Below, piece after piece: positions 1-64,000 of a DNA stretch of 64,000 nt. The DNA comes from Veillonellaceae bacterium (GTDB lineage: Bacteria > Bacillota > Negativicutes > JAAYSF01). The notes beneath the pieces were generated by a model, which was given only the letters and a program-made list of their open reading frames with translations, was not told the DNA's origin and did no database searches. A program made the position numbers and the translations under genes. Positions within the stretch are counted from its first letter, which is position 1; every line of letters starts with the position of its first letter. Location: contig JAAYSF010000065.1 in assembly GCA_012523975.1 (NCBI GenBank), positions 1 to 64,000 on the forward strand. Direction: 5' to 3'.

Positions 1-38
1 ATAGTAACCTCAGAACCACATCATCATTTAGAAACTGA

Positions 39-1121
39 GTGATGCAAATGCGTAAAAGATTGGAACAATTATTATTACGTAAACCAACTAGTGTCCTTGG
101 CATAGATATCGGTTCTACTTCGGTTAAAATCGTAGAAATCGCCTGGAATAAGGGTAGAGCTCTTCTGAAAAACCTAAATATAGCCGATATTAAACCGGGT
201 ATCGTCAGTGAAGGTAAAATTGTCGATGTTGCCGGTATGACGGAAATTCTTAGCAGTGCTGTTGCAAATAGCGGCACTACTTGCCGTGATGTCGTAACTG
301 CCGTTAACGGACAGGCTATCTTTATTCGTGAACTACCCTTCCCTGCAATGGAAGAGGCCGAAATGCGCGAGGCTATTAAATGGGATATGGAAAAGTATGT
401 TCCGTATTCACAAGATAGCTATTATTATGATTTTGCGACAGTTGGCCCCGGTAATAACCTACAAGAAGTAAGGGTTTTAGTTGTAGCTGCTCCTCATGAC
501 GCTGTTGATCCCTTAGTAGCGACAGTTAAAGGCTCAGGACTAAGGCCTTTGGCAATTGATATCGAGCCTTTGGCTTTATTTCGTACATTAAAAAAAGAAG
601 AAAATACTCTAATAATTGATATTGGTGCGAATATTACCCAGATAATACTTTATCAAAATGGCTGTCCCGTCGTTACTCGCATTTTGCCGATTGCCGGAAA
701 TCGTTTTACAGAAACTATAAGGAGCGCTCTTGATCTTGAATGGAATGAGGCTGAAAATCTAAAATTGCGCCAGCGTAATTTACTGCAGCGTTTAGATTCA
801 AATAGTGAATTTACTACTCTCCATACTCAGCTAAATTTAATAGTCAAAGAATTAGCTAGAGATGTCAGACGAACCGTGGAGTACTATCAAATGCAAAATC
901 GTGATGCAATTATTGAAAACTTCTATTTAACGGGAGGAGGCGCTAATATCGATAATCTGGCGCCTAATCTTGCAGCTTTGTTAGATGACGTTCCAGTATT
1001 AGAGCATAACCCTCTTGATTTTATCGATGTTTCATCTTCTTTTGATTTGACCTATATTAAGATGCTGGCGCCGCGTTTGTCGGTAGCTATTGGCCTAGGG
1101 TTGCGTGGAGGTGGAGTATAA
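39..1121 (+). CDS. pilM: Type IV pilus assembly protein PilM (actin-like ATPase)
   Basis: PilM is a cytoplasmic actin-like ATPase that docks on the N-terminal tail of PilN and anchors the type IV pilus inner-membrane platform. The 360-residue product has the usual family length. It shows the phosphate-1 loop GIDIGSTSVK near residues 21-30, a second glycine-rich loop IIDIGANIT around 193-201, and the adenosine motif LTGGGANI near 299. The start is uncertain: GTG 39, ATG 42 and ATG 48 are all in frame and no clear Shine-Dalgarno is visible. The stop overlaps the pilN start (TAATG), so the two genes are translationally coupled. Upstream pilus genes probably lie outside the window. Confidence 0.93.
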   Translation: MMQMRKRLEQLLLRKPTSVLGIDIGSTSVKIVEIAWNKGRALLKNLNIADIKPGIVSEGKIVDVAGMTEILSSAVANSGTTCRDVVTAVNGQAIFIRELPFPAMEEAEMREAIKWDMEKYVPYSQDSYYYDFATVGPGNNLQEVRVLVVAAPHDAVDPLVATVKGSGLRPLAIDIEPLALFRTLKKEENTLIIDIGANITQIILYQNGCPVVTRILPIAGNRFTETIRSALDLEWNEAENLKLRQRNLLQRLDSNSEFTTLHTQLNLIVKELARDVRRTVEYYQMQNRDAIIENFYLTGGGANIDNLAPNLAALLDDVPVLEHNPLDFIDVSSSFDLTYIKMLAPRLSVAIGLGLRGGGV

Positions 1122-1660
1122 TGCTTCGGATCAACCTTCTACCGCTATCTGAAAGAAGTCCTAAATATCCGATAAAGATAATCATCGGACTGGTAAGTTG
1201 TCTTCTCCTTATTAGTTTTACTGCTATATATTGTTATAATTCTTTTATCATTTGGAACCTTGAACGGCAAATAACGGAGACACGAAATCAGTATGAACTG
1301 CTAAAACCAACCCAACAGGCAATGATTTATGCCGGAAATAAGCAGCAGACCATAAATGCAAAAAATAATATTTTGACTACCTTAACAAACGAACGTAAGC
1401 CTTGGCCGCCGATAATCAATCATTTGGCTGCTATGACTACACCGCGTGTTTGGTTTACTGAAATTAGTGAAGCTGATAAAGAAACCCTAAAGATTATCGG
1501 TATTGCAGCCGATTATCAAGAATTGGCAGCCTTCCTCCGAAATCTGGAAAAGGATAAAATGTTTGCAGATCCGATGCTAGTCCACGCTGACAGCAGTCCT
1601 AGCCAAGCTATAATAGGAACAAGATACGAAATAACCGTTAAGCTTAGGGGGATGAAATAA
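1121..1660 (+). CDS. pilN: Type IV pilus assembly protein PilN
   Basis: PilN is a bitopic inner-membrane protein that links PilM in the cytoplasm to PilO outside the membrane. The 179-residue product opens with the hallmark cytoplasmic motif MLRINLLP, which binds the PilM groove. One transmembrane helix follows (about residues 19-43), then a coiled-coil stretch rich in Q, E and R, and a ferredoxin-like C-terminal domain. It overlaps pilM by one base and pilO by one base (TAATG at both junctions). Sequence drift is high in this family, so the call rests on the start motif, topology and gene order. Confidence 0.9.
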   Translation: MLRINLLPLSERSPKYPIKIIIGLVSCLLLISFTAIYCYNSFIIWNLERQITETRNQYELLKPTQQAMIYAGNKQQTINAKNNILTTLTNERKPWPPIINHLAAMTTPRVWFTEISEADKETLKIIGIAADYQELAAFLRNLEKDKMFADPMLVHADSSPSQAIIGTRYEITVKLRGMK

Positions 1661-2238
1661 TGAAATTAGTATTGAGTAAAGTTCCCCCTAGGTATCAGAT
1701 AACACTAATTGCTATTGGAATAGCAGGGTTTATCTTAGTTATTATATTTTACCTTTTACTTCCTCAACGAGAACGCATTGATATCCTGCAAAATCAGTTC
1801 GAACTAGAAAAACAAAAAGTAGCAGTAGTAGAAGCATTTGCAACGGCACATCCGAATTCTGAACAATATTTGCTTCAACTTGATCAACAAGTAGTTCATG
1901 TCGATAGGCTGCTGCCCAATCAGCCTGATATCAGCGACTTTTTGTTACAGCTTGATCAGGCCGCTAAAGAATGCGGCGTTGAGATTGTTAATATTAAATT
2001 TTCACCATCGGTAAATAAAAAAGGTTATCGTGATATTCCCCTTGAAATACTAATATCAGGCGACTACTTCAAGACATTGAACTTTCTATCCAAAACGGAG
2101 AATTTACCGCGCTTTAATTCAATAAATAGTGTTATCACTCAGTCTCGGGACGAAGTTCTGGAAACTAAACTTACCGTAACTATCTATTGCTTTGGAGTTG
2201 CGCAAAATCAGAAACCTGCCGAGCCAGCCAAGAAATAA
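1660..2238 (+). CDS. pilO: Type IV pilus assembly protein PilO
   Basis: PilO pairs with PilN to form the alignment subcomplex of the type IV pilus machine. The 192-residue protein has a short basic cytoplasmic tail, one transmembrane helix (about residues 14-35), a coiled coil and a C-terminal domain of the PilO fold (motif ISDFLLQLDQAAKECGVEI near 87-105). The gene overlaps pilN by one base. No pilP or pilQ follows. The next gene, aroC, starts 36 bases downstream with its own strong ribosome binding site and no visible terminator between them. Confidence 0.88.
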   Translation: MKLVLSKVPPRYQITLIAIGIAGFILVIIFYLLLPQRERIDILQNQFELEKQKVAVVEAFATAHPNSEQYLLQLDQQVVHVDRLLPNQPDISDFLLQLDQAAKECGVEIVNIKFSPSVNKKGYRDIPLEILISGDYFKTLNFLSKTENLPRFNSINSVITQSRDEVLETKLTVTIYCFGVAQNQKPAEPAKK

Positions 2239-2274
2239 GGTTGGCTTTAATTTTTTAAAGGAGTGTATTTACTT

Positions 2275-3426
2275 ATGTTACGTTTTGTTACCGCCGGTGA
2301 ATCGCACGGTCCATGCCTTACCGTAATTATCGAAGGCCTACCCGCCGGCCTTAATTTAGATATAGACCAAATCAACGAAGAACTGGCAAGGCGCCAGCAA
2401 GGATATGGCAGGGGCGGGCGAATGAAGATTGAAAGCGATAAAGCCGATATTGTTTCGGGAGTACGTTTTGGCCAAACGCTTGGCAGTCCAATAACCATAA
2501 TCATTAAGAACTGTGATTGGGAAAATTGGCAACAACGAATGTCCGTGGAAGGAGCAAAAACCGGCGAAGCTGTTACTAACGCTCGACCCGGTCATGCCGA
2601 TTTAACGGGAGTATTAAAATATGACCGTCAAGATATCAGAGATATTCTTGAACGGGCAAGCGCTAGGGAAACCGCGGCCAGAACGGCTGTCGGAGCAATA
2701 ATGAAACAATTTTTACGGACGGCAGCCAATATTGAAATCGCATCGCATGTAATTAACATCGGCGGTATTAAATTTGACAAGCCGGTAACTTTTTTTGAAA
2801 TAAAAAATAACAGGTCACACGAAACCGGCTGTGTTGATCTTCAGACTGAAACTGCCATGAAAGCGCTAATTGATACAGCAAAACAAAATGGCGATACTTT
2901 GGGCGGCGTATTTGAAATTGTGGCCACAAATTTAATAGTCGGACTTGGCAGCCATATTCAATGGGATCGCCGCTTGGATACCAAGCTAACTGCCGCATTA
3001 ATGTCGATTCCGGCTGTAAAAGGTGTAGAAATAGGCGATGGCTTTGAGTATGCAAATTTATATGGCAGTCAGGCCCACGACGAAATCTTTTACGAAGCGC
3101 AAAAAGGCTATTATCATAAAACTAATCATGCCGGCGGTATCGAAGGCGGCATGAGCAATGGTGAGGACATTAGAGCGCGAGCCGTTATGAAACCAATACC
3201 TACCTTAATGAAACCCCTACAATCTGTAAACATCCTTACTAAAGATTCCGTTACCGCTAATACTGAGCGCAGCGATGCCTGCGCCGTTCCGGCCGCTGCT
3301 GTTGTTGGTGAGGCCATGATGGCGATTACACTGGCTGAAGCCTTAATCCAAAAATTCAGCAGTGATAACATGACCGATTTATTAAACTCTATCGAAAGTT
3401 ATAACCTGCGTTTAAGTAGGTGCTAG
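2275..3426 (+). CDS. aroC: Chorismate synthase
   Basis: AroC converts 5-enolpyruvylshikimate 3-phosphate to chorismate with reduced FMN, the last shikimate-pathway step. The 383-residue protein shows the conserved N-terminus with GESHGP, then RPGHAD near residue 103, and GGIEGGMSNGEDI around 285-297, all FMN/substrate-binding signatures. An in-frame GTG exists at 2263, but it lies at the ribosome binding site AAAGGAG. ATG 2275 is correctly spaced and gives the typical start MLRFVTAGESHGP. It overlaps the aroK reading region and begins an aroC-aroK-aroB operon. Confidence 0.97.
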   Translation: MLRFVTAGESHGPCLTVIIEGLPAGLNLDIDQINEELARRQQGYGRGGRMKIESDKADIVSGVRFGQTLGSPITIIIKNCDWENWQQRMSVEGAKTGEAVTNARPGHADLTGVLKYDRQDIRDILERASARETAARTAVGAIMKQFLRTAANIEIASHVINIGGIKFDKPVTFFEIKNNRSHETGCVDLQTETAMKALIDTAKQNGDTLGGVFEIVATNLIVGLGSHIQWDRRLDTKLTAALMSIPAVKGVEIGDGFEYANLYGSQAHDEIFYEAQKGYYHKTNHAGGIEGGMSNGEDIRARAVMKPIPTLMKPLQSVNILTKDSVTANTERSDACAVPAAAVVGEAMMAITLAEALIQKFSSDNMTDLLNSIESYNLRLSRC

Positions 3427-3428
3427 TC

Positions 3429-3950
3429 TTGAAAAATGTTGTCTTAATAGGTTTTATGGGAACAGGAAAGAGTAGTATAGGACGTTTGCTAGCCTGTCGG
3501 CTGCGGCGGCCATTTATGGACACTGATAAGAAGATTGAACGAGAGTATGGTATGACCATACCTGAGATATTCCAGCAATTTGGTGAAGTTGGTTTTCGCA
3601 GCAGAGAATCTGCCGTAGTCGCAAAATTATCACGCTATACTAATGCAGTCATTTCTACCGGCGGAGGTATTGTGCTTTCGGCTGATAACATCAGACGATT
3701 ACGAGCTAATGGCGTTATTATCGCGCTTAGCGCTTCTCCTCAAACGATATTGGAAAGAACATCCCGTCGCAATAATCGGCCCTTGCTCAATCAGCCTGAC
3801 CGCGAACAGACAATAATTAAATTGCTAAATGAAAGAGCGCCCCTTTACGCAGTTAGCGACTTTTCTATAGACACAACCAATTATACGCCCCATCAAGTAG
3901 TAGACAGGATAATATCTTTTTTACGTGAAGGAGGATTTTTGCGTGGCTGA
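3429..3950 (+). CDS. aroK: Shikimate kinase
   Basis: AroK phosphorylates shikimate at the 3-hydroxyl using ATP. The 173-residue product carries the Walker A loop GFMGTGKSS (residues 8-16), the DTDKKIE shikimate-binding segment near 32-38, the FRSRES motif with the substrate arginine, and the STGGGIV loop around 76. TTG 3429 is preferred because it gives the family-typical start MKNVVLIGFMG and has TAGGTG about 7 bases upstream. A GTG at 3420 would overlap the aroC stop and add three residues. The 3' end overlaps the aroB start by 8 bases. Confidence 0.95.
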   Translation: MKNVVLIGFMGTGKSSIGRLLACRLRRPFMDTDKKIEREYGMTIPEIFQQFGEVGFRSRESAVVAKLSRYTNAVISTGGGIVLSADNIRRLRANGVIIALSASPQTILERTSRRNNRPLLNQPDREQTIIKLLNERAPLYAVSDFSIDTTNYTPHQVVDRIISFLREGGFLRG

Positions 3951-5025
3951 ACTTAAGGTTGACTTAGGTGATAATAGCTATAAAATTCACATTGGAACTG
4001 ATTGGTTTTGTAATTTATGCAGTTTACTCAAGCAATTTAAATCCAGCTCTAAGGCGCTAATTGTTACAGACAGCAATATTGTGAAGCTTTATAGTGAAAA
4101 GGTTGCCAACCTTTTTCGCTCAGCTGGTATAAACGTCAAAGTTTATTCGATCAATGTAGGCGAACAGTCAAAATCAGCTTCTCAAGCCATGGAGCTATAT
4201 ACCAAAGCTATCGAAATGAACCTTGATCGAAAATCGCCGATAGTCGCTCTTGGCGGCGGAGTAGTTGGTGATTTAGCGGGCTTTATCGCAGCTACCTACC
4301 TGAGGGGTGTACCATTTATCCAAATTCCTACTAGTTTATTGGCTCAGGTTGACTCAAGTGTCGGCGGTAAGGTAGCTATCAATCACCCGCTAGGAAAAAA
4401 CCTCATCGGGGCCTTTTATCAGCCTAAGATGGTCTTTATTGATACCAATGTTCTTACTACGCTACCAGATAGAGAACTGTATACCGGGTTAGCCGAAGTT
4501 ATTAAGTATGGCATTATAGCTGACGCTAGTTTTTTTCAATATTTAAATGAAAAAAAGAATCAAATTTTAAGCAAAGATCCCTCGGTCATGACTAACATCA
4601 TCCATCGATCGTGTGAGATTAAGGCAAACGTTGTAGCAAACGATGAGCGGGAAACGGGCCAACGAGCTATTTTAAACTTTGGTCATACTATAGGTCATGC
4701 TATTGAGGCTTATACTGGATATAATAAATATAACCATGGCGAAGCTGTCGCAATCGGCATGCATGGAGCTGCGTTAATTAGCTATCACATGGGTTTATGC
4801 TCAAGCCAAGTCGTTGATAACATAAAAAATGTAATTATGAATTTCCGTTTGCCTTTAAAAGCAGATAACTGCCCGATAAATGAAATAATGCCACTTCTAA
4901 TCCGGGATAAAAAGGCTATTGATGGCAGAATTAATTGGGTACTTGTTAATGCCCTAGGAAAAGTGTCACTAGTTAATAATGTACCAGAGATAGTTATTAA
5001 AACTGCCCTAGATGAAATTACATAA
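3943..5025 (+). CDS. aroB: 3-dehydroquinate synthase
   Basis: AroB cyclises DAHP to 3-dehydroquinate with catalytic NAD and a divalent metal. The 360-residue protein shows the NAD-binding GGGVVGDLAGF, the active-site segment DSSVGGKVAIN, the N-terminal boundary of the metal site in GLAEVIKYG, and metal-ligand histidines in FGHTIGHAIE and YNHGEAVAIGM. GTG 3943 has the strong ribosome binding site AAGGAGG at 3928-3934. The upstream in-frame GTG at 3925 lies before that site and is unlikely to be used. Two of the other shikimate genes sit directly upstream; aroE and aroA are not in the window. Confidence 0.96.
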   Translation: MAELKVDLGDNSYKIHIGTDWFCNLCSLLKQFKSSSKALIVTDSNIVKLYSEKVANLFRSAGINVKVYSINVGEQSKSASQAMELYTKAIEMNLDRKSPIVALGGGVVGDLAGFIAATYLRGVPFIQIPTSLLAQVDSSVGGKVAINHPLGKNLIGAFYQPKMVFIDTNVLTTLPDRELYTGLAEVIKYGIIADASFFQYLNEKKNQILSKDPSVMTNIIHRSCEIKANVVANDERETGQRAILNFGHTIGHAIEAYTGYNKYNHGEAVAIGMHGAALISYHMGLCSSQVVDNIKNVIMNFRLPLKADNCPINEIMPLLIRDKKAIDGRINWVLVNALGKVSLVNNVPEIVIKTALDEIT

Positions 5026-5062
5026 ACATTGACTTAAACTAGTAAACTATATTAGTAATGCT

Positions 5063-5080
5063 ATTTGTAATTTTACAAAT
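5063..5080. promoter_or_regulatory. Operator-like perfect inverted repeat upstream of tldD
   Basis: ATTTGTAA and TTACAAAT form a perfect 8-bp inverted repeat with a 2-bp spacer. It sits 27 bases before the tldD start and downstream of a possible promoter (TTGACT at 5029-5034 with a poor AGTAAT -10 at 5054-5059). There is no following T-tract, so it is not a terminator. It could be a repressor site; the regulator is unknown. Confidence 0.4.
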
Positions 5081-5106
5081 GCAGTTGGAATGGGGGATAG
5101 TTAATA

Positions 5107-6528
5107 ATGCTAGACCGTCGAATATTAGGCGATGTACTGGATAAGGCCTTGCAGTACGGGGGCGATTTTGCCGATATATTTATTGAAAATCGATCAAGCA
5201 CAATGGTTGCCTGCGAGGAAAACAGAATCGAACGAATCAGATCGGGCACAGACATTGGGGCTGGCATAAGAGTGGTTTATGGTGACACAACGGCTTATGC
5301 CTATACTAATAAAGTAACAAAAGACGATTTGTTAAAGGCAGCCAATATTGCCAGTCGAGCTGCTAAGAAAAGTCAAGTCGATGTAAATATTGATTTAAGA
5401 AAGATTCAACCTGAGCTAGATTTCAAAATAAAAAAAATGCCGAATGAAATAAAAATCGATGACAAAGTTATGGCGGTTCAAGACGCTAATAAAGCTGCTC
5501 GCTCTGTCGATAATCGTATAAAACAAGTTATGGCCGTATATGGCGATGTTGTACAAAACGTAACTATTGCAAATTCCTTAGGCCGACTTGTAGAGGATCA
5601 ACGTGTACGAACCAGATTGTCAGTCAACGCCATTGCGGCTGGTAATAGTGAAATTCAGACTGGCTTTGAATCAGTTGGCACCAATCAGGGATTTGAGCTC
5701 TTAGATAATGACCAAGCCAGTAATGTTGGCAACATCGCCGCAAATAGAGCGATTACATTACTAGAGGCAAAACCGGCCCCGGCTGGAAAAATGCCTGTTG
5801 TAATGGCGGCTGACGCTGGTGGAACAATGGTTCATGAGGCGTGTGGGCACGGTCTTGAAGCAGATCTTGTTCAAAAAGGCTTGTCTGTTTATGGCGGTCA
5901 GGAGAATAAACAAGTTGCCTCCAATTTAATTACTGTTGTTGATGATGGTACAATACCGAATAAGTACGGTACTTTAAGATTCGATGACGAAGGGTTTCCA
6001 ACTCAGAAAAGCATATTAATCGAAAATGGCATTCTTAAAGGTTTTATGCATGACTACCTCACGTCTAACCGTGCTGGTGTAAAGCCGACTGGCAACGGCC
6101 GACGCGAGTCCTTTGAACATAAACCCATTCCCCGGATGCGTAATACTTACATTGCTCAAGGTCAAGATGACCCTGAAAAAATTATCAAATCAATAAAAAA
6201 CGGTTTGCTTGTTAAAAAAATGGGCGGCGGTCAGGTCAATACTGTAAACGGCGACTTTGTTTTTGATGTTGCCGAAGGTTTTCTAATTAAAAACGGTTCA
6301 ATTTCGCATGCTGTCCGCGGGGCGACACTAACAGGTAATGGCCCAGAGGTATTAAAAATGGTCGATATGGTGGGGAAAGACCTCGGTTACACAATCGGTA
6401 CCTGCGGGAAAGACGGGCAGGGAGCGCCAGTGTCGGACGCACAGCCCACTATTCGTATTCCGGAAATAGTAGTGGGAGGCACATCGCACGACTCGGATTT
6501 AAAGTGCTGCACAATACGTAGAATTTAA
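5107..6528 (+). CDS. tldD: TldD-family metalloprotease
   Basis: TldD is a zinc protease that with TldE (PmbA) matures or degrades small unfolded peptides. The 473-residue protein has the catalytic HEACGH (HExxxH) around residues 242-247 and the typical C-terminal motif GGTSHDSD. The N-terminal domain contains the ENRSSTMVACEENRIERIRSG-type segment of the TldD/PmbA family. The ribosome binding site GGGGGA precedes ATG 5107. It appears monocistronic: an operator-like palindrome lies upstream and a rho-independent terminator directly downstream. A tldE partner is absent from the window, although the pair is often adjacent. Confidence 0.93.
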   Translation: MLDRRILGDVLDKALQYGGDFADIFIENRSSTMVACEENRIERIRSGTDIGAGIRVVYGDTTAYAYTNKVTKDDLLKAANIASRAAKKSQVDVNIDLRKIQPELDFKIKKMPNEIKIDDKVMAVQDANKAARSVDNRIKQVMAVYGDVVQNVTIANSLGRLVEDQRVRTRLSVNAIAAGNSEIQTGFESVGTNQGFELLDNDQASNVGNIAANRAITLLEAKPAPAGKMPVVMAADAGGTMVHEACGHGLEADLVQKGLSVYGGQENKQVASNLITVVDDGTIPNKYGTLRFDDEGFPTQKSILIENGILKGFMHDYLTSNRAGVKPTGNGRRESFEHKPIPRMRNTYIAQGQDDPEKIIKSIKNGLLVKKMGGGQVNTVNGDFVFDVAEGFLIKNGSISHAVRGATLTGNGPEVLKMVDMVGKDLGYTIGTCGKDGQGAPVSDAQPTIRIPEIVVGGTSHDSDLKCCTIRRI

Positions 6529-6532
6529 AGCT

Positions 6533-6566
6533 AAAGCGGTCAAGTGGCCGCTTTTAATTTTTTTTT
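6533..6566 (+). terminator. Rho-independent terminator after tldD
   Basis: A hairpin of AAAGCGG(TC) with (GG)CCGCTTT around a short loop is followed by a long T-rich tract (6557-6566). It lies five bases past the tldD stop. Confidence 0.85.
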
Positions 6567-6620
6567 ATAAACGCTATTAATCTGCAAGACATGGACATAA
6601 ATCCCATGGCAGCAAAAAAA

Positions 6621-6635
6621 TGCTATTTATTAGCA
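6621..6635. promoter_or_regulatory. Inverted repeat upstream of the RND operon
   Basis: TGCTA and TAGCA form a perfect 5-bp inverted repeat with a 5-bp spacer in the 131-base leader between the tldD terminator and the adaptor gene start. It could be the site of a local repressor of the pump. No regulator gene is adjacent and no convincing promoter hexamers were identified. The evidence is weak. Confidence 0.25.
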
Positions 6636-6697
6636 GGATAGTTAATCTCCTAGTCGAATATTCTACGAGCATACAAACTTGCGGAGGTGTTAATAGA

Positions 6698-7831
6698 TTG
6701 GCAACAACTAAGAAAAAAAAGGCAATATTCATTGTTTCTGCTATTGTAATTGCTTTACTCAGTATTATCGCGTTCCGGATCTATTCGAACCTCGCTGCAA
6801 ATAAACAACGCGCAGCTAAAATGTCGCAGGGCCAGGTGGTAACGGTTGAAGTTGAAAGAGTTTCAAGACAGGATATTAGTCCGGTTTTGACCTTTTCTGC
6901 AAGCCTTGAACCTTTCTGGGTTGCAGATATTTCGTCAAAGGTTGATGGACGTATCGACGTATTGAATGTTAACGAGGGCGATATTGTTTCAGAAGGAACA
7001 ATTATTGCAACTTTAGATACAATCGAGCTTCAGGCTCAAGTTGTCCAAGCAGAAGGCAATCTTTTATCTACCCAAGCAAATTTAGAACAAGCTGAACTTG
7101 AATTACGACGAACTCAGTCATTAGCTAAACAAGGTGCTATATCACAGCAGTCGTTAGATAACGCAAGGACAAAGCGCGACTTATATGCTGGTCAGGTCAG
7201 ATCAGCAGTCGGGAATTTAAACTTGCTGCAGGCACGATTAGATAATGCGAATATATATGCTCCACGTGACGGTGTTGTCGTCAAACGTTATCTTCAATCA
7301 GGCGTATATACTAAAGCTGGAACAGCTATTATAAGTTTGGCTGATGTTACTTCACTCTTGGCCAAAGCTACAGTAGGTGAGGCGCAAATAGCCCAGTTGG
7401 TGGTCGGTACAAAAGTCAATGTTAATGTAGATGCACTAGGCAAAGAGTTTACCGGCGTAATTACTCGTATTTCCCCGACAGCTTCATTGCCGTCAAGAAC
7501 ATTCACGGCAGAAATAACAATACCGAATGATGAAGGTATATTAAAACCCGGTATGTTTGCCAAAGTCGGTGTTCCTGGACAGATGCGCCTAGGCGCAATT
7601 GCTGTTCCTGAAAAGGCGTTGGTGTTGCGTGAAGATCAAAAAACTGTCTATATAGTAACAGATGACAATACGGTCCGGCAGCGTGTTATTAAGATCGGTT
7701 TTGTGGGTAACGGCTGGGCAGAGGTTCTCGAAGGTTTACAGGAAGGTGAACAGATTGTTACGGCAGGGCAAAACAAACTGAAGGATGGTTCAGCAATTAG
7801 GCCGGCTCAATCTAAGGAAGGTGGCATTTAA
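6698..7831 (+). CDS. RND efflux periplasmic adaptor (HlyD/MFP family)
   Basis: This is the membrane-fusion subunit of a tripartite RND efflux pump, bridging the inner-membrane transporter to an outer-membrane channel. The 377-residue protein has a basic N-terminus and one membrane anchor (about residues 8-28). A lipoyl-type half-motif follows (VNEGDIVSEGTIIATLD), then an alpha-helical hairpin (about 105-170), the second lipoyl half (YAPRDGVVVKRYLQSG), a beta-barrel and a membrane-proximal domain. TTG 6698 is chosen because GGAGGTG lies at 6683-6689. The ATG at 6620 would add 26 residues before the anchor and has no ribosome binding site. The stop abuts the pump ATG. Confidence 0.93.
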   Translation: MATTKKKKAIFIVSAIVIALLSIIAFRIYSNLAANKQRAAKMSQGQVVTVEVERVSRQDISPVLTFSASLEPFWVADISSKVDGRIDVLNVNEGDIVSEGTIIATLDTIELQAQVVQAEGNLLSTQANLEQAELELRRTQSLAKQGAISQQSLDNARTKRDLYAGQVRSAVGNLNLLQARLDNANIYAPRDGVVVKRYLQSGVYTKAGTAIISLADVTSLLAKATVGEAQIAQLVVGTKVNVNVDALGKEFTGVITRISPTASLPSRTFTAEITIPNDEGILKPGMFAKVGVPGQMRLGAIAVPEKALVLREDQKTVYIVTDDNTVRQRVIKIGFVGNGWAEVLEGLQEGEQIVTAGQNKLKDGSAIRPAQSKEGGI

Positions 7832-10800
7832 ATGGGTATAGGCACCTTCATTAGACGGCCGGTATTCACTGTAATGCTGGTAATGCTTTTAGTCGTGTTC
7901 GGAATCGGGTCCTATTCTTCATTAGGTATAGATTTGTATCCCGATGTTGACTTTCCCATCGTAAACGTTACCATTACATATAAAGGCACTTCACCCGAAG
8001 AGATGGAGAATTTAATTACCAAGCCTGTTGAGGATGCCGTAAGTTCTGTCGCTGGGATAAAAACACTTTCGTCGGTTTCGCGAGAGGGTACCTCGCAGAT
8101 TACCGTAGAGTTTGAATTTGGTACTGATCCAAAACTCGCGGCAAATGAGGTCCGCGAAAAGGTTGCCAGCGTTCGCCGCAGGCTCCCTGATCAGATTGAC
8201 GAACCAGTCGTGAAACGTCTTGATATTACTGCCCAATCAATTGTCTATTTTAGCTTGGCATCTGATTTACGCCCTCGCGGTGAAATACGCAAATTGGCTG
8301 AAGATATTGTCAAGGATGAACTCCAACGCTTAGATGGTGTGGCCGAAGTTAACGTCTATGGTGCATCATTACGTGAAATTCAGCTTTTAGTTGATCCGCA
8401 AAAACTCGAAGCTTATAATATAGGTTTTCAGCAAATTTTAGATGTTGTGAACGCTCATAACATCAATACGCCGGGAGGTAGAGTAAACGAACAAGGTACC
8501 GAGCTAACAGTTCGGACCATCGGACGTTATAAGAGCCTTGATGACATTCGAAATATTATAGTTGCCAACAATGGGGGAATGCTGGTCAGAGTCGCCGATG
8601 TTGCCACGGTAAATGACGGATGGGCGGAAGAGCGGGACTATGCTAGAACCAACGGCACACCGAGTGTAATAATTGCTGTGCAGAAACAATCTGGCACTAA
8701 TACGGTTGATGTTGCCGAACGCGTTAAAGCAGAAATGAAGAATATGGAAGCTGCCGTATTGCCGTCGGATATCACAGTTACAACTGTTCGCGACAGTTCC
8801 CTTTATATTCACGACAACCTGGAAGATGTTATGATTTCACTAGTCTTCGGCGGGTTGTTGGCAGTTATGATAACATTTCTATTTCTGCAAAATACGAGAG
8901 CAACCTTAATAGGTGCAATCGCAATCCCGACATCCATAATAGCTACTTTCTTTCTAATGAAAAGCATGAATTTTACACTAAACAATATGTCTTTGATGGG
9001 CTTGAGCCTAGCAGTTGGTATTCTAATTGATGATGCTATAGTAGTAATCGAGAACATATATCGCCATATCGAAAACGGCCAGAAGCCTATGGAAGCTGCT
9101 AAAAATGGCACTAGTGAAATTGCGTTGGCTGTATTGGCGACAACGCTTTCCATTCTCGCCGTTTTTGTTCCGGTAGGCAATATGGGTGAGATTGTTGGGC
9201 AATTCTTCAAGCAATTTGGCTTAACGGTAGCTTTTGCTGTTGCGTTTTCGCTTTTTGTCGCTTTCACGTTAACGCCAATGCTATCGGCATATTGGCTAAA
9301 AGAACGTGTAGAAAGCGGAAAAAAGAAGCTCGTCGGTCCTTTTGCCTGGCTCCAAAAAATTCTTGATGCCTGGGAAAAAGGTTTTCTTATCGTTAGGGAT
9401 ACATACAAAGAGGTTCTTATATGGGCCCTAAAACGGCCAAAAAAGGTAGTAGCAATGGCTGTCTTATCACTCTTTCTAAATGGTCTCCTTGTACCATTCT
9501 TAGGGGTTGAGTTTCAACCCACCTATGATTCCGGAGATTTTAATATTTACTTGACGGCTCCTGCCGGCACGTCTATGGATAGAATGAAGGAATTAGCTAG
9601 CCCGATTGAGCAAGAGGTGCTTGCCATTCCTGAATTGCAATCCGCGTTTTTTACTATAGGAGCAATGCGTCAGCCTGTTTATAAAGCTACTATCGGTGTT
9701 CGTCTAGTTCCTTCGAGTGAGCGTGAACGCAGCATGTCTGAGATAATGGATACTTTGCGCGTTAAATTTAGAAGCGTTGAAGGCTTAAAGGTTTCTGTTC
9801 AGAATACTCAGGGGATTGGGCGCGGCGATTCCCGTCCTGTTCAAATAGGCTTACGCGGACCTGAACTCCAGGTTCTTTCGCAAAAGGCTCAAGAATTAGC
9901 CGAATTTATAAAAACTATCCCAGGAACCACCGATGTTGATATATCTAGCGAACAGTTCGAACCGGAGATCCATGTAAAACTGGATCCGGCCAGAGCAGGA
10001 GATGTCGGAGTTGATGCAACTTCAGTTGGAAATATAATTCAAGCCGCTTTCTTAGGTATAACGACTAATAACGAATATAATGTGGGGGACAGTGATTACA
10101 GCATTCGAGTGCAAATGTTTCCCCAAAATCGGTTGAGTTATGATGATGTTGCTAACCTTCGAGTTTCTACTAAATCTGGAAATTTTGTACGGCTTGCCGA
10201 TATTGCCGACGTTAACATCTCGTCAGGTCCAACACAGATTGATCGGGAATCACGCCAACGCCAGGTAATAGTTTATGCAAATACTGTAGGCGTTTCGTCT
10301 GGTGTCGTTCTGCAGGAAATTCGCGATGGAATGCCTAATTTAAACTTACCGTTAGGATATACTTATAAATTTGTCGGCCAAGCGCAAACTATGCAGGATT
10401 CTTTTATGCAGATAGCTAAAGCTTTAGTATTGGCTATTGTACTAATCTATATGGTATTAGCGGCACAGTTTGAAAGCTTTGTCCACCCGCTTACAATCAT
10501 GATTTCCCTGCCTTTTTCACTAATAGGAGCCATTTTAGGACTGCTAATCGCAGCCAAAACAGTTAATATCATGTCATTGATCGGTATGATTATGTTGATG
10601 GGTTTAGTTACCAAAAATGCCATCCTCCTGGTTGACTATACAAATCAGCTACGTGAAAGGGGAACGTCACTTACAGAAGCTCTAATTGAGGCCGGTGTAA
10701 TTAGGTTAAGGCCAATTCTCATGACAACGATGGCCATGATTTTCGGTATGCTGCCTGTAGCTCTCGGGTGGGGCGCTGGAGCCGAGCTAAGATCATCAAT

Positions 10801-10939
10801 GGGGGTCGTCTTAGTAGGCGGGTTAATCACTTCGACTTTTTTGACATTAATTGTCGTTCCACTCGTATATTTACTAATTGATCGACTCCAGCAACGATTT
10901 AAGAACCGTACACCTGAAGCATACTCAAAAAACGCTTAA
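7832..10939 (+). CDS. RND-family efflux transporter, inner-membrane subunit (HAE1/AcrB-like)
   Basis: This is a proton-driven multidrug or hydrophobic-compound exporter of the inner membrane. The 1035-residue protein shows the family layout: an N-terminal transmembrane helix, a large periplasmic porter domain, a TM2-6 block, a second porter domain and a TM8-12 block. The proton-relay pair is visible as ILIDDAIVVIENIYRH (aspartates near residue 400). The matching lysine lies in GLVTKNAILLVDY near 927. It starts directly after the adaptor stop with AAGGAAGGTGG upstream. No TolC-type gene follows, so the outer-membrane channel must be encoded elsewhere. The substrate cannot be predicted. Confidence 0.95.
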   Translation: MGIGTFIRRPVFTVMLVMLLVVFGIGSYSSLGIDLYPDVDFPIVNVTITYKGTSPEEMENLITKPVEDAVSSVAGIKTLSSVSREGTSQITVEFEFGTDPKLAANEVREKVASVRRRLPDQIDEPVVKRLDITAQSIVYFSLASDLRPRGEIRKLAEDIVKDELQRLDGVAEVNVYGASLREIQLLVDPQKLEAYNIGFQQILDVVNAHNINTPGGRVNEQGTELTVRTIGRYKSLDDIRNIIVANNGGMLVRVADVATVNDGWAEERDYARTNGTPSVIIAVQKQSGTNTVDVAERVKAEMKNMEAAVLPSDITVTTVRDSSLYIHDNLEDVMISLVFGGLLAVMITFLFLQNTRATLIGAIAIPTSIIATFFLMKSMNFTLNNMSLMGLSLAVGILIDDAIVVIENIYRHIENGQKPMEAAKNGTSEIALAVLATTLSILAVFVPVGNMGEIVGQFFKQFGLTVAFAVAFSLFVAFTLTPMLSAYWLKERVESGKKKLVGPFAWLQKILDAWEKGFLIVRDTYKEVLIWALKRPKKVVAMAVLSLFLNGLLVPFLGVEFQPTYDSGDFNIYLTAPAGTSMDRMKELASPIEQEVLAIPELQSAFFTIGAMRQPVYKATIGVRLVPSSERERSMSEIMDTLRVKFRSVEGLKVSVQNTQGIGRGDSRPVQIGLRGPELQVLSQKAQELAEFIKTIPGTTDVDISSEQFEPEIHVKLDPARAGDVGVDATSVGNIIQAAFLGITTNNEYNVGDSDYSIRVQMFPQNRLSYDDVANLRVSTKSGNFVRLADIADVNISSGPTQIDRESRQRQVIVYANTVGVSSGVVLQEIRDGMPNLNLPLGYTYKFVGQAQTMQDSFMQIAKALVLAIVLIYMVLAAQFESFVHPLTIMISLPFSLIGAILGLLIAAKTVNIMSLIGMIMLMGLVTKNAILLVDYTNQLRERGTSLTEALIEAGVIRLRPILMTTMAMIFGMLPVALGWGAGAELRSSMGVVLVGGLITSTFLTLIVVPLVYLLIDRLQQRFKNRTPEAYSKNA

Positions 10940-10974
10940 AAGCTAGTAGTCTAGACAATTGGAGGCAAAGTTAA

Positions 10975-11940
10975 ATGGTTAAAAGAATTGCTGTCTTAAC
11001 TAGTGGCGGTGACGCGCCTGGTATGAATGCTGCTATCCGTGCCGTAGTTCGAACGGCCATTAATAAAGGGTTTGAGGTTTTCGGGGTTGAACGTGGCTAT
11101 GAAGGAGTGGTAAACGGTCAGTTCATTCTGATGAATTCTCACTCTGTTGGCGGTACGATTCAGCACGGAGGAACCTTTTTACGTACAGCCCGCAGCGAAG
11201 CTTTCATGACGGAAGAAGGCTTTAAAACTGCCGTAAAACAGCTCAGGGATAAGTGTATTGATTATCTTGTTGTGGTTGGCGGTGATGGCTCGATGGCAGG
11301 AGCAATGAATTTGGCACAAGCGGGAATTCAAACAGTTACTATTCCGGCTACCATTGATAACGATATGTCAGGCACAGATTATACAATAGGATTTGACACT
11401 GCATTAAATACTGTACTAGATGCAACTAATAAGATTAGAGATACTGCCGCCTCACATGAACGAGTCGCAATTATAGAAGTTATGGGACGGAGCGCAGGGC
11501 ACATTGCTTTGATGGCTGGCCTTGCCTGCGGAGCAGAAGTTATATTGCTGCCGGAACAGCCGGTCGATATAGATAACGTTTGTCATGGTCTATTGCGCAG
11601 CTATAAGCGCGGCAAGCTATACAGCATTGTGCTTGTTGCAGAGGGAGCCGGTAAAGGCTATGATATCGCTAAACAAATTGCTGAACGAACCAGTTTTAAT
11701 CCCCATGTTACCGTATTAGGATACATTCAGCGTGGGGGAAGCCCTACAGCTATGGATAACATAATCGGCAGCCGCATGGGTGCAACAGCGGTTGAGACTA
11801 TCATCAAAGATGAGGCTAACTGTCTGATAGCATATCAACAGGGGCAAATAATTACTATTCCTTATGAAGAGGTTAATAATTATAAACATGGTATTGATCC
11901 AGACGTCTATCAGCTAGCAAAGATATTATCTTCGACCTAA
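10975..11940 (+). CDS. pfkA: ATP-dependent 6-phosphofructokinase
   Basis: PfkA phosphorylates fructose 6-phosphate to fructose 1,6-bisphosphate, the committed step of glycolysis. The 321-residue product has the usual bacterial PFK-A length. It shows the ATP-binding GGDAPGMN (11-18) and GGDGS near 102-106, the catalytic TIDND around 125-129, and the fructose-phosphate segment ERTSFNPHVTVLGYIQRGG. The glycine at the second position after GGDG (SMAGA context) fits an ATP rather than a pyrophosphate enzyme. GGAGG lies before ATG 10975. A strong terminator follows. Confidence 0.97.
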   Translation: MVKRIAVLTSGGDAPGMNAAIRAVVRTAINKGFEVFGVERGYEGVVNGQFILMNSHSVGGTIQHGGTFLRTARSEAFMTEEGFKTAVKQLRDKCIDYLVVVGGDGSMAGAMNLAQAGIQTVTIPATIDNDMSGTDYTIGFDTALNTVLDATNKIRDTAASHERVAIIEVMGRSAGHIALMAGLACGAEVILLPEQPVDIDNVCHGLLRSYKRGKLYSIVLVAEGAGKGYDIAKQIAERTSFNPHVTVLGYIQRGGSPTAMDNIIGSRMGATAVETIIKDEANCLIAYQQGQIITIPYEEVNNYKHGIDPDVYQLAKILSST

Positions 11941-11945
11941 TAATT

Positions 11946-11975
11946 AAAACCGTACGTATGAACGTACGGTTTTTT
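11946..11975 (+). terminator. Rho-independent terminator after pfkA
   Basis: A perfect 9-bp stem (ACCGTACGT/ACGTACGGT) with loop ATGA is flanked by A4 and T5. It lies 5 bases after the pfkA stop. Confidence 0.93.
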
Positions 11976-12058
11976 ATTGCCTATCTGTCCTATATGTAAA
12001 CATAAAGTTAGTAACTGAATACAATACAATATATGAAACATATTTAGGAGGTATCATA

Positions 12059-12508
12059 GTGCATAGCAATGACTTTAGTAATATGCTCACTCTAATGAGA
12101 GCTCAGAATACGTATATAAGTCAAGCTGTTAAATATATATTTTCACTATACAGTGACCTTAATCTGGCGGGTAATACTTCGTTTCAGGAGTTTGCCTTAC
12201 ACTTCCACACTTTTATTATAAACCATGCTAGCAGCGAAGGCTTTAGCAAAGCAATTGAAACACAGCAAGTTTGTAACTACGTTTTACTCGATAAATTATT
12301 GACAACTCAAGTTCTTACAGCTGCCGAAAACCTGGAAACGGCAATAAGTCATTTAGAACTTGTAGGACGATTAAACAATACAAGAACAAATCCAAAGCTG
12401 TTGTTGCTTAATCACAGTATTAGCTTGTTAGAAGAAACAGAACTTAAGATTATTGAGATACTAGAGAGTATTTTAGAAAATTCATGCAAAATACAGTTGC
12501 AAAATTAG
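12059..12508 (+). CDS. Hypothetical protein, mostly helical
   Basis: I do not recognise this 149-residue protein. It is predominantly helical in composition, has no signal peptide or membrane segment, and contains an HFHTFIINHAS segment (residues 47-57) with clustered histidines. Its C-terminal half has heptad-like leucines (LLLLNHSISLLEETELKIIEILESILE). GTG 12059 is well supported by AGGAGGT 12 bases upstream. The gene stands alone between the pfkA terminator and the lar operon; a promoter is likely in 11976-12046 but no clear pair of hexamers was found. Length, codon usage and the ribosome binding site support a real gene. Confidence 0.65.
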   Translation: MHSNDFSNMLTLMRAQNTYISQAVKYIFSLYSDLNLAGNTSFQEFALHFHTFIINHASSEGFSKAIETQQVCNYVLLDKLLTTQVLTAAENLETAISHLELVGRLNNTRTNPKLLLLNHSISLLEETELKIIEILESILENSCKIQLQN

Positions 12509-12576
12509 ATACATGACAGGATTTTTATTTATTTTGTAAAATAATAAAGATAGTAGGCAAAAACTATGCTAAGCAT

Positions 12577-12605
12577 TTGGACATAATTTCAAGTAACGGA
12601 ATTAT
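12577..12605 (+). promoter_or_regulatory. Possible promoter of the lar operon
   Basis: TTGGAC at 12577-12582 and AATTAT at 12600-12605 are separated by 17 bases. An 11-bp inverted repeat, ATGCT-A-AGCAT (12566-12576), abuts the -35 and could be an operator. Both hexamers are imperfect, so this is tentative. Confidence 0.35.
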
Positions 12606-12634
12606 ATCTTTTTCTTAAATTTTGGGAGGCAAAG

Positions 12635-13453
12635 ATGAATGAACTGGATAAAAAACTAGCAGCATTATATAACGAGCTTGCTAATCTAGGAAGTATTGTG
12701 ATAGCATTCTCCGGTGGCGTTGATAGTACCTTTCTCGCGGCTGCAGCCAAAAATGTTTTAGGCGACAATATTGTTGCTATTACTGCGTGCTCAGATAGCT
12801 TTACCGGCCGCGAAATAGCTAGTGCAAAAGCACTAGCAAAACAGCTATCCATTAAACATATATTATTGCCAGCTACAGAATTTGATAATCCTTTATTTAT
12901 AAATAATACGTCTGACCGCTGCTATTATTGTAAAAAGGAGAGATTTTTAGGCCTCTTGGAATGGGCTAGAATAAATGGCTATTCATGGGTTGCTGAAGGG
13001 AGTAATGTCGATGACCTAAAAGACTATCGCCCAGGTATGAAGGCCATTAAAGAGTTAGGTGTCATAAAAAGTCCGTTACTTGATGCAGGATTTACTAAGT
13101 CTGATATAAGAGAACTTTCGAGAGAATGGGGACTTCCTACTTGGAATCAACCAAGTGCAGCGTGTCTTGTTTCACGACTGAGCTATGGCCAAACTATTAC
13201 TCCAGATAAATTAAATCAAATTGAACAATGTGAGGATTTTTTACATCCGTATTGTACCGGACAAGTTCGTGTGCGCCATCACGGTGACTTAGCACGAATT
13301 GAAGTTGACATAGCTGATATTACTGTCTTAGCCTCATCAAAACATGCTAATGAAATAACTCGATACTTTCGTAAGCTTGGCTTCAAATATGTAACATTGG
13401 ATCTTGCTGGATACCGGACAGGCAGCATGAACGATAGCTTGAAGGAGGACTAA
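12635..13453 (+). CDS. larE: ATP-dependent sacrificial sulfur transferase LarE
   Basis: LarE adenylates the pyridinium dicarboxylate mononucleotide made by LarB and inserts sulfur, forming the dithiolated ligand of the nickel-pincer cofactor. The 272-residue protein has the PP-loop SGGVDS (26-31). It also has the family motif RCYYCK (Cys96, Cys99) and NQPSAACLVSR with Cys177 at the position of the sacrificial cysteine described for Lactiplantibacillus LarE. GGGAGG precedes ATG 12635. It begins the larE-larB-larC operon (3-base gap to larB). larA is not present in the window. Confidence 0.93.
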   Translation: MNELDKKLAALYNELANLGSIVIAFSGGVDSTFLAAAAKNVLGDNIVAITACSDSFTGREIASAKALAKQLSIKHILLPATEFDNPLFINNTSDRCYYCKKERFLGLLEWARINGYSWVAEGSNVDDLKDYRPGMKAIKELGVIKSPLLDAGFTKSDIRELSREWGLPTWNQPSAACLVSRLSYGQTITPDKLNQIEQCEDFLHPYCTGQVRVRHHGDLARIEVDIADITVLASSKHANEITRYFRKLGFKYVTLDLAGYRTGSMNDSLKED

Positions 13454-13456
13454 AAC

Positions 13457-14209
13457 GTGGATGCAAACACTGTTATTGATGTTCTAAAATTATTTCGCTC
13501 CGGTACGATAAGCGAACAAGAGGCTCTTGATAAGCTGAAGATTTTACCTTATGAAGATTTGCATTTCGCTAAAATCGATCACCACCGGGCACTTCGCCAG
13601 GGGTTTCCGGAAGTTGTTTATTGCCAGGGTAAAACGGTAGAACAAGTGGTTAAAATCATGGAGGCGCTTACTAAACAAAACAATAATATTTTAGCAACCC
13701 GAGCCAATAAAGAAATGTACGCCGCCGTACAAAACATTATCCCAGACGCAGAGTATCACGAAATTGCAAGGCTTATTATTGTTAGAAGAAGCGAGCTGAA
13801 TATTGATGCTGATCGCTTTATTTTAGTAGTCAGCGCCGGCACAAGCGACATTCCTGTTGCCGAAGAGGCTGCCCTTACTGCTGAAATTATGGGTAATGAG
13901 GTGAAACGCGTTTACGACGTAGGTGTTGCTGGAATCCATAGACTATTAGCTCACCAGGATATACTCCAAAAAGCTAATGTCTTAATTGTAGTTGCTGGCA
14001 TGGAAGGTGCGTTGGCAAGTGTAGTAGGTGGACTAGTTTGTAAACCGGTAATAGCTGTCCCGACTAGCGTAGGCTACGGCGCGAATTTTGGGGGGCTAGC
14101 CGCTTTGCTTAGCATGCTTAATAGCTGTGCTGCAGGTATTGCAGTAGTAAATATCGACAATGGGTTCGGAGCAGGCCGCCTAGCTAGTATGATTAATAGT
14201 ATGAGGTGA
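13457..14209 (+). CDS. larB: Pyridinium-3,5-biscarboxylic acid mononucleotide synthase LarB
   Basis: LarB carboxylates and hydrolyses nicotinic acid adenine dinucleotide, the first step of nickel-pincer cofactor synthesis. The 250-residue protein has a LarB-specific N-terminal part (KIDHHRALRQGFPEVVYCQGK, residues about 35-55) and a PurE-like C-terminal domain with SAGTSDIPVAEEAA near 129-142 and the glycine-rich GVAGIHRLL. GTG 13457 follows GAAGGAGG. The gene sits 3 bases after larE and 4 bases before larC, and the three are almost certainly co-transcribed. Confidence 0.93.
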   Translation: MDANTVIDVLKLFRSGTISEQEALDKLKILPYEDLHFAKIDHHRALRQGFPEVVYCQGKTVEQVVKIMEALTKQNNNILATRANKEMYAAVQNIIPDAEYHEIARLIIVRRSELNIDADRFILVVSAGTSDIPVAEEAALTAEIMGNEVKRVYDVGVAGIHRLLAHQDILQKANVLIVVAGMEGALASVVGGLVCKPVIAVPTSVGYGANFGGLAALLSMLNSCAAGIAVVNIDNGFGAGRLASMINSMR

Positions 14210-14213
14210 TAGA

Positions 14214-15443
14214 ATGAAAGCTATATATTTAGATTGTTTTTCCGGGATTAGCGGTAATATGTTACTAGGTGCCCTCATTGACGCAGGAGTTCCCGAAGAT
14301 AAACTCCGGGCAGAGTTAGCTAAGTTACCAATTGATGGTTATGAATTAGTGATTGACCGAGTAGTGAAAGCCGGTATTAGCGCAGTTTACGTTGATGTAC
14401 AGCTTGATCATCACCACCACGATCACAACGATGAGTATGATCATCACCATCATCATCATCATGAACATAGGCATTTACCAGATATTATAGACATAATTGA
14501 TAATTCATCTTTAGACGTTAAAGTAAAAGAAACAAGTAAGAAAGTATTCCGGCGTTTAGCTGAGGCGGAGGCTAAAGTTCATGGTACAACTATTAACCAA
14601 GTTCATTTCCATGAAGTCGGCGCTGTTGATACAATCATCGATATTGTAGGCACAATTTGGAGTCTCGACTTTCTCGGGATAGAGCAAGTCTACACTTCTA
14701 AAATTCATACCGGGTTTGGCTTCATAAAATGCAGCCACGGCATAATGCCCATACCTGCACCCGCAACAGCCGAACTATTGAAAGGTATTCCTTACTATGA
14801 AGGAAGCGTCGAGCGCGAATTAGTTACACCAACCGGCGCCGCAATTATCGCTACCCTAGGTTTAGGCTACGGGTCAATGCCGCCTAACTTCCGCAGTACT
14901 AAAATCGCCTACGGTGCAGGTACTTGGGATCTCGATATGCCCAATGTCATAAGATTACATATTGGCGATATAGTTGAAAAAGCCGTTCAAACGGAGCTGA
15001 TTGTTGTTGAGGCAAATATCGATGACCTTAATCCGCAGGTCTATGAGTATGCAATGGATATGCTATTAAAAATCGGCGCCTGTGATGTATGGCTAACACC
15101 AATTGTTATGAAGAAGTCACGACCAGCAACTCTAATATCGGTATTAATAAACAGACAAGATTTAGATAAAGTGTGCTCAATTCTGTTCTCTGAAACCTCT
15201 ACCATTGGTGTTCGATATTATCCGGTAGAGCGTAAGGTCGCTCAGCGCGAATTTGAAACTATAAATTCACCATGGGGTACAGTCCAAGTCAAGGTGAGCA
15301 GCTATGATAGTAAAATCTGCAGCATATCGCCTGAATACAATGATTGTCGGCGATTAGCCGAAGAAAATTTTGTTCCATTAAAGAAGGTTCAACAAGTTGT
15401 TATCGATTTAGCGACAAACAAGCTAAATAGTAATTTAACGTGA
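14214..15443 (+). CDS. larC: Nickel insertion protein LarC (uninterrupted)
   Basis: LarC installs nickel into the dithiolated pyridinium ligand using CTP, completing the cofactor of lactate racemase-type enzymes. The 409-residue product opens with YLDCFSGISGNMLLGALIDAG, typical of the family, and carries a histidine-rich segment (about residues 66-87, 14 of 22 residues His), a plausible nickel-holding loop. In Lactiplantibacillus plantarum larC is split into larC1/larC2 and read through by programmed frameshifting; here it is one intact frame. ATG 14214 follows larB by 4 bases. No terminator is evident in the 197 bases downstream. Confidence 0.93.
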   Translation: MKAIYLDCFSGISGNMLLGALIDAGVPEDKLRAELAKLPIDGYELVIDRVVKAGISAVYVDVQLDHHHHDHNDEYDHHHHHHHEHRHLPDIIDIIDNSSLDVKVKETSKKVFRRLAEAEAKVHGTTINQVHFHEVGAVDTIIDIVGTIWSLDFLGIEQVYTSKIHTGFGFIKCSHGIMPIPAPATAELLKGIPYYEGSVERELVTPTGAAIIATLGLGYGSMPPNFRSTKIAYGAGTWDLDMPNVIRLHIGDIVEKAVQTELIVVEANIDDLNPQVYEYAMDMLLKIGACDVWLTPIVMKKSRPATLISVLINRQDLDKVCSILFSETSTIGVRYYPVERKVAQREFETINSPWGTVQVKVSSYDSKICSISPEYNDCRRLAEENFVPLKKVQQVVIDLATNKLNSNLT

Positions 15444-15545
15444 GACGGTACTTAAAGTGCGTACTTATATCGCTACCCCTAGTTCACTAGTTTCGGCAAA
15501 ATTAAGCATTAGTATATTGCGTTATCGTCTATATTTATCTTTGTA

Positions 15546-15562
15546 TGAAACTATAAGTTTCA
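15546..15562. repeat. Short inverted repeat in the larC-queC intergenic region
   Basis: TGAAACT and AGTTTCA form a perfect 7-bp inverted repeat with a 3-bp spacer, 78 bases before queC. No T-run follows, so it is more operator-like than terminator-like. The rest of 15444-15640 shows no recognisable preQ1 riboswitch and no tRNA. Confidence 0.3.
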
Positions 15563-15640
15563 AATCGTAAAAGTCGTATTAGCAAGTAAGCAACAGCTTA
15601 AACTACAGTAATGACCGTATTATAAGGAAGTGTTACTACA

Positions 15641-16318
15641 ATGAAAGCAAAAGCAGTAGTGCTGCTATCCGGTGGCCTTGATTCAACCGTTTGTATGGCA
15701 GTAGCAAATAGCAAAAGCTATGAATTATATCCAATAAGCTTTAATTACCACCAGCGTCATAACCGCGAATTGTCCTGCGCCCATAAAGTAGCTGAACACT
15801 ACAAAGTTGCCCGACATTTAGTTATTGAAACAAATATGGAGGCGATTGGCGGTAGCGCGTTAACGGATAAGAATATAAGCGTACCGGCCGGTGATGTCAC
15901 AAGGCAAGATATCCCTGTAACATATGTACCTGCCCGGAATTTGATTTTTCTTAGCTACGCCTTAGGTTATGCCGAAGTGATTGGTGCAGAGAAAATTTTC
16001 ATTGGCGTTAATGCCTTAGATTATTCTGGTTACCCCGATTGTCGACCCGAATTTATTAACAAATTTCAAGATTTAGCAAATTACTCGACTACGGCAGCAG
16101 TTCAAAATAGCCGTAAAATTGTTATTGAAACGCCATTACTTAATTTATCCAAGAAAGATATTGTCCTGTTAGGCACACAGCTAGGTGCACCGCTCCATTT
16201 AACTACTAGCTGCTATAATGGAAAAGATGCTGCCTGCGGTGAATGCGACAGCTGCGTTCTCCGGCTTAAAGGATTTTTAGAGGCAGGCATTCCGGATCCG
16301 ATTTTATATGAAAAGTAG
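15641..16318 (+). CDS. queC: 7-cyano-7-deazaguanine (preQ0) synthase QueC
   Basis: QueC uses ATP and ammonia to turn 7-carboxy-7-deazaguanine into preQ0, the precursor of queuosine and of deazaguanine DNA modifications. The 225-residue protein has the PP-loop SGGLDST (9-15). Its C-terminal zinc site reads as C-x7-C-x2-C-x2-C in CYNGKDAACGECDSC. AAGGAAG precedes ATG 15641. folE2 follows immediately and a DNA methyltransferase comes next; queD and queE are not here. It could feed tRNA queuosine or another deazaguanine product; the sequence does not decide. Confidence 0.95.
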   Translation: MKAKAVVLLSGGLDSTVCMAVANSKSYELYPISFNYHQRHNRELSCAHKVAEHYKVARHLVIETNMEAIGGSALTDKNISVPAGDVTRQDIPVTYVPARNLIFLSYALGYAEVIGAEKIFIGVNALDYSGYPDCRPEFINKFQDLANYSTTAAVQNSRKIVIETPLLNLSKKDIVLLGTQLGAPLHLTTSCYNGKDAACGECDSCVLRLKGFLEAGIPDPILYEK

Positions 16319-16329
16319 GAGTGACAAAG

Positions 16330-17118
16330 GTGAAAGATGTTCAAAACGCAGCAGATGAACGCGGTATAGATATTCAGAAAGTTGGTATTAGCGACGTACA
16401 TTTGCCTTTTTTTATAAAAACTAAATCTGGCGCAATGCAATCAGTTTTAGCCCGGATTACACTTACTGTTGATTTGCCAAAAGAATATAAGGGTACTCAT
16501 ATGAGCCGGTTTGTTGAAGTCCTAAGTGACTGGAGCCAAAAACCGGTATCAAGCCGGGAAATGGAGTGTATCCTTAGCGATACTATTACAAGGTTAAATG
16601 CTAAAAGCGCCCAGCTCGATATCAAGTTTAAGTACTTTATCGAGAAAAAAGCTCCGGTCAGCGGCTTGACAAGTATGCTTGACTTGGATTGTCTATTCTC
16701 GGGCACCCTGACACAAGGAGGACGCATGGATTTTACAATGGGTTTGGACGTTCCTTTTACCTCACTATGTCCATGCAGCAAAGAAATATCAGCATATGGA
16801 GCACATAATCAGCGGGGGCTGATGAAGGTAAAACTTAAACACTCTCATGGCAAATTTATTTGGATCGAAGATTTAGCACAACTTATGGAATCCCAGGGGA
16901 GCTGCCCTGTTTATCCATTGCTAAAGCGCGAAGATGAAAAATACGTCACTGAGAAAGCTTACGAAAATCCCAAATTTGTTGAAGATATACTTAGGGATTT
17001 AGTATTAGCGCTTCGCCGATTACCCTACGTGTATTGGTTCGAGATACAATGTGAAAATTTCGAGTCAATCCATAATCACAATGCGTATGCGATGCATGTC
17101 GAATTTGTTGAACAGTAA
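16330..17118 (+). CDS. folE2: GTP cyclohydrolase FolE2 (type IB)
   Basis: FolE2 makes 7,8-dihydroneopterin triphosphate from GTP, the common precursor of folate and of deazaguanines. The 262-residue product carries the catalytic TSLCPCSKEIS motif with its metal-binding cysteine (near residues 144-154) and the following GAHNQRG, both diagnostic of the IB rather than the IA enzyme. GTG 16330 is preferred: AGGAG lies at 16317-16321 and the product begins MKDVQNAADERG, typical of the family. A GTG at 16321 would overlap the ribosome binding site. It is 11 bases after queC and 17 bases before the methyltransferase. Confidence 0.94.
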   Translation: MKDVQNAADERGIDIQKVGISDVHLPFFIKTKSGAMQSVLARITLTVDLPKEYKGTHMSRFVEVLSDWSQKPVSSREMECILSDTITRLNAKSAQLDIKFKYFIEKKAPVSGLTSMLDLDCLFSGTLTQGGRMDFTMGLDVPFTSLCPCSKEISAYGAHNQRGLMKVKLKHSHGKFIWIEDLAQLMESQGSCPVYPLLKREDEKYVTEKAYENPKFVEDILRDLVLALRRLPYVYWFEIQCENFESIHNHNAYAMHVEFVEQ

Positions 17119-17135
17119 ATAAAGGGTTGTGACAG

Positions 17136-19112
17136 ATGAATTGGAAACGCTTTAAAGATCAAGCAGCTACAGTTCAAACTTGGCTCAGAGCCAATAATTA
17201 TAGCGACAATAGCATTATGTACAAAATTTTTGTGCTAATATTGCGTGGTGCTGAGAATCCTTATGTAATTATGGCAGCTGCGCTTAAAAATACCACTGTG
17301 CGTGAGACTGCTAAAGCCAATTTATCTATTATAAGACCTTTAGATTACTTGCCGGATAATATTTATGAGCAAATAGCTCGCTGGGTACTTATCTTGCCTC
17401 GTAAACCCGATATCCTTGGCGAAATATACGAAACACTTGCTTTGGATCGCCGAATAAAGGGGCTATATTACACTCCTCAGGCCATTATTGATTTCATTCT
17501 TGCTAAGACTGTTAGCCAATGCGATGTTAGACTCACTCCAAAAGTAAAAATCCTGGATCCAGCCTGTGGCTGCGGTAGTTTCTTACTGAAAGCCTACGAT
17601 TTGCTATTTGCAAAATTTGTTGAAGCGAGAGAGCAAATAGAACTGCCAAACCCAATTACTGATTTGTCTGACCTTGAAATTCATAACCACATACTTAATT
17701 ATAATTTATGGGGTGCGGATATTGATAGCTTAGCCTGCGATATCACTTTTGCTAGTTTAGTGCTAAAAAACAACTCTCCTGAGGCTAGCGCCGATCCGAA
17801 TATTATCGTGACTGATAGTTTAAATCAGCGCGATAATATCTCAACGCAGCAAGAACGAAACTTTTGGTCACAGCAATACCATTATGTAATTGGAAATCCA
17901 CCTTATCTATCATTTGGCTTACGGGGTGCAAAAAAAGCAGACTCAGAATACCTTGACTATCTACGGAGTACTTATTCGACTGCTCAGTATAAACTCAGTA
18001 TCTATGTATTGTTTATGCAGCGCGGTATCGAAATGCTATCAGCTGGCGGAAAGCTCGGGTTTATTGTTCCCGATAGTTTTTTGCTCGGGCGTTACTTTTC
18101 GAAAATTAGAGAATATATCTTAGAAAACACCCAAATCGACTTGATAGCCCATATTTCCTCGCCAATCTTTAAAAAGGCTACTACTGGATATTTGACTATT
18201 TGTGTTTTTACAAAACGAAGCAAACCTACCGTTAATGAAGATTCTTTATTTAGTATATATCAGCTGCATGAGTCAGAACTTAACCCTAATACACAGCCAC
18301 AGTGTCAATACCAACAAACCTATTTTAATTCAATGCCCCATAAGCGATTTCGGATATTTTTTTCTGAACAGGCCAAACAACTAGTAGATCGTTTGGACAG
18401 AATGGGAGTTGCTTTAAAAGAATATGCTTCAGGTCATAGTGGAATAAGGGCAATATCCGGACAAAGCAGCATAATATCAACTACACCAATTTCCGAAACT
18501 TGGCAGCGTGGCTTAATCTCTGGGAGCCAAGTTCATCGTTACGGCTTAGAATATCAAGGTCACTGGCTTGATATTGATCCAATTAAACTGTACAAAGGCG
18601 GTTGGGATGAACGCATTATCAAGCAGCGTAAAATTTTAGCTAGACAAACAGGTTATTATCTTACCTGCTCTATTGATAATCATGGCTACTTTCATTTAAA
18701 TAACATCCACTCATTCGTAACGACGACGCAGGAAATAAAGTTAGACTATCTCTTGCTGCTCCTTAACTCACGGCTGTTATCATTCTATTATCATATCGTC
18801 ACCATGGAGTTTGGAAGAACTATGGCTCAATGCGATATTGAAACATTAGAGCTATTGCCGATTGTAGTTGATAAGCAACTTAACCAGCAGGCAGCGAATC
18901 TAGTAGCAATCATGGAGACTTGCGTAAGAGAAAGCATAAAAAAAGGCTGCAATGTCTCTCGAAAATCTATTGCTTTTAACGAGTATCTAAATCAGCTTGT
19001 ATATCATGCTTATAACCTATCCGATGACGATATAAGGTATATAGAGGAATATGAGTTCAAGTTAAGCAAGGACTCAGGCAAAAAACTCGGCAAAAGAAAT
19101 ATTTATTTATAG
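17136..19112 (+). CDS. Solitary N6-adenine DNA methyltransferase (Eco57I/TaqI type, CamA-like)
   Basis: This is a predicted SAM-dependent adenine-N6 DNA methyltransferase of 658 residues. Residues 1-100 are helical and unassigned. GLYYTPQAIIDFIL (about 108-121) is followed by SAM motif I, DPACGCGSFLLKAYD (about 139-153), then HILNYNLWGADID, and the catalytic motif IV NPPY near 253-256. The C-terminal 300 residues look like a TaqI-type specificity domain. No nuclease motif was seen in it, and no restriction gene lies beside it. The core resembles, from memory, the orphan sporulation-linked methyltransferase CamA of C. difficile. It starts 17 bases after folE2 and is probably co-transcribed with queC-folE2. 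The recognition sequence is unknown. Confidence 0.88.
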   Translation: MNWKRFKDQAATVQTWLRANNYSDNSIMYKIFVLILRGAENPYVIMAAALKNTTVRETAKANLSIIRPLDYLPDNIYEQIARWVLILPRKPDILGEIYETLALDRRIKGLYYTPQAIIDFILAKTVSQCDVRLTPKVKILDPACGCGSFLLKAYDLLFAKFVEAREQIELPNPITDLSDLEIHNHILNYNLWGADIDSLACDITFASLVLKNNSPEASADPNIIVTDSLNQRDNISTQQERNFWSQQYHYVIGNPPYLSFGLRGAKKADSEYLDYLRSTYSTAQYKLSIYVLFMQRGIEMLSAGGKLGFIVPDSFLLGRYFSKIREYILENTQIDLIAHISSPIFKKATTGYLTICVFTKRSKPTVNEDSLFSIYQLHESELNPNTQPQCQYQQTYFNSMPHKRFRIFFSEQAKQLVDRLDRMGVALKEYASGHSGIRAISGQSSIISTTPISETWQRGLISGSQVHRYGLEYQGHWLDIDPIKLYKGGWDERIIKQRKILARQTGYYLTCSIDNHGYFHLNNIHSFVTTTQEIKLDYLLLLLNSRLLSFYYHIVTMEFGRTMAQCDIETLELLPIVVDKQLNQQAANLVAIMETCVRESIKKGCNVSRKSIAFNEYLNQLVYHAYNLSDDDIRYIEEYEFKLSKDSGKKLGKRNIYL

Positions 19113-19293
19113 GGAGCCTTTTGGTTCCTCATTTAGTAAGATAGGCTATCGAGGAGTAATTTGTGATATATAGGTTTTCCTGAAATTGCTATACTTCATT
19201 AATTATGGTAGCATATATATATTTGAGTGGTAAATAAAGAGTGTCTACCAGAAAAAAACGAACGTATGTTTTTGCTCTTTGGGGAGTTGACTA

Positions 19294-20277
19294 ATGGCAA
19301 AATTTTATCAGCGGCTTGCCTTATTAATCCTTATTGTCGGTTCAATTTCGGCAGCCTTAATATATTTCACCGTAGATATAAATACTCTTCATCACCTAAG
19401 TGCATTTCAGCCTTGGTCCTTAGGGTTAGCATTTGTGATGCTAGCAGTTGGACTATTTTTTGACGGAACAAGGCTTACGCATCTGGTGAAAATTTCCGGC
19501 GAGCAAATTACCCTGCGGCAAGCTGTTCATGTCGTATTTAGCAACTATTTTCTCGCCTTACTTACGCCTGGAGCGGCTGGGGGAGCTGTTGCTCAAGTTA
19601 TGTTTTTACGCAAAGCCGGCGTGCCTATCGGTAAGGCTACAGTATTAGTAGTTGTGAGAACTATCTTATCAATTCTATTTTTATTTATCTGCTTGCCGAT
19701 TGTTTTTTTTAACGACCCTGGCCTCATACCATGGATATCAGAGAAAATCATTATAGTAATCTCAGTATTCATTGCAGTTTTTATTTTAGCTTCGATATGG
19801 CTTTTTAGAACAAATGCCTTAAATACACTGCTTGTCCGACTAACCAAGCGCTTGGGCCATAGATATCGCCGTCGAATATTTGCAACCTATCGTGATGTAC
19901 GCGGCGCGGTTTTCATGCTTTCATCAGCGCCGCTTAGTATGCTTATGGTACTAGTAGAGTCAGCTATAAGCCTACTTGCTTTATATAGTGTTGTTCCTAT
20001 TCTTTTTATGGGAATGGGCGTAACAGCCGACTGGTTACTAATAATGGGCAGAATGATTTTGCTTAATATTTTACTATATTTTGCGCCGACCCCTGGCGGA
20101 TCAGGCATTGCTGAAGGCGGCTTTGTTTTGCTGTTCAGTGCCTTTGTTCCGTCGGGAATGGTTGGAATTGCAGCAGTTACATGGCGTATTTTAGTTGAAT
20201 ACTTACCCTTTACAATTGGTCTTTACTATACAGTAAAGGTTTTTGGCCGTGACTTTTTATCAAAACAGATAAAATAG
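19294..20277 (+). CDS. Lysylphosphatidylglycerol synthase/flippase-like membrane protein (UPF0104 family)
   Basis: This is a 327-residue polytopic membrane protein of the family that includes the transmembrane half of MprF, with about eight hydrophobic segments. Family hallmarks are the LLTPGAAGGAVAQVMFLRKAG stretch near residues 89-109 and the C-terminal FAPTPGGSGIAEGGF near 263-277. Such proteins are implicated in moving lipids or lipid-linked sugars across the membrane; the substrate is not predictable. It lacks the soluble aminoacyl-transferase domain of full MprF. GGGGAG precedes ATG 19294, and an epimerase gene follows 13 bases downstream, suggesting a glycolipid or envelope-polysaccharide role. 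Confidence 0.82.
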   Translation: MAKFYQRLALLILIVGSISAALIYFTVDINTLHHLSAFQPWSLGLAFVMLAVGLFFDGTRLTHLVKISGEQITLRQAVHVVFSNYFLALLTPGAAGGAVAQVMFLRKAGVPIGKATVLVVVRTILSILFLFICLPIVFFNDPGLIPWISEKIIIVISVFIAVFILASIWLFRTNALNTLLVRLTKRLGHRYRRRIFATYRDVRGAVFMLSSAPLSMLMVLVESAISLLALYSVVPILFMGMGVTADWLLIMGRMILLNILLYFAPTPGGSGIAEGGFVLLFSAFVPSGMVGIAAVTWRILVEYLPFTIGLYYTVKVFGRDFLSKQIK

Positions 20278-20290
20278 GAGGCTGCTTCTT

Positions 20291-21241
20291 ATGAAGCTGC
20301 TTGTAACAGGCGGCGCCGGCTTTATAGGTTCGCATATAGTTGATAAGCTTATAGAGACAAACCACCAAGTTGTAATAGTCGATGACCTAAGTTTAGGAGT
20401 CAAGGAAAACCTTAACCCAGGTGCTCAGTTTATAGAGATGGATATTCGCTGTAGATCTCTGAATGATCTCATCGAACAAGAGAAATTTGATATTGTAATT
20501 CACCAGGCCGCCCAAACGATGGTTTCTACATCTATTGAAAATCCATTCCTGGATTGTAATATCAATATTACCGGAACAGTAAATCTGCTCGAGGCCTGTC
20601 GTAAAAACTGTGTAAAAAGAATAATATATTCCTCGTCAGCCGCTGTTTATGGTGGCGAAAACAGTTTACCAATAAAAGAGACTGCTTCGCTCAATCCTAC
20701 TTCGTTTTATGGGTTGAGCAAGTTAACTGTAGAAAAATATTTTGAGCTTTACCACAAGTTTTTTGGCTTGCAATATATTATACTTCGCTACGCTAATGTT
20801 TACGGTGAACGTCAAGCTGCTTCAGACGCGGGGGGCGTTATTAGTATTTTTACCAGAAAAGTTCAAAATGGTGAAAAAGTTTACATAAACGGTGACGGCA
20901 GCCAAACTCGCGACTTTATCTATGTCGGAGACGTAGCGTGGGCCAATATACAGGCATTACTCACTCCTTATGTAAATCGTGTATATAATATTAGTACTCA
21001 GACAGAAACTAGCCTCAATACTTTATTTGACCTAATAGCTAAAATTTCCGGCAGAACAGTTGAACGACAATACCTTAGCCCTCGTGCTGGCGATATCTAC
21101 CGTTCCTCACTCTTAAACAAATCAGCACGCAAATATCTATGCTGGTATCCTACGACTACATTAACGGACGGATTAACTCGCACTTATAATTTTTTCAAGA
21201 GTAGACGAATAGACAAAGATACCTTGCAAGGTTACAAATAA
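20291..21241 (+). CDS. NAD-dependent epimerase/dehydratase (UDP-glucose 4-epimerase-like)
   Basis: This is a 316-residue short-chain dehydrogenase of the extended class acting on nucleotide sugars. It shows the Rossmann motif TGGAGFIGSH (residues 6-15), the catalytic serine context SSSAAVYGG, the YxxxK motif YGLSK near 139-143, and a C-terminal substrate segment RAGDIYRSSL. It is most like GalE-type UDP-hexose 4-epimerases, but related UDP-glucuronate epimerases or dehydratases cannot be excluded. GGAGG lies upstream, and 13 bases separate it from the flippase-like gene. Confidence 0.85.
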   Translation: MKLLVTGGAGFIGSHIVDKLIETNHQVVIVDDLSLGVKENLNPGAQFIEMDIRCRSLNDLIEQEKFDIVIHQAAQTMVSTSIENPFLDCNINITGTVNLLEACRKNCVKRIIYSSSAAVYGGENSLPIKETASLNPTSFYGLSKLTVEKYFELYHKFFGLQYIILRYANVYGERQAASDAGGVISIFTRKVQNGEKVYINGDGSQTRDFIYVGDVAWANIQALLTPYVNRVYNISTQTETSLNTLFDLIAKISGRTVERQYLSPRAGDIYRSSLLNKSARKYLCWYPTTTLTDGLTRTYNFFKSRRIDKDTLQGYK

Positions 21242-21282
21242 GAGATTCATTAAACAACACTGAGAAATAAAAGCATGATTTA

Positions 21283-21311
21283 TTTACCTTACTGAAAAAC
21301 ATTGATATAAT
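21283..21311 (+). promoter_or_regulatory. Predicted sigma-A promoter of korDABC
   Basis: TTTACC (21283-21288) and a perfect TATAAT (21306-21311) are separated by 17 bases. The start codon of korD lies 54 bases downstream of the -10. Confidence 0.6.
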
Positions 21312-21365
21312 GTAAAGGGATCTAAGATTCGTGGGCATCATCCAAGTGCCAAAGGAGGAATGGTT

Positions 21366-21572
21366 ATGGCATTAACAATTAATACTAAACACTGCAAAGG
21401 TTGTAATATTTGTGTAGCACTTTGTCCTAAACAAGTTTTAGAACTAGATGAAGTAGGCAAAGTTTATGTCAAGAATCCTGAAAAGTGTATCACTTGCGGA
21501 CAATGTGAACTACGTTGCCCTGATTATGTAATCAAAGTGACTAAAGATGCTAGGAAGGTGGAAAGCAAATGA
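21366..21572 (+). CDS. korD: 2-oxoacid:ferredoxin oxidoreductase, ferredoxin-like delta subunit
   Basis: This is a 68-residue 2[4Fe-4S] ferredoxin subunit that passes electrons from the thiamine-diphosphate catalytic core. It has two classic motifs, CKGCNICVALCP and CITCGQCELRCP. ATG 21366 is preferred over ATG 21360 because AGGAGG at 21353-21358 would be only one base from the latter. The stop overlaps the korA start in an ATGA junction, so korDABC is one coupled operon. Confidence 0.93.
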   Translation: MALTINTKHCKGCNICVALCPKQVLELDEVGKVYVKNPEKCITCGQCELRCPDYVIKVTKDARKVESK

Positions 21573-22708
21573 CCAAAGCACGTTTGATGCAAGGAAATCA
21601 GGCTTGCGCCGAAGGTGCTATTGCTGCCGGCGTAACTTTTTTTGCCGGTTACCCAATAACACCTAGTACTGAAATAGCTGAAATCTTAGCTGAAAAACTA
21701 CCGCAAATCGGTGGTAAATTCATTCAAATGGAAGATGAAATTGCCAGTATGGGCGCAGTATGCGGTGCCTCTTTAACTGGTACTAAAGCAATAACTGCAA
21801 CAAGCGGTCCCGGGTTTTCTTTAAAGCAGGAGTTAATTGGATATGCGGCTATGGCCGAGCTGCCGGTGGTTATTGTTAACGTTCAACGTTCCGGTCCGAG
21901 TACTGGATTGCCGACTTCTCCAGCCCAAGGTGACGTTATGCAAGCTCGCTGGGGCACTCATGGAGACCATGGCGTTATTGCATTGTCACCCGGTTCGGTT
22001 AGAGAAGCTTTTGACATAACAGTTAAGGCTTTTAATTTTGCAGAAAAATTCCGTGTTCCGGTAATTCTTCTACTTGACGAAGTAATCGGTCACATGAGAG
22101 AACGTGTCGAATTGCCAGAGGCAAAAGACATAGAAATAATTAGCCGAAAAAAACCAACCGTTTCACCGGAAGAATATCAAGCTTATAAGCCCGATGCTGA
22201 TGGTGTACCGCCTATGGCGTCCTTTGGCGAGGGATATTATTATCATGTAACTGGTCTCATGCATGATTACAATGGTCTGCCCACTCAAAATGCGGCGATG
22301 ACGACTGAAGTTATTAATCGATTCCATACAAAACTAGAAAATGCTAAAGATGAAATTACGCTCTATACCGAAGACTATATGGAAGACGCCAAAGTAATTG
22401 TAATCGCTTATGGGGGAACAGCACGCGCGGCCATTGCAGCAGTCAAAGCGGCAAGATCGCAAGGTATTAAAGCCGGTTTGCTTAAACTGATTACAATCTG
22501 GCCATTCCCTGGGCATATTATCCAAAAAGCGACTGAAAAGGCTCACACTATTATCGTACCGGAAATGAACTACGGACAGCTAGTCGGTGAAGTTCAACGT
22601 TATATCGGTATGGACAAAGTTGTGCCTGTTAACAGATACGATGGGCTGTTCTTTAAACCTGAGGAAATCCTTGAGCCTATTAAAAAAGCCGTAGGAGGTG
22701 CTAAATAA
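21569..22708 (+). CDS. korA: 2-oxoacid (2-oxoglutarate):ferredoxin oxidoreductase alpha subunit
   Basis: KorA is the alpha subunit of a CoA-dependent 2-oxoacid:ferredoxin oxidoreductase that reversibly links 2-oxoglutarate to succinyl-CoA plus reduced ferredoxin. The 379-residue protein shows the pyrimidine-binding region (GYPITPSTEIAEIL near residues 29-42, then MEDEIASMGAVCGAS) and ATSGPGFSLKQE. These are typical of KorA/VorB-type alpha subunits. The exact substrate (2-oxoglutarate versus branched-chain oxoacid) cannot be fixed by motif alone. It overlaps korD by 4 bases and korB by 1. Confidence 0.93.
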   Translation: MTKARLMQGNQACAEGAIAAGVTFFAGYPITPSTEIAEILAEKLPQIGGKFIQMEDEIASMGAVCGASLTGTKAITATSGPGFSLKQELIGYAAMAELPVVIVNVQRSGPSTGLPTSPAQGDVMQARWGTHGDHGVIALSPGSVREAFDITVKAFNFAEKFRVPVILLLDEVIGHMRERVELPEAKDIEIISRKKPTVSPEEYQAYKPDADGVPPMASFGEGYYYHVTGLMHDYNGLPTQNAAMTTEVINRFHTKLENAKDEITLYTEDYMEDAKVIVIAYGGTARAAIAAVKAARSQGIKAGLLKLITIWPFPGHIIQKATEKAHTIIVPEMNYGQLVGEVQRYIGMDKVVPVNRYDGLFFKPEEILEPIKKAVGGAK

Positions 22709-23532
22709 TGGCCGAGATTGAAAAGTATTTGCGTCAATCGGCTTTACCGCATATTTGGTGTCCAGGCTGCGGCAACGGCATAGTATTGGCTTCAATTTTA
22801 CGCGCGATTGATAAGCTACAATTAGATCAAACCAAAACAGTAATCGTTTCGGGTATCGGATGTTCATCACGAGCGTCAGGATATATGAATTTTAACACCA
22901 TACATACCGCGCATGGTCGCGCTCTTACTTTCGCAACAGGTATTAAGCTTGCGAATCCTGAACTAAATGTCATTGTTATTACCGGTGATGGTGATTCTAC
23001 CGCTATCGGTGGCAATCATTTTATCCATGCGGCTCGTCGCAATATCGATATTACTACAATTATCTTTAACAACAACATTTACGGTATGACCGGCGGTCAG
23101 TATTCACCTCTAACCCCGACCAACAGCAAGGCTACAACGTCTCCATTTGGACATATTGAACGTCCATTTGATATTCCTGCGCTGGCAAAAGCGGCAGGAG
23201 CAACCTATGTTGCCCGTGGTACGGCCTACCATGCAACTCTACTTACCGACGTGATTGTAAAAGGCATTCAAAATAAAGGTTTCTCAGTAATTGATGCTAT
23301 AACTCAGTGTCCAATATCATTTGGACGCAAGAACAAAATGGGCTCGCCGGCTAAGATGCTAGAATGGCAGCGTGACAATGCTGTTATGATTCAAGCTGCT
23401 GCTAAGCTAAAACCGGAAGATCTTAAAGGTAAATTCATTATCGGCGAACTTCACCATGAAGAAGCACCTGAGTATACTGCCGAATATGCAAAATTAATTG
23501 AGCGAGTGCAGCAGAAAGGGGGAAATCGCTAA
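22708..23532 (+). CDS. korB: 2-oxoacid (2-oxoglutarate):ferredoxin oxidoreductase beta subunit
   Basis: KorB binds the thiamine diphosphate-Mg cofactor. The 274-residue protein shows the cluster-ligand start HIWCPGCGNG near residues 14-23, the GIGCSSR loop, and the ThDP motif TGDGDSTAIGGNHFIHAARRN. The segment FNNNIYGMTGGQYSPLTPT is characteristic of the beta subunit. Junctions with korA (TAATG) and korC (TAATG) are one-base overlaps. Confidence 0.94.
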   Translation: MAEIEKYLRQSALPHIWCPGCGNGIVLASILRAIDKLQLDQTKTVIVSGIGCSSRASGYMNFNTIHTAHGRALTFATGIKLANPELNVIVITGDGDSTAIGGNHFIHAARRNIDITTIIFNNNIYGMTGGQYSPLTPTNSKATTSPFGHIERPFDIPALAKAAGATYVARGTAYHATLLTDVIVKGIQNKGFSVIDAITQCPISFGRKNKMGSPAKMLEWQRDNAVMIQAAAKLKPEDLKGKFIIGELHHEEAPEYTAEYAKLIERVQQKGGNR

Positions 23533-24065
23533 TGTGGCAAATAAGCCTTAGTGGAACAGGCGGACAAGGTTTAATCCTTGCCGGTATCATTTTAGCCGAA
23601 GCTGCTATTTTAGACGGTAAAGAGGCTATCCAGACTCAATCTTACGGACCGGAAGCCCGGGGCGGAGCAAGTAAGTCTGAAGTAATAATCAGCAGCGAAA
23701 CCATCGACTACCCCAAAGTTCTTTCGGCTGATTTGCTTCTTGCTATGAGTCAAGAAGCCTGCGTTAAATATATTAACGTTTTGAAAAAGAACGGAAAACT
23801 AATCATAGATACTACCTATGTAAAAGAGCTACCTTCGGTTGATGCACAACTATTACAATTGCCCATTACCAAAGCCGCTCGCGAGCAGCTTGGCAACGCA
23901 ATGTTCGCAAATATTATTGCTCTCGGGGCCTTGGTAGGAGCAACGAGTCTTGTTAGCGAAGAGTCTTTAGTTGCTGCAGTGCTTCACCGTGTTCCTAAAG
24001 GTACAGAAGATATTAACCAGAAAGCTCTACAAATCGGCCTTGATATGGGGAAATGTGAGGCTTAA
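23532..24065 (+). CDS. korC: 2-oxoacid (2-oxoglutarate):ferredoxin oxidoreductase gamma subunit
   Basis: KorC is the small gamma subunit that helps bind CoA. The 177-residue product begins with SGTGGQGLILAG (residues 5-16) and has QSYGPEARGGASKSEV near 36-51, both diagnostic of the family. It ends the korDABC set; the VOC-family gene starts 3 bases after its stop and is likely in the same transcript. Confidence 0.93.
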   Translation: MWQISLSGTGGQGLILAGIILAEAAILDGKEAIQTQSYGPEARGGASKSEVIISSETIDYPKVLSADLLLAMSQEACVKYINVLKKNGKLIIDTTYVKELPSVDAQLLQLPITKAAREQLGNAMFANIIALGALVGATSLVSEESLVAAVLHRVPKGTEDINQKALQIGLDMGKCEA

Positions 24066-24068
24066 TCT

Positions 24069-24443
24069 ATGTATGAAGTCGCTCATATTGGTGTTGTCGT
24101 TAAAGACGCCCAGCTATCGAGTAAGTTCTATTGTGATGTCTTAGGGTGCGAAGTTTATGAAATTATAGAGAGTACTGAACTCAAGCTAATAATGCTGAAA
24201 TCCGGTAGCCAGATAATTGAGTTGGTTCAATACTTCCATGACAAAGAATGTGAACGTGGTGCAGGAATAGTCGATCATATTGCATTTATCGTTCCCAACA
24301 TGGATTTGGCTGTGAAACAATTAGCACGCCATAACGTTCCACTCCTTCAAGATAAGCCTAAGGTTCTGCCTGATAAGAAAATAATGTTCTTTAGCGGGCC
24401 AGATGGAGAACGCTTGGAATTCATTGAAATTCTATCTAATTAG
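24069..24443 (+). CDS. VOC-family protein, methylmalonyl-CoA epimerase-like
   Basis: This is a 124-residue glyoxalase/bleomycin-resistance fold protein with two beta-alpha-beta-beta-beta modules. Likely metal ligands are His6 (VAHIGVVV), a glutamate in QIIELVQ, His in VDHIAFIV and a glutamate in GERLEFIEI. This pattern fits methylmalonyl-CoA epimerase, which would connect succinyl-CoA from korDABC with propionate metabolism. No mutase or decarboxylase gene is nearby, so a glyoxalase-type activity remains possible. It is placed 3 bases after korC and before a strong bidirectional terminator. Confidence 0.75.
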   Translation: MYEVAHIGVVVKDAQLSSKFYCDVLGCEVYEIIESTELKLIMLKSGSQIIELVQYFHDKECERGAGIVDHIAFIVPNMDLAVKQLARHNVPLLQDKPKVLPDKKIMFFSGPDGERLEFIEILSN

Positions 24444-24449
24444 CTAAAT

Positions 24450-24490
24450 AAAGAAAAGGATATCTCAATCACTGAGATATCCTTTTCTTT
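24450..24490. terminator. Terminator after the kor/VOC operon
   Basis: A perfect 18-bp inverted repeat with the 5-base loop ATCAC has an A-rich left arm and a right arm ending in CTTTTCTTT. It follows the VOC gene stop by six bases. Confidence 0.92.
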
Positions 24491-24522
24491 ACCATCATAA
24501 TAGTTGAGAAACAAGCACAATT

Positions 24523-24550
24523 AAAACCTAGCCAGTAATGGCTAGGTTTT
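24523..24550. terminator. Terminator of the lut genes (- strand)
   Basis: A perfect 11-bp stem (AAAACCTAGCC/GGCTAGGTTTT) with a 6-base loop sits 6 bases beyond the stop of the - strand lutB-lutA fusion. Read on the - strand the hairpin is followed by TTTTAATT. It is convergent with the preceding terminator. Confidence 0.85.
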
Positions 24551-24556
24551 AATTTA

Positions 24557-26728
24557 TTAATCTTTAATGTTTTCTGCAAGAATCTGAGCGACGTGTTTAA
24601 TCTTGATATTAGGAGCCTGCTTATCAAGACCGCCTTGTATTTGCATCATACAAGCCGGGCAGCCAACAGCAATTACTTCAGCGCCGCTATCTTTAATATT
24701 AGTAATTTTTTGTTTAAGCATCGGCATTGACAATTCAGTATATTTAATACCGAATGCACCAGCCATACCACAACACTTATCGCAATCTTTCATTTCAGTA
24801 AACTCATAGCCCTTAGCAGCTTCTAAAAGTTTACGAGGTTCTTCGTAAATGCCAAGTCCCCGTTTCATGTGGCAAGAGTCATGATAAGTAACTTTAGTGC
24901 CACCTGTTGTTTTGGTCAAGCGGCCGGCCTTAGCATACTGTTCAGCCACAAAGCTTGAAAACTCGCGGACTTTATGAGCAAACTTTTCAACCCTGGCTTT
25001 CATAGCCGGTTCATCAGCGAAGATCTCTGCATAAGTTTGATGTAATGTTTCAGCACAAGTAGGACAAGCCGATATAATAACATCAACATTTGCATCTTCA
25101 AAGGCTTTGATATTGCGTTTTGCAATATTCTTTGCAGTTTCACGGTCACCCATACCGAGAACAGGCTTACCGCAGCAGCTTTGATCTTCAGGGAATACTA
25201 CTTCCATCTTAAGGTCTTGTAGGACTTTGAATACTGATTCACCGGTTTCGGGGAATACAAAGTCAGTATTACAGCCTGCAAAGAATGCGACCCGTTTAAC
25301 TGGCTTATCAATTTTTTTAGTAATTTTTGAAATACGGTCGCGTAACGGAGTGTCAGCAACTGCTGGCAGACTGCGTTCTTTAGTCATCCCAGCTAAGAAG
25401 AGCGGTAAGTGACGGATTACTTTACCGGATTGGAATGGCTTTTGTCCGACAGAGGCAAGACGAAGGAGGGTGTGGAATACCTTACGGTTAGATAGAACAT
25501 TTTCGAATACAACTTTTGCTGCAAAAGGTAAGCCATTTTCTTTGACTGTTCTAGCCCTTAATTCTTCAATAAGACCTGGAATATTTATTTTTCCTGGACA
25601 TACTTCAGTACACTTTCGACAGCCTATACACATTTCGTTGATTTTTTCAAAGTCGCCCATGCTGTGTAGGAAAGCGGTTAGAATTGCGCCAATACCACCG
25701 GCATAAATATGTCCATAAACGTGTCCGCCTACTAAGGTATAAACAGGGCATACGTTGAGGCAAGAAGCGCAACGGAGACAGTTATAAATTTCCTTAAACT
25801 TATCATCATGCGCTGCTTTTAAACGACCATTATCGAGTATGATAATATGAACTTCTCTATCTTCTTCAACCCATTTGCCATCTTTCTTAACCATAGTCGG
25901 AGTTACACCGTCTACCATGGTCATATAACTTGTCATCTGCTGGCCTGTAGCACTACGCGGCAACTGCCTTAGTATGCTGGATGCATCTTGTATTGTCGGA
26001 ATGAGTTTTTCATAACCCATAATTACAACATGAATACGCGGTAAGGTAGTTACCAGGCGTGCATTACCTTCATTCGTTACCAGGCCGATGGCGCCATTTT
26101 CAGCAATACCAAAATTCGCGCCTGAAATACCCATGTCAGCCTGAAGGAACTCTTCACGTAAATTCTGACGGGCGACTTGGACCATGTAAGGAATATCAGT
26201 AGGAATATCTTCTTTGAGTTCTTTGGAGAAATATTCGGCAACTTGTTGACGATTAAGGTGAATAGCAGGCATAACCATGTGAGACGGTTTATGTCCAGCT
26301 ATAGCAATAATCCATTCACCAAGGTCAGTCTCTTTTACATGAAGACCTTCTGCCTCAAGGCTGTGATTTAAATGAATCTCTTCGGAAGCCATTGATTTGG
26401 ATTTTACAATGCGTTTGACGCCTTTTTCCTTGCATAGCTTGATAAGATATTCTTTAAGAGCATCACCGTCTTTAGCCCGGAACACTTTTGCCCCGCGCTT
26501 TGTTGCTTCAGCTTCAAATTTATCAGCAATTTCTTCAATATGCTCAACAGTGCGAGACTTCATGTTTTTGAATTGCTCGCGTAAAGCATCAAGGTTTTCA
26601 ACATTTTCGTAGGCTTTTGCCCTCGAAACAGGATAAGCTTCAGCGAAGCGGCTTAAAGCACCACGAAGTACTTCGTCATTGAGTTTCTCCTCAATCTCTT
26701 TTCTTATATTACGATTTTTGGTTTCCAT
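24557..26728 (-). CDS. LutB-LutA fusion, lactate-utilisation iron-sulfur protein
   Basis: This is a 723-residue fusion of the LutB and LutA parts of the L-lactate oxidation complex. Residues about 60-310 form a LUD domain (HLNRQQVAE, GANFGIAENGAIG). Two [4Fe-4S] motifs follow with cysteines at 317/320/323/327 and 367/370/373/377. The C-terminal third has two CCG domains: GCNTDF with SCCGKP, and HDSCHMKRG with CDKCCGMAG. In Bacillus, LutA and LutB are separate proteins. With LutC it would oxidise lactate and pass electrons to a membrane or flavoprotein carrier. ATG 26728 follows GAGGAGGTG. It lies 14 bases downstream of lutC. Confidence 0.9.
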   Translation of the reverse strand: METKNRNIRKEIEEKLNDEVLRGALSRFAEAYPVSRAKAYENVENLDALREQFKNMKSRTVEHIEEIADKFEAEATKRGAKVFRAKDGDALKEYLIKLCKEKGVKRIVKSKSMASEEIHLNHSLEAEGLHVKETDLGEWIIAIAGHKPSHMVMPAIHLNRQQVAEYFSKELKEDIPTDIPYMVQVARQNLREEFLQADMGISGANFGIAENGAIGLVTNEGNARLVTTLPRIHVVIMGYEKLIPTIQDASSILRQLPRSATGQQMTSYMTMVDGVTPTMVKKDGKWVEEDREVHIIILDNGRLKAAHDDKFKEIYNCLRCASCLNVCPVYTLVGGHVYGHIYAGGIGAILTAFLHSMGDFEKINEMCIGCRKCTEVCPGKINIPGLIEELRARTVKENGLPFAAKVVFENVLSNRKVFHTLLRLASVGQKPFQSGKVIRHLPLFLAGMTKERSLPAVADTPLRDRISKITKKIDKPVKRVAFFAGCNTDFVFPETGESVFKVLQDLKMEVVFPEDQSCCGKPVLGMGDRETAKNIAKRNIKAFEDANVDVIISACPTCAETLHQTYAEIFADEPAMKARVEKFAHKVREFSSFVAEQYAKAGRLTKTTGGTKVTYHDSCHMKRGLGIYEEPRKLLEAAKGYEFTEMKDCDKCCGMAGAFGIKYTELSMPMLKQKITNIKDSGAEVIAVGCPACMMQIQGGLDKQAPNIKIKHVAQILAENIKD

Positions 26729-26742
26729 TTAAATACACCTCC

Positions 26743-27345
26743 TCAGTTAATCTCTTCGTCAACGGCAATAATAACAAATCGGCAAGGGCCATGTACCCCA
26801 ATTGAAAGCACACGTTCTATATCAGCTGTACGGCTTGGCCCAGTAATAAAGCTGATATAACCCCGGTTAAATACCTTTGAAAGTACCTCTAAGGCTTCAT
26901 TAACCCCCGGTACAATATAACTGCTATTCATAAATACAATATGTAATGGGGGAAGCATGGAAACTAAACGATGCTCAATAGCATATCCATCCATACAGAC
27001 GCTGCCGGTTTCGGCTATTCCAAATTCTACAGCTGATATACCTATATCAGCTGTGTCGACATGTTCTGCAATATCAGTAGTAGAAGTGTATACTTCAAGA
27101 CCCATATTTTTAAGTTCATCAATAATTCCTGAAGCATCCTGCAGCGGACCATCGACAGCCACTATTTTTTTCGCGCCAGTTGTTTCGGCGAGCTCAGCAA
27201 TAATTTGTTTACCTTCGGCAGCAGTTTTAACACGAAAAATTTCGGCTGAAGCGGCTTTGCCTCTTGCTTCAAATTCAGAAAAATACTGTTCGCCAAATTT
27301 GCCGGCCGGGAAACTCTGTTTCCAGTTTTCACAGACTTTTTTCAA
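26743..27345 (-). CDS. lutC: LUD-domain protein LutC
   Basis: LutC is the small LUD-domain subunit of the LutABC lactate oxidase system. The 200-residue protein shows the typical IGISAVEFGIAETGSVCM segment and the C-terminal FITGPSRTADIE...GVHGP signature (SRTADIERVLSIGVHGP). The start is TTG at 27345 (- strand) with AAAGGAG about 8 bases upstream. It is the first gene of a two-gene operon with the LutB-LutA fusion. Three phased AATCCT repeats lie upstream and may control it. Confidence 0.9.
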   Translation of the reverse strand: MKKVCENWKQSFPAGKFGEQYFSEFEARGKAASAEIFRVKTAAEGKQIIAELAETTGAKKIVAVDGPLQDASGIIDELKNMGLEVYTSTTDIAEHVDTADIGISAVEFGIAETGSVCMDGYAIEHRLVSMLPPLHIVFMNSSYIVPGVNEALEVLSKVFNRGYISFITGPSRTADIERVLSIGVHGPCRFVIIAVDEEIN

Positions 27346-27423
27346 TTATTTCACTCCTTTTAAATTTATGAAAAAATAGTATTGGAAAATATAATCAAGT
27401 ACATATTCGCACTCTGTTCAAAA

Positions 27424-27476
27424 AATCCTTTCATGTTCGTAAGAAAAATCCTACGATTTCAGTAATATAATCCTAC
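27424..27476. repeat. Phased direct repeats upstream of lutC
   Basis: AATCCT occurs at 27424-27429, and the longer AATCCTAC at 27447-27454 and 27469-27476. The copies start 23 and 22 bases apart, close to two helical turns, as expected for regulator sites on one DNA face. The rest of 27346-27660 is AT-rich and holds TATAAT-like sequences at 27466 and 27494. No reliable -35 partner and no supported gene were found there. Confidence 0.4.
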
Positions 27477-27660
27477 AAAACAGCAAATAGTGTTATAATA
27501 ACTGGGTTCAGAGGCATTTTAAATTTAAATATTTTCACAAATAATTTAGAAGGAAATTTATTTTATTGATGGAATATATATTAATTAGCATTTTGGTAAT
27601 ATATATTTGCTAGACCGCAATTTTATGTCCTAGCTAATTCAAGAACTAAATATTATAAGG

Positions 27661-27806
27661 GAATAGGTGCTAATGCTTAAAATGGGAAGCCGGTGAAAAT
27701 CCAGCGCGGTCCCGCCACTGTAATGGTGAGTTCCTTACGTATACCACTGGACTATTCTGGGAAGGTGTAAGGAATGATGAGCCAGAGTCAGGAGACCTGC
27801 CTATTC
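27661..27806 (+). promoter_or_regulatory. Cobalamin (B12) riboswitch aptamer
   Basis: The aptamer core includes GGGAAGCCGGTGAAAATCC (27684-27702) and GGTCCCGCCACTGT (27708-27721). The B12 box GCCAGAGTCAGGAGACCTGC starts at 27781. A closing P1 stem pairs GAATAGG (27661-27667) with CCTATTC (27800-27806). It precedes the cobalamin biosynthesis operon, the classic target of feedback control by adenosylcobalamin. Confidence 0.95.
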
Positions 27807-27834
27807 TAACACACACCGTTATGACCTACGGTAG

Positions 27835-27904
27835 ATAGGCAGGTGGGTAGAATAATCTTATTGTGTTTATTTTTACCCCCCTGCAGTAGAGGGGTTTTTA
27901 TTTT
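27835..27904 (+). promoter_or_regulatory. B12 riboswitch expression platform with SD-containing hairpin
   Basis: Three alternative helices are visible. (B) ACCTGCCTAT (27795-27804) pairs perfectly with ATAGGCAGGT (27835-27844). (C) GCAGGTGGGTA (27839-27849) pairs with TACCCCCCTGC (27874-27884) at 10 of 11 positions. (D) CCCCT (27878-27882) pairs with AGGGG (27890-27894), followed by TTTTTATTTT. Hairpin D is a short terminator-like structure and also buries the cbiD Shine-Dalgarno AGAGGGG. Neighbouring helices share bases and so exclude one another. Confidence 0.7.
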
Positions 27905-28994
27905 GAAAAAACTGCGATCAGGAATTACAACTGGTACCTGTGCCGCTGCAGCTACAAAGGCGGCTTTGTTTGCGTGGCGGGGTGAAAGCCGAGATGAAGT
28001 GGAGGTAACAACACCACAAGGTATTGTTCTAAGTGTAAAAGTTGCGTCCTCTGTTGGTTATTCTAACGGCGGACAGGCCTCGGTAATTAAAGACGCCGGT
28101 GACGATCCTGACATAACGAATGGCTTAGAAATTACAGTCTCAGTTGAGGTTGTAACTAATCAAGCGATAATTATTAAAGCGGGTACTGGGGTAGGTATAG
28201 TAACTAAACCGGGATTATCAGTACCTGTAGGGCAACCGGCCATTAATCCGGGACCTCAAAAAATGATTATTCAGGCAGTTCGCGATGTGCTTAATGATAA
28301 TCTGGGAGCAATTGTTACAGTATCAATTCCTGATGGTGAAACGCTCGCTAAGCGAACACTTAATCCTATATTAGGAGTTGTCGGTGGCATCTCTATAATC
28401 GGGACAACAGGTATTGTTGAACCAATGTCAGAAGATGCCTTTAAAAATTCTTTAACACCACAAATTAGTGTCGTAAAAGCAGCCGGTTTTGATGATATTA
28501 TCTTTGTCCCCGGAAAAATTGGTCATGATATAGCTGTTAAGTACAAACTACCAAAAGAACAAATAGTACAAACAAGCAATTTTATTGGTCATATGCTGGA
28601 GAGCGCAGCTCATTTCAAAATCAAGCGAGTTCTTTTATTCGGGCATTTAGGTAAACTGGTCAAAGTAGCAGCAGGTATATTCCACACCCATAACAGAGTA
28701 GCTGACGGAAGATTAGAGACACTGGCGGCTTATATGGCAGCAAACGGAGCCCCGCGTGCAGCAATCCAGGAAATACTTAACTGCGTTACAACAGAGGCAG
28801 CTATACCAATTGTCGATAAATATTCAATGAACTATGTATATAATGTTTTAGCATCTCGGGCTAGCATGAGGGCCGAGCGTTATGTTTTTGGTGACTTTAA
28901 AGTTGGAACGGTAATTGTAACATTAGCCGGCGAAATACTCGGAATAGACGATACAGCACGAGAAATTGGAGGTAGCCTTGGATGGAGCATATAA
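27903..28994 (+). CDS. cbiD: Cobalt-precorrin-5B C1-methyltransferase CbiD
   Basis: CbiD methylates C-1 of cobalt-precorrin-5B in the anaerobic corrin pathway. The 363-residue product opens LRSGITTGTCAAAATKAAL, the family signature. Later segments GTTGIVEPMSEDA and FGHLGKLVKVAAGIFHTHN also match. TTG 27903 is chosen because AGAGGGG lies 8 bases upstream and the product starts at the conserved position. The ATG at 27843 would add 20 residues read from the riboswitch expression platform. It is the first gene of the large cobalamin operon and overlaps cbiE by 13 bases. Confidence 0.95.
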   Translation: MKKLRSGITTGTCAAAATKAALFAWRGESRDEVEVTTPQGIVLSVKVASSVGYSNGGQASVIKDAGDDPDITNGLEITVSVEVVTNQAIIIKAGTGVGIVTKPGLSVPVGQPAINPGPQKMIIQAVRDVLNDNLGAIVTVSIPDGETLAKRTLNPILGVVGGISIIGTTGIVEPMSEDAFKNSLTPQISVVKAAGFDDIIFVPGKIGHDIAVKYKLPKEQIVQTSNFIGHMLESAAHFKIKRVLLFGHLGKLVKVAAGIFHTHNRVADGRLETLAAYMAANGAPRAAIQEILNCVTTEAAIPIVDKYSMNYVYNVLASRASMRAERYVFGDFKVGTVIVTLAGEILGIDDTAREIGGSLGWSI

Positions 28995-29608
28995 TATCAA
29001 TAGTGGGAATTGGACCTGGTTCGCCCGAATACATGCTGCCCATAGCTCGCCGCACAATAGAAAAAGCTCGTGTACTAGTCGGCAGCAAACGAGCTTTGGA
29101 AACATATTCAAATGTTGACACTGTAACTAAAATAATTGATAGAGATATATGCAGTGTTATCGACTTTATAAAAAAGCAACTAGTATCGAACGATGTCGTG
29201 GTTATGGTATCAGGAGACCCCGGGTTTTACAGTATGCTTGGGGCCTTGCGGGAAACCTTTCCAACTGAACAATTGATAGTTATCCCTGGATTAAGTTCTG
29301 CTCAACTAGCTTTCGCCCGAATTGCAGAACTTTGGCAAGATGCAGTATTAACCAGTATGCATGGCCGAGATCAAGATGCTGAAATTTTAAAATACGTACC
29401 CAAGAAAAAACTAGGCATTTTAACTGATAGCATAAACAATCCGCAAAAAATAGCCCAAAAACTTATCGCACTTGGCTGGCCAGAGCAAACTAGGGTTTGG
29501 CTATGTGAAAATCTATCATATGAAAGTGAAAAGATTGTACCAACAAAACTCAAAGAGACAGTTACGATTGAAGGCTTTGCACATTGCGTGATGGTGGTGA
29601 AGGCATGA
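28982..29608 (+). CDS. cbiE: Cobalt-precorrin-7 C5-methyltransferase CbiE
   Basis: CbiE methylates C-5 of the corrin ring and works with CbiT. The 208-residue protein has the tetrapyrrole methyltransferase N-terminal motif VGIGPGSPEYM (residues 8-18) and the GDPGFYSM loop around 79-86 that binds SAM. In many bacteria CbiE is fused to CbiT (as CobL); here they are separate genes with an ATGA overlap. Confidence 0.94.
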   Translation: MEHIISIVGIGPGSPEYMLPIARRTIEKARVLVGSKRALETYSNVDTVTKIIDRDICSVIDFIKKQLVSNDVVVMVSGDPGFYSMLGALRETFPTEQLIVIPGLSSAQLAFARIAELWQDAVLTSMHGRDQDAEILKYVPKKKLGILTDSINNPQKIAQKLIALGWPEQTRVWLCENLSYESEKIVPTKLKETVTIEGFAHCVMVVKA

Positions 29609-30201
29609 CTCAACTAGGCATTAAAGACGAACTTTTTATCAGGGGAAAAATCCCGATGACAAAGCAAGAAATACGTATCCTAGTCATGGCCAAGGCAATG
29701 ATTAAGCCTGACGATATAATAATTGATATCGGGGCCGGTACTGGCTCAATATCAATAGAAGCGGCTCTACAGGCTAGTAGTGGACATGTATATGCTATTG
29801 AGCGAAATTCAGAGGGCGTTGCCTTAATCAGCGCGAACGCCGATAATTTTAAAGTCAAAAATATTACTGTTATATCTGGAAACGCACCAATTGCTCTCAA
29901 CGGTCTACCACAAGCAGACGTCATTTTTATTGGCGGCAGCGGCGGACATTTAAAGGATATTTTAGCTAAGACTGATGAACTGCTGAAACAAGGTGGACGA
30001 CTTATCGTTACGGCAGTAACAATAGAAACACTTTACCAAGCATTAACAATTATGCAAAGTAATGGTAACTATGAAATATCAGCTTCAGGAGTTCAAGTAA
30101 CAAGAATAAAACAAGTAGCGGCAGTCAACATGCTTGAAGCACTTAATCCAATTTATATAATTGCGTGTATTAAAGGAGGTCACAATGATACAACAAGGTA
30201 A
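29605..30201 (+). CDS. cbiT: Cobalt-precorrin-6B C15-methyltransferase (decarboxylating) CbiT
   Basis: CbiT methylates C-15 and decarboxylates the acetate side chain at C-12. The 198-residue Rossmann-type methyltransferase shows GIKDELFIRGKIPMTKQEIR at its N-terminus, a family hallmark, and the SAM motif DIGAGTGSISIEAA (about residues 43-56). ATG 29605 overlaps the cbiE stop (ATGA); the in-frame start at 29584 lies inside cbiE and lacks support. Confidence 0.94.
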   Translation: MTQLGIKDELFIRGKIPMTKQEIRILVMAKAMIKPDDIIIDIGAGTGSISIEAALQASSGHVYAIERNSEGVALISANADNFKVKNITVISGNAPIALNGLPQADVIFIGGSGGHLKDILAKTDELLKQGGRLIVTAVTIETLYQALTIMQSNGNYEISASGVQVTRIKQVAAVNMLEALNPIYIIACIKGGHNDTTR

Positions 30202-30901
30202 GTTCTATGGTATCGGGGTAGGCCCCGGAGCGCCTGATTTATTAACTGTTCGGGCGGCTAATATATTGAAGACTGTTGACATTGTCTGCGTGCCGCGGTC
30301 TAGCAAAGAGAATGACAGTGTTGCCTTAAAGGTCGCTGGCTCCTATATATCAGATAAAACAGAAATTCTTGAGATTTCAACGCCTATGACTCGTGATACA
30401 GCTGTTTTAAATGCAGAATGGGAAAGCGGAGCCGCAGTAATTGCAAAAAAATTATATGAAGGAAAGAGCGTTGCCTTTATAACCATCGGTGATGCAATGC
30501 TTTTTAGTACCTATACCTATATTCTCAAAAAACTAAAAAGTTTACTACCAGGCGTTTATACCGAAAGCATTCCAGGAATTACATCGTTCTCGGCAACTGC
30601 TGCTTTTATCAATACAGCTTTGGCCGAAGGAAGTGAAAAGTTGGCCATTATTCCAGCTATCGAAGACCCCAACGAGCTTAGGTCTATTCTTGCCAAATTC
30701 CCCAACGCCGTCTTAATGAAGGTAGCCGGGAAGTTTAATGAAATTGTTGAGGTTCTTGATGAGCTTCAGTTGAAAAACAAAGCTGTCTATGTCAGTAAAC
30801 TAGGCTACCCAGATCAGTTTATAACCTATGATTTAGATAGTCTCAAGAATACAAAGCGCGATTATCTATCCTTAATATTAGTTAAGCGGGAGGGCTTTTA
30901 G
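30185..30901 (+). CDS. cbiL: Cobalt-factor II C20-methyltransferase CbiL
   Basis: CbiL adds the C-20 methyl group to cobalt-sirohydrochlorin, the first peripheral methylation after cobalt insertion. The 238-residue protein has GIGVGPGAPDLLTVRA (residues 9-24), PRSSKENDSVA and the GDAMLFSTYTYI motif typical of CbiL/CobI. ATG 30185 follows AAAGGAGG. The gene overlaps the end of cbiT by 17 bases and abuts cbiF. Confidence 0.93.
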   Translation: MIQQGKFYGIGVGPGAPDLLTVRAANILKTVDIVCVPRSSKENDSVALKVAGSYISDKTEILEISTPMTRDTAVLNAEWESGAAVIAKKLYEGKSVAFITIGDAMLFSTYTYILKKLKSLLPGVYTESIPGITSFSATAAFINTALAEGSEKLAIIPAIEDPNELRSILAKFPNAVLMKVAGKFNEIVEVLDELQLKNKAVYVSKLGYPDQFITYDLDSLKNTKRDYLSLILVKREGF

Positions 30902-31659
30902 TGCAAGTTTACTTTATTGGAGCGGGTCCAGGAGACCCTGAACTTATCACTGTGAAGGGACAGCGATTACTTAATGAGGCCGATGTAATAATATATGCCG
31001 GTTCTCTCGTAAATCCAGCTTTATTATCGCTAGCAAAACCCGGAACTGCAATTTACAATAGTGCAACAATGACATTAGACGAAGTTATAGATGTAATGGA
31101 GCAAGCAGTTAAAGCTGATAAAAAAGTCGCTCGTTTACATACTGGCGATCCAAGTATTTACGGCGCTATTCAAGAACAAATGGATATCCTAAGTCAGAAA
31201 AACATTTCCTTTGAGGTAGTTCCAGGTGTTAGTTCGTTCTTGGCTACCGCTGCAGCTTTAAAGCGTGAATATACTTTGCCAGAAGTATCACAAACAGTTA
31301 TTATCACACGTTTGGAAGGCCGTACACCGGTTCCCCCAAAAGAGAAATTGAAAACTTTAGCTAGTCATGAAGCAACTATGTGCATTTTCTTGAGCGTACA
31401 TATGCTTGAAAATGTTATAACCGAACTAATTGAGGGAGGTTATCCGGACGACACACCAGTTGCAATTGTTCAAAAAGCCTCCTGGCCCGAGCAAAAAATC
31501 TTCCAAGGAACATTAAAAACAATTTCAGCAATTATACAAGATGCGGGGATAGACAGGACAGCTATGATAGTTGTCGGACGCTGCTTAGACACTGAGTATG
31601 CCTTATCCCGTCTATACGCTCCTGAATTTACGCATATGTATCGAGATGCTAAGGCATGA
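30901..31659 (+). CDS. cbiF: Cobalt-precorrin-4 C11-methyltransferase CbiF
   Basis: CbiF methylates C-11 of cobalt-precorrin-4. The 252-residue protein shows FIGAGPGDPELITVKG (5-20), YAGSLVNPALL near 39-49, LHTGDPSIYGAI, and the C-terminal VGRCL motif, all typical. GTG 30901 shares its first base with the cbiL stop codon; it is the expected start for this family (MQVYFIGAGPGD). Confidence 0.95.
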   Translation: MQVYFIGAGPGDPELITVKGQRLLNEADVIIYAGSLVNPALLSLAKPGTAIYNSATMTLDEVIDVMEQAVKADKKVARLHTGDPSIYGAIQEQMDILSQKNISFEVVPGVSSFLATAAALKREYTLPEVSQTVIITRLEGRTPVPPKEKLKTLASHEATMCIFLSVHMLENVITELIEGGYPDDTPVAIVQKASWPEQKIFQGTLKTISAIIQDAGIDRTAMIVVGRCLDTEYALSRLYAPEFTHMYRDAKA

Positions 31660-32711
31660 AAATCGCTATCATCACAGTGACTAATAACGGCGCTATTCTT
31701 GCCGATAAGTTAGTTCGCAATTTTGATGGAGATATAACGCTTTTCCAAAAAGTGGGGCGTAACCCTACACTTACTGGCTTTGTTTATACTAGTCTTAGTT
31801 CGCTAATGAACGATATTTTTAATAAATATGATGCTCTCATTTTTATCATGGCAGCGGGGATCGTCGTTCGGGTCATAGCCCCATTTGTAAACGACAAACG
31901 ATTTGATCCTGCCGTCGTAGTGATGGATGATCAAGGCCAGCACGTAATCAGTTTACTGTCTGGGCACATTGGCGGCGCAAATGAATTAACGCTAAAAATT
32001 AGCCGAATATTAGGAGCAGAAGCTGTAATCACTACTGCAACAGACGTAGCCGATAAGCCCGCCGCAGATTTGCTTGCCGCTAAACTTGGACTGGCCATCG
32101 AACCCTTCGATAGTCTAAAAGATATCAATGCTGCAATTGCCAACAATGATACAGTTGAATTTTTTGCCGACTTTGATTCACCTGAATATGAGCATTATAA
32201 ACTTGCAACAAACACATTAGGAATTAAAATGGAAAATATCGCCATGCTTAGTAAAATTGAATTTTCTGCTGCTGTTCTTATTACCAGCAAGCACTATACT
32301 CTCAAAAAACCCCACATTTACTTAAGAAAACCAAATCTTGCTGTCGGCATTGGTTGCCGCAGAGGCACATCACAGACGGCAATTTGGCGAGCAGTCGAAG
32401 ATGCCTGTAGCAAAATTGGGCGCAGTCTTCAAAGTATTACAATGCTTGGCAGCACCGTTTTAAAAAGCGATGAAGACGGCCTGCTTGAATTTGCGGCCAA
32501 AATAGATGTTCCAATAAAGTTTTTTAATAATCAGGAACTTAAGTCTTGCATTGAAATAAATAACCTTGAAGTGTCCAGATTCGTGGAAAAAGAGATAGGA
32601 GTTGGAAATGTATGCGAAGCGGCAGCGCTTTTAATGGGACAAACAAACAACCTGCTGTTGACCAAAGCCAAATATCCGGGTGTGACTGTAGCAATAGCCG
32701 AGGTCAATTAG
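31656..32711 (+). CDS. cbiG: Cobalt-precorrin-5A hydrolase CbiG
   Basis: CbiG opens the delta-lactone of cobalt-precorrin-5A and releases acetaldehyde during ring contraction. The 351-residue product has the N-terminal domain (IFIMAAGIVVRVIAPFVNDKR), the central SGHIGGANELT motif and a C-terminal domain with VGIGCRRGTS and KYPGVTVAIAE. The ATG overlaps the cbiF stop by four bases. The last 100 bases are shared with the cbiH frame. Confidence 0.94.
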   Translation: MKIAIITVTNNGAILADKLVRNFDGDITLFQKVGRNPTLTGFVYTSLSSLMNDIFNKYDALIFIMAAGIVVRVIAPFVNDKRFDPAVVVMDDQGQHVISLLSGHIGGANELTLKISRILGAEAVITTATDVADKPAADLLAAKLGLAIEPFDSLKDINAAIANNDTVEFFADFDSPEYEHYKLATNTLGIKMENIAMLSKIEFSAAVLITSKHYTLKKPHIYLRKPNLAVGIGCRRGTSQTAIWRAVEDACSKIGRSLQSITMLGSTVLKSDEDGLLEFAAKIDVPIKFFNNQELKSCIEINNLEVSRFVEKEIGVGNVCEAAALLMGQTNNLLLTKAKYPGVTVAIAEVN

Positions 32712-33436
32712 CCGTCATCGGCATTGGTCCTGGTTCGGCTCTTGATATGAGTCCCCGGGCCAGAAACAGCATTGTTGGAGCCGATGTGGTAGTCGGTTAT
32801 AATACCTACCTCAAATTAGTAGAAGAGCTAATTACTACACAAGAGATTATCGGGACGGGAATGATGCAAGAGGTTGATCGCTGTAGTGCCGCTGTAGAAG
32901 AAGCCATGAAAGGCAAAAAAGTTGCCGTTGTCTCAAGCGGTGATCCAGGCATCTACGGAATGGCCGGACTAGTCCTGGAACTTGTCCAACAATATCCTGA
33001 AGGCCAGCGGCCGGAGGTTGTTATTATTCCAGGTATAAGTGCCGTCGGGGCCGCCGCTGCTATACTTGGGGCGCCTCTAATGCATGACTTTTCCGTAATC
33101 AGTCTAAGTGACCTGTTAACACCTTGGGAATTAATAAAAAAGCGCGTTGAAATGGCTGCTGCCGGAGACTTTGTAATTGCGCTCTATAATCCCAAAAGCC
33201 ATCGTCGCGTAAATCAAATCGAAGAGGTTAGAGAAATTGTCTTAAACCACCGTTCAGCTGCAACGCCGGTTGGCATCGTGAACAGTGCAAGCCGTCCAAG
33301 TGAGAGTATGACGATTGCTACACTTGATAATTTTACTAAAGAACACATTGATATGTTCTCGTTGGTCATAATCGGCAATAGCCAGACTTACGTAAAAGAT
33401 GGACGCATGATTACCCCGCGAGGCTATAAACTATGA
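32612..33436 (+). CDS. cbiH: Cobalt-precorrin-3B C17-methyltransferase CbiH
   Basis: CbiH methylates C-17 and drives ring contraction. The catalytic domain is clear: LAVIGIGPGSALDMSPRAR, VVSSGDPGIYGMAG and FVIALYNPKSHRR. The only standard start codon before this domain in frame is ATG 32612, which lies 100 bases inside cbiG, with AGGAG 9 bases upstream. That adds an unusual 31-residue N-terminal extension containing two cysteines (GCDCSNSRG). An unrecognised non-canonical start nearer the domain is the alternative. It overlaps cbiJ by four bases. Confidence 0.9.
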   Translation: MRSGSAFNGTNKQPAVDQSQISGCDCSNSRGQLAVIGIGPGSALDMSPRARNSIVGADVVVGYNTYLKLVEELITTQEIIGTGMMQEVDRCSAAVEEAMKGKKVAVVSSGDPGIYGMAGLVLELVQQYPEGQRPEVVIIPGISAVGAAAAILGAPLMHDFSVISLSDLLTPWELIKKRVEMAAAGDFVIALYNPKSHRRVNQIEEVREIVLNHRSAATPVGIVNSASRPSESMTIATLDNFTKEHIDMFSLVIIGNSQTYVKDGRMITPRGYKL

Positions 33437-34197
33437 TTCTGGTTTTGGCCGGTACTAAGGACGGAAGACAGTTAGCAGCTAATCTCGCTCAAGCCGGCCA
33501 TCAGGTTGTAGTTTCAGTAGTAAGCAAGCATGGCAGGGACTTAGCCGCGCAGAATAATCTCGTCGTTAATACAGACAAGCTAGACGCGAACGCTATGGTG
33601 CAATTCATTCAATTTAATCATATCAAACTAGTGATTGATGGGAGTCACCCTTACGCTGTCAACGTGTCCCAAAATGCTATAAAGGCTTGTCAAATTACTA
33701 ACACAAAGTATTTGCGTTACGAGAGGCCTGCACTTGATTTACCATATTATGATAAGCTTCATATTGTGACAAGCTATCACCAAGCAGCCCGCCAAGCAGC
33801 TAATCTTGGGCAAGTAATTTTTTTGACAACGGGCAGCCGAATGCTTGGAATTTTTACGGCGGAGCCAAAGCTAAAAAACCATCGGTTAATTGCTAGGGTA
33901 CTGCCTGATCCTCAAGTAATAACGCAGTGTGTCGAGCTTGGATTCGGTCTTAACGATATAATTGCTTTACAAGGGCCATTCTCCCATCAGTTGAATTACG
34001 CGATGTTCAAGGATTTCGGCGCTGAAGTCCTTATCATGAAGAATAGCGGACAGATAGGGGGCAGTGATACTAAGCTTTCTGCCGCCATGGAACTAAACCT
34101 GTCAATTATCGTAATTGACAGGCCAAAAATTAACTACGACAAAGTTGTTTTCAACTACGATCAGATATTAGAGTACGTTCAGGAGGTTTTTAAATGA
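33433..34197 (+). CDS. cbiJ: Cobalt-precorrin-6A reductase CbiJ
   Basis: CbiJ reduces cobalt-precorrin-6A using NADH. The 254-residue protein has MILVLAGTKDGRQLAANL at its start, DGSHPYAVNVSQNA near 71-84, LRYERP, TTGSRMLGIF and LQGPFSHQLN, matching the CobK/CbiJ family. It overlaps cbiH and cbiX by four bases each (ATGA-type junctions). Confidence 0.93.
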   Translation: MILVLAGTKDGRQLAANLAQAGHQVVVSVVSKHGRDLAAQNNLVVNTDKLDANAMVQFIQFNHIKLVIDGSHPYAVNVSQNAIKACQITNTKYLRYERPALDLPYYDKLHIVTSYHQAARQAANLGQVIFLTTGSRMLGIFTAEPKLKNHRLIARVLPDPQVITQCVELGFGLNDIIALQGPFSHQLNYAMFKDFGAEVLIMKNSGQIGGSDTKLSAAMELNLSIIVIDRPKINYDKVVFNYDQILEYVQEVFK

Positions 34198-34571
34198 GTT
34201 TAGGAATAGTAGTACTTGGTCACGGCAGCCGTGCTAGCGTAGCGGAGGCTAATCAGGTTGCCTTTGAAGTAGCATCATTAGTCAAATTAAAATCAGGAGA
34301 ACAACTCGTTGAGACGGCAATTATGAACCGTGAATCTGGATTAGCCGGTATCGATGAAGCCGTTGAAAAACTAATCAATAACGGCGCAACCAAAATAATA
34401 ATCGCGCCGATGTTCTTGGCTAACGGGGTTCACATTCAATCGGATATTCCGGAAGAAATCGCTGTTTTAGAAACCAAATTTCCCGGCGTGCCTATTAAAA
34501 TGGCCGCTCATATCGGTCCCGATCCTCGCATTGCTGACATACTGTTAGAACGTATTCGGGAGGCAATGTAA
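34194..34571 (+). CDS. cbiX: Sirohydrochlorin cobaltochelatase, short form (CbiX-small)
   Basis: This 125-residue single-domain chelatase inserts cobalt into sirohydrochlorin, the entry step of the anaerobic corrin route. The metal-binding histidines are visible in VLGHGSRAS (His10) and GVHIQSDIPEE (near residue 82). The length matches the short CbiXS form that acts as a homodimer, half the size of the long CbiX. It overlaps cbiJ by 4 bases and cbiC by 1. Confidence 0.9.
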   Translation: MSLGIVVLGHGSRASVAEANQVAFEVASLVKLKSGEQLVETAIMNRESGLAGIDEAVEKLINNGATKIIIAPMFLANGVHIQSDIPEEIAVLETKFPGVPIKMAAHIGPDPRIADILLERIREAM

Positions 34572-35194
34572 TGGATTACATAACTCAACCTGCTGTCATT
34601 GAAGCCCGCAGCATGGAGATAATAAGGCCATATTTGGCAGGTTATAATCTATCACCGCAGGAAATAAAAGTTTTCTCACGCATAATTCATGCATCTGGTG
34701 ATCCGGATTATGCAAAAGTTATTAAGATTCACCCCGAAGCGATAGCCGCAGGTTGTAAGGCACTCAAAGCAGGTTGCCAAATCTACTGCGACGTGGAAAT
34801 GGTACGCACTGGCATTAACAAACGGCGCCTTGCCGAATTAGGCGGCGCTGTAAATTGCTTAATAAATGATGAAGCCATTGCCATTACAGCGAAAAAGCTT
34901 GGTATAACACGTTCTATGGCAGCTATGAGATCTTTCGGACAGCAGCTGGATGGTTCAATAATTGCTATCGGTAATGCTCCTACCGCACTCTTTGAAGTCC
35001 TTAATATGATGAAAGAAACAGGTATCCGGCCAGCGTTAATTATCGGTGTTCCGGTAGGCTTTGTCGGAGCCGCTGAATCCAAAGACTTGTTAGCGGTTAC
35101 CTCCGATGTTCCCTATATCACAGTATTAGGGAATAAGGGTGGCAGTCCGATTGCTGCTGCAACCACCAACGCTTTACTCTATATGTTGGAGTAA
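34571..35194 (+). CDS. cbiC: Cobalt-precorrin-8 methylmutase CbiC
   Basis: CbiC moves the C-11 methyl group to C-12, giving cobyrinate. The 207-residue product shows RIIHASGDPDYAK (with the catalytic histidine, about residues 37-49), DVEMVRTGIN near 75-84, and the C-terminal VGFVGAAESKD and GNKGGSPIAAA motifs. The start shares a base with the cbiX stop (TAATG). Confidence 0.95.
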   Translation: MDYITQPAVIEARSMEIIRPYLAGYNLSPQEIKVFSRIIHASGDPDYAKVIKIHPEAIAAGCKALKAGCQIYCDVEMVRTGINKRRLAELGGAVNCLINDEAIAITAKKLGITRSMAAMRSFGQQLDGSIIAIGNAPTALFEVLNMMKETGIRPALIIGVPVGFVGAAESKDLLAVTSDVPYITVLGNKGGSPIAAATTNALLYMLE

Positions 35195-35196
35195 TT

Positions 35197-35772
35197 ATGG
35201 ATAAAAAAGGCTTATTACGTATTTTTACTGGCGACGGTAAAGGCAAAACCACTGCAGCTTTAGGCTCGGCTGTTCGAGCAGCCGGACTAAATCGCCGAGT
35301 CTCGGTTGTTCAGTTTCTAAAAGGAACCGGATATACCGGAGAACTCTTTGCTGTTAATTTAATCAAACCGCCAATTGAAATTAAACAATTTGGATTTGGT
35401 TGTCCTATCTCGGCTCAAATTAAAGCCGGAACAGCTGTTTGCAATAAATGCGGACGTTGTTTTCGAGAAAACCGTAATCCGCTAAATAACTTTGCACCCC
35501 AGGCTTTAGCTTACGTCCGTGAAGTTCTTAGTAACGATAACATCGACCTGCTAATTATGGACGAAATCAGCCATGCCCTTAAACACGGATTAATAAAAAT
35601 TGATGATGTTCTTGAGATTGTCAAGTCAAGATCTTACCATGTCGAAATAATTTTAACGGGTCGCAATATGCCGCCTGAGTTAATGAGTATTGCTGATGAA
35701 ATAACAATTTGCTACCCAGTTAAGCACCCAATGACAAGCGGCCTGGATGCGCGAAGGGGAATTGAATACTAA
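35197..35772 (+). CDS. cobO: Cob(I)yrinic acid a,c-diamide adenosyltransferase (CobO/BtuR type) with a C4 insertion
   Basis: CobO attaches the 5'-deoxyadenosyl group of ATP to reduced corrinoids. The 191-residue protein has the P-loop GDGKGKTTA (12-20), RVSVVQFLKG, LIMDEISHAL and LTGRNMP. Between the strands it carries a cysteine-rich insertion, Cys69-x12-Cys82-x2-Cys85-x2-Cys88, absent from classical CobA/BtuR as I know it and suggestive of a bound zinc or Fe-S centre. The TAATG junction couples it to cbiA. Confidence 0.92.
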   Translation: MDKKGLLRIFTGDGKGKTTAALGSAVRAAGLNRRVSVVQFLKGTGYTGELFAVNLIKPPIEIKQFGFGCPISAQIKAGTAVCNKCGRCFRENRNPLNNFAPQALAYVREVLSNDNIDLLIMDEISHALKHGLIKIDDVLEIVKSRSYHVEIILTGRNMPPELMSIADEITICYPVKHPMTSGLDARRGIEY

Positions 35773-37166
35773 TGGAGACAGAAATGCAAGCAATTAAACT
35801 GCCGCGTATTGTAATTGCCGGCACTTCGAGCGGGGTTGGCAAAACTACAATAGTTACCGGACTATTGGGTGCGCTTAAGCAAAGTGGCCGTAATGTCCAG
35901 TCTTATAAAGTCGGACCGGACTATATTGACCCGGGTTATCATTTTCTCGCCAGCGGCAAACCCTCTCACAATTTGGACACTTGGCTGATACCTGAAGAAA
36001 AACTGACTGCAATTTTCACTCAAACAGCGAAGAACAGTGACTTAGCCCTAATTGAGGGCGTAATGGGCCTCTACGATGGCGGCCGAAAAGGTATTAGCAG
36101 TACGGCGTCAATTGCTAAATTATTAAAAGCTCCAGTAGTACTGGTTATTGATGCTAAGTCAATGGGAGAAAGTGCTGCTGCCATTGCTTTAGGCTATAAG
36201 ATGTATGATTCTAATATAAATCTAGCTGGTGTCATTCTAAATCGACTAGGCTCACTTGCCCATCGCGATATGATCTGCCAAGCCATGGACAAATTAGGTA
36301 TTGAAGTATTGGGCTGTATTTTCCGTAACGATGCTTTGTCTATGCCTGAGCGTCATCTAGGTTTGACACCGATTACTGAAAACTGTGCGACTAATACTGT
36401 AAATGCCATGACAGAGCAAATAGGCGCTCAGGTTAATCTCGCTCGCATTGTTGAAATTTCCGAAAATACAGATCCAATTGTATATTCGTCTAAAAGCAGG
36501 CCTGTAACCATTGCGAAAACTGTTCGTATTGGTGTAGCCCAAGATGAGGCTTTTTCCTTCTACTATCCAGAAAGTCTCGAGACTTTAGAATCCTTAGGAG
36601 CAGAATTAGTGCCATTTAGCCCTCTAAATGATACTGTTCTGCCTAATGTTGATGGTCTTATCCTTGGCGGCGGCTTTCCAGAAATGTTTGTTAAGCAATT
36701 AACACAAAATAACCAGATGCGTTCTGCAATCTTAGAAGCCAGTAAATGTGATATGCCTATTTATGCTGAATGCGGCGGACTGATGTATTTAACTCGGCAA
36801 GTTATTGATTTTGACGGAAATGTTTACGACATGGTCGGTGCTATACCGGCAATATGCACTATGGAATCAAAACTTCAGACAGTTGGTTATATCGAAGCAA
36901 GCCCATTGAAAACAAATGTCCTTGCTAATCCGGGAAATGTCTTGAGAGGACATGAGTTCCATTTTTCCCGCATGATTCCAGATTGTCCTGACAGTTTTCC
37001 ATGGGCTTTTGAAATTAAAAAAATGAGAACTGGCGCAATTTATAATGCTGGATACAGTGATAATAACCTTCTAGCTTCTTATTTACATATACATTTTGCT
37101 GGAAATTTAGATGCAGCTGCTCAGTTCATAAGACAATGTCAGCAATATCGAAAGACTCATAAATGA
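35772..37166 (+). CDS. cbiA: Cobyrinate a,c-diamide synthase CbiA
   Basis: CbiA amidates the a and c side chains of cobyrinate with glutamine and ATP. The 464-residue protein has the P-loop GTSSGVGKTTIVTG near 17-30, VGPDYIDPGYH, EGVMGLYDG, and a C-terminal class I glutaminase-like domain with the nucleophile in AECGGLMYL. ATG 35772 overlaps the cobO stop; an in-frame ATG at 35784 is an alternative start. The gap of 40 bases to cobU has no terminator. Confidence 0.95.
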   Translation: METEMQAIKLPRIVIAGTSSGVGKTTIVTGLLGALKQSGRNVQSYKVGPDYIDPGYHFLASGKPSHNLDTWLIPEEKLTAIFTQTAKNSDLALIEGVMGLYDGGRKGISSTASIAKLLKAPVVLVIDAKSMGESAAAIALGYKMYDSNINLAGVILNRLGSLAHRDMICQAMDKLGIEVLGCIFRNDALSMPERHLGLTPITENCATNTVNAMTEQIGAQVNLARIVEISENTDPIVYSSKSRPVTIAKTVRIGVAQDEAFSFYYPESLETLESLGAELVPFSPLNDTVLPNVDGLILGGGFPEMFVKQLTQNNQMRSAILEASKCDMPIYAECGGLMYLTRQVIDFDGNVYDMVGAIPAICTMESKLQTVGYIEASPLKTNVLANPGNVLRGHEFHFSRMIPDCPDSFPWAFEIKKMRTGAIYNAGYSDNNLLASYLHIHFAGNLDAAAQFIRQCQQYRKTHK

Positions 37167-37206
37167 TTTTTTCAACTTCCATCAGGTTACGGAGGGAGGG
37201 ACGGCT

Positions 37207-37791
37207 ATGTCAGGTAAAATAATTCTTGTAACAGGGGGGGCCAGAAGCGGAAAAAGTACCTTTGCTGAACAATACGCTTCAGAACAGAGAAAAACTGTTG
37301 CTTATATTGCTACCGCCCAAATATATGACACAGAAATGCAAGAACGTGTTACCATGCACCGCGAACGGCGGCCAAACAACTGGCTTACTTATGAAGCTCC
37401 TTATGCAGATGCTGATACTATTAAAGCGGCTGCGGCATCCGCTGATGTAATCTTATTTGACTGCTTAACCCTTTATACTTCAAACCTGTTACTTTCAAGT
37501 GAAGCACATAAGCACCGTGAAGAACGAGTGAGCTATATATTAAACAGGGTAGAACAGCTAATTGAAGCTGCCCGTCAAAGCACAGCAACTGTTATTTTTG
37601 TTACTAACGAGGTCGGCCTTGGTATTGTGCCTGACAACGCGCTAGCACGGGAATATCGTGATATGGCTGGTTGGGTCAACCAGAAAGTGGCAGCCTCTGC
37701 AGAAGAGGTCTACCTCGTAGTCAGCGGCTTGCCTGTCGAATTAAAGAAACTAGCTGTAAAACTTGGAGAAGGAGGCGTTAGACATGGCTAA
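37207..37791 (+). CDS. cobU: Bifunctional adenosylcobinamide kinase/guanylyltransferase CobU
   Basis: CobU phosphorylates adenosylcobinamide and transfers GMP to form adenosyl-GDP-cobinamide. The 194-residue product has the P-loop GGARSGKSTFAE (about 9-20), YIATAQIYD, the HRERRPNNW motif with the guanylated histidine and VTNEVGLGIVP. GGAGGGAGG precedes ATG 37207. Its last codons overlap the cbiP start by 8 bases. Confidence 0.95.
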   Translation: MSGKIILVTGGARSGKSTFAEQYASEQRKTVAYIATAQIYDTEMQERVTMHRERRPNNWLTYEAPYADADTIKAAAASADVILFDCLTLYTSNLLLSSEAHKHREERVSYILNRVEQLIEAARQSTATVIFVTNEVGLGIVPDNALAREYRDMAGWVNQKVAASAEEVYLVVSGLPVELKKLAVKLGEGGVRHG

Positions 37792-39301
37792 ATCGATAAT
37801 GCTCCAAGGGACAAGTTCTCATGTCGGTAAAAGCATTCTGACTACAGCTTTATGTCGAATCCTATATCAAGATGGCTATAAAGTGGTGCCTTTCAAAGCC
37901 CAAAATATGGCCTTAAATTCATATGTAACAAAAACAGGGGAAGAGATGGGACGGGCCCAGGTTGCCCAAGCCGAGGCCGCTTGCTTAGAACCGATGGTTG
38001 AAATGAATCCCGTTCTTTTAAAACCCACCGGAAATTCATGCTCGCAGGTTGTTTTAATGGGTAAGCCTATCGGCAACATGTCAGCAAAAGAATACCATCA
38101 AGGTTATAGTTTAAAGGCCTTAAGTACAGTTAAAGAATGCTTGAATAAACTAATGGCTAGTTTTGATGCTATCGTAATTGAGGGAGCCGGAAGTCCTGCT
38201 GAAGTAAACTTAAAGGCCAATGATATTGTAAATATGCGGGTTGCTAAAATGATATCAGCGCCAGTTCTGTTAGTTGCCGATATTGATAGGGGCGGAGCAT
38301 TAGCGTCGGTTGTAGGGACACTTGAATTGCTTGATCCTGATGAGCGTGACCTTGTAAAAGGAATTATTATCAATAAGTTCCGCGGTGATATTGCTCTTTT
38401 AAAACCTGCTTTAGATTTTTTAGAGCAAAAAACTGGTAAGCCTATCCTTGGTGTAATCCCTCATATTGAAGATATAGGTATCGATGACGAGGATTCAGTA
38501 TCATTAGACGATAAAGCAAATAATCCCCAACGTGACATTGAGATAGCTGTAATTCGTACACCTAAAATATCAAATTTCACCGATTTTGACGCACTTGCCA
38601 ATGAAAAAGACGTTACAGTACGGTTTATCCGCAAGGGCGAATCAATCGGCAAGCCCGACCTAGTGATTCTGCCAGGCAGTAAAAATACCACCGAGGACCT
38701 TATTTATCTTCGCGAAAATGGTTATGATCAAGAACTACTCAGTCTAGCGGAAAGAGGTACGCCAATAGTTGGTATCTGCGGCGGTTACCAGATGCTGGGC
38801 AAAGAGATCCGCGACCCTTACCATACCGAGTCTGACCTAGACCGTATAGATGGTTTAGGTTTACTAGATATCATTACGACTTTTGCAGCACAAAAAACTA
38901 CTCATCAGGTATTGGCAAAATGTTATCATCACAAATTCCTAAACCTGGATATTTCTGAAGCTAATTTGAATGGTTATGAAATTCATATGGGAAAAACTGA
39001 TTTTATTGCGCCCGTCACCCATGCATTTGCAATTACTGCCAGGTCAGGTGAACCAGTATCGGTAAACGATGGGGCAATTAGAAATGATGGATTAGTTATG
39101 GGTACTTATATTCATGGAATATTTGATAATAATAACTATCGCAGAGCCATAATTGACGCCCTGCGAATTCGAAAAGGACTCAACCCGTTAATTTCCTTTA
39201 ATGATGTTCAAGCCCGTAAAGAAAAAAGCTATGACAACTTAGCAGCTACTGTAAGAAATCATCTTAACATGAAACTTCTATACCAAATTATAGGTGGATA
39301 A
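37784..39301 (+). CDS. cbiP: Cobyric acid synthase CbiP
   Basis: CbiP amidates the b, d, e and g side chains of adenosylcobyrinate a,c-diamide. The 505-residue protein starts MAKSIMLQGTSSHVGKS with the P-loop, then FKAQNMALNS, EGAGSPAEVNL, and the glutaminase motif GICGGYQMLG with its nucleophile cysteine. ATG 37784 follows AAGGAGG. The in-frame start at 37763 lies before that site. The stop lies one base before the preferred cbiB start. Confidence 0.95.
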   Translation: MAKSIMLQGTSSHVGKSILTTALCRILYQDGYKVVPFKAQNMALNSYVTKTGEEMGRAQVAQAEAACLEPMVEMNPVLLKPTGNSCSQVVLMGKPIGNMSAKEYHQGYSLKALSTVKECLNKLMASFDAIVIEGAGSPAEVNLKANDIVNMRVAKMISAPVLLVADIDRGGALASVVGTLELLDPDERDLVKGIIINKFRGDIALLKPALDFLEQKTGKPILGVIPHIEDIGIDDEDSVSLDDKANNPQRDIEIAVIRTPKISNFTDFDALANEKDVTVRFIRKGESIGKPDLVILPGSKNTTEDLIYLRENGYDQELLSLAERGTPIVGICGGYQMLGKEIRDPYHTESDLDRIDGLGLLDIITTFAAQKTTHQVLAKCYHHKFLNLDISEANLNGYEIHMGKTDFIAPVTHAFAITARSGEPVSVNDGAIRNDGLVMGTYIHGIFDNNNYRRAIIDALRIRKGLNPLISFNDVQARKEKSYDNLAATVRNHLNMKLLYQIIGG

Positions 39302-39302
39302 C

Positions 39303-40232
39303 ATGGATAACTATTTACCGGTTGCCGCCCTAATTTTGGATACTGCAATCGGCGATCCACGCTCGCGGTTTCACCCTGTAGTATTGATTGGAAATCTGAT
39401 TGCTTTCTTTGAGAGCATCTTGCTTAAGCCTGCTAAGTCGTCGAGGTATAAAATCATAACAGGCGTATTGCTTGTCTGCCTGGTGCTATCAATAACATAT
39501 ACGTCAGTATGGTTAATTATGTTCGCCTTGAGTTTATTAGGGCCAATTTATGCCTTCATCGGAGGAGCATTAGCTCTAAGCTTTACAATATCACCTCGCA
39601 GCTTAGCGGAAGCTGGCAACGAAATTAAAAACTACATGCTTAACGGCGATTTAACACAAGCTCGCTTTAAAGTTGGTTGGATTGTAGGCCGTGATACTGA
39701 CAAACTGGATACCGGTGAAATCACGCGGGCTACAGTTGAAACGGTAGCAGAGAATATAGTAGACGGTATAATATCGCCCCTCTTTTATTTTCTGATCGGC
39801 GGCGTACCACTAGCTTTTCTATATCGTGCCGTTAATACTCTAGATTCTATGGTCGGGTACAGAAATGCCAAATATCTTGATTTTGGCATGCCGGCAGCAC
39901 GACTTGATGATATATTTAATTACATTCCAGCCCGTATAACAGGTGTGCTTATTATCATAATATCCTTTGTGTTGCGTTATAATGCAACCTCTGCTCTAAA
40001 ATCAATCATGAGAGATGCACCTAAGCATCCTAGCCCAAATAGCGGGATTACCGAGGCAGGAGTTGCGGGGGCGCTCGGTATTCGACTAGGCGGATTAAAT
40101 TATTATGGTGGAGTGCCTTCTTTAAGAGCCTATATGGGAGTAGAAATTAATAAGTTGGAACCGCTACACATTGAAAAAACAATTAAGTTAATGTATGGTA
40201 CCACCTTACTTTTCATTATCTTAACATTATAA
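39303..40232 (+). CDS. cbiB: Adenosylcobinamide-phosphate synthase CbiB
   Basis: CbiB joins aminopropanol phosphate to cobyric acid in the membrane. The 309-residue polytopic protein shows DTAIGDPRSRFHPV at its N-terminus, TVETVAENIVDGIISPLFY and YRAVNTLDSMVGYRN in the middle, and HPSPNSGITEAGVAGAL near the C-terminus, all typical. ATG 39303 follows TAGGTGG; GTG 39294 overlaps the cbiP end and lies within that site. Confidence 0.94.
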   Translation: MDNYLPVAALILDTAIGDPRSRFHPVVLIGNLIAFFESILLKPAKSSRYKIITGVLLVCLVLSITYTSVWLIMFALSLLGPIYAFIGGALALSFTISPRSLAEAGNEIKNYMLNGDLTQARFKVGWIVGRDTDKLDTGEITRATVETVAENIVDGIISPLFYFLIGGVPLAFLYRAVNTLDSMVGYRNAKYLDFGMPAARLDDIFNYIPARITGVLIIIISFVLRYNATSALKSIMRDAPKHPSPNSGITEAGVAGALGIRLGGLNYYGGVPSLRAYMGVEINKLEPLHIEKTIKLMYGTTLLFIILTL

Positions 40233-40244
40233 TCAGTCGCATAT

Positions 40245-40275
40245 GGAGGCTGGCACATGAAATGCCAGAAAATAC
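40245..40275 (+). promoter_or_regulatory. Split ribosome binding site of cobS: SD, stem-loop, start codon
   Basis: GGAGG (40245-40249) is 26 bases from the cobS ATG, too far for normal initiation. CTGGCA (40250-40255) and TGCCAG (40263-40268) form a perfect 6-bp stem with a 7-base loop exactly between them. Folding would leave 7 bases between the stem and the ATG and so restore standard spacing. The loop also holds an ATG (40257) opening an 8-codon frame that ends at 40283, overlapping the cobS start. Confidence 0.6.
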
Positions 40276-41025
40276 ATGAATGATTTTATAACTGGTCTAC
40301 AGTTCTTAACTCGAATAAAAATCGCAGATCAGTCTGACTGGATGCCGGATAGTTTTGGACGCAGTGTGAAATTTTTCCCGGTAATTGGTGCAATTATCGG
40401 AATGATTCTTGTAGCAGTGAATTACATTATTGATGGTTGGTTACCGGCTATAGGATTTTATATGCCGCCTCACGTATTGGCCACAATATTGACCGCTGTC
40501 CCTATTTTGCTTACAGGCGGCCTACATTGCGACGGTTTCATGGATACCATGGATGGCATATTTTCCGGACGCTCAAAGGAGCGTAAGTTGGAAATAATGA
40601 AAGATAGCAGAGTTGGAGCAAACGGCGTAACTACTTTTATCTTATTAATATTGCTGAAGTGGTCATTAATCACCGATATTGCTCCTTCGTTACTGCCTTT
40701 GGCCTTGTTTTCCATGCCTGTTTTAGGCAGATTCGCTATGGTTATTGGTATAACTGCCTTTCCGTATGCTAAACCAGATGGGATTGGTAAGGCCTTTGCT
40801 CAGCATGCTAATTCAAGATCGCTTATTATTGCAGCGATCTTCACTATCTTGCTGCTTATTCCGCTTGGCAAGCAAGCTTTACTAAGCTTCGCTGCCGTTG
40901 TGGTTTTTACTGTTGTGTTTGCAAAATACTTGACAAAGATTTTAGGTGGTCTAACTGGTGACGTATATGGAGCAGTAACCGAATTAACCGAGGTCATTGT
41001 ATTGCTAATGTTTTTATTTTTATAG
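40276..41025 (+). CDS. cobS: Adenosylcobinamide-GDP ribazoletransferase CobS
   Basis: CobS is the membrane-bound cobamide synthase that joins adenosyl-GDP-cobinamide to alpha-ribazole (phosphate). The 249-residue protein has several hydrophobic helices, the N-terminal LQFLTRI motif, and the DGFMDTMDGIFSGRS catalytic loop around residues 86-100, followed by KDSRVGANG. ATG 40276 yields the standard N-terminus MNDFITGLQFLTRI, but its Shine-Dalgarno is separated by a stem-loop. cobT follows 15 bases downstream. Confidence 0.94.
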   Translation: MNDFITGLQFLTRIKIADQSDWMPDSFGRSVKFFPVIGAIIGMILVAVNYIIDGWLPAIGFYMPPHVLATILTAVPILLTGGLHCDGFMDTMDGIFSGRSKERKLEIMKDSRVGANGVTTFILLILLKWSLITDIAPSLLPLALFSMPVLGRFAMVIGITAFPYAKPDGIGKAFAQHANSRSLIIAAIFTILLLIPLGKQALLSFAAVVVFTVVFAKYLTKILGGLTGDVYGAVTELTEVIVLLMFLFL

Positions 41026-41040
41026 TGTGAGGCGCTTAAT

Positions 41041-42096
41041 GTGGATAAATTACAACAATTTATCGAAAATATTAGACCGCTGGATGAAGCTGCTATGGAA
41101 AAAGCACAAATTCGGTTGAATAGTCTTACAAAACCATTAGGCAGCTTAGGAGACCTTGAATCTGTAGTTATTCAGACTGCCGGAGCCTTAAAAGTCATTC
41201 CCGATTCACTGAAAAAAGCCGTAGTTTTGATGGCTGCAGACCATGGTGTAGCCTGCGAGCAAGTGAGCGCCTACCCACAAGAAGTCACAGCTCAAATGGT
41301 TTTTAATTTTGTAAATGGCGGCGCTGGAATTAATGTATTAACTAAACATGCACAATCTGAACTGGTGTTGGTCGATGTTGGTGTAAAAATAGACTTACCG
41401 GCCAGCTTACCCATTCGCCATAACAAAATTCGCTACGGCACAAACAATATAAAATTTGGACCAGCTATGAACAGGGCGGACGCAATCGCCGCAATCCAAA
41501 CCGGTATCAGTGTCGCCATGTCACTAATAGATGAGGGAACTCAAATTATCGGACTTGGCGAAATGGGTATCGGAAATACCGCCGTTAGTTCAGCAGTAAC
41601 CAGCGTTCTTACCGGATATTCTTCTGCCGAAGTCACTGGTAAAGGTACTGGTCTTAGTGATAATCTATTGATGCATAAGATTAACATCATTCAGCAGGCC
41701 ATCAACGTCAATCGTCCTAATCCCGATGATGTTATTGATGTTCTGACAAAAATCGGCGGACTAGAAATAGCCGCCCTTACTGGCGTCGCGTTGGCAGGAG
41801 CTTATCGGCGCGTCTTAATTGTGATGGATGGTTTTATTGCCTCGACTGCGGCATATGCTGCTTATCGTCTTTGCCCGATTGTAAAAGACTATCTAATAGC
41901 AGCTCATCAATCGCCCGAACCCGGTCATAAAATAATTCTTCAGGAACTTGGCTTAAAGCCAATGCTTAATCTCCATATGTGTTTGGGTGAAGGAACTGGA
42001 GCAGCACTAGGTATGACATTACTTGATGCCGGACTAAAAGTTTTTAATGGAATGTCTACATTCGATCAAGCGAAGATTTCTTATATTACCGATTAA
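41041..42096 (+). CDS. cobT: Nicotinate-nucleotide:dimethylbenzimidazole phosphoribosyltransferase CobT
   Basis: CobT activates the lower-ligand base as its alpha-ribotide. The 351-residue product shows LTKPLGSLGDLE near 29-40, ADHGVACEQVSAYPQEVT, GLGEMGIGNT, and the catalytic glutamate region CLGEGTGAALGM near the C-terminus. GTG 41041 is the start. Only one CobT is present. Sporomusa strains making phenolic cobamides use a paired ArsA/ArsB instead, so the lower ligand here may be a benzimidazole, but this is inference. Confidence 0.94.
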   Translation: MDKLQQFIENIRPLDEAAMEKAQIRLNSLTKPLGSLGDLESVVIQTAGALKVIPDSLKKAVVLMAADHGVACEQVSAYPQEVTAQMVFNFVNGGAGINVLTKHAQSELVLVDVGVKIDLPASLPIRHNKIRYGTNNIKFGPAMNRADAIAAIQTGISVAMSLIDEGTQIIGLGEMGIGNTAVSSAVTSVLTGYSSAEVTGKGTGLSDNLLMHKINIIQQAINVNRPNPDDVIDVLTKIGGLEIAALTGVALAGAYRRVLIVMDGFIASTAAYAAYRLCPIVKDYLIAAHQSPEPGHKIILQELGLKPMLNLHMCLGEGTGAALGMTLLDAGLKVFNGMSTFDQAKISYITD

Positions 42097-42145
42097 GGTA
42101 ATCTCTTCAATCAAAAAATGGATTTCCTAAGACAGGGGAGAGCAA

Positions 42146-43042
42146 ATGGTAACAGTAAAAGCTCCTGGTTCTTGCGGAGAACTGGTACAAGGAACAATAG
42201 ATGGCGAAAATTTTTTAATAACCTGCCCTGTTAACATATTTTCTGAAGTTACAGTAATACCGTCAACACGACCTTCAGAGAAATATGATTATATTAAAGT
42301 GCGTACAGCTATTGCAAAAACATTACAATATCTCAATATTACGAATGTCCACTTCGATTTTCATATTAGTTCTCAATTACCAATTGGAAAAGGTATGGCA
42401 TCAAGCAGTGCCGACATAAGCTCAGCTTGCCAGGCTGTTGCTCTCTACCATGGTAAAACTCTAACACCTGCAGAATTAGCTGACATCGCGTTAGAAATCG
42501 AGCCAACTGACGCCATTTTTTACCCTGGGATACTCATGTTTGACCATGTAACAGGTCATACTCGGAAGTATTTAGGTACTCCGCCCGATATAGATATAGC
42601 TGTTTTTGATGTAGGTGGTGAAATAGACACCTTACACTTCAACCAACGCAATGATTTGCCGGTATTAAACAGGGAAAAGGAAAAAGATGTTAGACTCGCA
42701 CTTGATTTGGTAACAAAAGGTTTTGCTACCCATGATGTCAAACTAATCGGCCAAGGTGCGACAATTAGTGCTCTAGCTAACCAAAGTATCTTAATTAAGC
42801 CAAATCTCGAAGGTATTATAGATTTAAGTAAACATTTTAACGCTGCTGGGGTTAACGTTGCTCATAGCGGCTCAGTCTTAGGCGTGCTTTTTGATAGGAA
42901 TAGTAATAAAGATCTTATACCCTGTATTTCAGCTATCTGTAAAACTTACCCTGACGCAAAATATCTAAAAACAGTTAAAATTATCTCAGGCGGACTACAA
43001 ATATGGGAAGGTGATAGCAATAGGTGGGCTAAATGCTTTTGA
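42146..43042 (+). CDS. pduX: GHMP kinase, L-threonine kinase PduX-like
   Basis: PduX phosphorylates L-threonine, giving the substrate of CobD for the aminopropanol linker. The 298-residue protein begins with APGSCGELVQG, a PduX-type motif, followed by the GHMP ATP-binding loop PIGKGMASSSADISSA (about 84-99). The C-terminal AHSGSVLGVLFD fits too. Its location next to cobD supports threonine as the substrate. GGGGAG precedes ATG 42146, and the 3' end overlaps cobD by 32 bases. Confidence 0.9.
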   Translation: MVTVKAPGSCGELVQGTIDGENFLITCPVNIFSEVTVIPSTRPSEKYDYIKVRTAIAKTLQYLNITNVHFDFHISSQLPIGKGMASSSADISSACQAVALYHGKTLTPAELADIALEIEPTDAIFYPGILMFDHVTGHTRKYLGTPPDIDIAVFDVGGEIDTLHFNQRNDLPVLNREKEKDVRLALDLVTKGFATHDVKLIGQGATISALANQSILIKPNLEGIIDLSKHFNAAGVNVAHSGSVLGVLFDRNSNKDLIPCISAICKTYPDAKYLKTVKIISGGLQIWEGDSNRWAKCF

Positions 43043-44114
43043 ACATGGCGGTAATATCTATAATGCAGTCCGACGTGGTAGCAATGTAGCTAATATTCTC
43101 GACTTCAGTGCTAATATTAATCCGCTGGGTTTATCGGACAGCTTGCGTCAATCTCTGTTGGCTAATTTGGACAGAATAACAGCCTATCCTGATGCTGATG
43201 CTCATGATCTCAAAACAGCCATAAGCAGGTACTATGATGTCGATCGACGCTCAATCACAGCCGGGAATGGGGCAGTTGAATTATTATATGTATTATGCAA
43301 TACGGTACGGCCGCGGCAAGTTTTAGTGCCCGCTCCTACCTTTAGTGAGTATGAACGTGCTGCCCGCTCTTCCGGATCAGAAGTCAAACACTTATATCTA
43401 AATTCCCAAAATGACTTTCAAATTAACATTTATAATCTTATTTACGAGATACAGACTAATCCAGTCGATATTTTGTTTATTGGTAACCCGAATAACCCTA
43501 CAGGCACCATTATGAAAACCCAGGAGCTTGAGCCTATTATTCGAGCTGCACAGTTACGTAATACTTTTGTTGTTGTTGATGAATCCTTCCTTGATTTTTT
43601 AGTCGATGACACTCATTATACATGCCGCCGTTTACTACCGCTTTATCAAAATTTAATAATACTTCACTCGTTGACGAAGTTCTATGCCATTCCTGGACTA
43701 AGGCTAGGATTTGCCCTAGCGTCGCCCAAACTGACAAATCTCATGCATAAGGGAAAAGACCCTTGGAATGTCAATTCTCTAGCGCAGTGTGCAGGTGTAG
43801 CGGCACTGGCAGACCATGATTTTCGCCGTACCACTAAACAATTAATTAATCAGGCAAAAGATGATTTTTACGACCAAATTAAATTAATTTCATCACTTAG
43901 GCCTTACCAGCCTTCGGTAAACTTTATACTAGTCGATATTAGTAATACAAAGATGAAATCATATCAGTTACGTACACAATTGGCACAGCAAGATATCCTA
44001 ATTCGTGATTGCAGCAATTACCCTGGCCTTTCAGACTGCTATATCCGTCTAGCGGTGAAAAAATCTGATCAGAATAACCATTTACTAAGAGCCTTACAAA
44101 ATATATGTAGGTGA
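43011..44114 (+). CDS. cobD: L-threonine-O-3-phosphate decarboxylase CobD
   Basis: CobD is a PLP enzyme that makes (R)-1-amino-2-propanol O-2-phosphate. The 367-residue protein has the aminotransferase class I/II fold. Motifs are FSANINPLGLS near 29-39, GNGAVELLY, NPNNPTGT, VVDESFLDF and the PLP-lysine site LHSLTKFYAIPGLRLG. GTG 43011 with GGGAAGG upstream is the best start and lies within the end of pduX. cobC follows after 4 bases. Confidence 0.94.
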   Translation: MIAIGGLNAFEHGGNIYNAVRRGSNVANILDFSANINPLGLSDSLRQSLLANLDRITAYPDADAHDLKTAISRYYDVDRRSITAGNGAVELLYVLCNTVRPRQVLVPAPTFSEYERAARSSGSEVKHLYLNSQNDFQINIYNLIYEIQTNPVDILFIGNPNNPTGTIMKTQELEPIIRAAQLRNTFVVVDESFLDFLVDDTHYTCRRLLPLYQNLIILHSLTKFYAIPGLRLGFALASPKLTNLMHKGKDPWNVNSLAQCAGVAALADHDFRRTTKQLINQAKDDFYDQIKLISSLRPYQPSVNFILVDISNTKMKSYQLRTQLAQQDILIRDCSNYPGLSDCYIRLAVKKSDQNNHLLRALQNICR

Positions 44115-44118
44115 TTAT

Positions 44119-44730
44119 ATGACAAAAATAATCTTAGTACGGCACGGACAAACGCTGTGGAATGTAGAAATGAAATATCAAGGGCAAACCGATATAGCGC
44201 TAACTGAAAAAGGCCTGGAACAGGCACAAATGGTTGCAAAAAGACTGGCTAACGAATCTATTTCGGCGATATACTCAAGTGACTTAAGTCGCGCTTTCGC
44301 GACCGCTGAAATAATAGCCGCGAAGCACAATCTGCAAGTAATCGGTGTACCAGAGCTGCGTGAAATTAGTTTCGGCGACTGGGAAGGCCTTACCTATACT
44401 AATATAAATTCAGGATGGCCGCAGATTATGGATAAGCTTTTTACCTGTCCGGATGAAGTGACTATTCCCGGAGGAGAATCTTTCCCGCAGCTGAGAGAAC
44501 GTGCCTCAAAAGCATTAGCTAAAATAGCCGCAAATCACAAAGACCAAAATATTGTAGTAGTTGCCCATGGTGGTACCATCCGTACCCTCATCTGTGCTGC
44601 CCTTAATATCCATCTTAACTATGTTTGGAATATCAGGCAGGATAATACAGCAGTCAGCATTCTTGACTACTACGATAATCGTATCATGGTTTCTTTACTC
44701 AACGATACTAGTCACTTAAACGATAGATAA
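44119..44730 (+). CDS. cobC: Alpha-ribazole phosphatase CobC (histidine phosphatase family)
   Basis: CobC removes the phosphate from alpha-ribazole phosphate or the cobalamin phosphate. The 203-residue protein has the catalytic RHGQTLWN (about 7-14), the DLSRAFATAEII segment, the EISFGDWEGL motif and the second histidine in VVAHGGTIRTL. Motifs alone do not separate it from other phosphoglycerate-mutase-like phosphatases; its place at the end of the cobalamin operon decides the call. No clear terminator follows. Confidence 0.88.
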   Translation: MTKIILVRHGQTLWNVEMKYQGQTDIALTEKGLEQAQMVAKRLANESISAIYSSDLSRAFATAEIIAAKHNLQVIGVPELREISFGDWEGLTYTNINSGWPQIMDKLFTCPDEVTIPGGESFPQLRERASKALAKIAANHKDQNIVVVAHGGTIRTLICAALNIHLNYVWNIRQDNTAVSILDYYDNRIMVSLLNDTSHLNDR

Positions 44731-44857
44731 CCACTTTAAGCCTTGGACAAATTTTCGGCTAAATTGGCGTAAATACTCGTTACAGAATAAAAATGTCATT
44801 TTTCCCTGTTTAACTCATATACTATAAAGTACTGCAAAAATAGGGAAGGTGATATTC

Positions 44858-45058
44858 TTGACTCTGCTGGAAATAATACTTTCGATGGCGACTATAGTGC
44901 TTGCTATACAGATACTTATCTTACAGCATCATTATACTAACAAACTATCTGAGTTAACGATTTTATTAAATGATATGTTGGACGTGCTAGATGGCGGAAA
45001 GCTTAGTCCGGAGCATTTGGATAAAATAAGGCTGAAAATATTCAACAGCTCACAGTAA
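44858..45058 (+). CDS. Small single-pass membrane protein
   Basis: I do not recognise this 66-residue protein. It has one hydrophobic helix (about residues 2-24, IILSMATIVLAIQILIL), a short basic HHYTNK turn and a C-terminal amphipathic region ending SPEHLDKIRLKIFNSSQ. TTG 44858 is spaced correctly from GGGAAGGTGAT. An in-frame GTG at 44849 is possible but overlaps that site. It precedes the radical SAM gene by 33 bases and may share its transcript. Confidence 0.55.
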   Translation: MTLLEIILSMATIVLAIQILILQHHYTNKLSELTILLNDMLDVLDGGKLSPEHLDKIRLKIFNSSQ

Positions 45059-45091
45059 AGTGGGCTGTTGCTCTAACTGGAGTGAAAACTA

Positions 45092-46831
45092 TTGTCTTGG
45101 AATCTAAAAGAGAAACTGCAACAAATTCTTTCGCAGGAAAGCGGTACTACCGTGTATGCCCCTGGAGCGCGCAATCGGTTTGCTTTCGTTTATCCAAATA
45201 CGTACCATGTTGGCATGTCAAATCTCGGCCTGCATATTGTCTACCAGCAGATTAATTCACGCAGTGATACAGCTTGTGAGCGCGTCTTCATGCCGGAAAA
45301 AAAACTTGAACAAGAGTATCGGCGCACCAATACTCCGCTTATGTCTATTGAAAACCAGCTTCCGCTTTATGAGTTTCCGCTTATCGGCTTTTCTCTGACC
45401 TTTGAAATGGATTACTTTAATTTTCTCGCTATTTTAGAACTTGGTAAGGTTACCTTAAAATCCGCTGATCGTGGTGAAGGCGACCCAATTATTATTGCTG
45501 GAGGGCCTTGCGCAACTTTTAATCCCGAGCCAATGGCAGATTTTGTCGACGTGTTTGTAATAGGGGAAGGTGAGGAGGTCATTCACGACCTCTTAGATAC
45601 ATACTATGACTGCCAAAATCGGGGAATAACCCGTGAAAGCACTCTGCTTGAACTCGCCAATATTGCCGGACTTTATGTTCCAAGGTTTTATCAGCCAGTT
45701 TACAAAGATGACGGTTCTATTCAAGAAATACACCGGATGGCCGATGTACCCAAAACAATTCGCCGTCGTTGGGTAGCCGACCTAAATAAATACGAGGCTC
45801 ATTCCGTTATTGTTACATCCCATACTGAGTTTAAAAATATGTTTTTAATTGAAGTTGCCCGCGGCTGCGGTAGACATTGTCGTTTTTGTATGGCGGGCTA
45901 CTGTTTTCGCGAACCCCGAGTTAGATCCCTCGAAAGGCTTAAAAAATCAATCTTATTAGCTAAGCACTATCATGCTAAGATTGGGCTTATGGGAGCGGCA
46001 ATCTCGGATTACCCTGAGATTGATAAGCTATGCACATCAATTATCAGCCAAAATATGGGCTTTTCAGTTGCATCACTCCGTGCCGATTCATTGACGCAAA
46101 GCTTGGTAGACGGCTTAGCAAAAAGCGGACAAAAGACTGTTACGCTTGCCCCAGAGGCCGGAAGTATCAGAATGCGCCATATCATTAACAAAACCATCTC
46201 TGATGAAGACTTATTCAATTCGGTTGAAATGTCTATCAAGGCTGGCATTCCAAACATTCGCCTTTATATTATGGTCGGACTTCCATTTGAACAGCAGGAA
46301 GATATTGATGCCATTGTAGTAATGGCCGACAATATAAAAAAACATATGGAACTGCAAGGCAGCAAAGGTAAGTTAACACTAAGTGTTAACCCTTTTATTC
46401 CAAAGCCTTTTACGCCCTTTCAATGGCTTCCAATGGCAACCCCTGCCGAAGTCGAGGACAAGTTTAAATATCTTACAGCACAGTTTAAAGCTAGAAAAAA
46501 CATAGAGTTACTTCTAGAGTCTACCAAGGAATCGTATATTCAAGGCATTCTAGCGCGTGGTGATAGAAGATTAGCCCAGGTTTTGCTTGAAGCCCATAAA
46601 AATGGCGGCAGTAAGGCTTTTAAAAAAGCTTTGCGAAACTACGGACTGTCCGAAGAGTTTTATTTGTCAGGCAGATTAGATCGAACCGATACGTTACTGC
46701 CTTGGCAGCACCTTGATATGGCTTTTGATTCCAAATATCTATTGCATGAACTTGACAAAGCCCGCCAAGAACAGTTTACTGCCCCTTGTACTAAAGGCTG
46801 CACTCGTTGTGGTGTTTGTAAAAACTCGTAA
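45092..46831 (+). CDS. Radical SAM protein, TIGR03960-like, with N-terminal B12-binding-type domain
   Basis: This is a 579-residue radical SAM enzyme of unknown reaction. The N-terminal 200 residues (YPNTYHVGMSNLGLHIVY, IGFSLTFEMDYFN, IIAGGPCATFNPEP, VIGEGEEV) look like the B12-binding-domain variant of this family. The cluster motif CGRHCRFC lies near residues 260-267. ARGCG precedes it, and a C-terminal CTKGCTRCGVC could hold another metal. TTG 45092 gives MSWNLKEKLQ with GGAG upstream. In other Firmicutes it sits near TIGR03936 and rng/rplU, which are absent here. pgeF starts 9 bases downstream. Confidence 0.82.
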   Translation: MSWNLKEKLQQILSQESGTTVYAPGARNRFAFVYPNTYHVGMSNLGLHIVYQQINSRSDTACERVFMPEKKLEQEYRRTNTPLMSIENQLPLYEFPLIGFSLTFEMDYFNFLAILELGKVTLKSADRGEGDPIIIAGGPCATFNPEPMADFVDVFVIGEGEEVIHDLLDTYYDCQNRGITRESTLLELANIAGLYVPRFYQPVYKDDGSIQEIHRMADVPKTIRRRWVADLNKYEAHSVIVTSHTEFKNMFLIEVARGCGRHCRFCMAGYCFREPRVRSLERLKKSILLAKHYHAKIGLMGAAISDYPEIDKLCTSIISQNMGFSVASLRADSLTQSLVDGLAKSGQKTVTLAPEAGSIRMRHIINKTISDEDLFNSVEMSIKAGIPNIRLYIMVGLPFEQQEDIDAIVVMADNIKKHMELQGSKGKLTLSVNPFIPKPFTPFQWLPMATPAEVEDKFKYLTAQFKARKNIELLLESTKESYIQGILARGDRRLAQVLLEAHKNGGSKAFKKALRNYGLSEEFYLSGRLDRTDTLLPWQHLDMAFDSKYLLHELDKARQEQFTAPCTKGCTRCGVCKNS

Positions 46832-46840
46832 GGAGGAATT

Positions 46841-47656
46841 ATGAACGATTTTTTTATCGATAAATCTGAGAACGGCGTTAAGTATGGCTTGTTTAGTCAT
46901 TTTTGCCGCCTCCACGTCAAGCATGGCATATCAACTCGGATTGGGGGCATGAGCCGTCCACCATATTCAGAGCTTAATTTAGGTCTGCATACCGGCGATA
47001 ACCAGCATGATGTTATTTACAACAGACTGCTTTTCTGCGAGGCAGCGGGAGTTGTTTTTGACAAAGTAGTTACCGCACAGCAAACTCATGGCGATAATAT
47101 TGCGATAGTTTCGCATGTTGATATGGGTAAAGGACATGCATCTTATGACCAGTCAATAGAAGATACTGACGCTTTGATTACTAATATTCCGAATATACCA
47201 CTGATGTTGTTTTATGCTGATTGTGTACCAGTACTAATTGTTGACCCAATCCGAAATGTTGTAGCTGTATGTCATGCTGGCTGGAAAGGGACAGTGGCAA
47301 AGATTGCCCAAAAAACTATTCTGAAGATGGCCTCCCAATTCCAAACAATTCCCTCGGATTGCTTAGTTGGCATAGGTCCTTCGATTGGAGCCTGCTGTTA
47401 CGAAGTCGACCAAAATGTAATTATTAAACTTATGCAAAATTTTAAATCTTGGAAGCAGCTTGTAAAACAAACAAGCGAAACTCATTGGAAACTTGATTTA
47501 TGGATGGCTAATAAAATTCAGCTTGAAGAGATAGGTGTAAAAAGCCCCAATATTGTTATCAGCGGTATGTGTACATCCTGTAATACTAGCTTGTTTTACT
47601 CCCACCGCGCCGAACATGGCCTGACTGGTCGATTAGGCGCTGTTATCTCATTATAA
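46841..47656 (+). CDS. pgeF: Peptidoglycan editing factor PgeF (laccase-domain, YlmD/YfiH)
   Basis: PgeF hydrolyses misincorporated stem-peptide residues in peptidoglycan precursors; older annotations call it a polyphenol oxidase. The 271-residue protein has HGISTRIGGMSRPPYSELNL, TAQQTHGDNI, YADCVPVLIVDP, VCHAGWKGTV and GIGPSIGACCYEV, covering the His/Cys metal site. It is the first gene of the conserved division cluster, in the position of B. subtilis ylmD. AAGGAGG precedes ATG 46841, and a terminator follows. Confidence 0.93.
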   Translation: MNDFFIDKSENGVKYGLFSHFCRLHVKHGISTRIGGMSRPPYSELNLGLHTGDNQHDVIYNRLLFCEAAGVVFDKVVTAQQTHGDNIAIVSHVDMGKGHASYDQSIEDTDALITNIPNIPLMLFYADCVPVLIVDPIRNVVAVCHAGWKGTVAKIAQKTILKMASQFQTIPSDCLVGIGPSIGACCYEVDQNVIIKLMQNFKSWKQLVKQTSETHWKLDLWMANKIQLEEIGVKSPNIVISGMCTSCNTSLFYSHRAEHGLTGRLGAVISL

Positions 47657-47669
47657 AACGTTATTTTTG

Positions 47670-47697
47670 AATAAGGCCGGAAGGGTCTTATTTTTTT
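47670..47697 (+). terminator. Terminator after pgeF
   Basis: AATAAGGCC pairs with GGTCTTATT (one G-U pair) around a 5-base loop, followed by a T run. It lies 13 bases after the pgeF stop. Confidence 0.75.
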
Positions 47698-47754
47698 AGG
47701 ACCAATTATATATTTTTTGCCATGAAGGAAAGACTACTAGAGGAAAATTATGTT

Positions 47755-47766
47755 TATTCGCGAATA
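47755..47766. repeat. 12-bp perfect palindrome before yggS
   Basis: TATTCGCGAATA is self-complementary and lies 24 bases before the yggS start, just upstream of its GGAGG (47775-47779). It may be an operator; there is no T-run. A five-codon ATG frame (47749, SD-like AGAGGA) ends within it. Confidence 0.3.
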
Positions 47767-47790
47767 GAAAATGTGGAGGATTGACTTATA

Positions 47791-48486
47791 GTGATAACGA
47801 ACACATTACAAAACGTTTTACATAATATCAATGCCGCTATAAATAGGAGAGTCGGCGATTTTATAACAGGTCAGCACGTAAAACTGGTCGCTGTAACTAA
47901 AAATCACCCAGTTTCTACTATTAAGCAAGCTGTTGTAGCTGGAGTTTCATCAATCGGCGAAAACCGTGTCCAAGAGGCATTAAGCAAGCACCCCTTGCTA
48001 GACCAAAGCCTTGAATGGCACTTAATTGGTCATTTACAGACAAATAAGGTAAGACAAGCTGTCCCACTATTTGATTTAATCCATTCAGTTGATAGTGAGC
48101 GCTTAGCTGTAGAAATTAATCGGGTAGCCCAAAAGTCAAACAAGATACAGAATGTTCTGATTCAAGTTAATGTTGCTAATGAAGAAACAAAATTTGGCCT
48201 GCCAACTGAAAAAACCCATGAGATGGCAAGATTAATTTCTACTTTAGAGAATTTGAAACTCTGCGGCCTTATGACAATAGCGCCGTTTTATGAAAATGCC
48301 GAATCCGCTCGGCCTATTTTTCGGGAAATGTACAATTTATATAAGGAACTTGCCCTTCTTAATCTGCCAAATACTGAAATTAAATGGCTTTCAATGGGAA
48401 TGACCAATGATTATACCATTGCTATTGAGGAAGGGGCCAATCTTGTTAGAATTGGAACCGCAATATTTGGAAATCGTGAATACTAA
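47791..48486 (+). CDS. yggS: YggS/YlmE-family PLP homeostasis protein
   Basis: This is a PLP-binding protein without known catalytic activity that balances vitamin B6 and amino-acid pools. The 231-residue product shows LVAVTKNHPVSTIKQAV with the PLP lysine (near residue 33), GENRVQEAL, EWHLIGHLQTNKVR, IQVNVANEETKFG and the C-terminal LSMGMTNDY. GTG 47791 lies 11 bases after GGAGG. It occupies the ylmE position, directly before sepF. Confidence 0.93.
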   Translation: MITNTLQNVLHNINAAINRRVGDFITGQHVKLVAVTKNHPVSTIKQAVVAGVSSIGENRVQEALSKHPLLDQSLEWHLIGHLQTNKVRQAVPLFDLIHSVDSERLAVEINRVAQKSNKIQNVLIQVNVANEETKFGLPTEKTHEMARLISTLENLKLCGLMTIAPFYENAESARPIFREMYNLYKELALLNLPNTEIKWLSMGMTNDYTIAIEEGANLVRIGTAIFGNREY

Positions 48487-48502
48487 GGGAGGACGATGAA
48501 AA

Positions 48503-48946
48503 GTGAAATTTATGGAAAAGGTTTGGGGCAGCTTAGGTCTCTTTGAATCTGTAGAGGTAGAAGAAGAGCAAAAACCTAGAGTTGAAGAAATAGACACTAA
48601 ATCCAAGAAAGGCAATGCCACTAGTCTGAATAATGTAGTCAACTTGGCCACATCGCAGAAGCAGATGAAGGTCATGGTTGTAGAGCCGCTATCCTTTGAT
48701 GATGCTCAGCATATAGCGGATTATCTAAAAAGCCGTAAGCCAGCAGTAGTTAACTTTGAAAATACTGAAAAAGAAGTTGCCAAACGAATGATTGATTTTA
48801 TCAGTGGTACAACCTATGCACTGGGTGGAACCATTCAAAAGATCGGGAATAATATTTTTTTATGCGCACCAAACAATGTTGATGTCGCCTACAGTCCGCA
48901 TGAAGAAGGAACCGACAAGGCTATATTGCCTTGGAATTCCAAGTAG
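48503..48946 (+). CDS. sepF: Cell division protein SepF
   Basis: SepF bundles FtsZ filaments and tethers them to the membrane. The 147-residue protein has an amphipathic membrane-binding start (MKFMEKVWGSLGLF), a charged linker and the C-terminal SepF domain (MVVEPLSFDDAQHIADYLKS, VNFENTEKEVAKRMIDFISG, GTIQKIGNNIFL). GTG 48503 lies downstream of GGGAGG. The gene is in the ylmF position. Confidence 0.93.
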   Translation: MKFMEKVWGSLGLFESVEVEEEQKPRVEEIDTKSKKGNATSLNNVVNLATSQKQMKVMVVEPLSFDDAQHIADYLKSRKPAVVNFENTEKEVAKRMIDFISGTTYALGGTIQKIGNNIFLCAPNNVDVAYSPHEEGTDKAILPWNSK

Positions 48947-48967
48947 GCGAAGCTCAGGAGGAAGACG

Positions 48968-49780
48968 ATGCTTAACAGTAAACGAATTGGGTTCATTGGC
49001 GGAGGAGCAATGGCTGAAGCAATTATTACAGGCCTATTAAACTCCGGTTTAGGCAAATCCGCTAATATTATGGTAAGTGACATATCACATTCTAGGCTTG
49101 AGTATTTGAGTAAAAAATTTAGCATAACCACCGCTTATGATAATCAACAAATTGCAGAACAGTCAGAAATTCTATTTTTAGCAGTAAAACCCCAGGTTTT
49201 AGATAGTGTTATTACTCCGCTAAAATCGGCTGTATCACAATCAACACTAGTCTTATCAATCGCCGCTGGTGTAAGTATTGCAAAGCTTGAGAAATACCTA
49301 CCCAGCATACCTATTATTCGTGTGATGCCTAATACTCCCCTTGCCGTTGGCGAGGGCATGTCCGCCATTTCCCTTGGCAAACATGCCTCTACAGCTGATG
49401 GTGAGGTTGCAATGCAAATCTTTTCGGCATCAGGCAAAGCTGTTGTTGTTGATGAATCACTGTTGGACGCTGTTACAGGCTTGTCCGGAAGCGGTCCTGG
49501 TTACGGCTTTGTTATTATTGATGCGTTGGCTGACGCAGGTGTAAAAGTAGGTCTTTCACGTCAAGCTGCCATAATGTTGGCGGCACAGACTCTTTTAGGG
49601 ACAGCCAAAATGGTGCTTGAAACAGGCGAGCATCCGGCTAAACTGCGTGACATGGTTGCATCGCCAGCCGGAACAACTATTTCCGGCATCCATGTTTTGG
49701 AGCAACGTGGCGTTAGAGCTGCGCTTATTGATGCTGTCATAGCAGCATCTGAACGCTCAGCTGAAATGGGGAAACGCTAG
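48968..49780 (+). CDS. proC: Pyrroline-5-carboxylate reductase
   Basis: ProC reduces pyrroline-5-carboxylate to proline. The 270-residue protein has the NAD(P) motif IGFIGGGAMAEAII near 6-19, VIRVMPNTPLAVGEGMSA, and the substrate region LSGSGPGYGFVIIDALADAGV, ending with MVASPAGTTISG. GGAGG precedes ATG 48968. It stands where B. subtilis has ylmG (YggT) in the division cluster, between sepF and ylmH. Confidence 0.95.
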   Translation: MLNSKRIGFIGGGAMAEAIITGLLNSGLGKSANIMVSDISHSRLEYLSKKFSITTAYDNQQIAEQSEILFLAVKPQVLDSVITPLKSAVSQSTLVLSIAAGVSIAKLEKYLPSIPIIRVMPNTPLAVGEGMSAISLGKHASTADGEVAMQIFSASGKAVVVDESLLDAVTGLSGSGPGYGFVIIDALADAGVKVGLSRQAAIMLAAQTLLGTAKMVLETGEHPAKLRDMVASPAGTTISGIHVLEQRGVRAALIDAVIAASERSAEMGKR

Positions 49781-49781
49781 C

Positions 49782-50567
49782 ATGACTGATAGAGAAAAAA
49801 TTTTGCGTTTTTATCGCTCTCAAGGTGATGGGGATTTAGCGGCTAGATTGCTTGATCTCGTTGAATATGCTATTAAATATCGCCGTTATAAAGTGACTGA
49901 CTTTTTAGATCCACACGGGTTCAGTATTGTTGATACTATAGGTGCCCACTACAATCAGATATCTATAGTAAGCGATGGAGGATATCAAGGAGCTGAAAGA
50001 GTTAGGGCAGCCTTTGTTGCTGAAGACTATTCCGGAAATGTCAATTTCAACATAGCAGCTATTTTGATCAGCTGGGACTCTCTTCATTACCACATAACGC
50101 ACCGGGATGTTTTAGGTAGCCTTATGGGGTTAGGTTTAAAGCGCGAGGTATTAGGTGATATCGTACTAAGACATGGGGCCTGTCACGTTATTGTCGATGA
50201 CTCGTTGATAGAATACCTCCTCCAAAATCTCGTATCAATTGGCGCAGCTCCAGTAACCGCTACTACAGCGGATCTTAGTGCCATTCCGCCGCGCGAAGAG
50301 AGAGTAAAAGAAATAAGAACTACCGTTCCGTCGCTGCGCCTTGATGTAATAGCAGCAGCGGGGTACGGGGTGTCCCGAACTAGAATGTCTGATGAAATTG
50401 CTGCGGATAAAATAAAGGTAAATTGGCAAAATGCCAAGAATAGTTCCCAATTAATAAAAGCAGGCGATATTATTTCAATGCGCGGCCGCGGACGTGTTGA
50501 AGTGTGCGAAATTATCGGCCAAACTAAAAAAGGCAGAATAAGCATTTTGCTTAAACGCTTTATATAA
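49782..50567 (+). CDS. ylmH: S4-domain RNA-binding protein YlmH
   Basis: This is a 261-residue protein of the YlmH family, linked to ribosome quality control and division-site clusters. The first two-thirds are the YlmH-specific part ([25 protein letters not shown]). The S4 RNA-binding domain lies at about 180-245 ([37 protein letters not shown]). ATG 49782 is one base after the proC stop. RqcH, a functional partner in B. subtilis, is encoded later in this window. Confidence 0.92.
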
Positions 50568-50583
50568 TACAGGAGGCGAGTAT

Positions 50584-51027
50584 ATGCTGACACCACTCGA
50601 CATCCATAATAAAGAGTTTAAAAAATCCTTTAGGGGTTATAGCGAAGAAGAAGTCGATGAATTCCTTGATCGCGTAATCAAGGATTATGAACAGCTATAT
50701 CGTGAGAATGTCGACTTAAAGGAAACTATTGACCGCATGAACAGCAAGCTTGAACATTATCAACATATGGAAAACACCCTGCATAACACGCTGGTAATTG
50801 CACAAGAAACCGCTGAAGAAGTCAAACTAAACGCAAAAAAACAAACGGATCTCTTGCTAAAAGAAGCTGAAATCAAATCACAGCAGCTTATCGATGAGGC
50901 AATGACTAAAGTTCGCAGAATGACTGGAGAGTATGAAGAGTTAAAGAAACAGATTCAGGTTTATCGTACAAGAATGAGGACGCTCGTCCAAGCTCAGCTT
51001 GAAATTCTTGAAGCAGAAGAAGATTAG
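50584..51027 (+). CDS. divIVA: DivIVA-domain cell division protein
   Basis: DivIVA is a coiled-coil scaffold that senses curved membrane at poles and septa. The 147-residue product has the N-terminal lipid-binding domain ([19 protein letters not shown], then [11 protein letters not shown]) followed by a long coiled coil to residue about 140. GGAGGCG precedes ATG 50584. It ends the division cluster; the ileS promoter and T-box follow. Confidence 0.94.
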
Positions 51028-51057
51028 TTAACTTCGTGCAATTTGCAATTGAAATAT

Positions 51058-51086
51058 TTGACTAAATTAATCTCTTTTTGTATAAT
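51058..51086 (+). promoter_or_regulatory. Promoter of ileS
   Basis: TTGACT (51058-51063) and TATAAT (51081-51086) are separated by 17 bases, a near-consensus sigma-A promoter. Transcription would begin near 51093, at the start of the T-box leader. Confidence 0.85.
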
Positions 51087-51092
51087 ACACTT

Positions 51093-51350
51093 ATCAACTT
51101 TACATTCTCGATTGTGATGATGGAGACATAATCAGGAAATGTGGTTTGTCAGCGAGTCAGGATATGGTGTGAGCCTGACCAAATCAATCTTGTTTTATAT
51201 CACTCCTGAACTGCGAACCGAACTTAGGGTAGAGGATTCGCCGTGTGACGAACGTTACATCGTTCTAAGTGGCTCAATGAGTCATTAGGGTGGTACCACG
51301 GGAATATCAAGCCTCTCGTCCCTTTGGGATTGGGAGGCTTTAATTTTTTT
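51093..51350 (+). promoter_or_regulatory. T-box leader of ileS (probable AUC specifier)
   Basis: This is a tRNA-sensing transcription attenuator. Stem I carries GCGAGTCAGG and GGTGTGAGCCTGAC elements. The likely specifier codon is ATC at 51199-51201, in the context ATC-ACTCCTGA, matching isoleucine. The T-box AGGGTGGTACCACG is at 51287-51300. The terminator hairpin (AAGCCTC 51309-51315 with GAGGCTT 51334-51340, then a T run) ends the leader 15 bases before the ileS start. Uncharged tRNA-Ile would stabilise the antiterminator. Confidence 0.95.
51309..51350 (+). terminator. T-box terminator hairpin
   Basis: AAGCCTC/GAGGCTT plus an inner TCCC/GGGA segment form the hairpin, followed by TAATTTTTTT. 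This is the conditional terminator of the ileS leader. Confidence 0.88.
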
Positions 51351-51364
51351 GGAGGTGTAGTTTT

Positions 51365-54160
51365 TTGGACTATAGTAAAACACTTAATCTACCGCAGACA
51401 GATTTCCCTATGCGCGGCAACCTGCCTGAACGGGAACCGCAAATGCTTGAATACTGGGAGAAAAATCAAACTTATCAAAAACGGGTAGCTCATTCTAAAG
51501 GAAAACCTAAATTCGTTTGGCATGACGGCCCTCCCTACGCAAACGGTAATATTCACATAGGCACGGCATTAAACAAGATCATTAAAGATATAATTGTTAA
51601 ATACAAATCACATCGTGGCTATGATGCGCCTTTCGTACCAGGCTGGGATACCCATGGTATGCCAATCGAACATGCAGCTATCAAGATATTAGGTCTTAAC
51701 AGGCATGAACTTGACCCGCTTGATTTAAGACGCGAGTGCAGAAATTATGCTCTCAAATGTCTTGATATGCAGCGTGAAGATTTTAAACGTTTAGGGGTAA
51801 GCGGTGATTGGGATAATCCTTACATAACCCTTAACCCCGAATACGAGGCCGAACAAATTGGAGTTTTCGGCGAAATGGCTAAAAAGGGCTATATTTATAA
51901 GGGACTTAAAAGCGTTTATTGGTGTACAACATGTGAGACCGCTTTGGCCGAGGCTGAGATTGAGTATGCTGAAAAGAAGTCACATGCAATATTCGTTAAA
52001 TTTCAACTAGTTGATGATAAAGGTACCCTTCCTGTAGGTGTAGATTTCCAAAATGTCTATGCAGTAATTTGGACAACAACACCTTGGACAATTCCTGCAA
52101 ACGTCGCTATTGCCGCTCATCCCGAGTTTGAATATGCATGGGTAGAGGCTAAAGGCGAAATCTATTTAATGGCCGTTGAGCTTATTCCGACAGTAGCAAA
52201 AGAAAACGATTTAGGCGATTATACCATCCTTGCCAAATGCAAAGGTGCTGACCTTGAAGGAGCAGTTTTCGCCCACCCGCTGATTGACCGTGACTCCACG
52301 ATTGTTCTAGCGGATTACGTTACACTGGAACAAGGTACAGGCTGCGTCCACACCGCTCCCGGTCATGGCCAGGAGGACTTTGAAACAGGGATGAAATACA
52401 ACTTGCCGGTTATCAATCCTGTCGACCAAGCTGGTCGTTTTACAGCCGAAGCCGGACAATTCGAAGGCTTATTGGTGCATGATGCTAACGTTCCTATTAT
52501 AAAAGCTCTTGCGGGCGCTAATGCTCTGCTTGGCAAAAGTTCAATCCGCCATCAATACGCACACTGCTGGCGCTGCAAAAGCCCAATAATTTATCGTGCA
52601 ACGGAACAGTGGTTCGCCTCAGTTGACGGGTTCCGTGAACAAGCTCTTAAAGCAATCGAGGATGTAAGATGGATACCGGCATGGGGCGAAAGCCGCATCC
52701 ACAATATGGTTGCAGACCGACATGACTGGTGTATTTCCCGTCAACGTACTTGGGGTGTTCCAATACCAATCTTCTACTGCAAAAAATGTAACGAGCATAT
52801 CATCACTGATGAAACAATAAATACCGTTAAGGAATTATTCCGTAAAGAAGGTTCTGATTCATGGTGGGCAAAATCAGCCGCTGAAATTTTACCGGCAGGG
52901 TTTAAATGCCCACATTGCAACCATGAAGAATTCCGTAAAGAAACTGATATCATGGACGTTTGGTTTGACAGCGGCTCCAGTCATGCAGCCGTACTCAGAC
53001 AACGTGAAGAATTAAAATGGCCTGCTGATCTATACTTAGAAGGGAGCGATCAGCATCGCGGCTGGTTCCAGTCATCGCTTCTGACCTCAGTAGCTACAAC
53101 GGGCCGTGCTCCTTATGATGCTGTCCTCACCCATGGGTTCGTCGTTGACGGCGAAGGACGCAAAATGTCTAAATCGATTGGCAACGTAATATACCCGCAA
53201 GAGGTTATTAAGAAATATGGTGCCGATATATTGCGGTTGTGGGTTGCATCTGCTGATTATCAAGCTGATATTCGAATATCCAACGATATTTTAAAACAGA
53301 TGTCTGAAGTTTACCGAAAAATTCGCAATACCTTCCGTTATATACTCGGTAATATCAACGACTTCAACCCCGAAACTGACCAAGTATGCTATGATAAATT
53401 GCTTGAGATCGATAAATGGGCCTTGCTCCGCCTAGAACAAGTACGGGAAAAAGCAACTACTGCATATGAAAACTATGAGTTCCACTCGCTATACCATACA
53501 ATTCATAACTTCTGTGCCGTAGATCTTAGCTCGATTTATCTGGATATTCTTAAAGACAGAATCTATACGGCAACACCTGATTCGCTCGAGCGGCGTGCCG
53601 CTCAAACTACTATGTATCAAATTTTAAATACTCTAGTAGTATTACTTGCGCCTGTACTAACCTTCACAGCAGAAGAGGTTTGGCAGTACATGCCTAAGAC
53701 GACAAATATGCCTGAAAGCGTACAATTAGCTGAATGGCCTGCCTCTAATAAAGAAGCCCTTAATGTACAGCTAGAAGAAAAGTGGAACCGCATTTTATCA
53801 ATCCGCGGCGAAATTACTAAGGTGCTGGAAAATTCACGCCGTAACAAAGTAATTGGCCACTCACTCGACGCATCAGTAACGATATTTGCCGAAGGGGATG
53901 AATATCGGGATCTTAAGGCCGTTGAGGCTGATTTACCTAATATCCTTATAGTTTCATCCGCAATACTAATTGAAGGACTAGCTAAAGCCCCAACTGATAC
54001 TTATTGTTCCGAAGATGTGAAGATCGCTGTAACAGTAACACCTGCACAAGGCCAAAAATGCGAACGGTGCTGGATTTACAGTGATACTGTCGGCCACGAT
54101 ACTGAACACCAAGCTTTGTGTAAACGTTGTGCAGATGTCGTTAAAAGTTTAAACAGCTAA
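51365..54160 (+). CDS. ileS: Isoleucyl-tRNA synthetase
   Basis: IleS charges tRNA-Ile. The 931-residue class I synthetase starts MDYSKTLNLPQTDFPMRGNL. It shows the HIGH-type motif GNIHIGTALNK near residues 60-70, a CP1 editing domain with TTPWTIPANVAI, the KMSKS motif GRKMSKSIGN around 600, and a C-terminal zinc site (CERCWIY with CKRC). TTG 51365 follows GGAGGTG. A strong promoter and T-box leader control it. Confidence 0.97.
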   Translation: MDYSKTLNLPQTDFPMRGNLPEREPQMLEYWEKNQTYQKRVAHSKGKPKFVWHDGPPYANGNIHIGTALNKIIKDIIVKYKSHRGYDAPFVPGWDTHGMPIEHAAIKILGLNRHELDPLDLRRECRNYALKCLDMQREDFKRLGVSGDWDNPYITLNPEYEAEQIGVFGEMAKKGYIYKGLKSVYWCTTCETALAEAEIEYAEKKSHAIFVKFQLVDDKGTLPVGVDFQNVYAVIWTTTPWTIPANVAIAAHPEFEYAWVEAKGEIYLMAVELIPTVAKENDLGDYTILAKCKGADLEGAVFAHPLIDRDSTIVLADYVTLEQGTGCVHTAPGHGQEDFETGMKYNLPVINPVDQAGRFTAEAGQFEGLLVHDANVPIIKALAGANALLGKSSIRHQYAHCWRCKSPIIYRATEQWFASVDGFREQALKAIEDVRWIPAWGESRIHNMVADRHDWCISRQRTWGVPIPIFYCKKCNEHIITDETINTVKELFRKEGSDSWWAKSAAEILPAGFKCPHCNHEEFRKETDIMDVWFDSGSSHAAVLRQREELKWPADLYLEGSDQHRGWFQSSLLTSVATTGRAPYDAVLTHGFVVDGEGRKMSKSIGNVIYPQEVIKKYGADILRLWVASADYQADIRISNDILKQMSEVYRKIRNTFRYILGNINDFNPETDQVCYDKLLEIDKWALLRLEQVREKATTAYENYEFHSLYHTIHNFCAVDLSSIYLDILKDRIYTATPDSLERRAAQTTMYQILNTLVVLLAPVLTFTAEEVWQYMPKTTNMPESVQLAEWPASNKEALNVQLEEKWNRILSIRGEITKVLENSRRNKVIGHSLDASVTIFAEGDEYRDLKAVEADLPNILIVSSAILIEGLAKAPTDTYCSEDVKIAVTVTPAQGQKCERCWIYSDTVGHDTEHQALCKRCADVVKSLNS

Positions 54161-54169
54161 TTTTATTCT

Positions 54170-54195
54170 AAACCGGGTTAATCCCGGTTTTTTTT
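54170..54195 (+). terminator. Terminator after ileS
   Basis: AAACCGGG/CCCGGTTT, an 8-bp stem with loop TTAAT, is followed by a run of eight T counting from the end of the stem. It lies 9 bases past the ileS stop. Confidence 0.92.
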
Positions 54196-54232
54196 CTTTT
54201 AACCGGAGATACTATTTTATGGAGGAATGCTA

Positions 54233-54529
54233 ATGAATAAAGAGCCAAAACCTGACTTCGTGGCCGCACAACTTCAAAAGTTAGTTCATCATTTAGAGGC
54301 TCTTAAAATAGCGGAGTATGTTGAATTATTTCAGCGGCCCTACAAGTTAATATTATTGAATTTTGTTGCAGGTTTAGCTCGTGGTCTAGGAATAGCAATT
54401 GGTGCAACATTAATTTTTGCCATTATGCTGGAGTTTCTGCGAAGATTAATTATGCTCAATATTCCAGGAATAGGAAGCTTCATAGCTGAAATAATCCGCA
54501 TTGTTGAAATGAAACATACCCAATTTTGA
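54233..54529 (+). CDS. DUF5665-type small membrane protein
   Basis: This is a 98-residue protein with a charged helical N-terminus (QLQKLVHHLEALKIAEYVELFQ), a LILLNFVAGLARGLGIAIG motif typical of the DUF5665 family, and a hydrophobic stretch of about 30 residues (51-75). Function is unknown. ATG 54233 is seven bases after GGAGG; the ATG at 54227 is too close to it. The nitroreductase gene follows after 15 bases. Confidence 0.75.
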   Translation: MNKEPKPDFVAAQLQKLVHHLEALKIAEYVELFQRPYKLILLNFVAGLARGLGIAIGATLIFAIMLEFLRRLIMLNIPGIGSFIAEIIRIVEMKHTQF

Positions 54530-54544
54530 AAAGGAGTGTTCGAC

Positions 54545-55072
54545 TTGACTAAGGACGTTTTTGATTGTATGCGAGAGACACAAAGCGTTCGTTTGTTTCA
54601 AACTAATGAAATACCTGAGCCTACTCTGACACGGATTCTTGAAGCCGGATGCTGGGCACCGAGCGCTGGAAATTTGCAGCCATGGTATTTTTATGTCGTT
54701 AAAAATGCTGATGTTAAGCAAAAAATAGCAGATGCTTGTTACGAGCAAAACCAAGTTCTTGAAGCTCCTGTTAGTATTGTGATTATGGCAGACCCGGCTC
54801 GTTCGAATGAATTATACGGTGAGCGCGGAGCCCAGTTATACTGTATTCAGGATACTGCGGCAGCAACTGAAAATATGATTTTGGCAGCAAATGGGCTAGG
54901 GATTGCCTCTTGCTGGGTGGGTGCATTTGACGAGCGCAAAGTTCAGGAAGCAGTAGAGGCGCCGCCTAGGCTGCGGGCTGTCGCCATTCTATGTCTTGGT
55001 TATAGTAACGAACTATCACCAAGGCCAAAAGAAAGATTGCGAGTAGCTGAAGTAGCCAAGTTTATTAATTAG
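54545..55072 (+). CDS. Nitroreductase-family protein
   Basis: This is a 175-residue FMN-dependent oxidoreductase of the nitroreductase fold. Visible motifs are ETQSVRLFQ (FMN phosphate arginine) at about 10-18, APSAGNLQPWYFYVV (35-49) and the later NGLGIASCWVGAFDE. The length is that of a minimal family member. The physiological substrate is unknown. TTG 54545 follows AAAGGAG; an in-frame GTG at 54536 overlaps that site. The next gene starts 12 bases later, and the two probably form a short operon with the DUF5665 gene. Confidence 0.87.
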   Translation: MTKDVFDCMRETQSVRLFQTNEIPEPTLTRILEAGCWAPSAGNLQPWYFYVVKNADVKQKIADACYEQNQVLEAPVSIVIMADPARSNELYGERGAQLYCIQDTAAATENMILAANGLGIASCWVGAFDERKVQEAVEAPPRLRAVAILCLGYSNELSPRPKERLRVAEVAKFIN

Positions 55073-55084
55073 GGAGTGTTCTAC

Positions 55085-55750
55085 TTGAATCCTGAAACTC
55101 TCAAAAAACTTGAACAAAAGTTAATTAGTGAGAAAAAACTTATCCTTGAGCAAATTTCCCGGCTAGAAGAAACAGGAATTGGCAATATCATGTCTGATTC
55201 TGTAGGTGAGTTGTCGGCTTATGACAATCATCCTGCCGACCTAGGCGATGAGCTATTTGAACGGAGTAAGGATACTGCATTGCGTGATAATGCCCATTTG
55301 ATATTAGAGAATATTGAAAAAGCCTTGCAAAGAATTAGCGAAGGCGTCTATGGGATATGCGAAAAGTGCGGAAAACCTATTGCTATAGAGCGGCTTGATA
55401 CCATTCCGTGGGTCAGCAATTGCATAGAATGCCAAAAAGGAACGGAAGTTGTAGACCCTACGCCTCGGCCGGTAGAAGAAGAAATTCTGGAACCACCATT
55501 TCATCGTACTTTCTTAGATTCAGCGGCATTTGATTTTGTCGGATTTGACGGTGAAGATGCCTTGCAGAGTGTCTTACGGTATGGGAGTTCCGATACTCCT
55601 CAAGACATCCCAGGATCATACGATTACAAAGCATTATTCCCTAATAGTAATGAGCATAGCGGCATAGTAGATCATTCAGATGCTATTCCCAGCCAACTAA
55701 CCACCAACACTTCAAAAAGAAATAAAGCTGATAAAACCGAGCGTCAATAG
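55085..55750 (+). CDS. DksA/TraR-type zinc-finger protein (YteA-like)
   Basis: This is a 221-residue protein with an N-terminal coiled coil and a C4 zinc finger of the DksA/TraR type. The finger reads CEKCGKP near residues 91-97, then CIEC about 18 residues on. The NHPADLGDELFERSKD motif precedes it, and a C-terminal extension resembles the YteA group found in spore-formers. A role in regulating RNA polymerase or in stress or sporulation is possible but unproven. TTG 55085 is preferred over GTG 55076. The 3' end lies inside its own terminator hairpin. Confidence 0.85.
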   Translation: MNPETLKKLEQKLISEKKLILEQISRLEETGIGNIMSDSVGELSAYDNHPADLGDELFERSKDTALRDNAHLILENIEKALQRISEGVYGICEKCGKPIAIERLDTIPWVSNCIECQKGTEVVDPTPRPVEEEILEPPFHRTFLDSAAFDFVGFDGEDALQSVLRYGSSDTPQDIPGSYDYKALFPNSNEHSGIVDHSDAIPSQLTTNTSKRNKADKTERQ

Positions 55751-55766
55751 GGGCTCGGTTTTACAC
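55733..55766 (+). terminator. Terminator overlapping the end of the zinc-finger gene
   Basis: AAAACCGAGC (55733-55742) pairs perfectly with GCTCGGTTTT (55753-55762) over a 10-base loop that includes the TAG stop. Confidence 0.8.
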
Positions 55767-55840
55767 TTCTACTGCGATCCTAATCAGTAAAATCTCTTCC
55801 TGAAAGCGCAACTAAATAATGTAATTAAGGGGGTTAATCA

Positions 55841-56542
55841 TTGCCCGAACCTGCGAATAAAAGAATATGTATTTTAAAAGTATCGATCTTGTTTATAGCT
55901 TTTTTAGCATATTTTTCTTGCCCAGGTCTTCAAGAATTTATCAAAATTTCAGCAGATCATCTGCAAAGCGGCGACTTCGATAATTTACGTCAGTTCATTT
56001 TATCATATGGGATATGGGCGCCGTTAACCAGTGTTGCAGTAATGTCTTTGCAGTCACTTATTCCTTTTGTCCCAGGATTGATAATAACAATCGCCAACGC
56101 GTGGATCTTTGGGTGGATATATGGAGCACTTTACTCTTGGCTTGGCTCGCTCGCCGGCGCAATGATTGATTTCAGCATTGCCCGGTGGTATGGCAGACCA
56201 TTTGCCGAACGCATAGTTAAGCCAAAATACCTTAATTACACCGATTCTTTTTTTACAAAGCATGGTATGATGGCTGTCTTTATCACCAGATTAACACCGT
56301 TAGTACCGTTTAAGGTAATTAGCTATGGGGCCGGATTAACTGCTATATCAGCATCTAAATTTGCGTCGGCGACCGGGATTGGCCAAATACCGGCAATTAT
56401 TTTATACTCAATTTTAGGGCAGAATATGACTAACAGTATACATGCCATAGTAGCGGTTACAACTGCATTATTAGGGCTCAGTATACTTGCCTTCTATTGT
56501 CGCGAGATAATTGAACGCCGCTTTTTCCCCGGGAAAGATTGA
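55841..56542 (+). CDS. TVP38/TMEM64-family (DedA-like) membrane protein
   Basis: This is a 233-residue polytopic membrane protein of the TVP38/TMEM64 (SNARE-associated/DedA superfamily), members of which are implicated in lipid scrambling. Hallmarks are FVPGLIITIANAWIFGWIYGALYSW (a re-entrant region, residues about 72-96), the GAMIDFSIARWYGRPFAER segment and RLTPLVPFKVISYGAGLT. TTG 55841 follows GGGGG by a normal spacing. It appears monocistronic. Confidence 0.85.
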   Translation: MPEPANKRICILKVSILFIAFLAYFSCPGLQEFIKISADHLQSGDFDNLRQFILSYGIWAPLTSVAVMSLQSLIPFVPGLIITIANAWIFGWIYGALYSWLGSLAGAMIDFSIARWYGRPFAERIVKPKYLNYTDSFFTKHGMMAVFITRLTPLVPFKVISYGAGLTAISASKFASATGIGQIPAIILYSILGQNMTNSIHAIVAVTTALLGLSILAFYCREIIERRFFPGKD

Positions 56543-56612
56543 TTGTATTTAAGTCTTGTATAAGTTAAAGATAATATAGTAATGCTAAATATATGCTTGT
56601 TTAATTTTTTAC

Positions 56613-56643
56613 TTATACAACTCCATAGGCATTGTAGTATAAT
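56613..56643 (+). promoter_or_regulatory. Possible promoter of the small ferredoxin gene
   Basis: A perfect TATAAT (56638-56643) lies 27 bases before the start codon. The best -35 candidate TTATAC (56613-56618) is 19 bases upstream, so the pair is suboptimal. Confidence 0.4.
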
Positions 56644-56669
56644 TGGATAGATAGTAGGAGGTGATAGTG

Positions 56670-56837
56670 GTGTATAAAATTAGTAGTGAATGTATTAAAT
56701 GCGGAGCATGCGCCTCAGTTTGTCCGGTTGGTGCAATCTCAGAAGGTGAAGATCAATATAATATTGATGAGCAATGTATTGATTGCGGATCGTGTGCATC
56801 CGTTTGTCCAGTTGGCGCTATAAGTCCTGGCGAATAA
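56670..56837 (+). CDS. 2[4Fe-4S] ferredoxin, 55 residues
   Basis: This is a small clostridial-type ferredoxin carrying two clusters. The cluster motifs are CIKCGACASVCPVGAIS (8-24) and CIDCGSCASVCPVGAIS (36-52). They are near-identical halves separated by a short acidic linker, a clear internal duplication. GTG 56670 gives MYKISSE; AGGAGGTG lies at 56657-56664. GTG 56667 is directly before it and would add one residue. A strong terminator follows, so it is a single-gene transcript. Confidence 0.93.
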   Translation: MYKISSECIKCGACASVCPVGAISEGEDQYNIDEQCIDCGSCASVCPVGAISPGE

Positions 56838-56851
56838 TAGCTTTATCCGTT

Positions 56852-56890
56852 AAAGAAGCGTAACCTAATTGTTACGCTTCTTTACGTTTT
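56852..56890 (+). terminator. Terminator after the ferredoxin gene
   Basis: A perfect 13-bp stem (AAAGAAGCGTAAC/GTTACGCTTCTTT) with a 6-base loop is followed by ACGTTTT. It lies 15 bases after the stop. Confidence 0.88.
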
Positions 56891-56958
56891 AAAAAATTTT
56901 GGTTATTATATAGTAGCGATAGAACTTAATTCGATGCAATGGATAGGGGAGAACTTTA

Positions 56959-57411
56959 GTGCCGATATTATTATTAACACTAACAATTATTATTGTTGAT
57001 CAATGGACTAAGTACTATATTGAGGACACTATGACATTAGGAATGTCGATTCCCATTGTCCCAAATATTTTTCATATAACCTATATTTTAAACCCTGGCG
57101 CAGCTTTTGGTATACTAGAGCATCAAACTGAGCTTTTGATATTTATTGCTTTAATTATGATTGCTGCTTTAATTTACTTCTACAATCGTATTCCCCGCAC
57201 TTTAAAACTCCTGCATTTTGGTCTGGGCCTGCTAGCGGGTGGATCGCTAGGCAATGTTATTGATAGAGTGAGAACCGGCTATGTTGTTGATTTCTTTGAC
57301 TTTAGGATCTGGCCGGTATTTAACATTGCCGATATAGCGATTGTTTGTGGGGTTAGTGCTATTATCTGGACGCTTTTATTCATTGATAAAGAGGTCGACA
57401 AAAATGACTGA
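56959..57411 (+). CDS. lspA: Lipoprotein signal peptidase LspA
   Basis: LspA removes signal peptides from prolipoproteins in the membrane. The 150-residue protein has four hydrophobic helices, the N-terminal VDQWTKYYIE, the NPGAAFGI motif and both catalytic aspartates, in GNVIDRVRTGYVVDFFDF and FNIADIAIV. GTG 56959 follows GGGGAG. It overlaps rluD by 8 bases. Confidence 0.95.
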   Translation: MPILLLTLTIIIVDQWTKYYIEDTMTLGMSIPIVPNIFHITYILNPGAAFGILEHQTELLIFIALIMIAALIYFYNRIPRTLKLLHFGLGLLAGGSLGNVIDRVRTGYVVDFFDFRIWPVFNIADIAIVCGVSAIIWTLLFIDKEVDKND

Positions 57412-58327
57412 AACTATGTACTATCAGACCACTGAAGATGATAAAAATATCCGTCTTGATGTTTATCTTTCAAATCAAATGGAGGGCACATCACGATCTT
57501 TTATCCAAAAGTTAATCGCGTCGTCCCAGATTACAGTCAATGATAAGTCAGTGAAAGCTAATTATAAACTTACACCTAATGATATCATTAAGGTACACGT
57601 GCCACCGCCGCAAATACTAGAGTTAGTTCCAGAAGATATTCCCTTAGACATAATTTATGAGGACCAATATATAATAGTCATTAATAAGCCACGCGGCATG
57701 GTAGTGCATCCGGCGGCCGGCAATTATCATGGCACACTTGTTAATGCTCTTCTCAAACATTGCGGAGATTTATCGGGCATAAACGGTGTGATTAGGCCTG
57801 GTATCGTACATCGCTTAGATAAGGATACTTCAGGTGTTATGGTTGCCGCAAAAAATGATCAGGCTCATGTAAGCTTAGCTCAGCAAATAAAGAACCGTAC
57901 GGCGAGTAGACGCTATATTGCAATCGTTCATGGAAATGTTCAAGCCGATGATGGAGTAATTAATGCTCCGATTGGCCGTCATCCAATTGATCGCAAAAAA
58001 ATGGCAGTAACCTTTAGTAATAGTAAGGACGCCATTACTAAATTTCATGTGCTAAAAAGGTTTGGCGACTATACTTTAATTGAATGTAAGCTTTTAACGG
58101 GAAGAACGCATCAGATTAGAGTACATATGACTCACATTGGCCACCCTCTAGTAGGCGATCCAAAGTACGGGCCTAATCGTTCGCATTTTAATATTAGCGG
58201 CCAAGCGCTGCATTCAGCCGATTTAACCTTAGAGCATCCTGAAACTAGTCAACAAATGACCTTTTCAGCGACTTTACCTAAAGATATGAAGGATATTCTT
58301 AAGGTTTTAAATAATAAATCCAGATAA
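57404..58327 (+). CDS. rluD: Ribosomal large-subunit pseudouridine synthase RluD
   Basis: RluD-type enzymes convert specific 23S rRNA uridines to pseudouridine. The 307-residue protein has an N-terminal S4 domain (RLDVYLSNQMEGTSRSFIQKL, about 18-38). The catalytic motif HRLDKDTSGVMV lies near 137-148, and LTGRTHQIRVHM near 225. ATG 57404 is preferred because AAAGAGGT is at 57389-57396 and the product begins just before the S4 domain. It overlaps the lspA stop. Confidence 0.93.
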   Translation: MTETMYYQTTEDDKNIRLDVYLSNQMEGTSRSFIQKLIASSQITVNDKSVKANYKLTPNDIIKVHVPPPQILELVPEDIPLDIIYEDQYIIVINKPRGMVVHPAAGNYHGTLVNALLKHCGDLSGINGVIRPGIVHRLDKDTSGVMVAAKNDQAHVSLAQQIKNRTASRRYIAIVHGNVQADDGVINAPIGRHPIDRKKMAVTFSNSKDAITKFHVLKRFGDYTLIECKLLTGRTHQIRVHMTHIGHPLVGDPKYGPNRSHFNISGQALHSADLTLEHPETSQQMTFSATLPKDMKDILKVLNNKSR

Positions 58328-58332
58328 TATAA

Positions 58333-58899
<567 letters not shown>

Positions 58900-58902
<3 letters not shown>

Positions 58903-58940
58903 TAAACCGGAGGTTGAGATCAACCTCCGGTTTATTATTA
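58900..58940. terminator. Bidirectional terminator between pyrR and rqcH
   Basis: A perfect 17-bp inverted repeat (58900-58916 with 58921-58937) with loop AGAT has AT-rich ends on both sides. It starts at the pyrR stop codon and lies between convergent genes. Confidence 0.9.
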
Positions 58941-58967
58941 AGGCTAGGGGGATATGCGAACCGACAG

Positions 58968-60728
58968 CTATTCTTTACCTATTAATGAATTAATAAACTC
59001 TTCAACAGGTGTTACATTTATAGTTTTTTGATTTGTATATATTACAAAACCAGGCTTTGCACCAGCCGGTTTCTTTACGTATCTACGTCTGGTATAATCA
59101 ACTGGCACATTAGCAGAATTCTTTGCTTTACTAAAATAAGCTGCAAGCTGTGCTGCTACTAGTAAATCGGACTCTAATGGGTGCTCTTGATTAATATGCA
59201 TTATAACGTGGGATCCCGGAATATTTTTTGTATGCAGCCAAAGATCGTCTGGTCCTGCCTGCTTGAAAGTAACATAATCATTCTGCTGGTTATTCTTTCC
59301 AATAAGTATGGTAACACCTTCAGGAGTGATCACTTTTAGCGGTTGAGACTTCGTACCGACTTTCATACGTTTCTTGCGTGTTTCTTTTATATAACTCTGA
59401 GAAATAAGTTCTTGACGTATTTCATTAATTTCAATCGAGGATTCAGCATTGTTTATAGAAACAAGGATACCCTCTAGATAGTCAATTTCGCTGTTGCAAT
59501 AGTCGAGCTGCTCTAGAAGCATTTCGCTAGCTCTTTTTAGTTTGGCATATTTGTTGTAATAGGCTTGAACGTTTTCCACCGGAGTCCGCAGAGGATCCAA
59601 TTCGATTGTGATATTTGGGCGGTTCTCACAATATAAGTCTTCAATAATAATCTGATTAGCCCGCTCTGGGATTTTATATAAGTTCGTCATTAACAAATCA
59701 CCATACTTGCGAGCTACATCGGCTTTTTTTGCCTCTTCCAATTCATTGTTAAGCATTTTTCGCTTGCGGGTTAGCCGAGCGATTAATGACTCAACAAGTT
59801 TTGCAATTATTACTTTATCAGGTGGAGCAATTGGTTCTTGACATTGTTTATTAATGAACTCCATTACTTCGTTCATTGTACTAAAAACTCTTATATCATT
59901 ATCTTGGCTGGCAAGATGTTCTAGTTTTATAGCAGATACTGCTATTAAGCGAGCATACTTATCTAGCACTATATTGGGCTCTATTGAACCAGTACACAGC
60001 GTACTTTTTATGGTCTCAATGCTTTTCCCAACTGATAAAAAACTGGCCTCATCCATTGAATCTACTTCAATGTTAGTCGGCAATCCTGCACGCCATATAA
60101 TTTCTGATGCAATTACGGACCCAATACCTGCTGCAGTATTAATGATAGCCTTTGATAGCAGACAGTTATTTTGACTTTGGAGTACATTCAAGAAATCCTC
60201 TGTCGATATCGAAAGTATATTTAGTCGCTGTTGGCCTGGTGGTAACTGATACTTTAATCCCGGCATTATTTGTCTAAAACGACTAATATTAACTCCAACC
60301 CGTTTTATGGCATCAACTATAGTATCATTTTGGGCAAAAATGATATTGCTGCGCTTGCCCATGATTTCGATAATAAGTGCTTTTGTTGCTATCGTACCGC
60401 GTTCTTCGCGAATGTCGATCTCGATAGAAATGATTCTATCCAAGCTATGTTGATAAATTCGTGCTATTCGACCTTCCTCGAAGTGTTTACGCAAAAGCAT
60501 ACAAAAGGCGGGAGGAACTGCTGGGTTTTCGGGTGCTTTATCGGTAATATAAATACCAGGATTCTCAGGGTTAGCCGATATTATTAAGCAATAATCTTCT
60601 TGCATCTGACGAATCCACATAATTAATGTTGTTTTATCAACCTGATATATTTTGTCGATTCGGCCACCTGATAGTTTTTTATGCAATTCAATAACCAGTG
60701 CTGATAAAGATATTCCGTCAATCCCCAT
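58968..60728 (-). CDS. rqcH: Ribosome quality control factor RqcH (Rqc2/NEMF, FbpA family)
   Basis: RqcH binds stalled 50S-peptidyl-tRNA complexes and adds C-terminal alanine tails that mark proteins for degradation. The 586-residue product has an NFACT-N domain (MGIDGISLSALVIEL), a central HhH and coiled-coil region (about 240-430), and the NFACT-R domain (GPDDLWLHTKNIPGSHVIM). An Asp-Arg pair in HSLDRIIS falls at 97/98 when counted from the second ATG. This matches the essential D97/R98 of B. subtilis RqcH and, with GGAGG spacing, supports the ATG at 60728 over 60731. Confidence 0.93.
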   Translation of the reverse strand: MGIDGISLSALVIELHKKLSGGRIDKIYQVDKTTLIMWIRQMQEDYCLIISANPENPGIYITDKAPENPAVPPAFCMLLRKHFEEGRIARIYQHSLDRIISIEIDIREERGTIATKALIIEIMGKRSNIIFAQNDTIVDAIKRVGVNISRFRQIMPGLKYQLPPGQQRLNILSISTEDFLNVLQSQNNCLLSKAIINTAAGIGSVIASEIIWRAGLPTNIEVDSMDEASFLSVGKSIETIKSTLCTGSIEPNIVLDKYARLIAVSAIKLEHLASQDNDIRVFSTMNEVMEFINKQCQEPIAPPDKVIIAKLVESLIARLTRKRKMLNNELEEAKKADVARKYGDLLMTNLYKIPERANQIIIEDLYCENRPNITIELDPLRTPVENVQAYYNKYAKLKRASEMLLEQLDYCNSEIDYLEGILVSINNAESSIEINEIRQELISQSYIKETRKKRMKVGTKSQPLKVITPEGVTILIGKNNQQNDYVTFKQAGPDDLWLHTKNIPGSHVIMHINQEHPLESDLLVAAQLAAYFSKAKNSANVPVDYTRRRYVKKPAGAKPGFVIYTNQKTINVTPVEEFINSLIGKE

Positions 60729-60765
60729 CATAACCTCCGAATTAACTTCCTAGAAATTTTTCATA

Positions 60766-60794
60766 AGTATACCACTATTACCAGTTCCGGTCAA
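60766..60794 (-). promoter_or_regulatory. Promoter of rqcH
   Basis: On the - strand TTGACC (60794-60789) and TATACT (60771-60766) are separated by exactly 17 bases, with the start codon 37 bases beyond. Confidence 0.7.
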
Positions 60795-60862
60795 ACGAGG
60801 TCTAATAATGAAACTTTAAGAATACGATGGAAGAGAAGCACATATTAGCGAGGTGTCCGTCC

Positions 60863-63619
60863 ATGAACAGTAACAAGTGGCATGCGCGTGGGTTTGAGGA
60901 AATATTGCAATTTTGGGTAACTGATGAAGTAAACGGCTTGTCTTCAAATGAAGTACAAAACCGGTTGCATAAGTTCGGTTTTAATGAAATGAAAGAAAAA
61001 AAGACTTCTCCTTGGTGGCAGAGATTTTTCGCTCAATTTCAGGACTTCATGGTCTTGGTGCTTTTAGCAGCAACGTTAATTTCCGCTTGTCTGGGAGAAT
61101 ATGCAGATGCAATAACCATCTTAGCTATAGTTTTTATTAATGCAATTTTAGGATTTGTTCAAGAATATCGCGCCGAGCAATCAATGCACGCATTAAAAAA
61201 GCTGGCAGCGCCAACTGCTCATGTTATTCGAAATGGAAATCTGCAGCAAGTACCGGCGCGTGAGCTAGTTCCTGGTGATATATTAGTACTTGAAGCAGGG
61301 GATAAGCTAGCTGCCGATGGCCGATTATTTGATGCCCATAATCTCGAAATCGAAGAGGCTACTTTGACAGGCGAGTCCCTACCTGTTCGAAAGGTAGCAA
61401 ACCGAAAGTTTAATGAAGAAGCTCCACTGGGTGACCGAAAAAATATGGTTTATTCCGGAACAAGCGTTACACGGGGCAGAGGTAAAGCAGTAGTCTGTGC
61501 AACTGGTATGACTACCGAGGTAGGGCATATTGCAGGAATGATTCAATCCGACGAGCATGAGCCTACGCCTTTAGAGAAACGGCTTGAGCATCTTGGACGT
61601 TGGTTAGTGTGGGGTTGTTTAGTAATTTGTTTAATAGTAGTTATTACCGGTGTCGCAAAAGGCGAATCACTCTACTTAATGTGTATGTCTGGAATTAGCT
61701 TAGCTGTAGCTGCTATTCCCGAAGGTTTACCGGCGATAGTTACGGTAGCACTTGCAATCGGCGTACAAAGAATGATTAAACGAAATGCTATTGTGCGAAA
61801 ACTTCCTGCCGTTGAAACACTAGGCTGCACTACTGTTATTTGTTCTGATAAGACGGGTACCTTAACTCAAAATGAAATGACAGTACGAAAAGTTTTTACT
61901 GGCTCCGCGACTTATGATATAACTGGTACTGGCTATGATATTAAAGGTAATTTTCTATCCAGTAATCAAACAGTCAACCCCTCTAACGATACTTGTCTTT
62001 ATAACTGCTTATTAGTTAGCTCATTGTGCAACAATAGTGTACTAAAACGTAACAATGTCGGAATAACAGGCCTATGGCGCCGCAAAAGTAGTAATGCATG
62101 GTCAATCGAGGGGGATCCGACAGAAGGAGCATTATTGGTCGCCGCAGCTAAAGCAGGTATTTGGCGAGATGAAGTTGAGAAAATGCAGCGCCGTATTGCT
62201 GAAATTCCCTTTGAATCAGAGCGACGCCGTATGTCAGTTATTTACGAACGGAGTGACGGTACATCAGTAATGTATGTTAAAGGCGCACCCGATACAATAT
62301 TAGAATTGTGTACGCACTATTTCGATACAAATAAAGAGACTCCTCTGACACCAGAAAAGCTGTCATCAATTTTCGATGCTAACGATCAAATGACGAGTGA
62401 CGCTTTGCGCGTACTTGCTTTGGCTTACCGTCGAATACCTAAGGAAGATGCCTATAACCCTTCGGAGGAAACTGAAAATGGTCTAGTTTTTGTCGGCCTT
62501 ATTGGTATGATTGATCCTCCACGTGAAGAAGTAAAGCCAGCAATTGCAACTTGCCGACAGGCGGGAATTAAAACTGTAATGATAACTGGCGATCATCGTA
62601 ATACAGCCGTAGCCATTGCTAAGGAATTAAAAATTTATGTAGAAGGAGAACATAAGGCGCTGACCGGTTCAGAACTTGACAATTTAAGCGATACAGAACT
62701 TGCCCAAGTTGTGAATAAAACCACAGTTTATGCGCGAGTATCTCCTGCTCATAAACTAAGGATTGTAAAAGCTCTAAAACGTCATGGTCACATCGTAGCT
62801 ATGACCGGTGACGGTGTAAACGATGCACCGGCTATAAAAGAGGCGGACATTGGGGTCGCTATGGGTGTTACCGGAACAGAGGTTACAAAAGAAGCTTCAT
62901 CTATGATTCTAGCCGATGATAATTTCGCGACCATCGTTGCCGCAGTTGAGGAAGGTCGCGGAATTTATGATAACATTCGTAAATTTATCCGTTATCTGCT
63001 GTCTTGTAATTTAGGTGAGGTTCTTACAATGTTTATAGCAGCCTTAGCAGGCTTGCCTATACCTTTATTGCCTGTACAGATTTTGTGGGTTAACTTGGTT
63101 ACCGATGGATTGCCTGCCATGGCTTTAGGCGTTGATCCAAATGATCGGGATATTATGAATCGACCTCCACGTAATCCTAGAGAGAGTGTTTTTTCACGAG
63201 GCTTAAGCCGGAAGATAATAACAAGAGGCATCCAAATTGGTTTTTCAACAGTTCTTGTCTTTGCCGCAGTCTATTTACTTAAAAATGACTTGGCTTTAGC
63301 ACGAACCATGGCTTTTTGCACCTTAGTTTTTTCTCAAATGTTTCATGTGTTTGACTGCCGTTCAGAAATCTTTACTGTATTCGAAGCTGGTTTCTTCCGT
63401 AACAAGTTCTTAATCGTAGCAGCATCGATTTCAGTATGTATGCAGCTTGCAGTTATCTATTTACCGTTTTTACAGGAAATATTTGAAACTGTTCCCCTTG
63501 GTATTTATGATTGGTTAGTTATTTTAACAGTGGCGGGTTGGACCTCTATTTTGAATCTATTGCGTCATATTTTTTTACATCGTAGTATTGCACGCCCAAC
63601 ACTTCGCAGAGTACAATAA
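60863..63619 (+). CDS. P-type Ca2+-transporting ATPase (type IIA, SERCA/PMR1-like)
   Basis: This cation-translocating P-type ATPase has 918 residues. It shows the N-terminal cation-ATPase domain ([19 protein letters not shown]), the actuator motif TLTGES, the ion-site helix [16 protein letters not shown], the phosphorylation motif [14 protein letters not shown] and the hinge [21 protein letters not shown]. Eight to ten membrane helices end the protein. The motifs fit Ca2+ export, though Mn2+ or Na+ cannot be excluded. ATG 60863 has GCGAGGTG upstream; an in-frame ATG at 60827 lacks such a site. dapF starts 38 bases later with no terminator between. Confidence 0.93.
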
Positions 63620-63656
63620 AATAAATTGTTATTAATGGCTTGCTGGAGGTATTTTC

Positions 63657-64000
63657 GTGGAATTTAAATTTAGCAAATGGCATGGTTTAGGAAATGATTT
63701 TGTAATTGTGAATGGTTTTACTGAAAACATCGAAGATTTGGCGACAGCTGCAATCAAAGTTTGCGATCGTCACTTTGGTGTTGGCGCTGATGGCTTAGTT
63801 TTGGTTCTCCCTTCCGAAATAGCAGATTTTCGCATGCGAATATTAAATTCGGACGGAAGTGAGGCTGAAATGTGCGGCAATGTTACCCGGTGCGTCGCCA
63901 GGTATGTTTACGAATCCGCCATGACAGACAAGACAAAACTTACAATCGAAACCCAAGCCGGACTTATTAGGCCGGAGTTATTGTTCGATAACGGTATTTT
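63657..64000 (+). CDS. dapF: Diaminopimelate epimerase DapF (5' part; cut by window end)
   Basis: DapF interconverts LL- and meso-diaminopimelate for peptidoglycan and lysine synthesis. The first 114 residues are visible: KWHGLGNDFVIVN at the start, DRHFGVGADGLVLV near 44-57, and the first catalytic cysteine in NSDGSEAEMCGN around 76-87. After the cysteine the sequence is CGNVTRC where many homologues have CGNGIRC. GTG 63657 follows GGAGG. The gene runs off the end of the window. Confidence 0.95.
   Translation, partial: MEFKFSKWHGLGNDFVIVNGFTENIEDLATAAIKVCDRHFGVGADGLVLVLPSEIADFRMRILNSDGSEAEMCGNVTRCVARYVYESAMTDKTKLTIETQAGLIRPELLFDNGI

What the first reader, a model, noticed from the sequence alone, without database searches (positions are those of the whole stretch)
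15641..19112. Solitary CamA-like adenine methyltransferase co-transcribed with preQ0-pathway genes queC and folE2
The methyltransferase starts 17 bases after folE2 with no terminator. It has motif I, NPPY and a TaqI-like C-terminus but no nuclease partner. Its YYTP, HILN-Y and GADID segments resemble, from memory, the orphan methyltransferase CamA that affects sporulation in C. difficile. Operon linkage of an epigenetic methyltransferase with deazaguanine-precursor enzymes is unusual. It may be chance, or hint at coordinated nucleic-acid modification.
Basis: partly seen in the sequence, partly recalled or inferred. Interest (0 to 1): 0.62.

Follow-up and report, generated by a model that had tools for sequence, protein, structure and literature searches.

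The report
Conserved solitary methyltransferase, sister to CamA
The gene is a real stand-alone DNA adenine methyltransferase that most spore-forming families sampled in its bacterial class keep, usually at one fixed chromosomal spot; it shares its catalytic ancestry with CamA, which tunes sporulation in C. difficile, but probably reads a different DNA word, and its neighbours queC and folE2 look like fellow residents rather than partners.

Summary
Confirmed: queC (15641-16318), folE2 (16321-17118) and a 658-aa gamma-class adenine methyltransferase (17136-19112) lie on one strand with gaps of 2 and 17 bp and no nuclease gene beside them. The CamA resemblance survives tests. CamA is by far the best solved relative by sequence (1e-33; 3e-54 with the family profile) and by fold (TM 0.76). 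In a 50-row catalytic-domain tree the family and CamA orthologues form one clade (100/98). But it is not a CamA orthologue: the target-recognition domain (TRD) does not align, and CamA's base-reading residues are absent. The gene belongs to a vertically inherited family holding the same place (folE2-MTase-YdjC-flippase-epimerase) in 18 genomes of 8 families; a sister branch sits beside the spore protease gene yabG. Its TRD is more conserved than its catalytic domain (36/36 pairs; ordinary relatives show the reverse), so one DNA target is being kept, unlike in restriction-modification. It occurs almost only in spore formers, but independent contrasts are too few to prove a link. The queC/folE2 linkage is conserved but separable. 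Best reading: an orphan regulatory m6A methyltransferase, CamA-like in mode, with a different unknown target; a sporulation role is plausible, unproven.

The parts
17136..19112 (+). orphan gamma-class N6-adenine DNA methyltransferase, 658 aa
   Evidence: ORF; PF07669/PF02384/PF12950; best solved relative CamA
17136..17411 (+). N-terminal helical extension, residues 1-92, poorly conserved, absent from CamA and from most of the yabG-linked branch
   Evidence: mean pairwise identity 0.285; low pLDDT; alignment A1
17412..18260 (+). catalytic domain, residues 93-375
   Evidence: aligned to CamA 5-303; mean pairwise identity 0.58
17556..17582 (+). SAM-binding motif I DPACGCGSF (residues 141-149)
   Evidence: sequence; D141, P142, C144, G145, G147, F149 invariant in the 17-row family alignment
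17895..17906 (+). catalytic motif IV NPPY (residues 254-257)
   Evidence: sequence; invariant in all 26 rows
18426..18866 (+). target-recognition domain (TaqI_C-like), residues 431-577; the most conserved domain of the family
   Evidence: PF12950 460-576; mean pairwise identity 0.67; TRD/catalytic ratio 1.18 against 0.59 in other relatives
16321..17118 (+). folE2, GTP cyclohydrolase, 17 bp upstream; conserved neighbour, separable
   Evidence: NF010200; upstream in 17 of 18 loci
15641..16318 (+). queC, 7-cyano-7-deazaguanine synthase; conserved neighbour, separable
   Evidence: TIGR00364; present in 13 of 18 loci
19294..20277 (+). flippase-like membrane protein; conserved downstream anchor of the locus
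   Evidence: PF03706; downstream in 15 of 18 loci
20291..21241 (+). NAD-dependent sugar epimerase; conserved downstream anchor
   Evidence: PF01370; synteny
12635..15443 (+). larE-larB-larC, conserved upstream anchor of the locus
   Evidence: TIGR00268, NF033503, TIGR00299; synteny

Best explanation
It is a vertically inherited orphan (nuclease-free) gamma-class N6-adenine DNA methyltransferase of a family in spore-forming members of this class (very probably Negativicutes). It shares a catalytic lineage with C. difficile CamA. Shown: domain make-up, CamA-like fold and phylogeny, solitary state, fixed chromosomal place, a TRD under stronger constraint than the catalytic domain, and near-restriction to genomes with sporulation genes. 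Inferred: it methylates one short asymmetric adenine motif shared across the family, different from CAAAAA. As in CamA, methylation at one or a few promoter sites would shift regulator binding and so the share of cells expressing certain genes, with sporulation genes the leading candidates. The queC-folE2 neighbours are co-residents of an ancestral gene block, possibly sharing a transcript, but not functional partners.
For: Best solved match CamA, 1.3e-33, next 1.4e-8; family profile 2.8e-54, next 2.7e-18. AF2 model pLDDT 80.3, pTM 0.81; the first 33 Foldseek hits are all CamA, TM 0.74-0.79 by target length, next M.BseCI at 0.65-0.69. Clade of family + yabG-linked branch + CamA orthologues at UFBoot 100 / SH-aLRT 98 against 31 other gamma-MTases. 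Same locus in 18 genomes of 8 families, all co-directional; the MTase tree follows the RpoB tree in its main groups. TRD more conserved than catalytic domain in 36/36 core pairs, ratio 1.18, against 0.59 in other Eco57I-type pairs of the same catalytic identity. No nuclease neighbour in any core locus. In 381 genomes of the class, 31 carry it; 29 of these have SpoIVA, one more has SpoIVB, and the last is 65% complete; 2 of 330 SpoIVA-negative genomes carry it. None in 399 genomes drawn from the phylum other than the window's own. The sister branch lies next to yabG. CamA mechanism: PMC13395437, PMC8187626.
Against: No methylome or expression data. The target motif is unknown, so a nuclease elsewhere in the genome for the same site cannot be excluded (distant type II partners exist, PMC4752239). 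The sporulation association loses statistical weight once shared descent is counted: 2-4 supported independent contrasts, sign test p = 1, though none runs the other way. 22 of 51 SpoIVA-positive genomes lack it, so it is dispensable for sporulation as such. CamA's R425, Q438, W439, R441 and Y455 are not conserved, so no CamA target can be transferred.
Confidence: 0.68

Rival explanations
1. Modification half of a restriction-modification system whose nuclease is encoded elsewhere or was lost recently.
For: PADLOC and Pfam models of type II/IIG methyltransferases match the catalytic domain; distant type II nuclease partners are known (PMC4752239).
Against: No nuclease beside it in any of 18 core loci or in the yabG-linked loci; vertical descent in one fixed place; TRD more conserved than catalytic domain, opposite to ordinary relatives.
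Confidence: 0.12
2. Functionally coupled to queC-folE2: the operon coordinates deazaguanine supply with DNA or RNA modification.
For: 17-bp gap in the window, 14-23 bp in four further genomes; folE2 upstream in 17 of 18 loci.
Against: Gaps of 60-246 bp elsewhere; queC-folE2 persist without the MTase in seven spore formers and the MTase persists without them in G115 and in the yabG-linked branch; larBC, YdjC and flippase are linked just as tightly; no preQ1 riboswitch.
Confidence: 0.06
3. A phage-defence or anti-restriction methyltransferase (BREX PglX-like or similar).
For: NCBIfam BREX PglX models match partially; BrxX among weaker structural matches.
Against: All far below model cut-offs; no defence genes nearby; the larger PglX- or IIG-like phylum hits fall outside the CamA clade; fixed housekeeping locus.
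Confidence: 0.05
4. Orphan methyltransferase with a non-sporulation role (replication timing, repair, general expression), found in spore formers only through shared ancestry.
For: Too few independent contrasts to separate descent from function; many spore formers lack it; Dam and CcrM precedents.
Against: Closest characterised relative acts on sporulation (PMC13395437); not one clearly non-sporulating genome keeps it; sister branch next to yabG.
Confidence: 0.35

Closest known systems
CamA of Clostridioides difficile (PDB 7LNI, 7LT5)
   Same: Solitary gamma-class N6-adenine methyltransferase of a spore former; same catalytic clade (100/98); whole-chain fold match TM about 0.76; TRD strongly conserved within each lineage.
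   Different: Only about 22% TRD identity and about 33% catalytic identity; lacks the Arg425-bearing segment and Gln438, Trp439, Arg441, Tyr455; has an extra N-terminal extension of about 90 residues; different locus; target unknown.
Dam and CcrM
   Same: Class-wide conserved orphan adenine methyltransferases without nuclease.
   Different: Alpha and beta motif order, respectively (PMC8187626); different architecture; palindromic targets.
M.TaqI and Eco57I-type IIG enzymes, BREX PglX
   Same: N6_Mtase/Eco57I catalytic domain; TaqI_C-like TRD.
   Different: Paired with or fused to nucleases or defence genes; TRDs of the sampled relatives diverge faster than catalytic domains; outside the CamA clade.

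Membership tests
Gamma-class N6-adenine DNA methyltransferase (Eco57I/N6_Mtase) | Motif I, then NPPY motif IV, then C-terminal TRD, over curated cut-offs | tested here: met
Orphan (solitary) methyltransferase | No nuclease domain in the protein and no nuclease gene beside it, conserved across relatives | tested here: met
Orphan (solitary) methyltransferase | No nuclease for the same site anywhere in the genome | not testable with these tools
   motif unknown
CamA catalytic lineage | Shares a supported clade with CamA orthologues excluding other gamma-MTases | tested here: met
   (UFBoot 100, SH-aLRT 98)
CamA orthologue | Full-length alignment including TRD, as C. mangenotii CamA shows (709 bits over residues 12-579) | tested here: not met
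   profile 187.7 bits over 88-394, TRD 4.8 bits
CamA orthologue | Base-contact residues R425, Q438, W439, R441, Y455 (PMC8187626) | tested here: not met
   kept in both CamA relatives, none in the family
CamA orthologue | Methylates CAAAAA | not testable with these tools
   no methylation data; predicted different
Regulator of sporulation | Found with sporulation genes | tested here: inconclusive
   almost exclusive; independent contrasts too few
preQ0/queuosine pathway partner | Inseparable linkage to queC-folE2 | tested here: not met
BREX PglX / MADS | Score above NCBIfam curated cut-off | tested here: not met
   105.8 against 500, 59.8 against 720

The most novel reading that the evidence does not exclude
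CamA is not a peculiarity of C. difficile but one branch of an old lineage of orphan methyltransferases in spore-forming Bacillota; in diderm spore formers the sister branch, with its own fixed DNA word, epigenetically sets the fraction of cells entering sporulation.
Probability: 0.3. Interest if true: 0.8.

Novelty: new variant of a known kind. Interest (0 to 1): 0.56.

Why it matters
CamA is described as specific to C. difficile and rare elsewhere (PMC8187626, PMC13395437). A family sharing its catalytic ancestry, kept over most spore-forming families sampled in another class and with a frozen recognition domain, gives a comparative system for asking how adenine methylation became tied to sporulation. 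It also gives non-pathogenic hosts in which to test that. Three recognition-domain types on one catalytic lineage (CamA, lar-que locus, yabG locus) make motif and function directly testable with long-read sequencing.

Tried and rejected
First genome-contig scan with the window protein: 20 pattern hits, no relatives. G047 RpoB was read in the wrong frame and G022 sat on a very long branch; both were dropped. G001 looked at first like a non-sporulating close relative that had lost the MTase (no SpoIVA), but it has SpoIVB, so this apparent co-loss was withdrawn. The tree with the partial CamA sequence placed it on a very long branch; replaced by full CamA orthologues L103 and L110. A promoter shared by the longer folE2-MTase spacers was looked for by alignment: only a short AT-rich stretch is shared by near relatives, not pursued. 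Rfam: nothing upstream. A genome-wide search for DNA deazaguanine (dpd) genes was not done: searches exhausted.

Full report
Observation. The window holds, on the + strand, larE-larB-larC (12635-15443), queC (15641-16318), folE2 (16321-17118), a 658-aa methyltransferase (17136-19112), a flippase-like gene (19294-20277) and a sugar epimerase (20291-21241). Between folE2 and the methyltransferase are 17 bases with a ribosome-binding-like sequence and no terminator or promoter match. The protein hits Eco57I, N6_Mtase and TaqI_C Pfam models over cut-off. No nuclease is beside it or fused to it.

Relation to CamA. Among all PDB sequences CamA is the best match (1.3e-33, next 1.4e-8). With a profile of the family it is 2.8e-54, next 2.7e-18. 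An AlphaFold model (pLDDT 80.3, pTM 0.81) retrieves CamA entries as the first 33 Foldseek hits over about 580 columns, TM 0.74-0.79 by target length; M.BseCI follows at 0.65-0.69. A catalytic-domain tree of 50 proteins puts the family and CamA orthologues (Clostridioides mangenotii L103, Peptostreptococcaceae L110, plus Clostridiales L111 and L231) in one clade with 100/98 support, apart from 31 other gamma-class enzymes (quick trees agree). The resemblance is therefore real and specific, not generic.

Where it departs from CamA. The yardstick is the C. mangenotii protein, which matches CamA end to end at 709 bits. The window family matches only the catalytic half; its TRD scores 4.8 bits. Five base-contact residues reported for CamA (PMC8187626) are kept in both CamA relatives, but all five are replaced or deleted in the 17 core proteins. 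The residue mapping rests on a low-identity alignment, but the missing Arg425-bearing segment is plain. A different DNA target is inferred.

A conserved family in one place. Full-length homologues (45-55% identity) occur in several families of the class. In 18 core genomes from 8 families the gene sits co-directionally in the same block: 149-aa gene - larEBC - (RNase H) - (HD-domain gene) - queC - folE2 - MTase - (aminotransferase) - YdjC - flippase - epimerase - ArnT-like. folE2 is directly upstream in 17 of 18, queC present in 13, the flippase downstream in 15. The MTase tree follows the RpoB tree in its main groups, so descent looks vertical. In MTase-less spore formers of the class, folE2 runs on to YdjC or the flippase with 71-1095 bp between folE2 and flippase; two such loci read in full have no MTase remnant. 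A sister branch (about 40% identity) lies elsewhere, next to the sporulation protease gene yabG, mostly co-directional and downstream.

Constraint on the recognition domain. Mean pairwise identity in the core family is 0.67 in the TRD, 0.58 in the catalytic domain and 0.28 in the N-terminal extension. With a uniform method, the TRD exceeds the catalytic domain in 36 of 36 core pairs and 6 of 6 yabG-branch pairs. Other Eco57I-type relatives at the same catalytic identity have a TRD/catalytic ratio of 0.59. The comparison pits orthologues against mixed paralogues, so it shows that specificity is frozen here, not by itself why. A frozen target is what orphan regulators show and what restriction-modification enzymes, which switch targets, usually do not.

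Sporulation. In 381 genomes of the class, 31 carry the gene (E <= 1e-80) and 51 carry SpoIVA; 29 carry both. Of the two exceptions, one has SpoIVB and the other is 65% complete. None was found outside the class in a phylum sample of 399 at E <= 1e-60. Raw counts are striking, but on the RpoB tree only 2-4 supported independent contrasts exist, all neutral or in the expected direction, sign test p = 1. 22 SpoIVA-positive genomes do without it. The link is plausible, supported by CamA's known role through one methylated site in the spoIIE promoter (PMC13395437) and by the yabG adjacency, but not shown.

queC-folE2. The linkage is old and conserved but separable on both sides, spacing is tight in only part of the family, and no preQ1 riboswitch precedes queC. 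The MTase may share a transcript with them in this genome. Nothing suggests a common pathway.

Limits. Motif, activity, expression and phenotype are untested. A distant cognate nuclease cannot be excluded.

Verdict. A real, solitary, CamA-lineage methyltransferase with its own recognition domain, conserved in place and in target domain across spore-forming families of its class: a new variant of a known kind. Interest is moderate to good, because the family had not surfaced in the literature searched here (subscription papers and REBASE could not be searched) and its function is directly testable.

Noticed in passing
window 12059-12508: 149-aa gene with no Pfam or NCBIfam match that is syntenic upstream of the lar genes in about 15 loci: a conserved unknown of this block.
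   Followed up: partly
window 14400-14480 (larC): LarC carries a long histidine-rich insert (HHHHDHNDEYDHHHHHHHEHRH), probably a nickel-binding stretch.
   Followed up: no
L053-L058 (genomes G111, G119, G035, G059, G083, G107): Sister branch of the methyltransferase lies next to yabG, with ksgA upstream and a SipL/SPOCS-domain gene downstream: a sporulation-rich neighbourhood.
   Followed up: partly
L238, L239, L241, L242, L244: A separate family of about 700-aa Eco57I-like methyltransferases in one family (f46) of the phylum also has a TRD more conserved than its catalytic domain: another candidate conserved orphan.
   Followed up: no
window 27648-27818 (+): Cobalamin riboswitch (RF00174, 105 bits).
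   Followed up: no
L051 about 1900-1950: The methyltransferase of G103 is split by Ns followed by QMCIRDR, which looks like a sequencing-adapter remnant in the assembly rather than a real disruption.
   Followed up: no
L035-L048, downstream of the methyltransferase: Conserved YdjC-like deacetylase, flippase, epimerase and ArnT-like glycosyltransferase module, probably envelope glycolipid modification.
   Followed up: partly
G000:C40:33402-33716 (L062): A second Eco57I-type methyltransferase match in the same genome (406-aa frame beside a 1107-aa ORF), not a copy of this gene.
   Followed up: no
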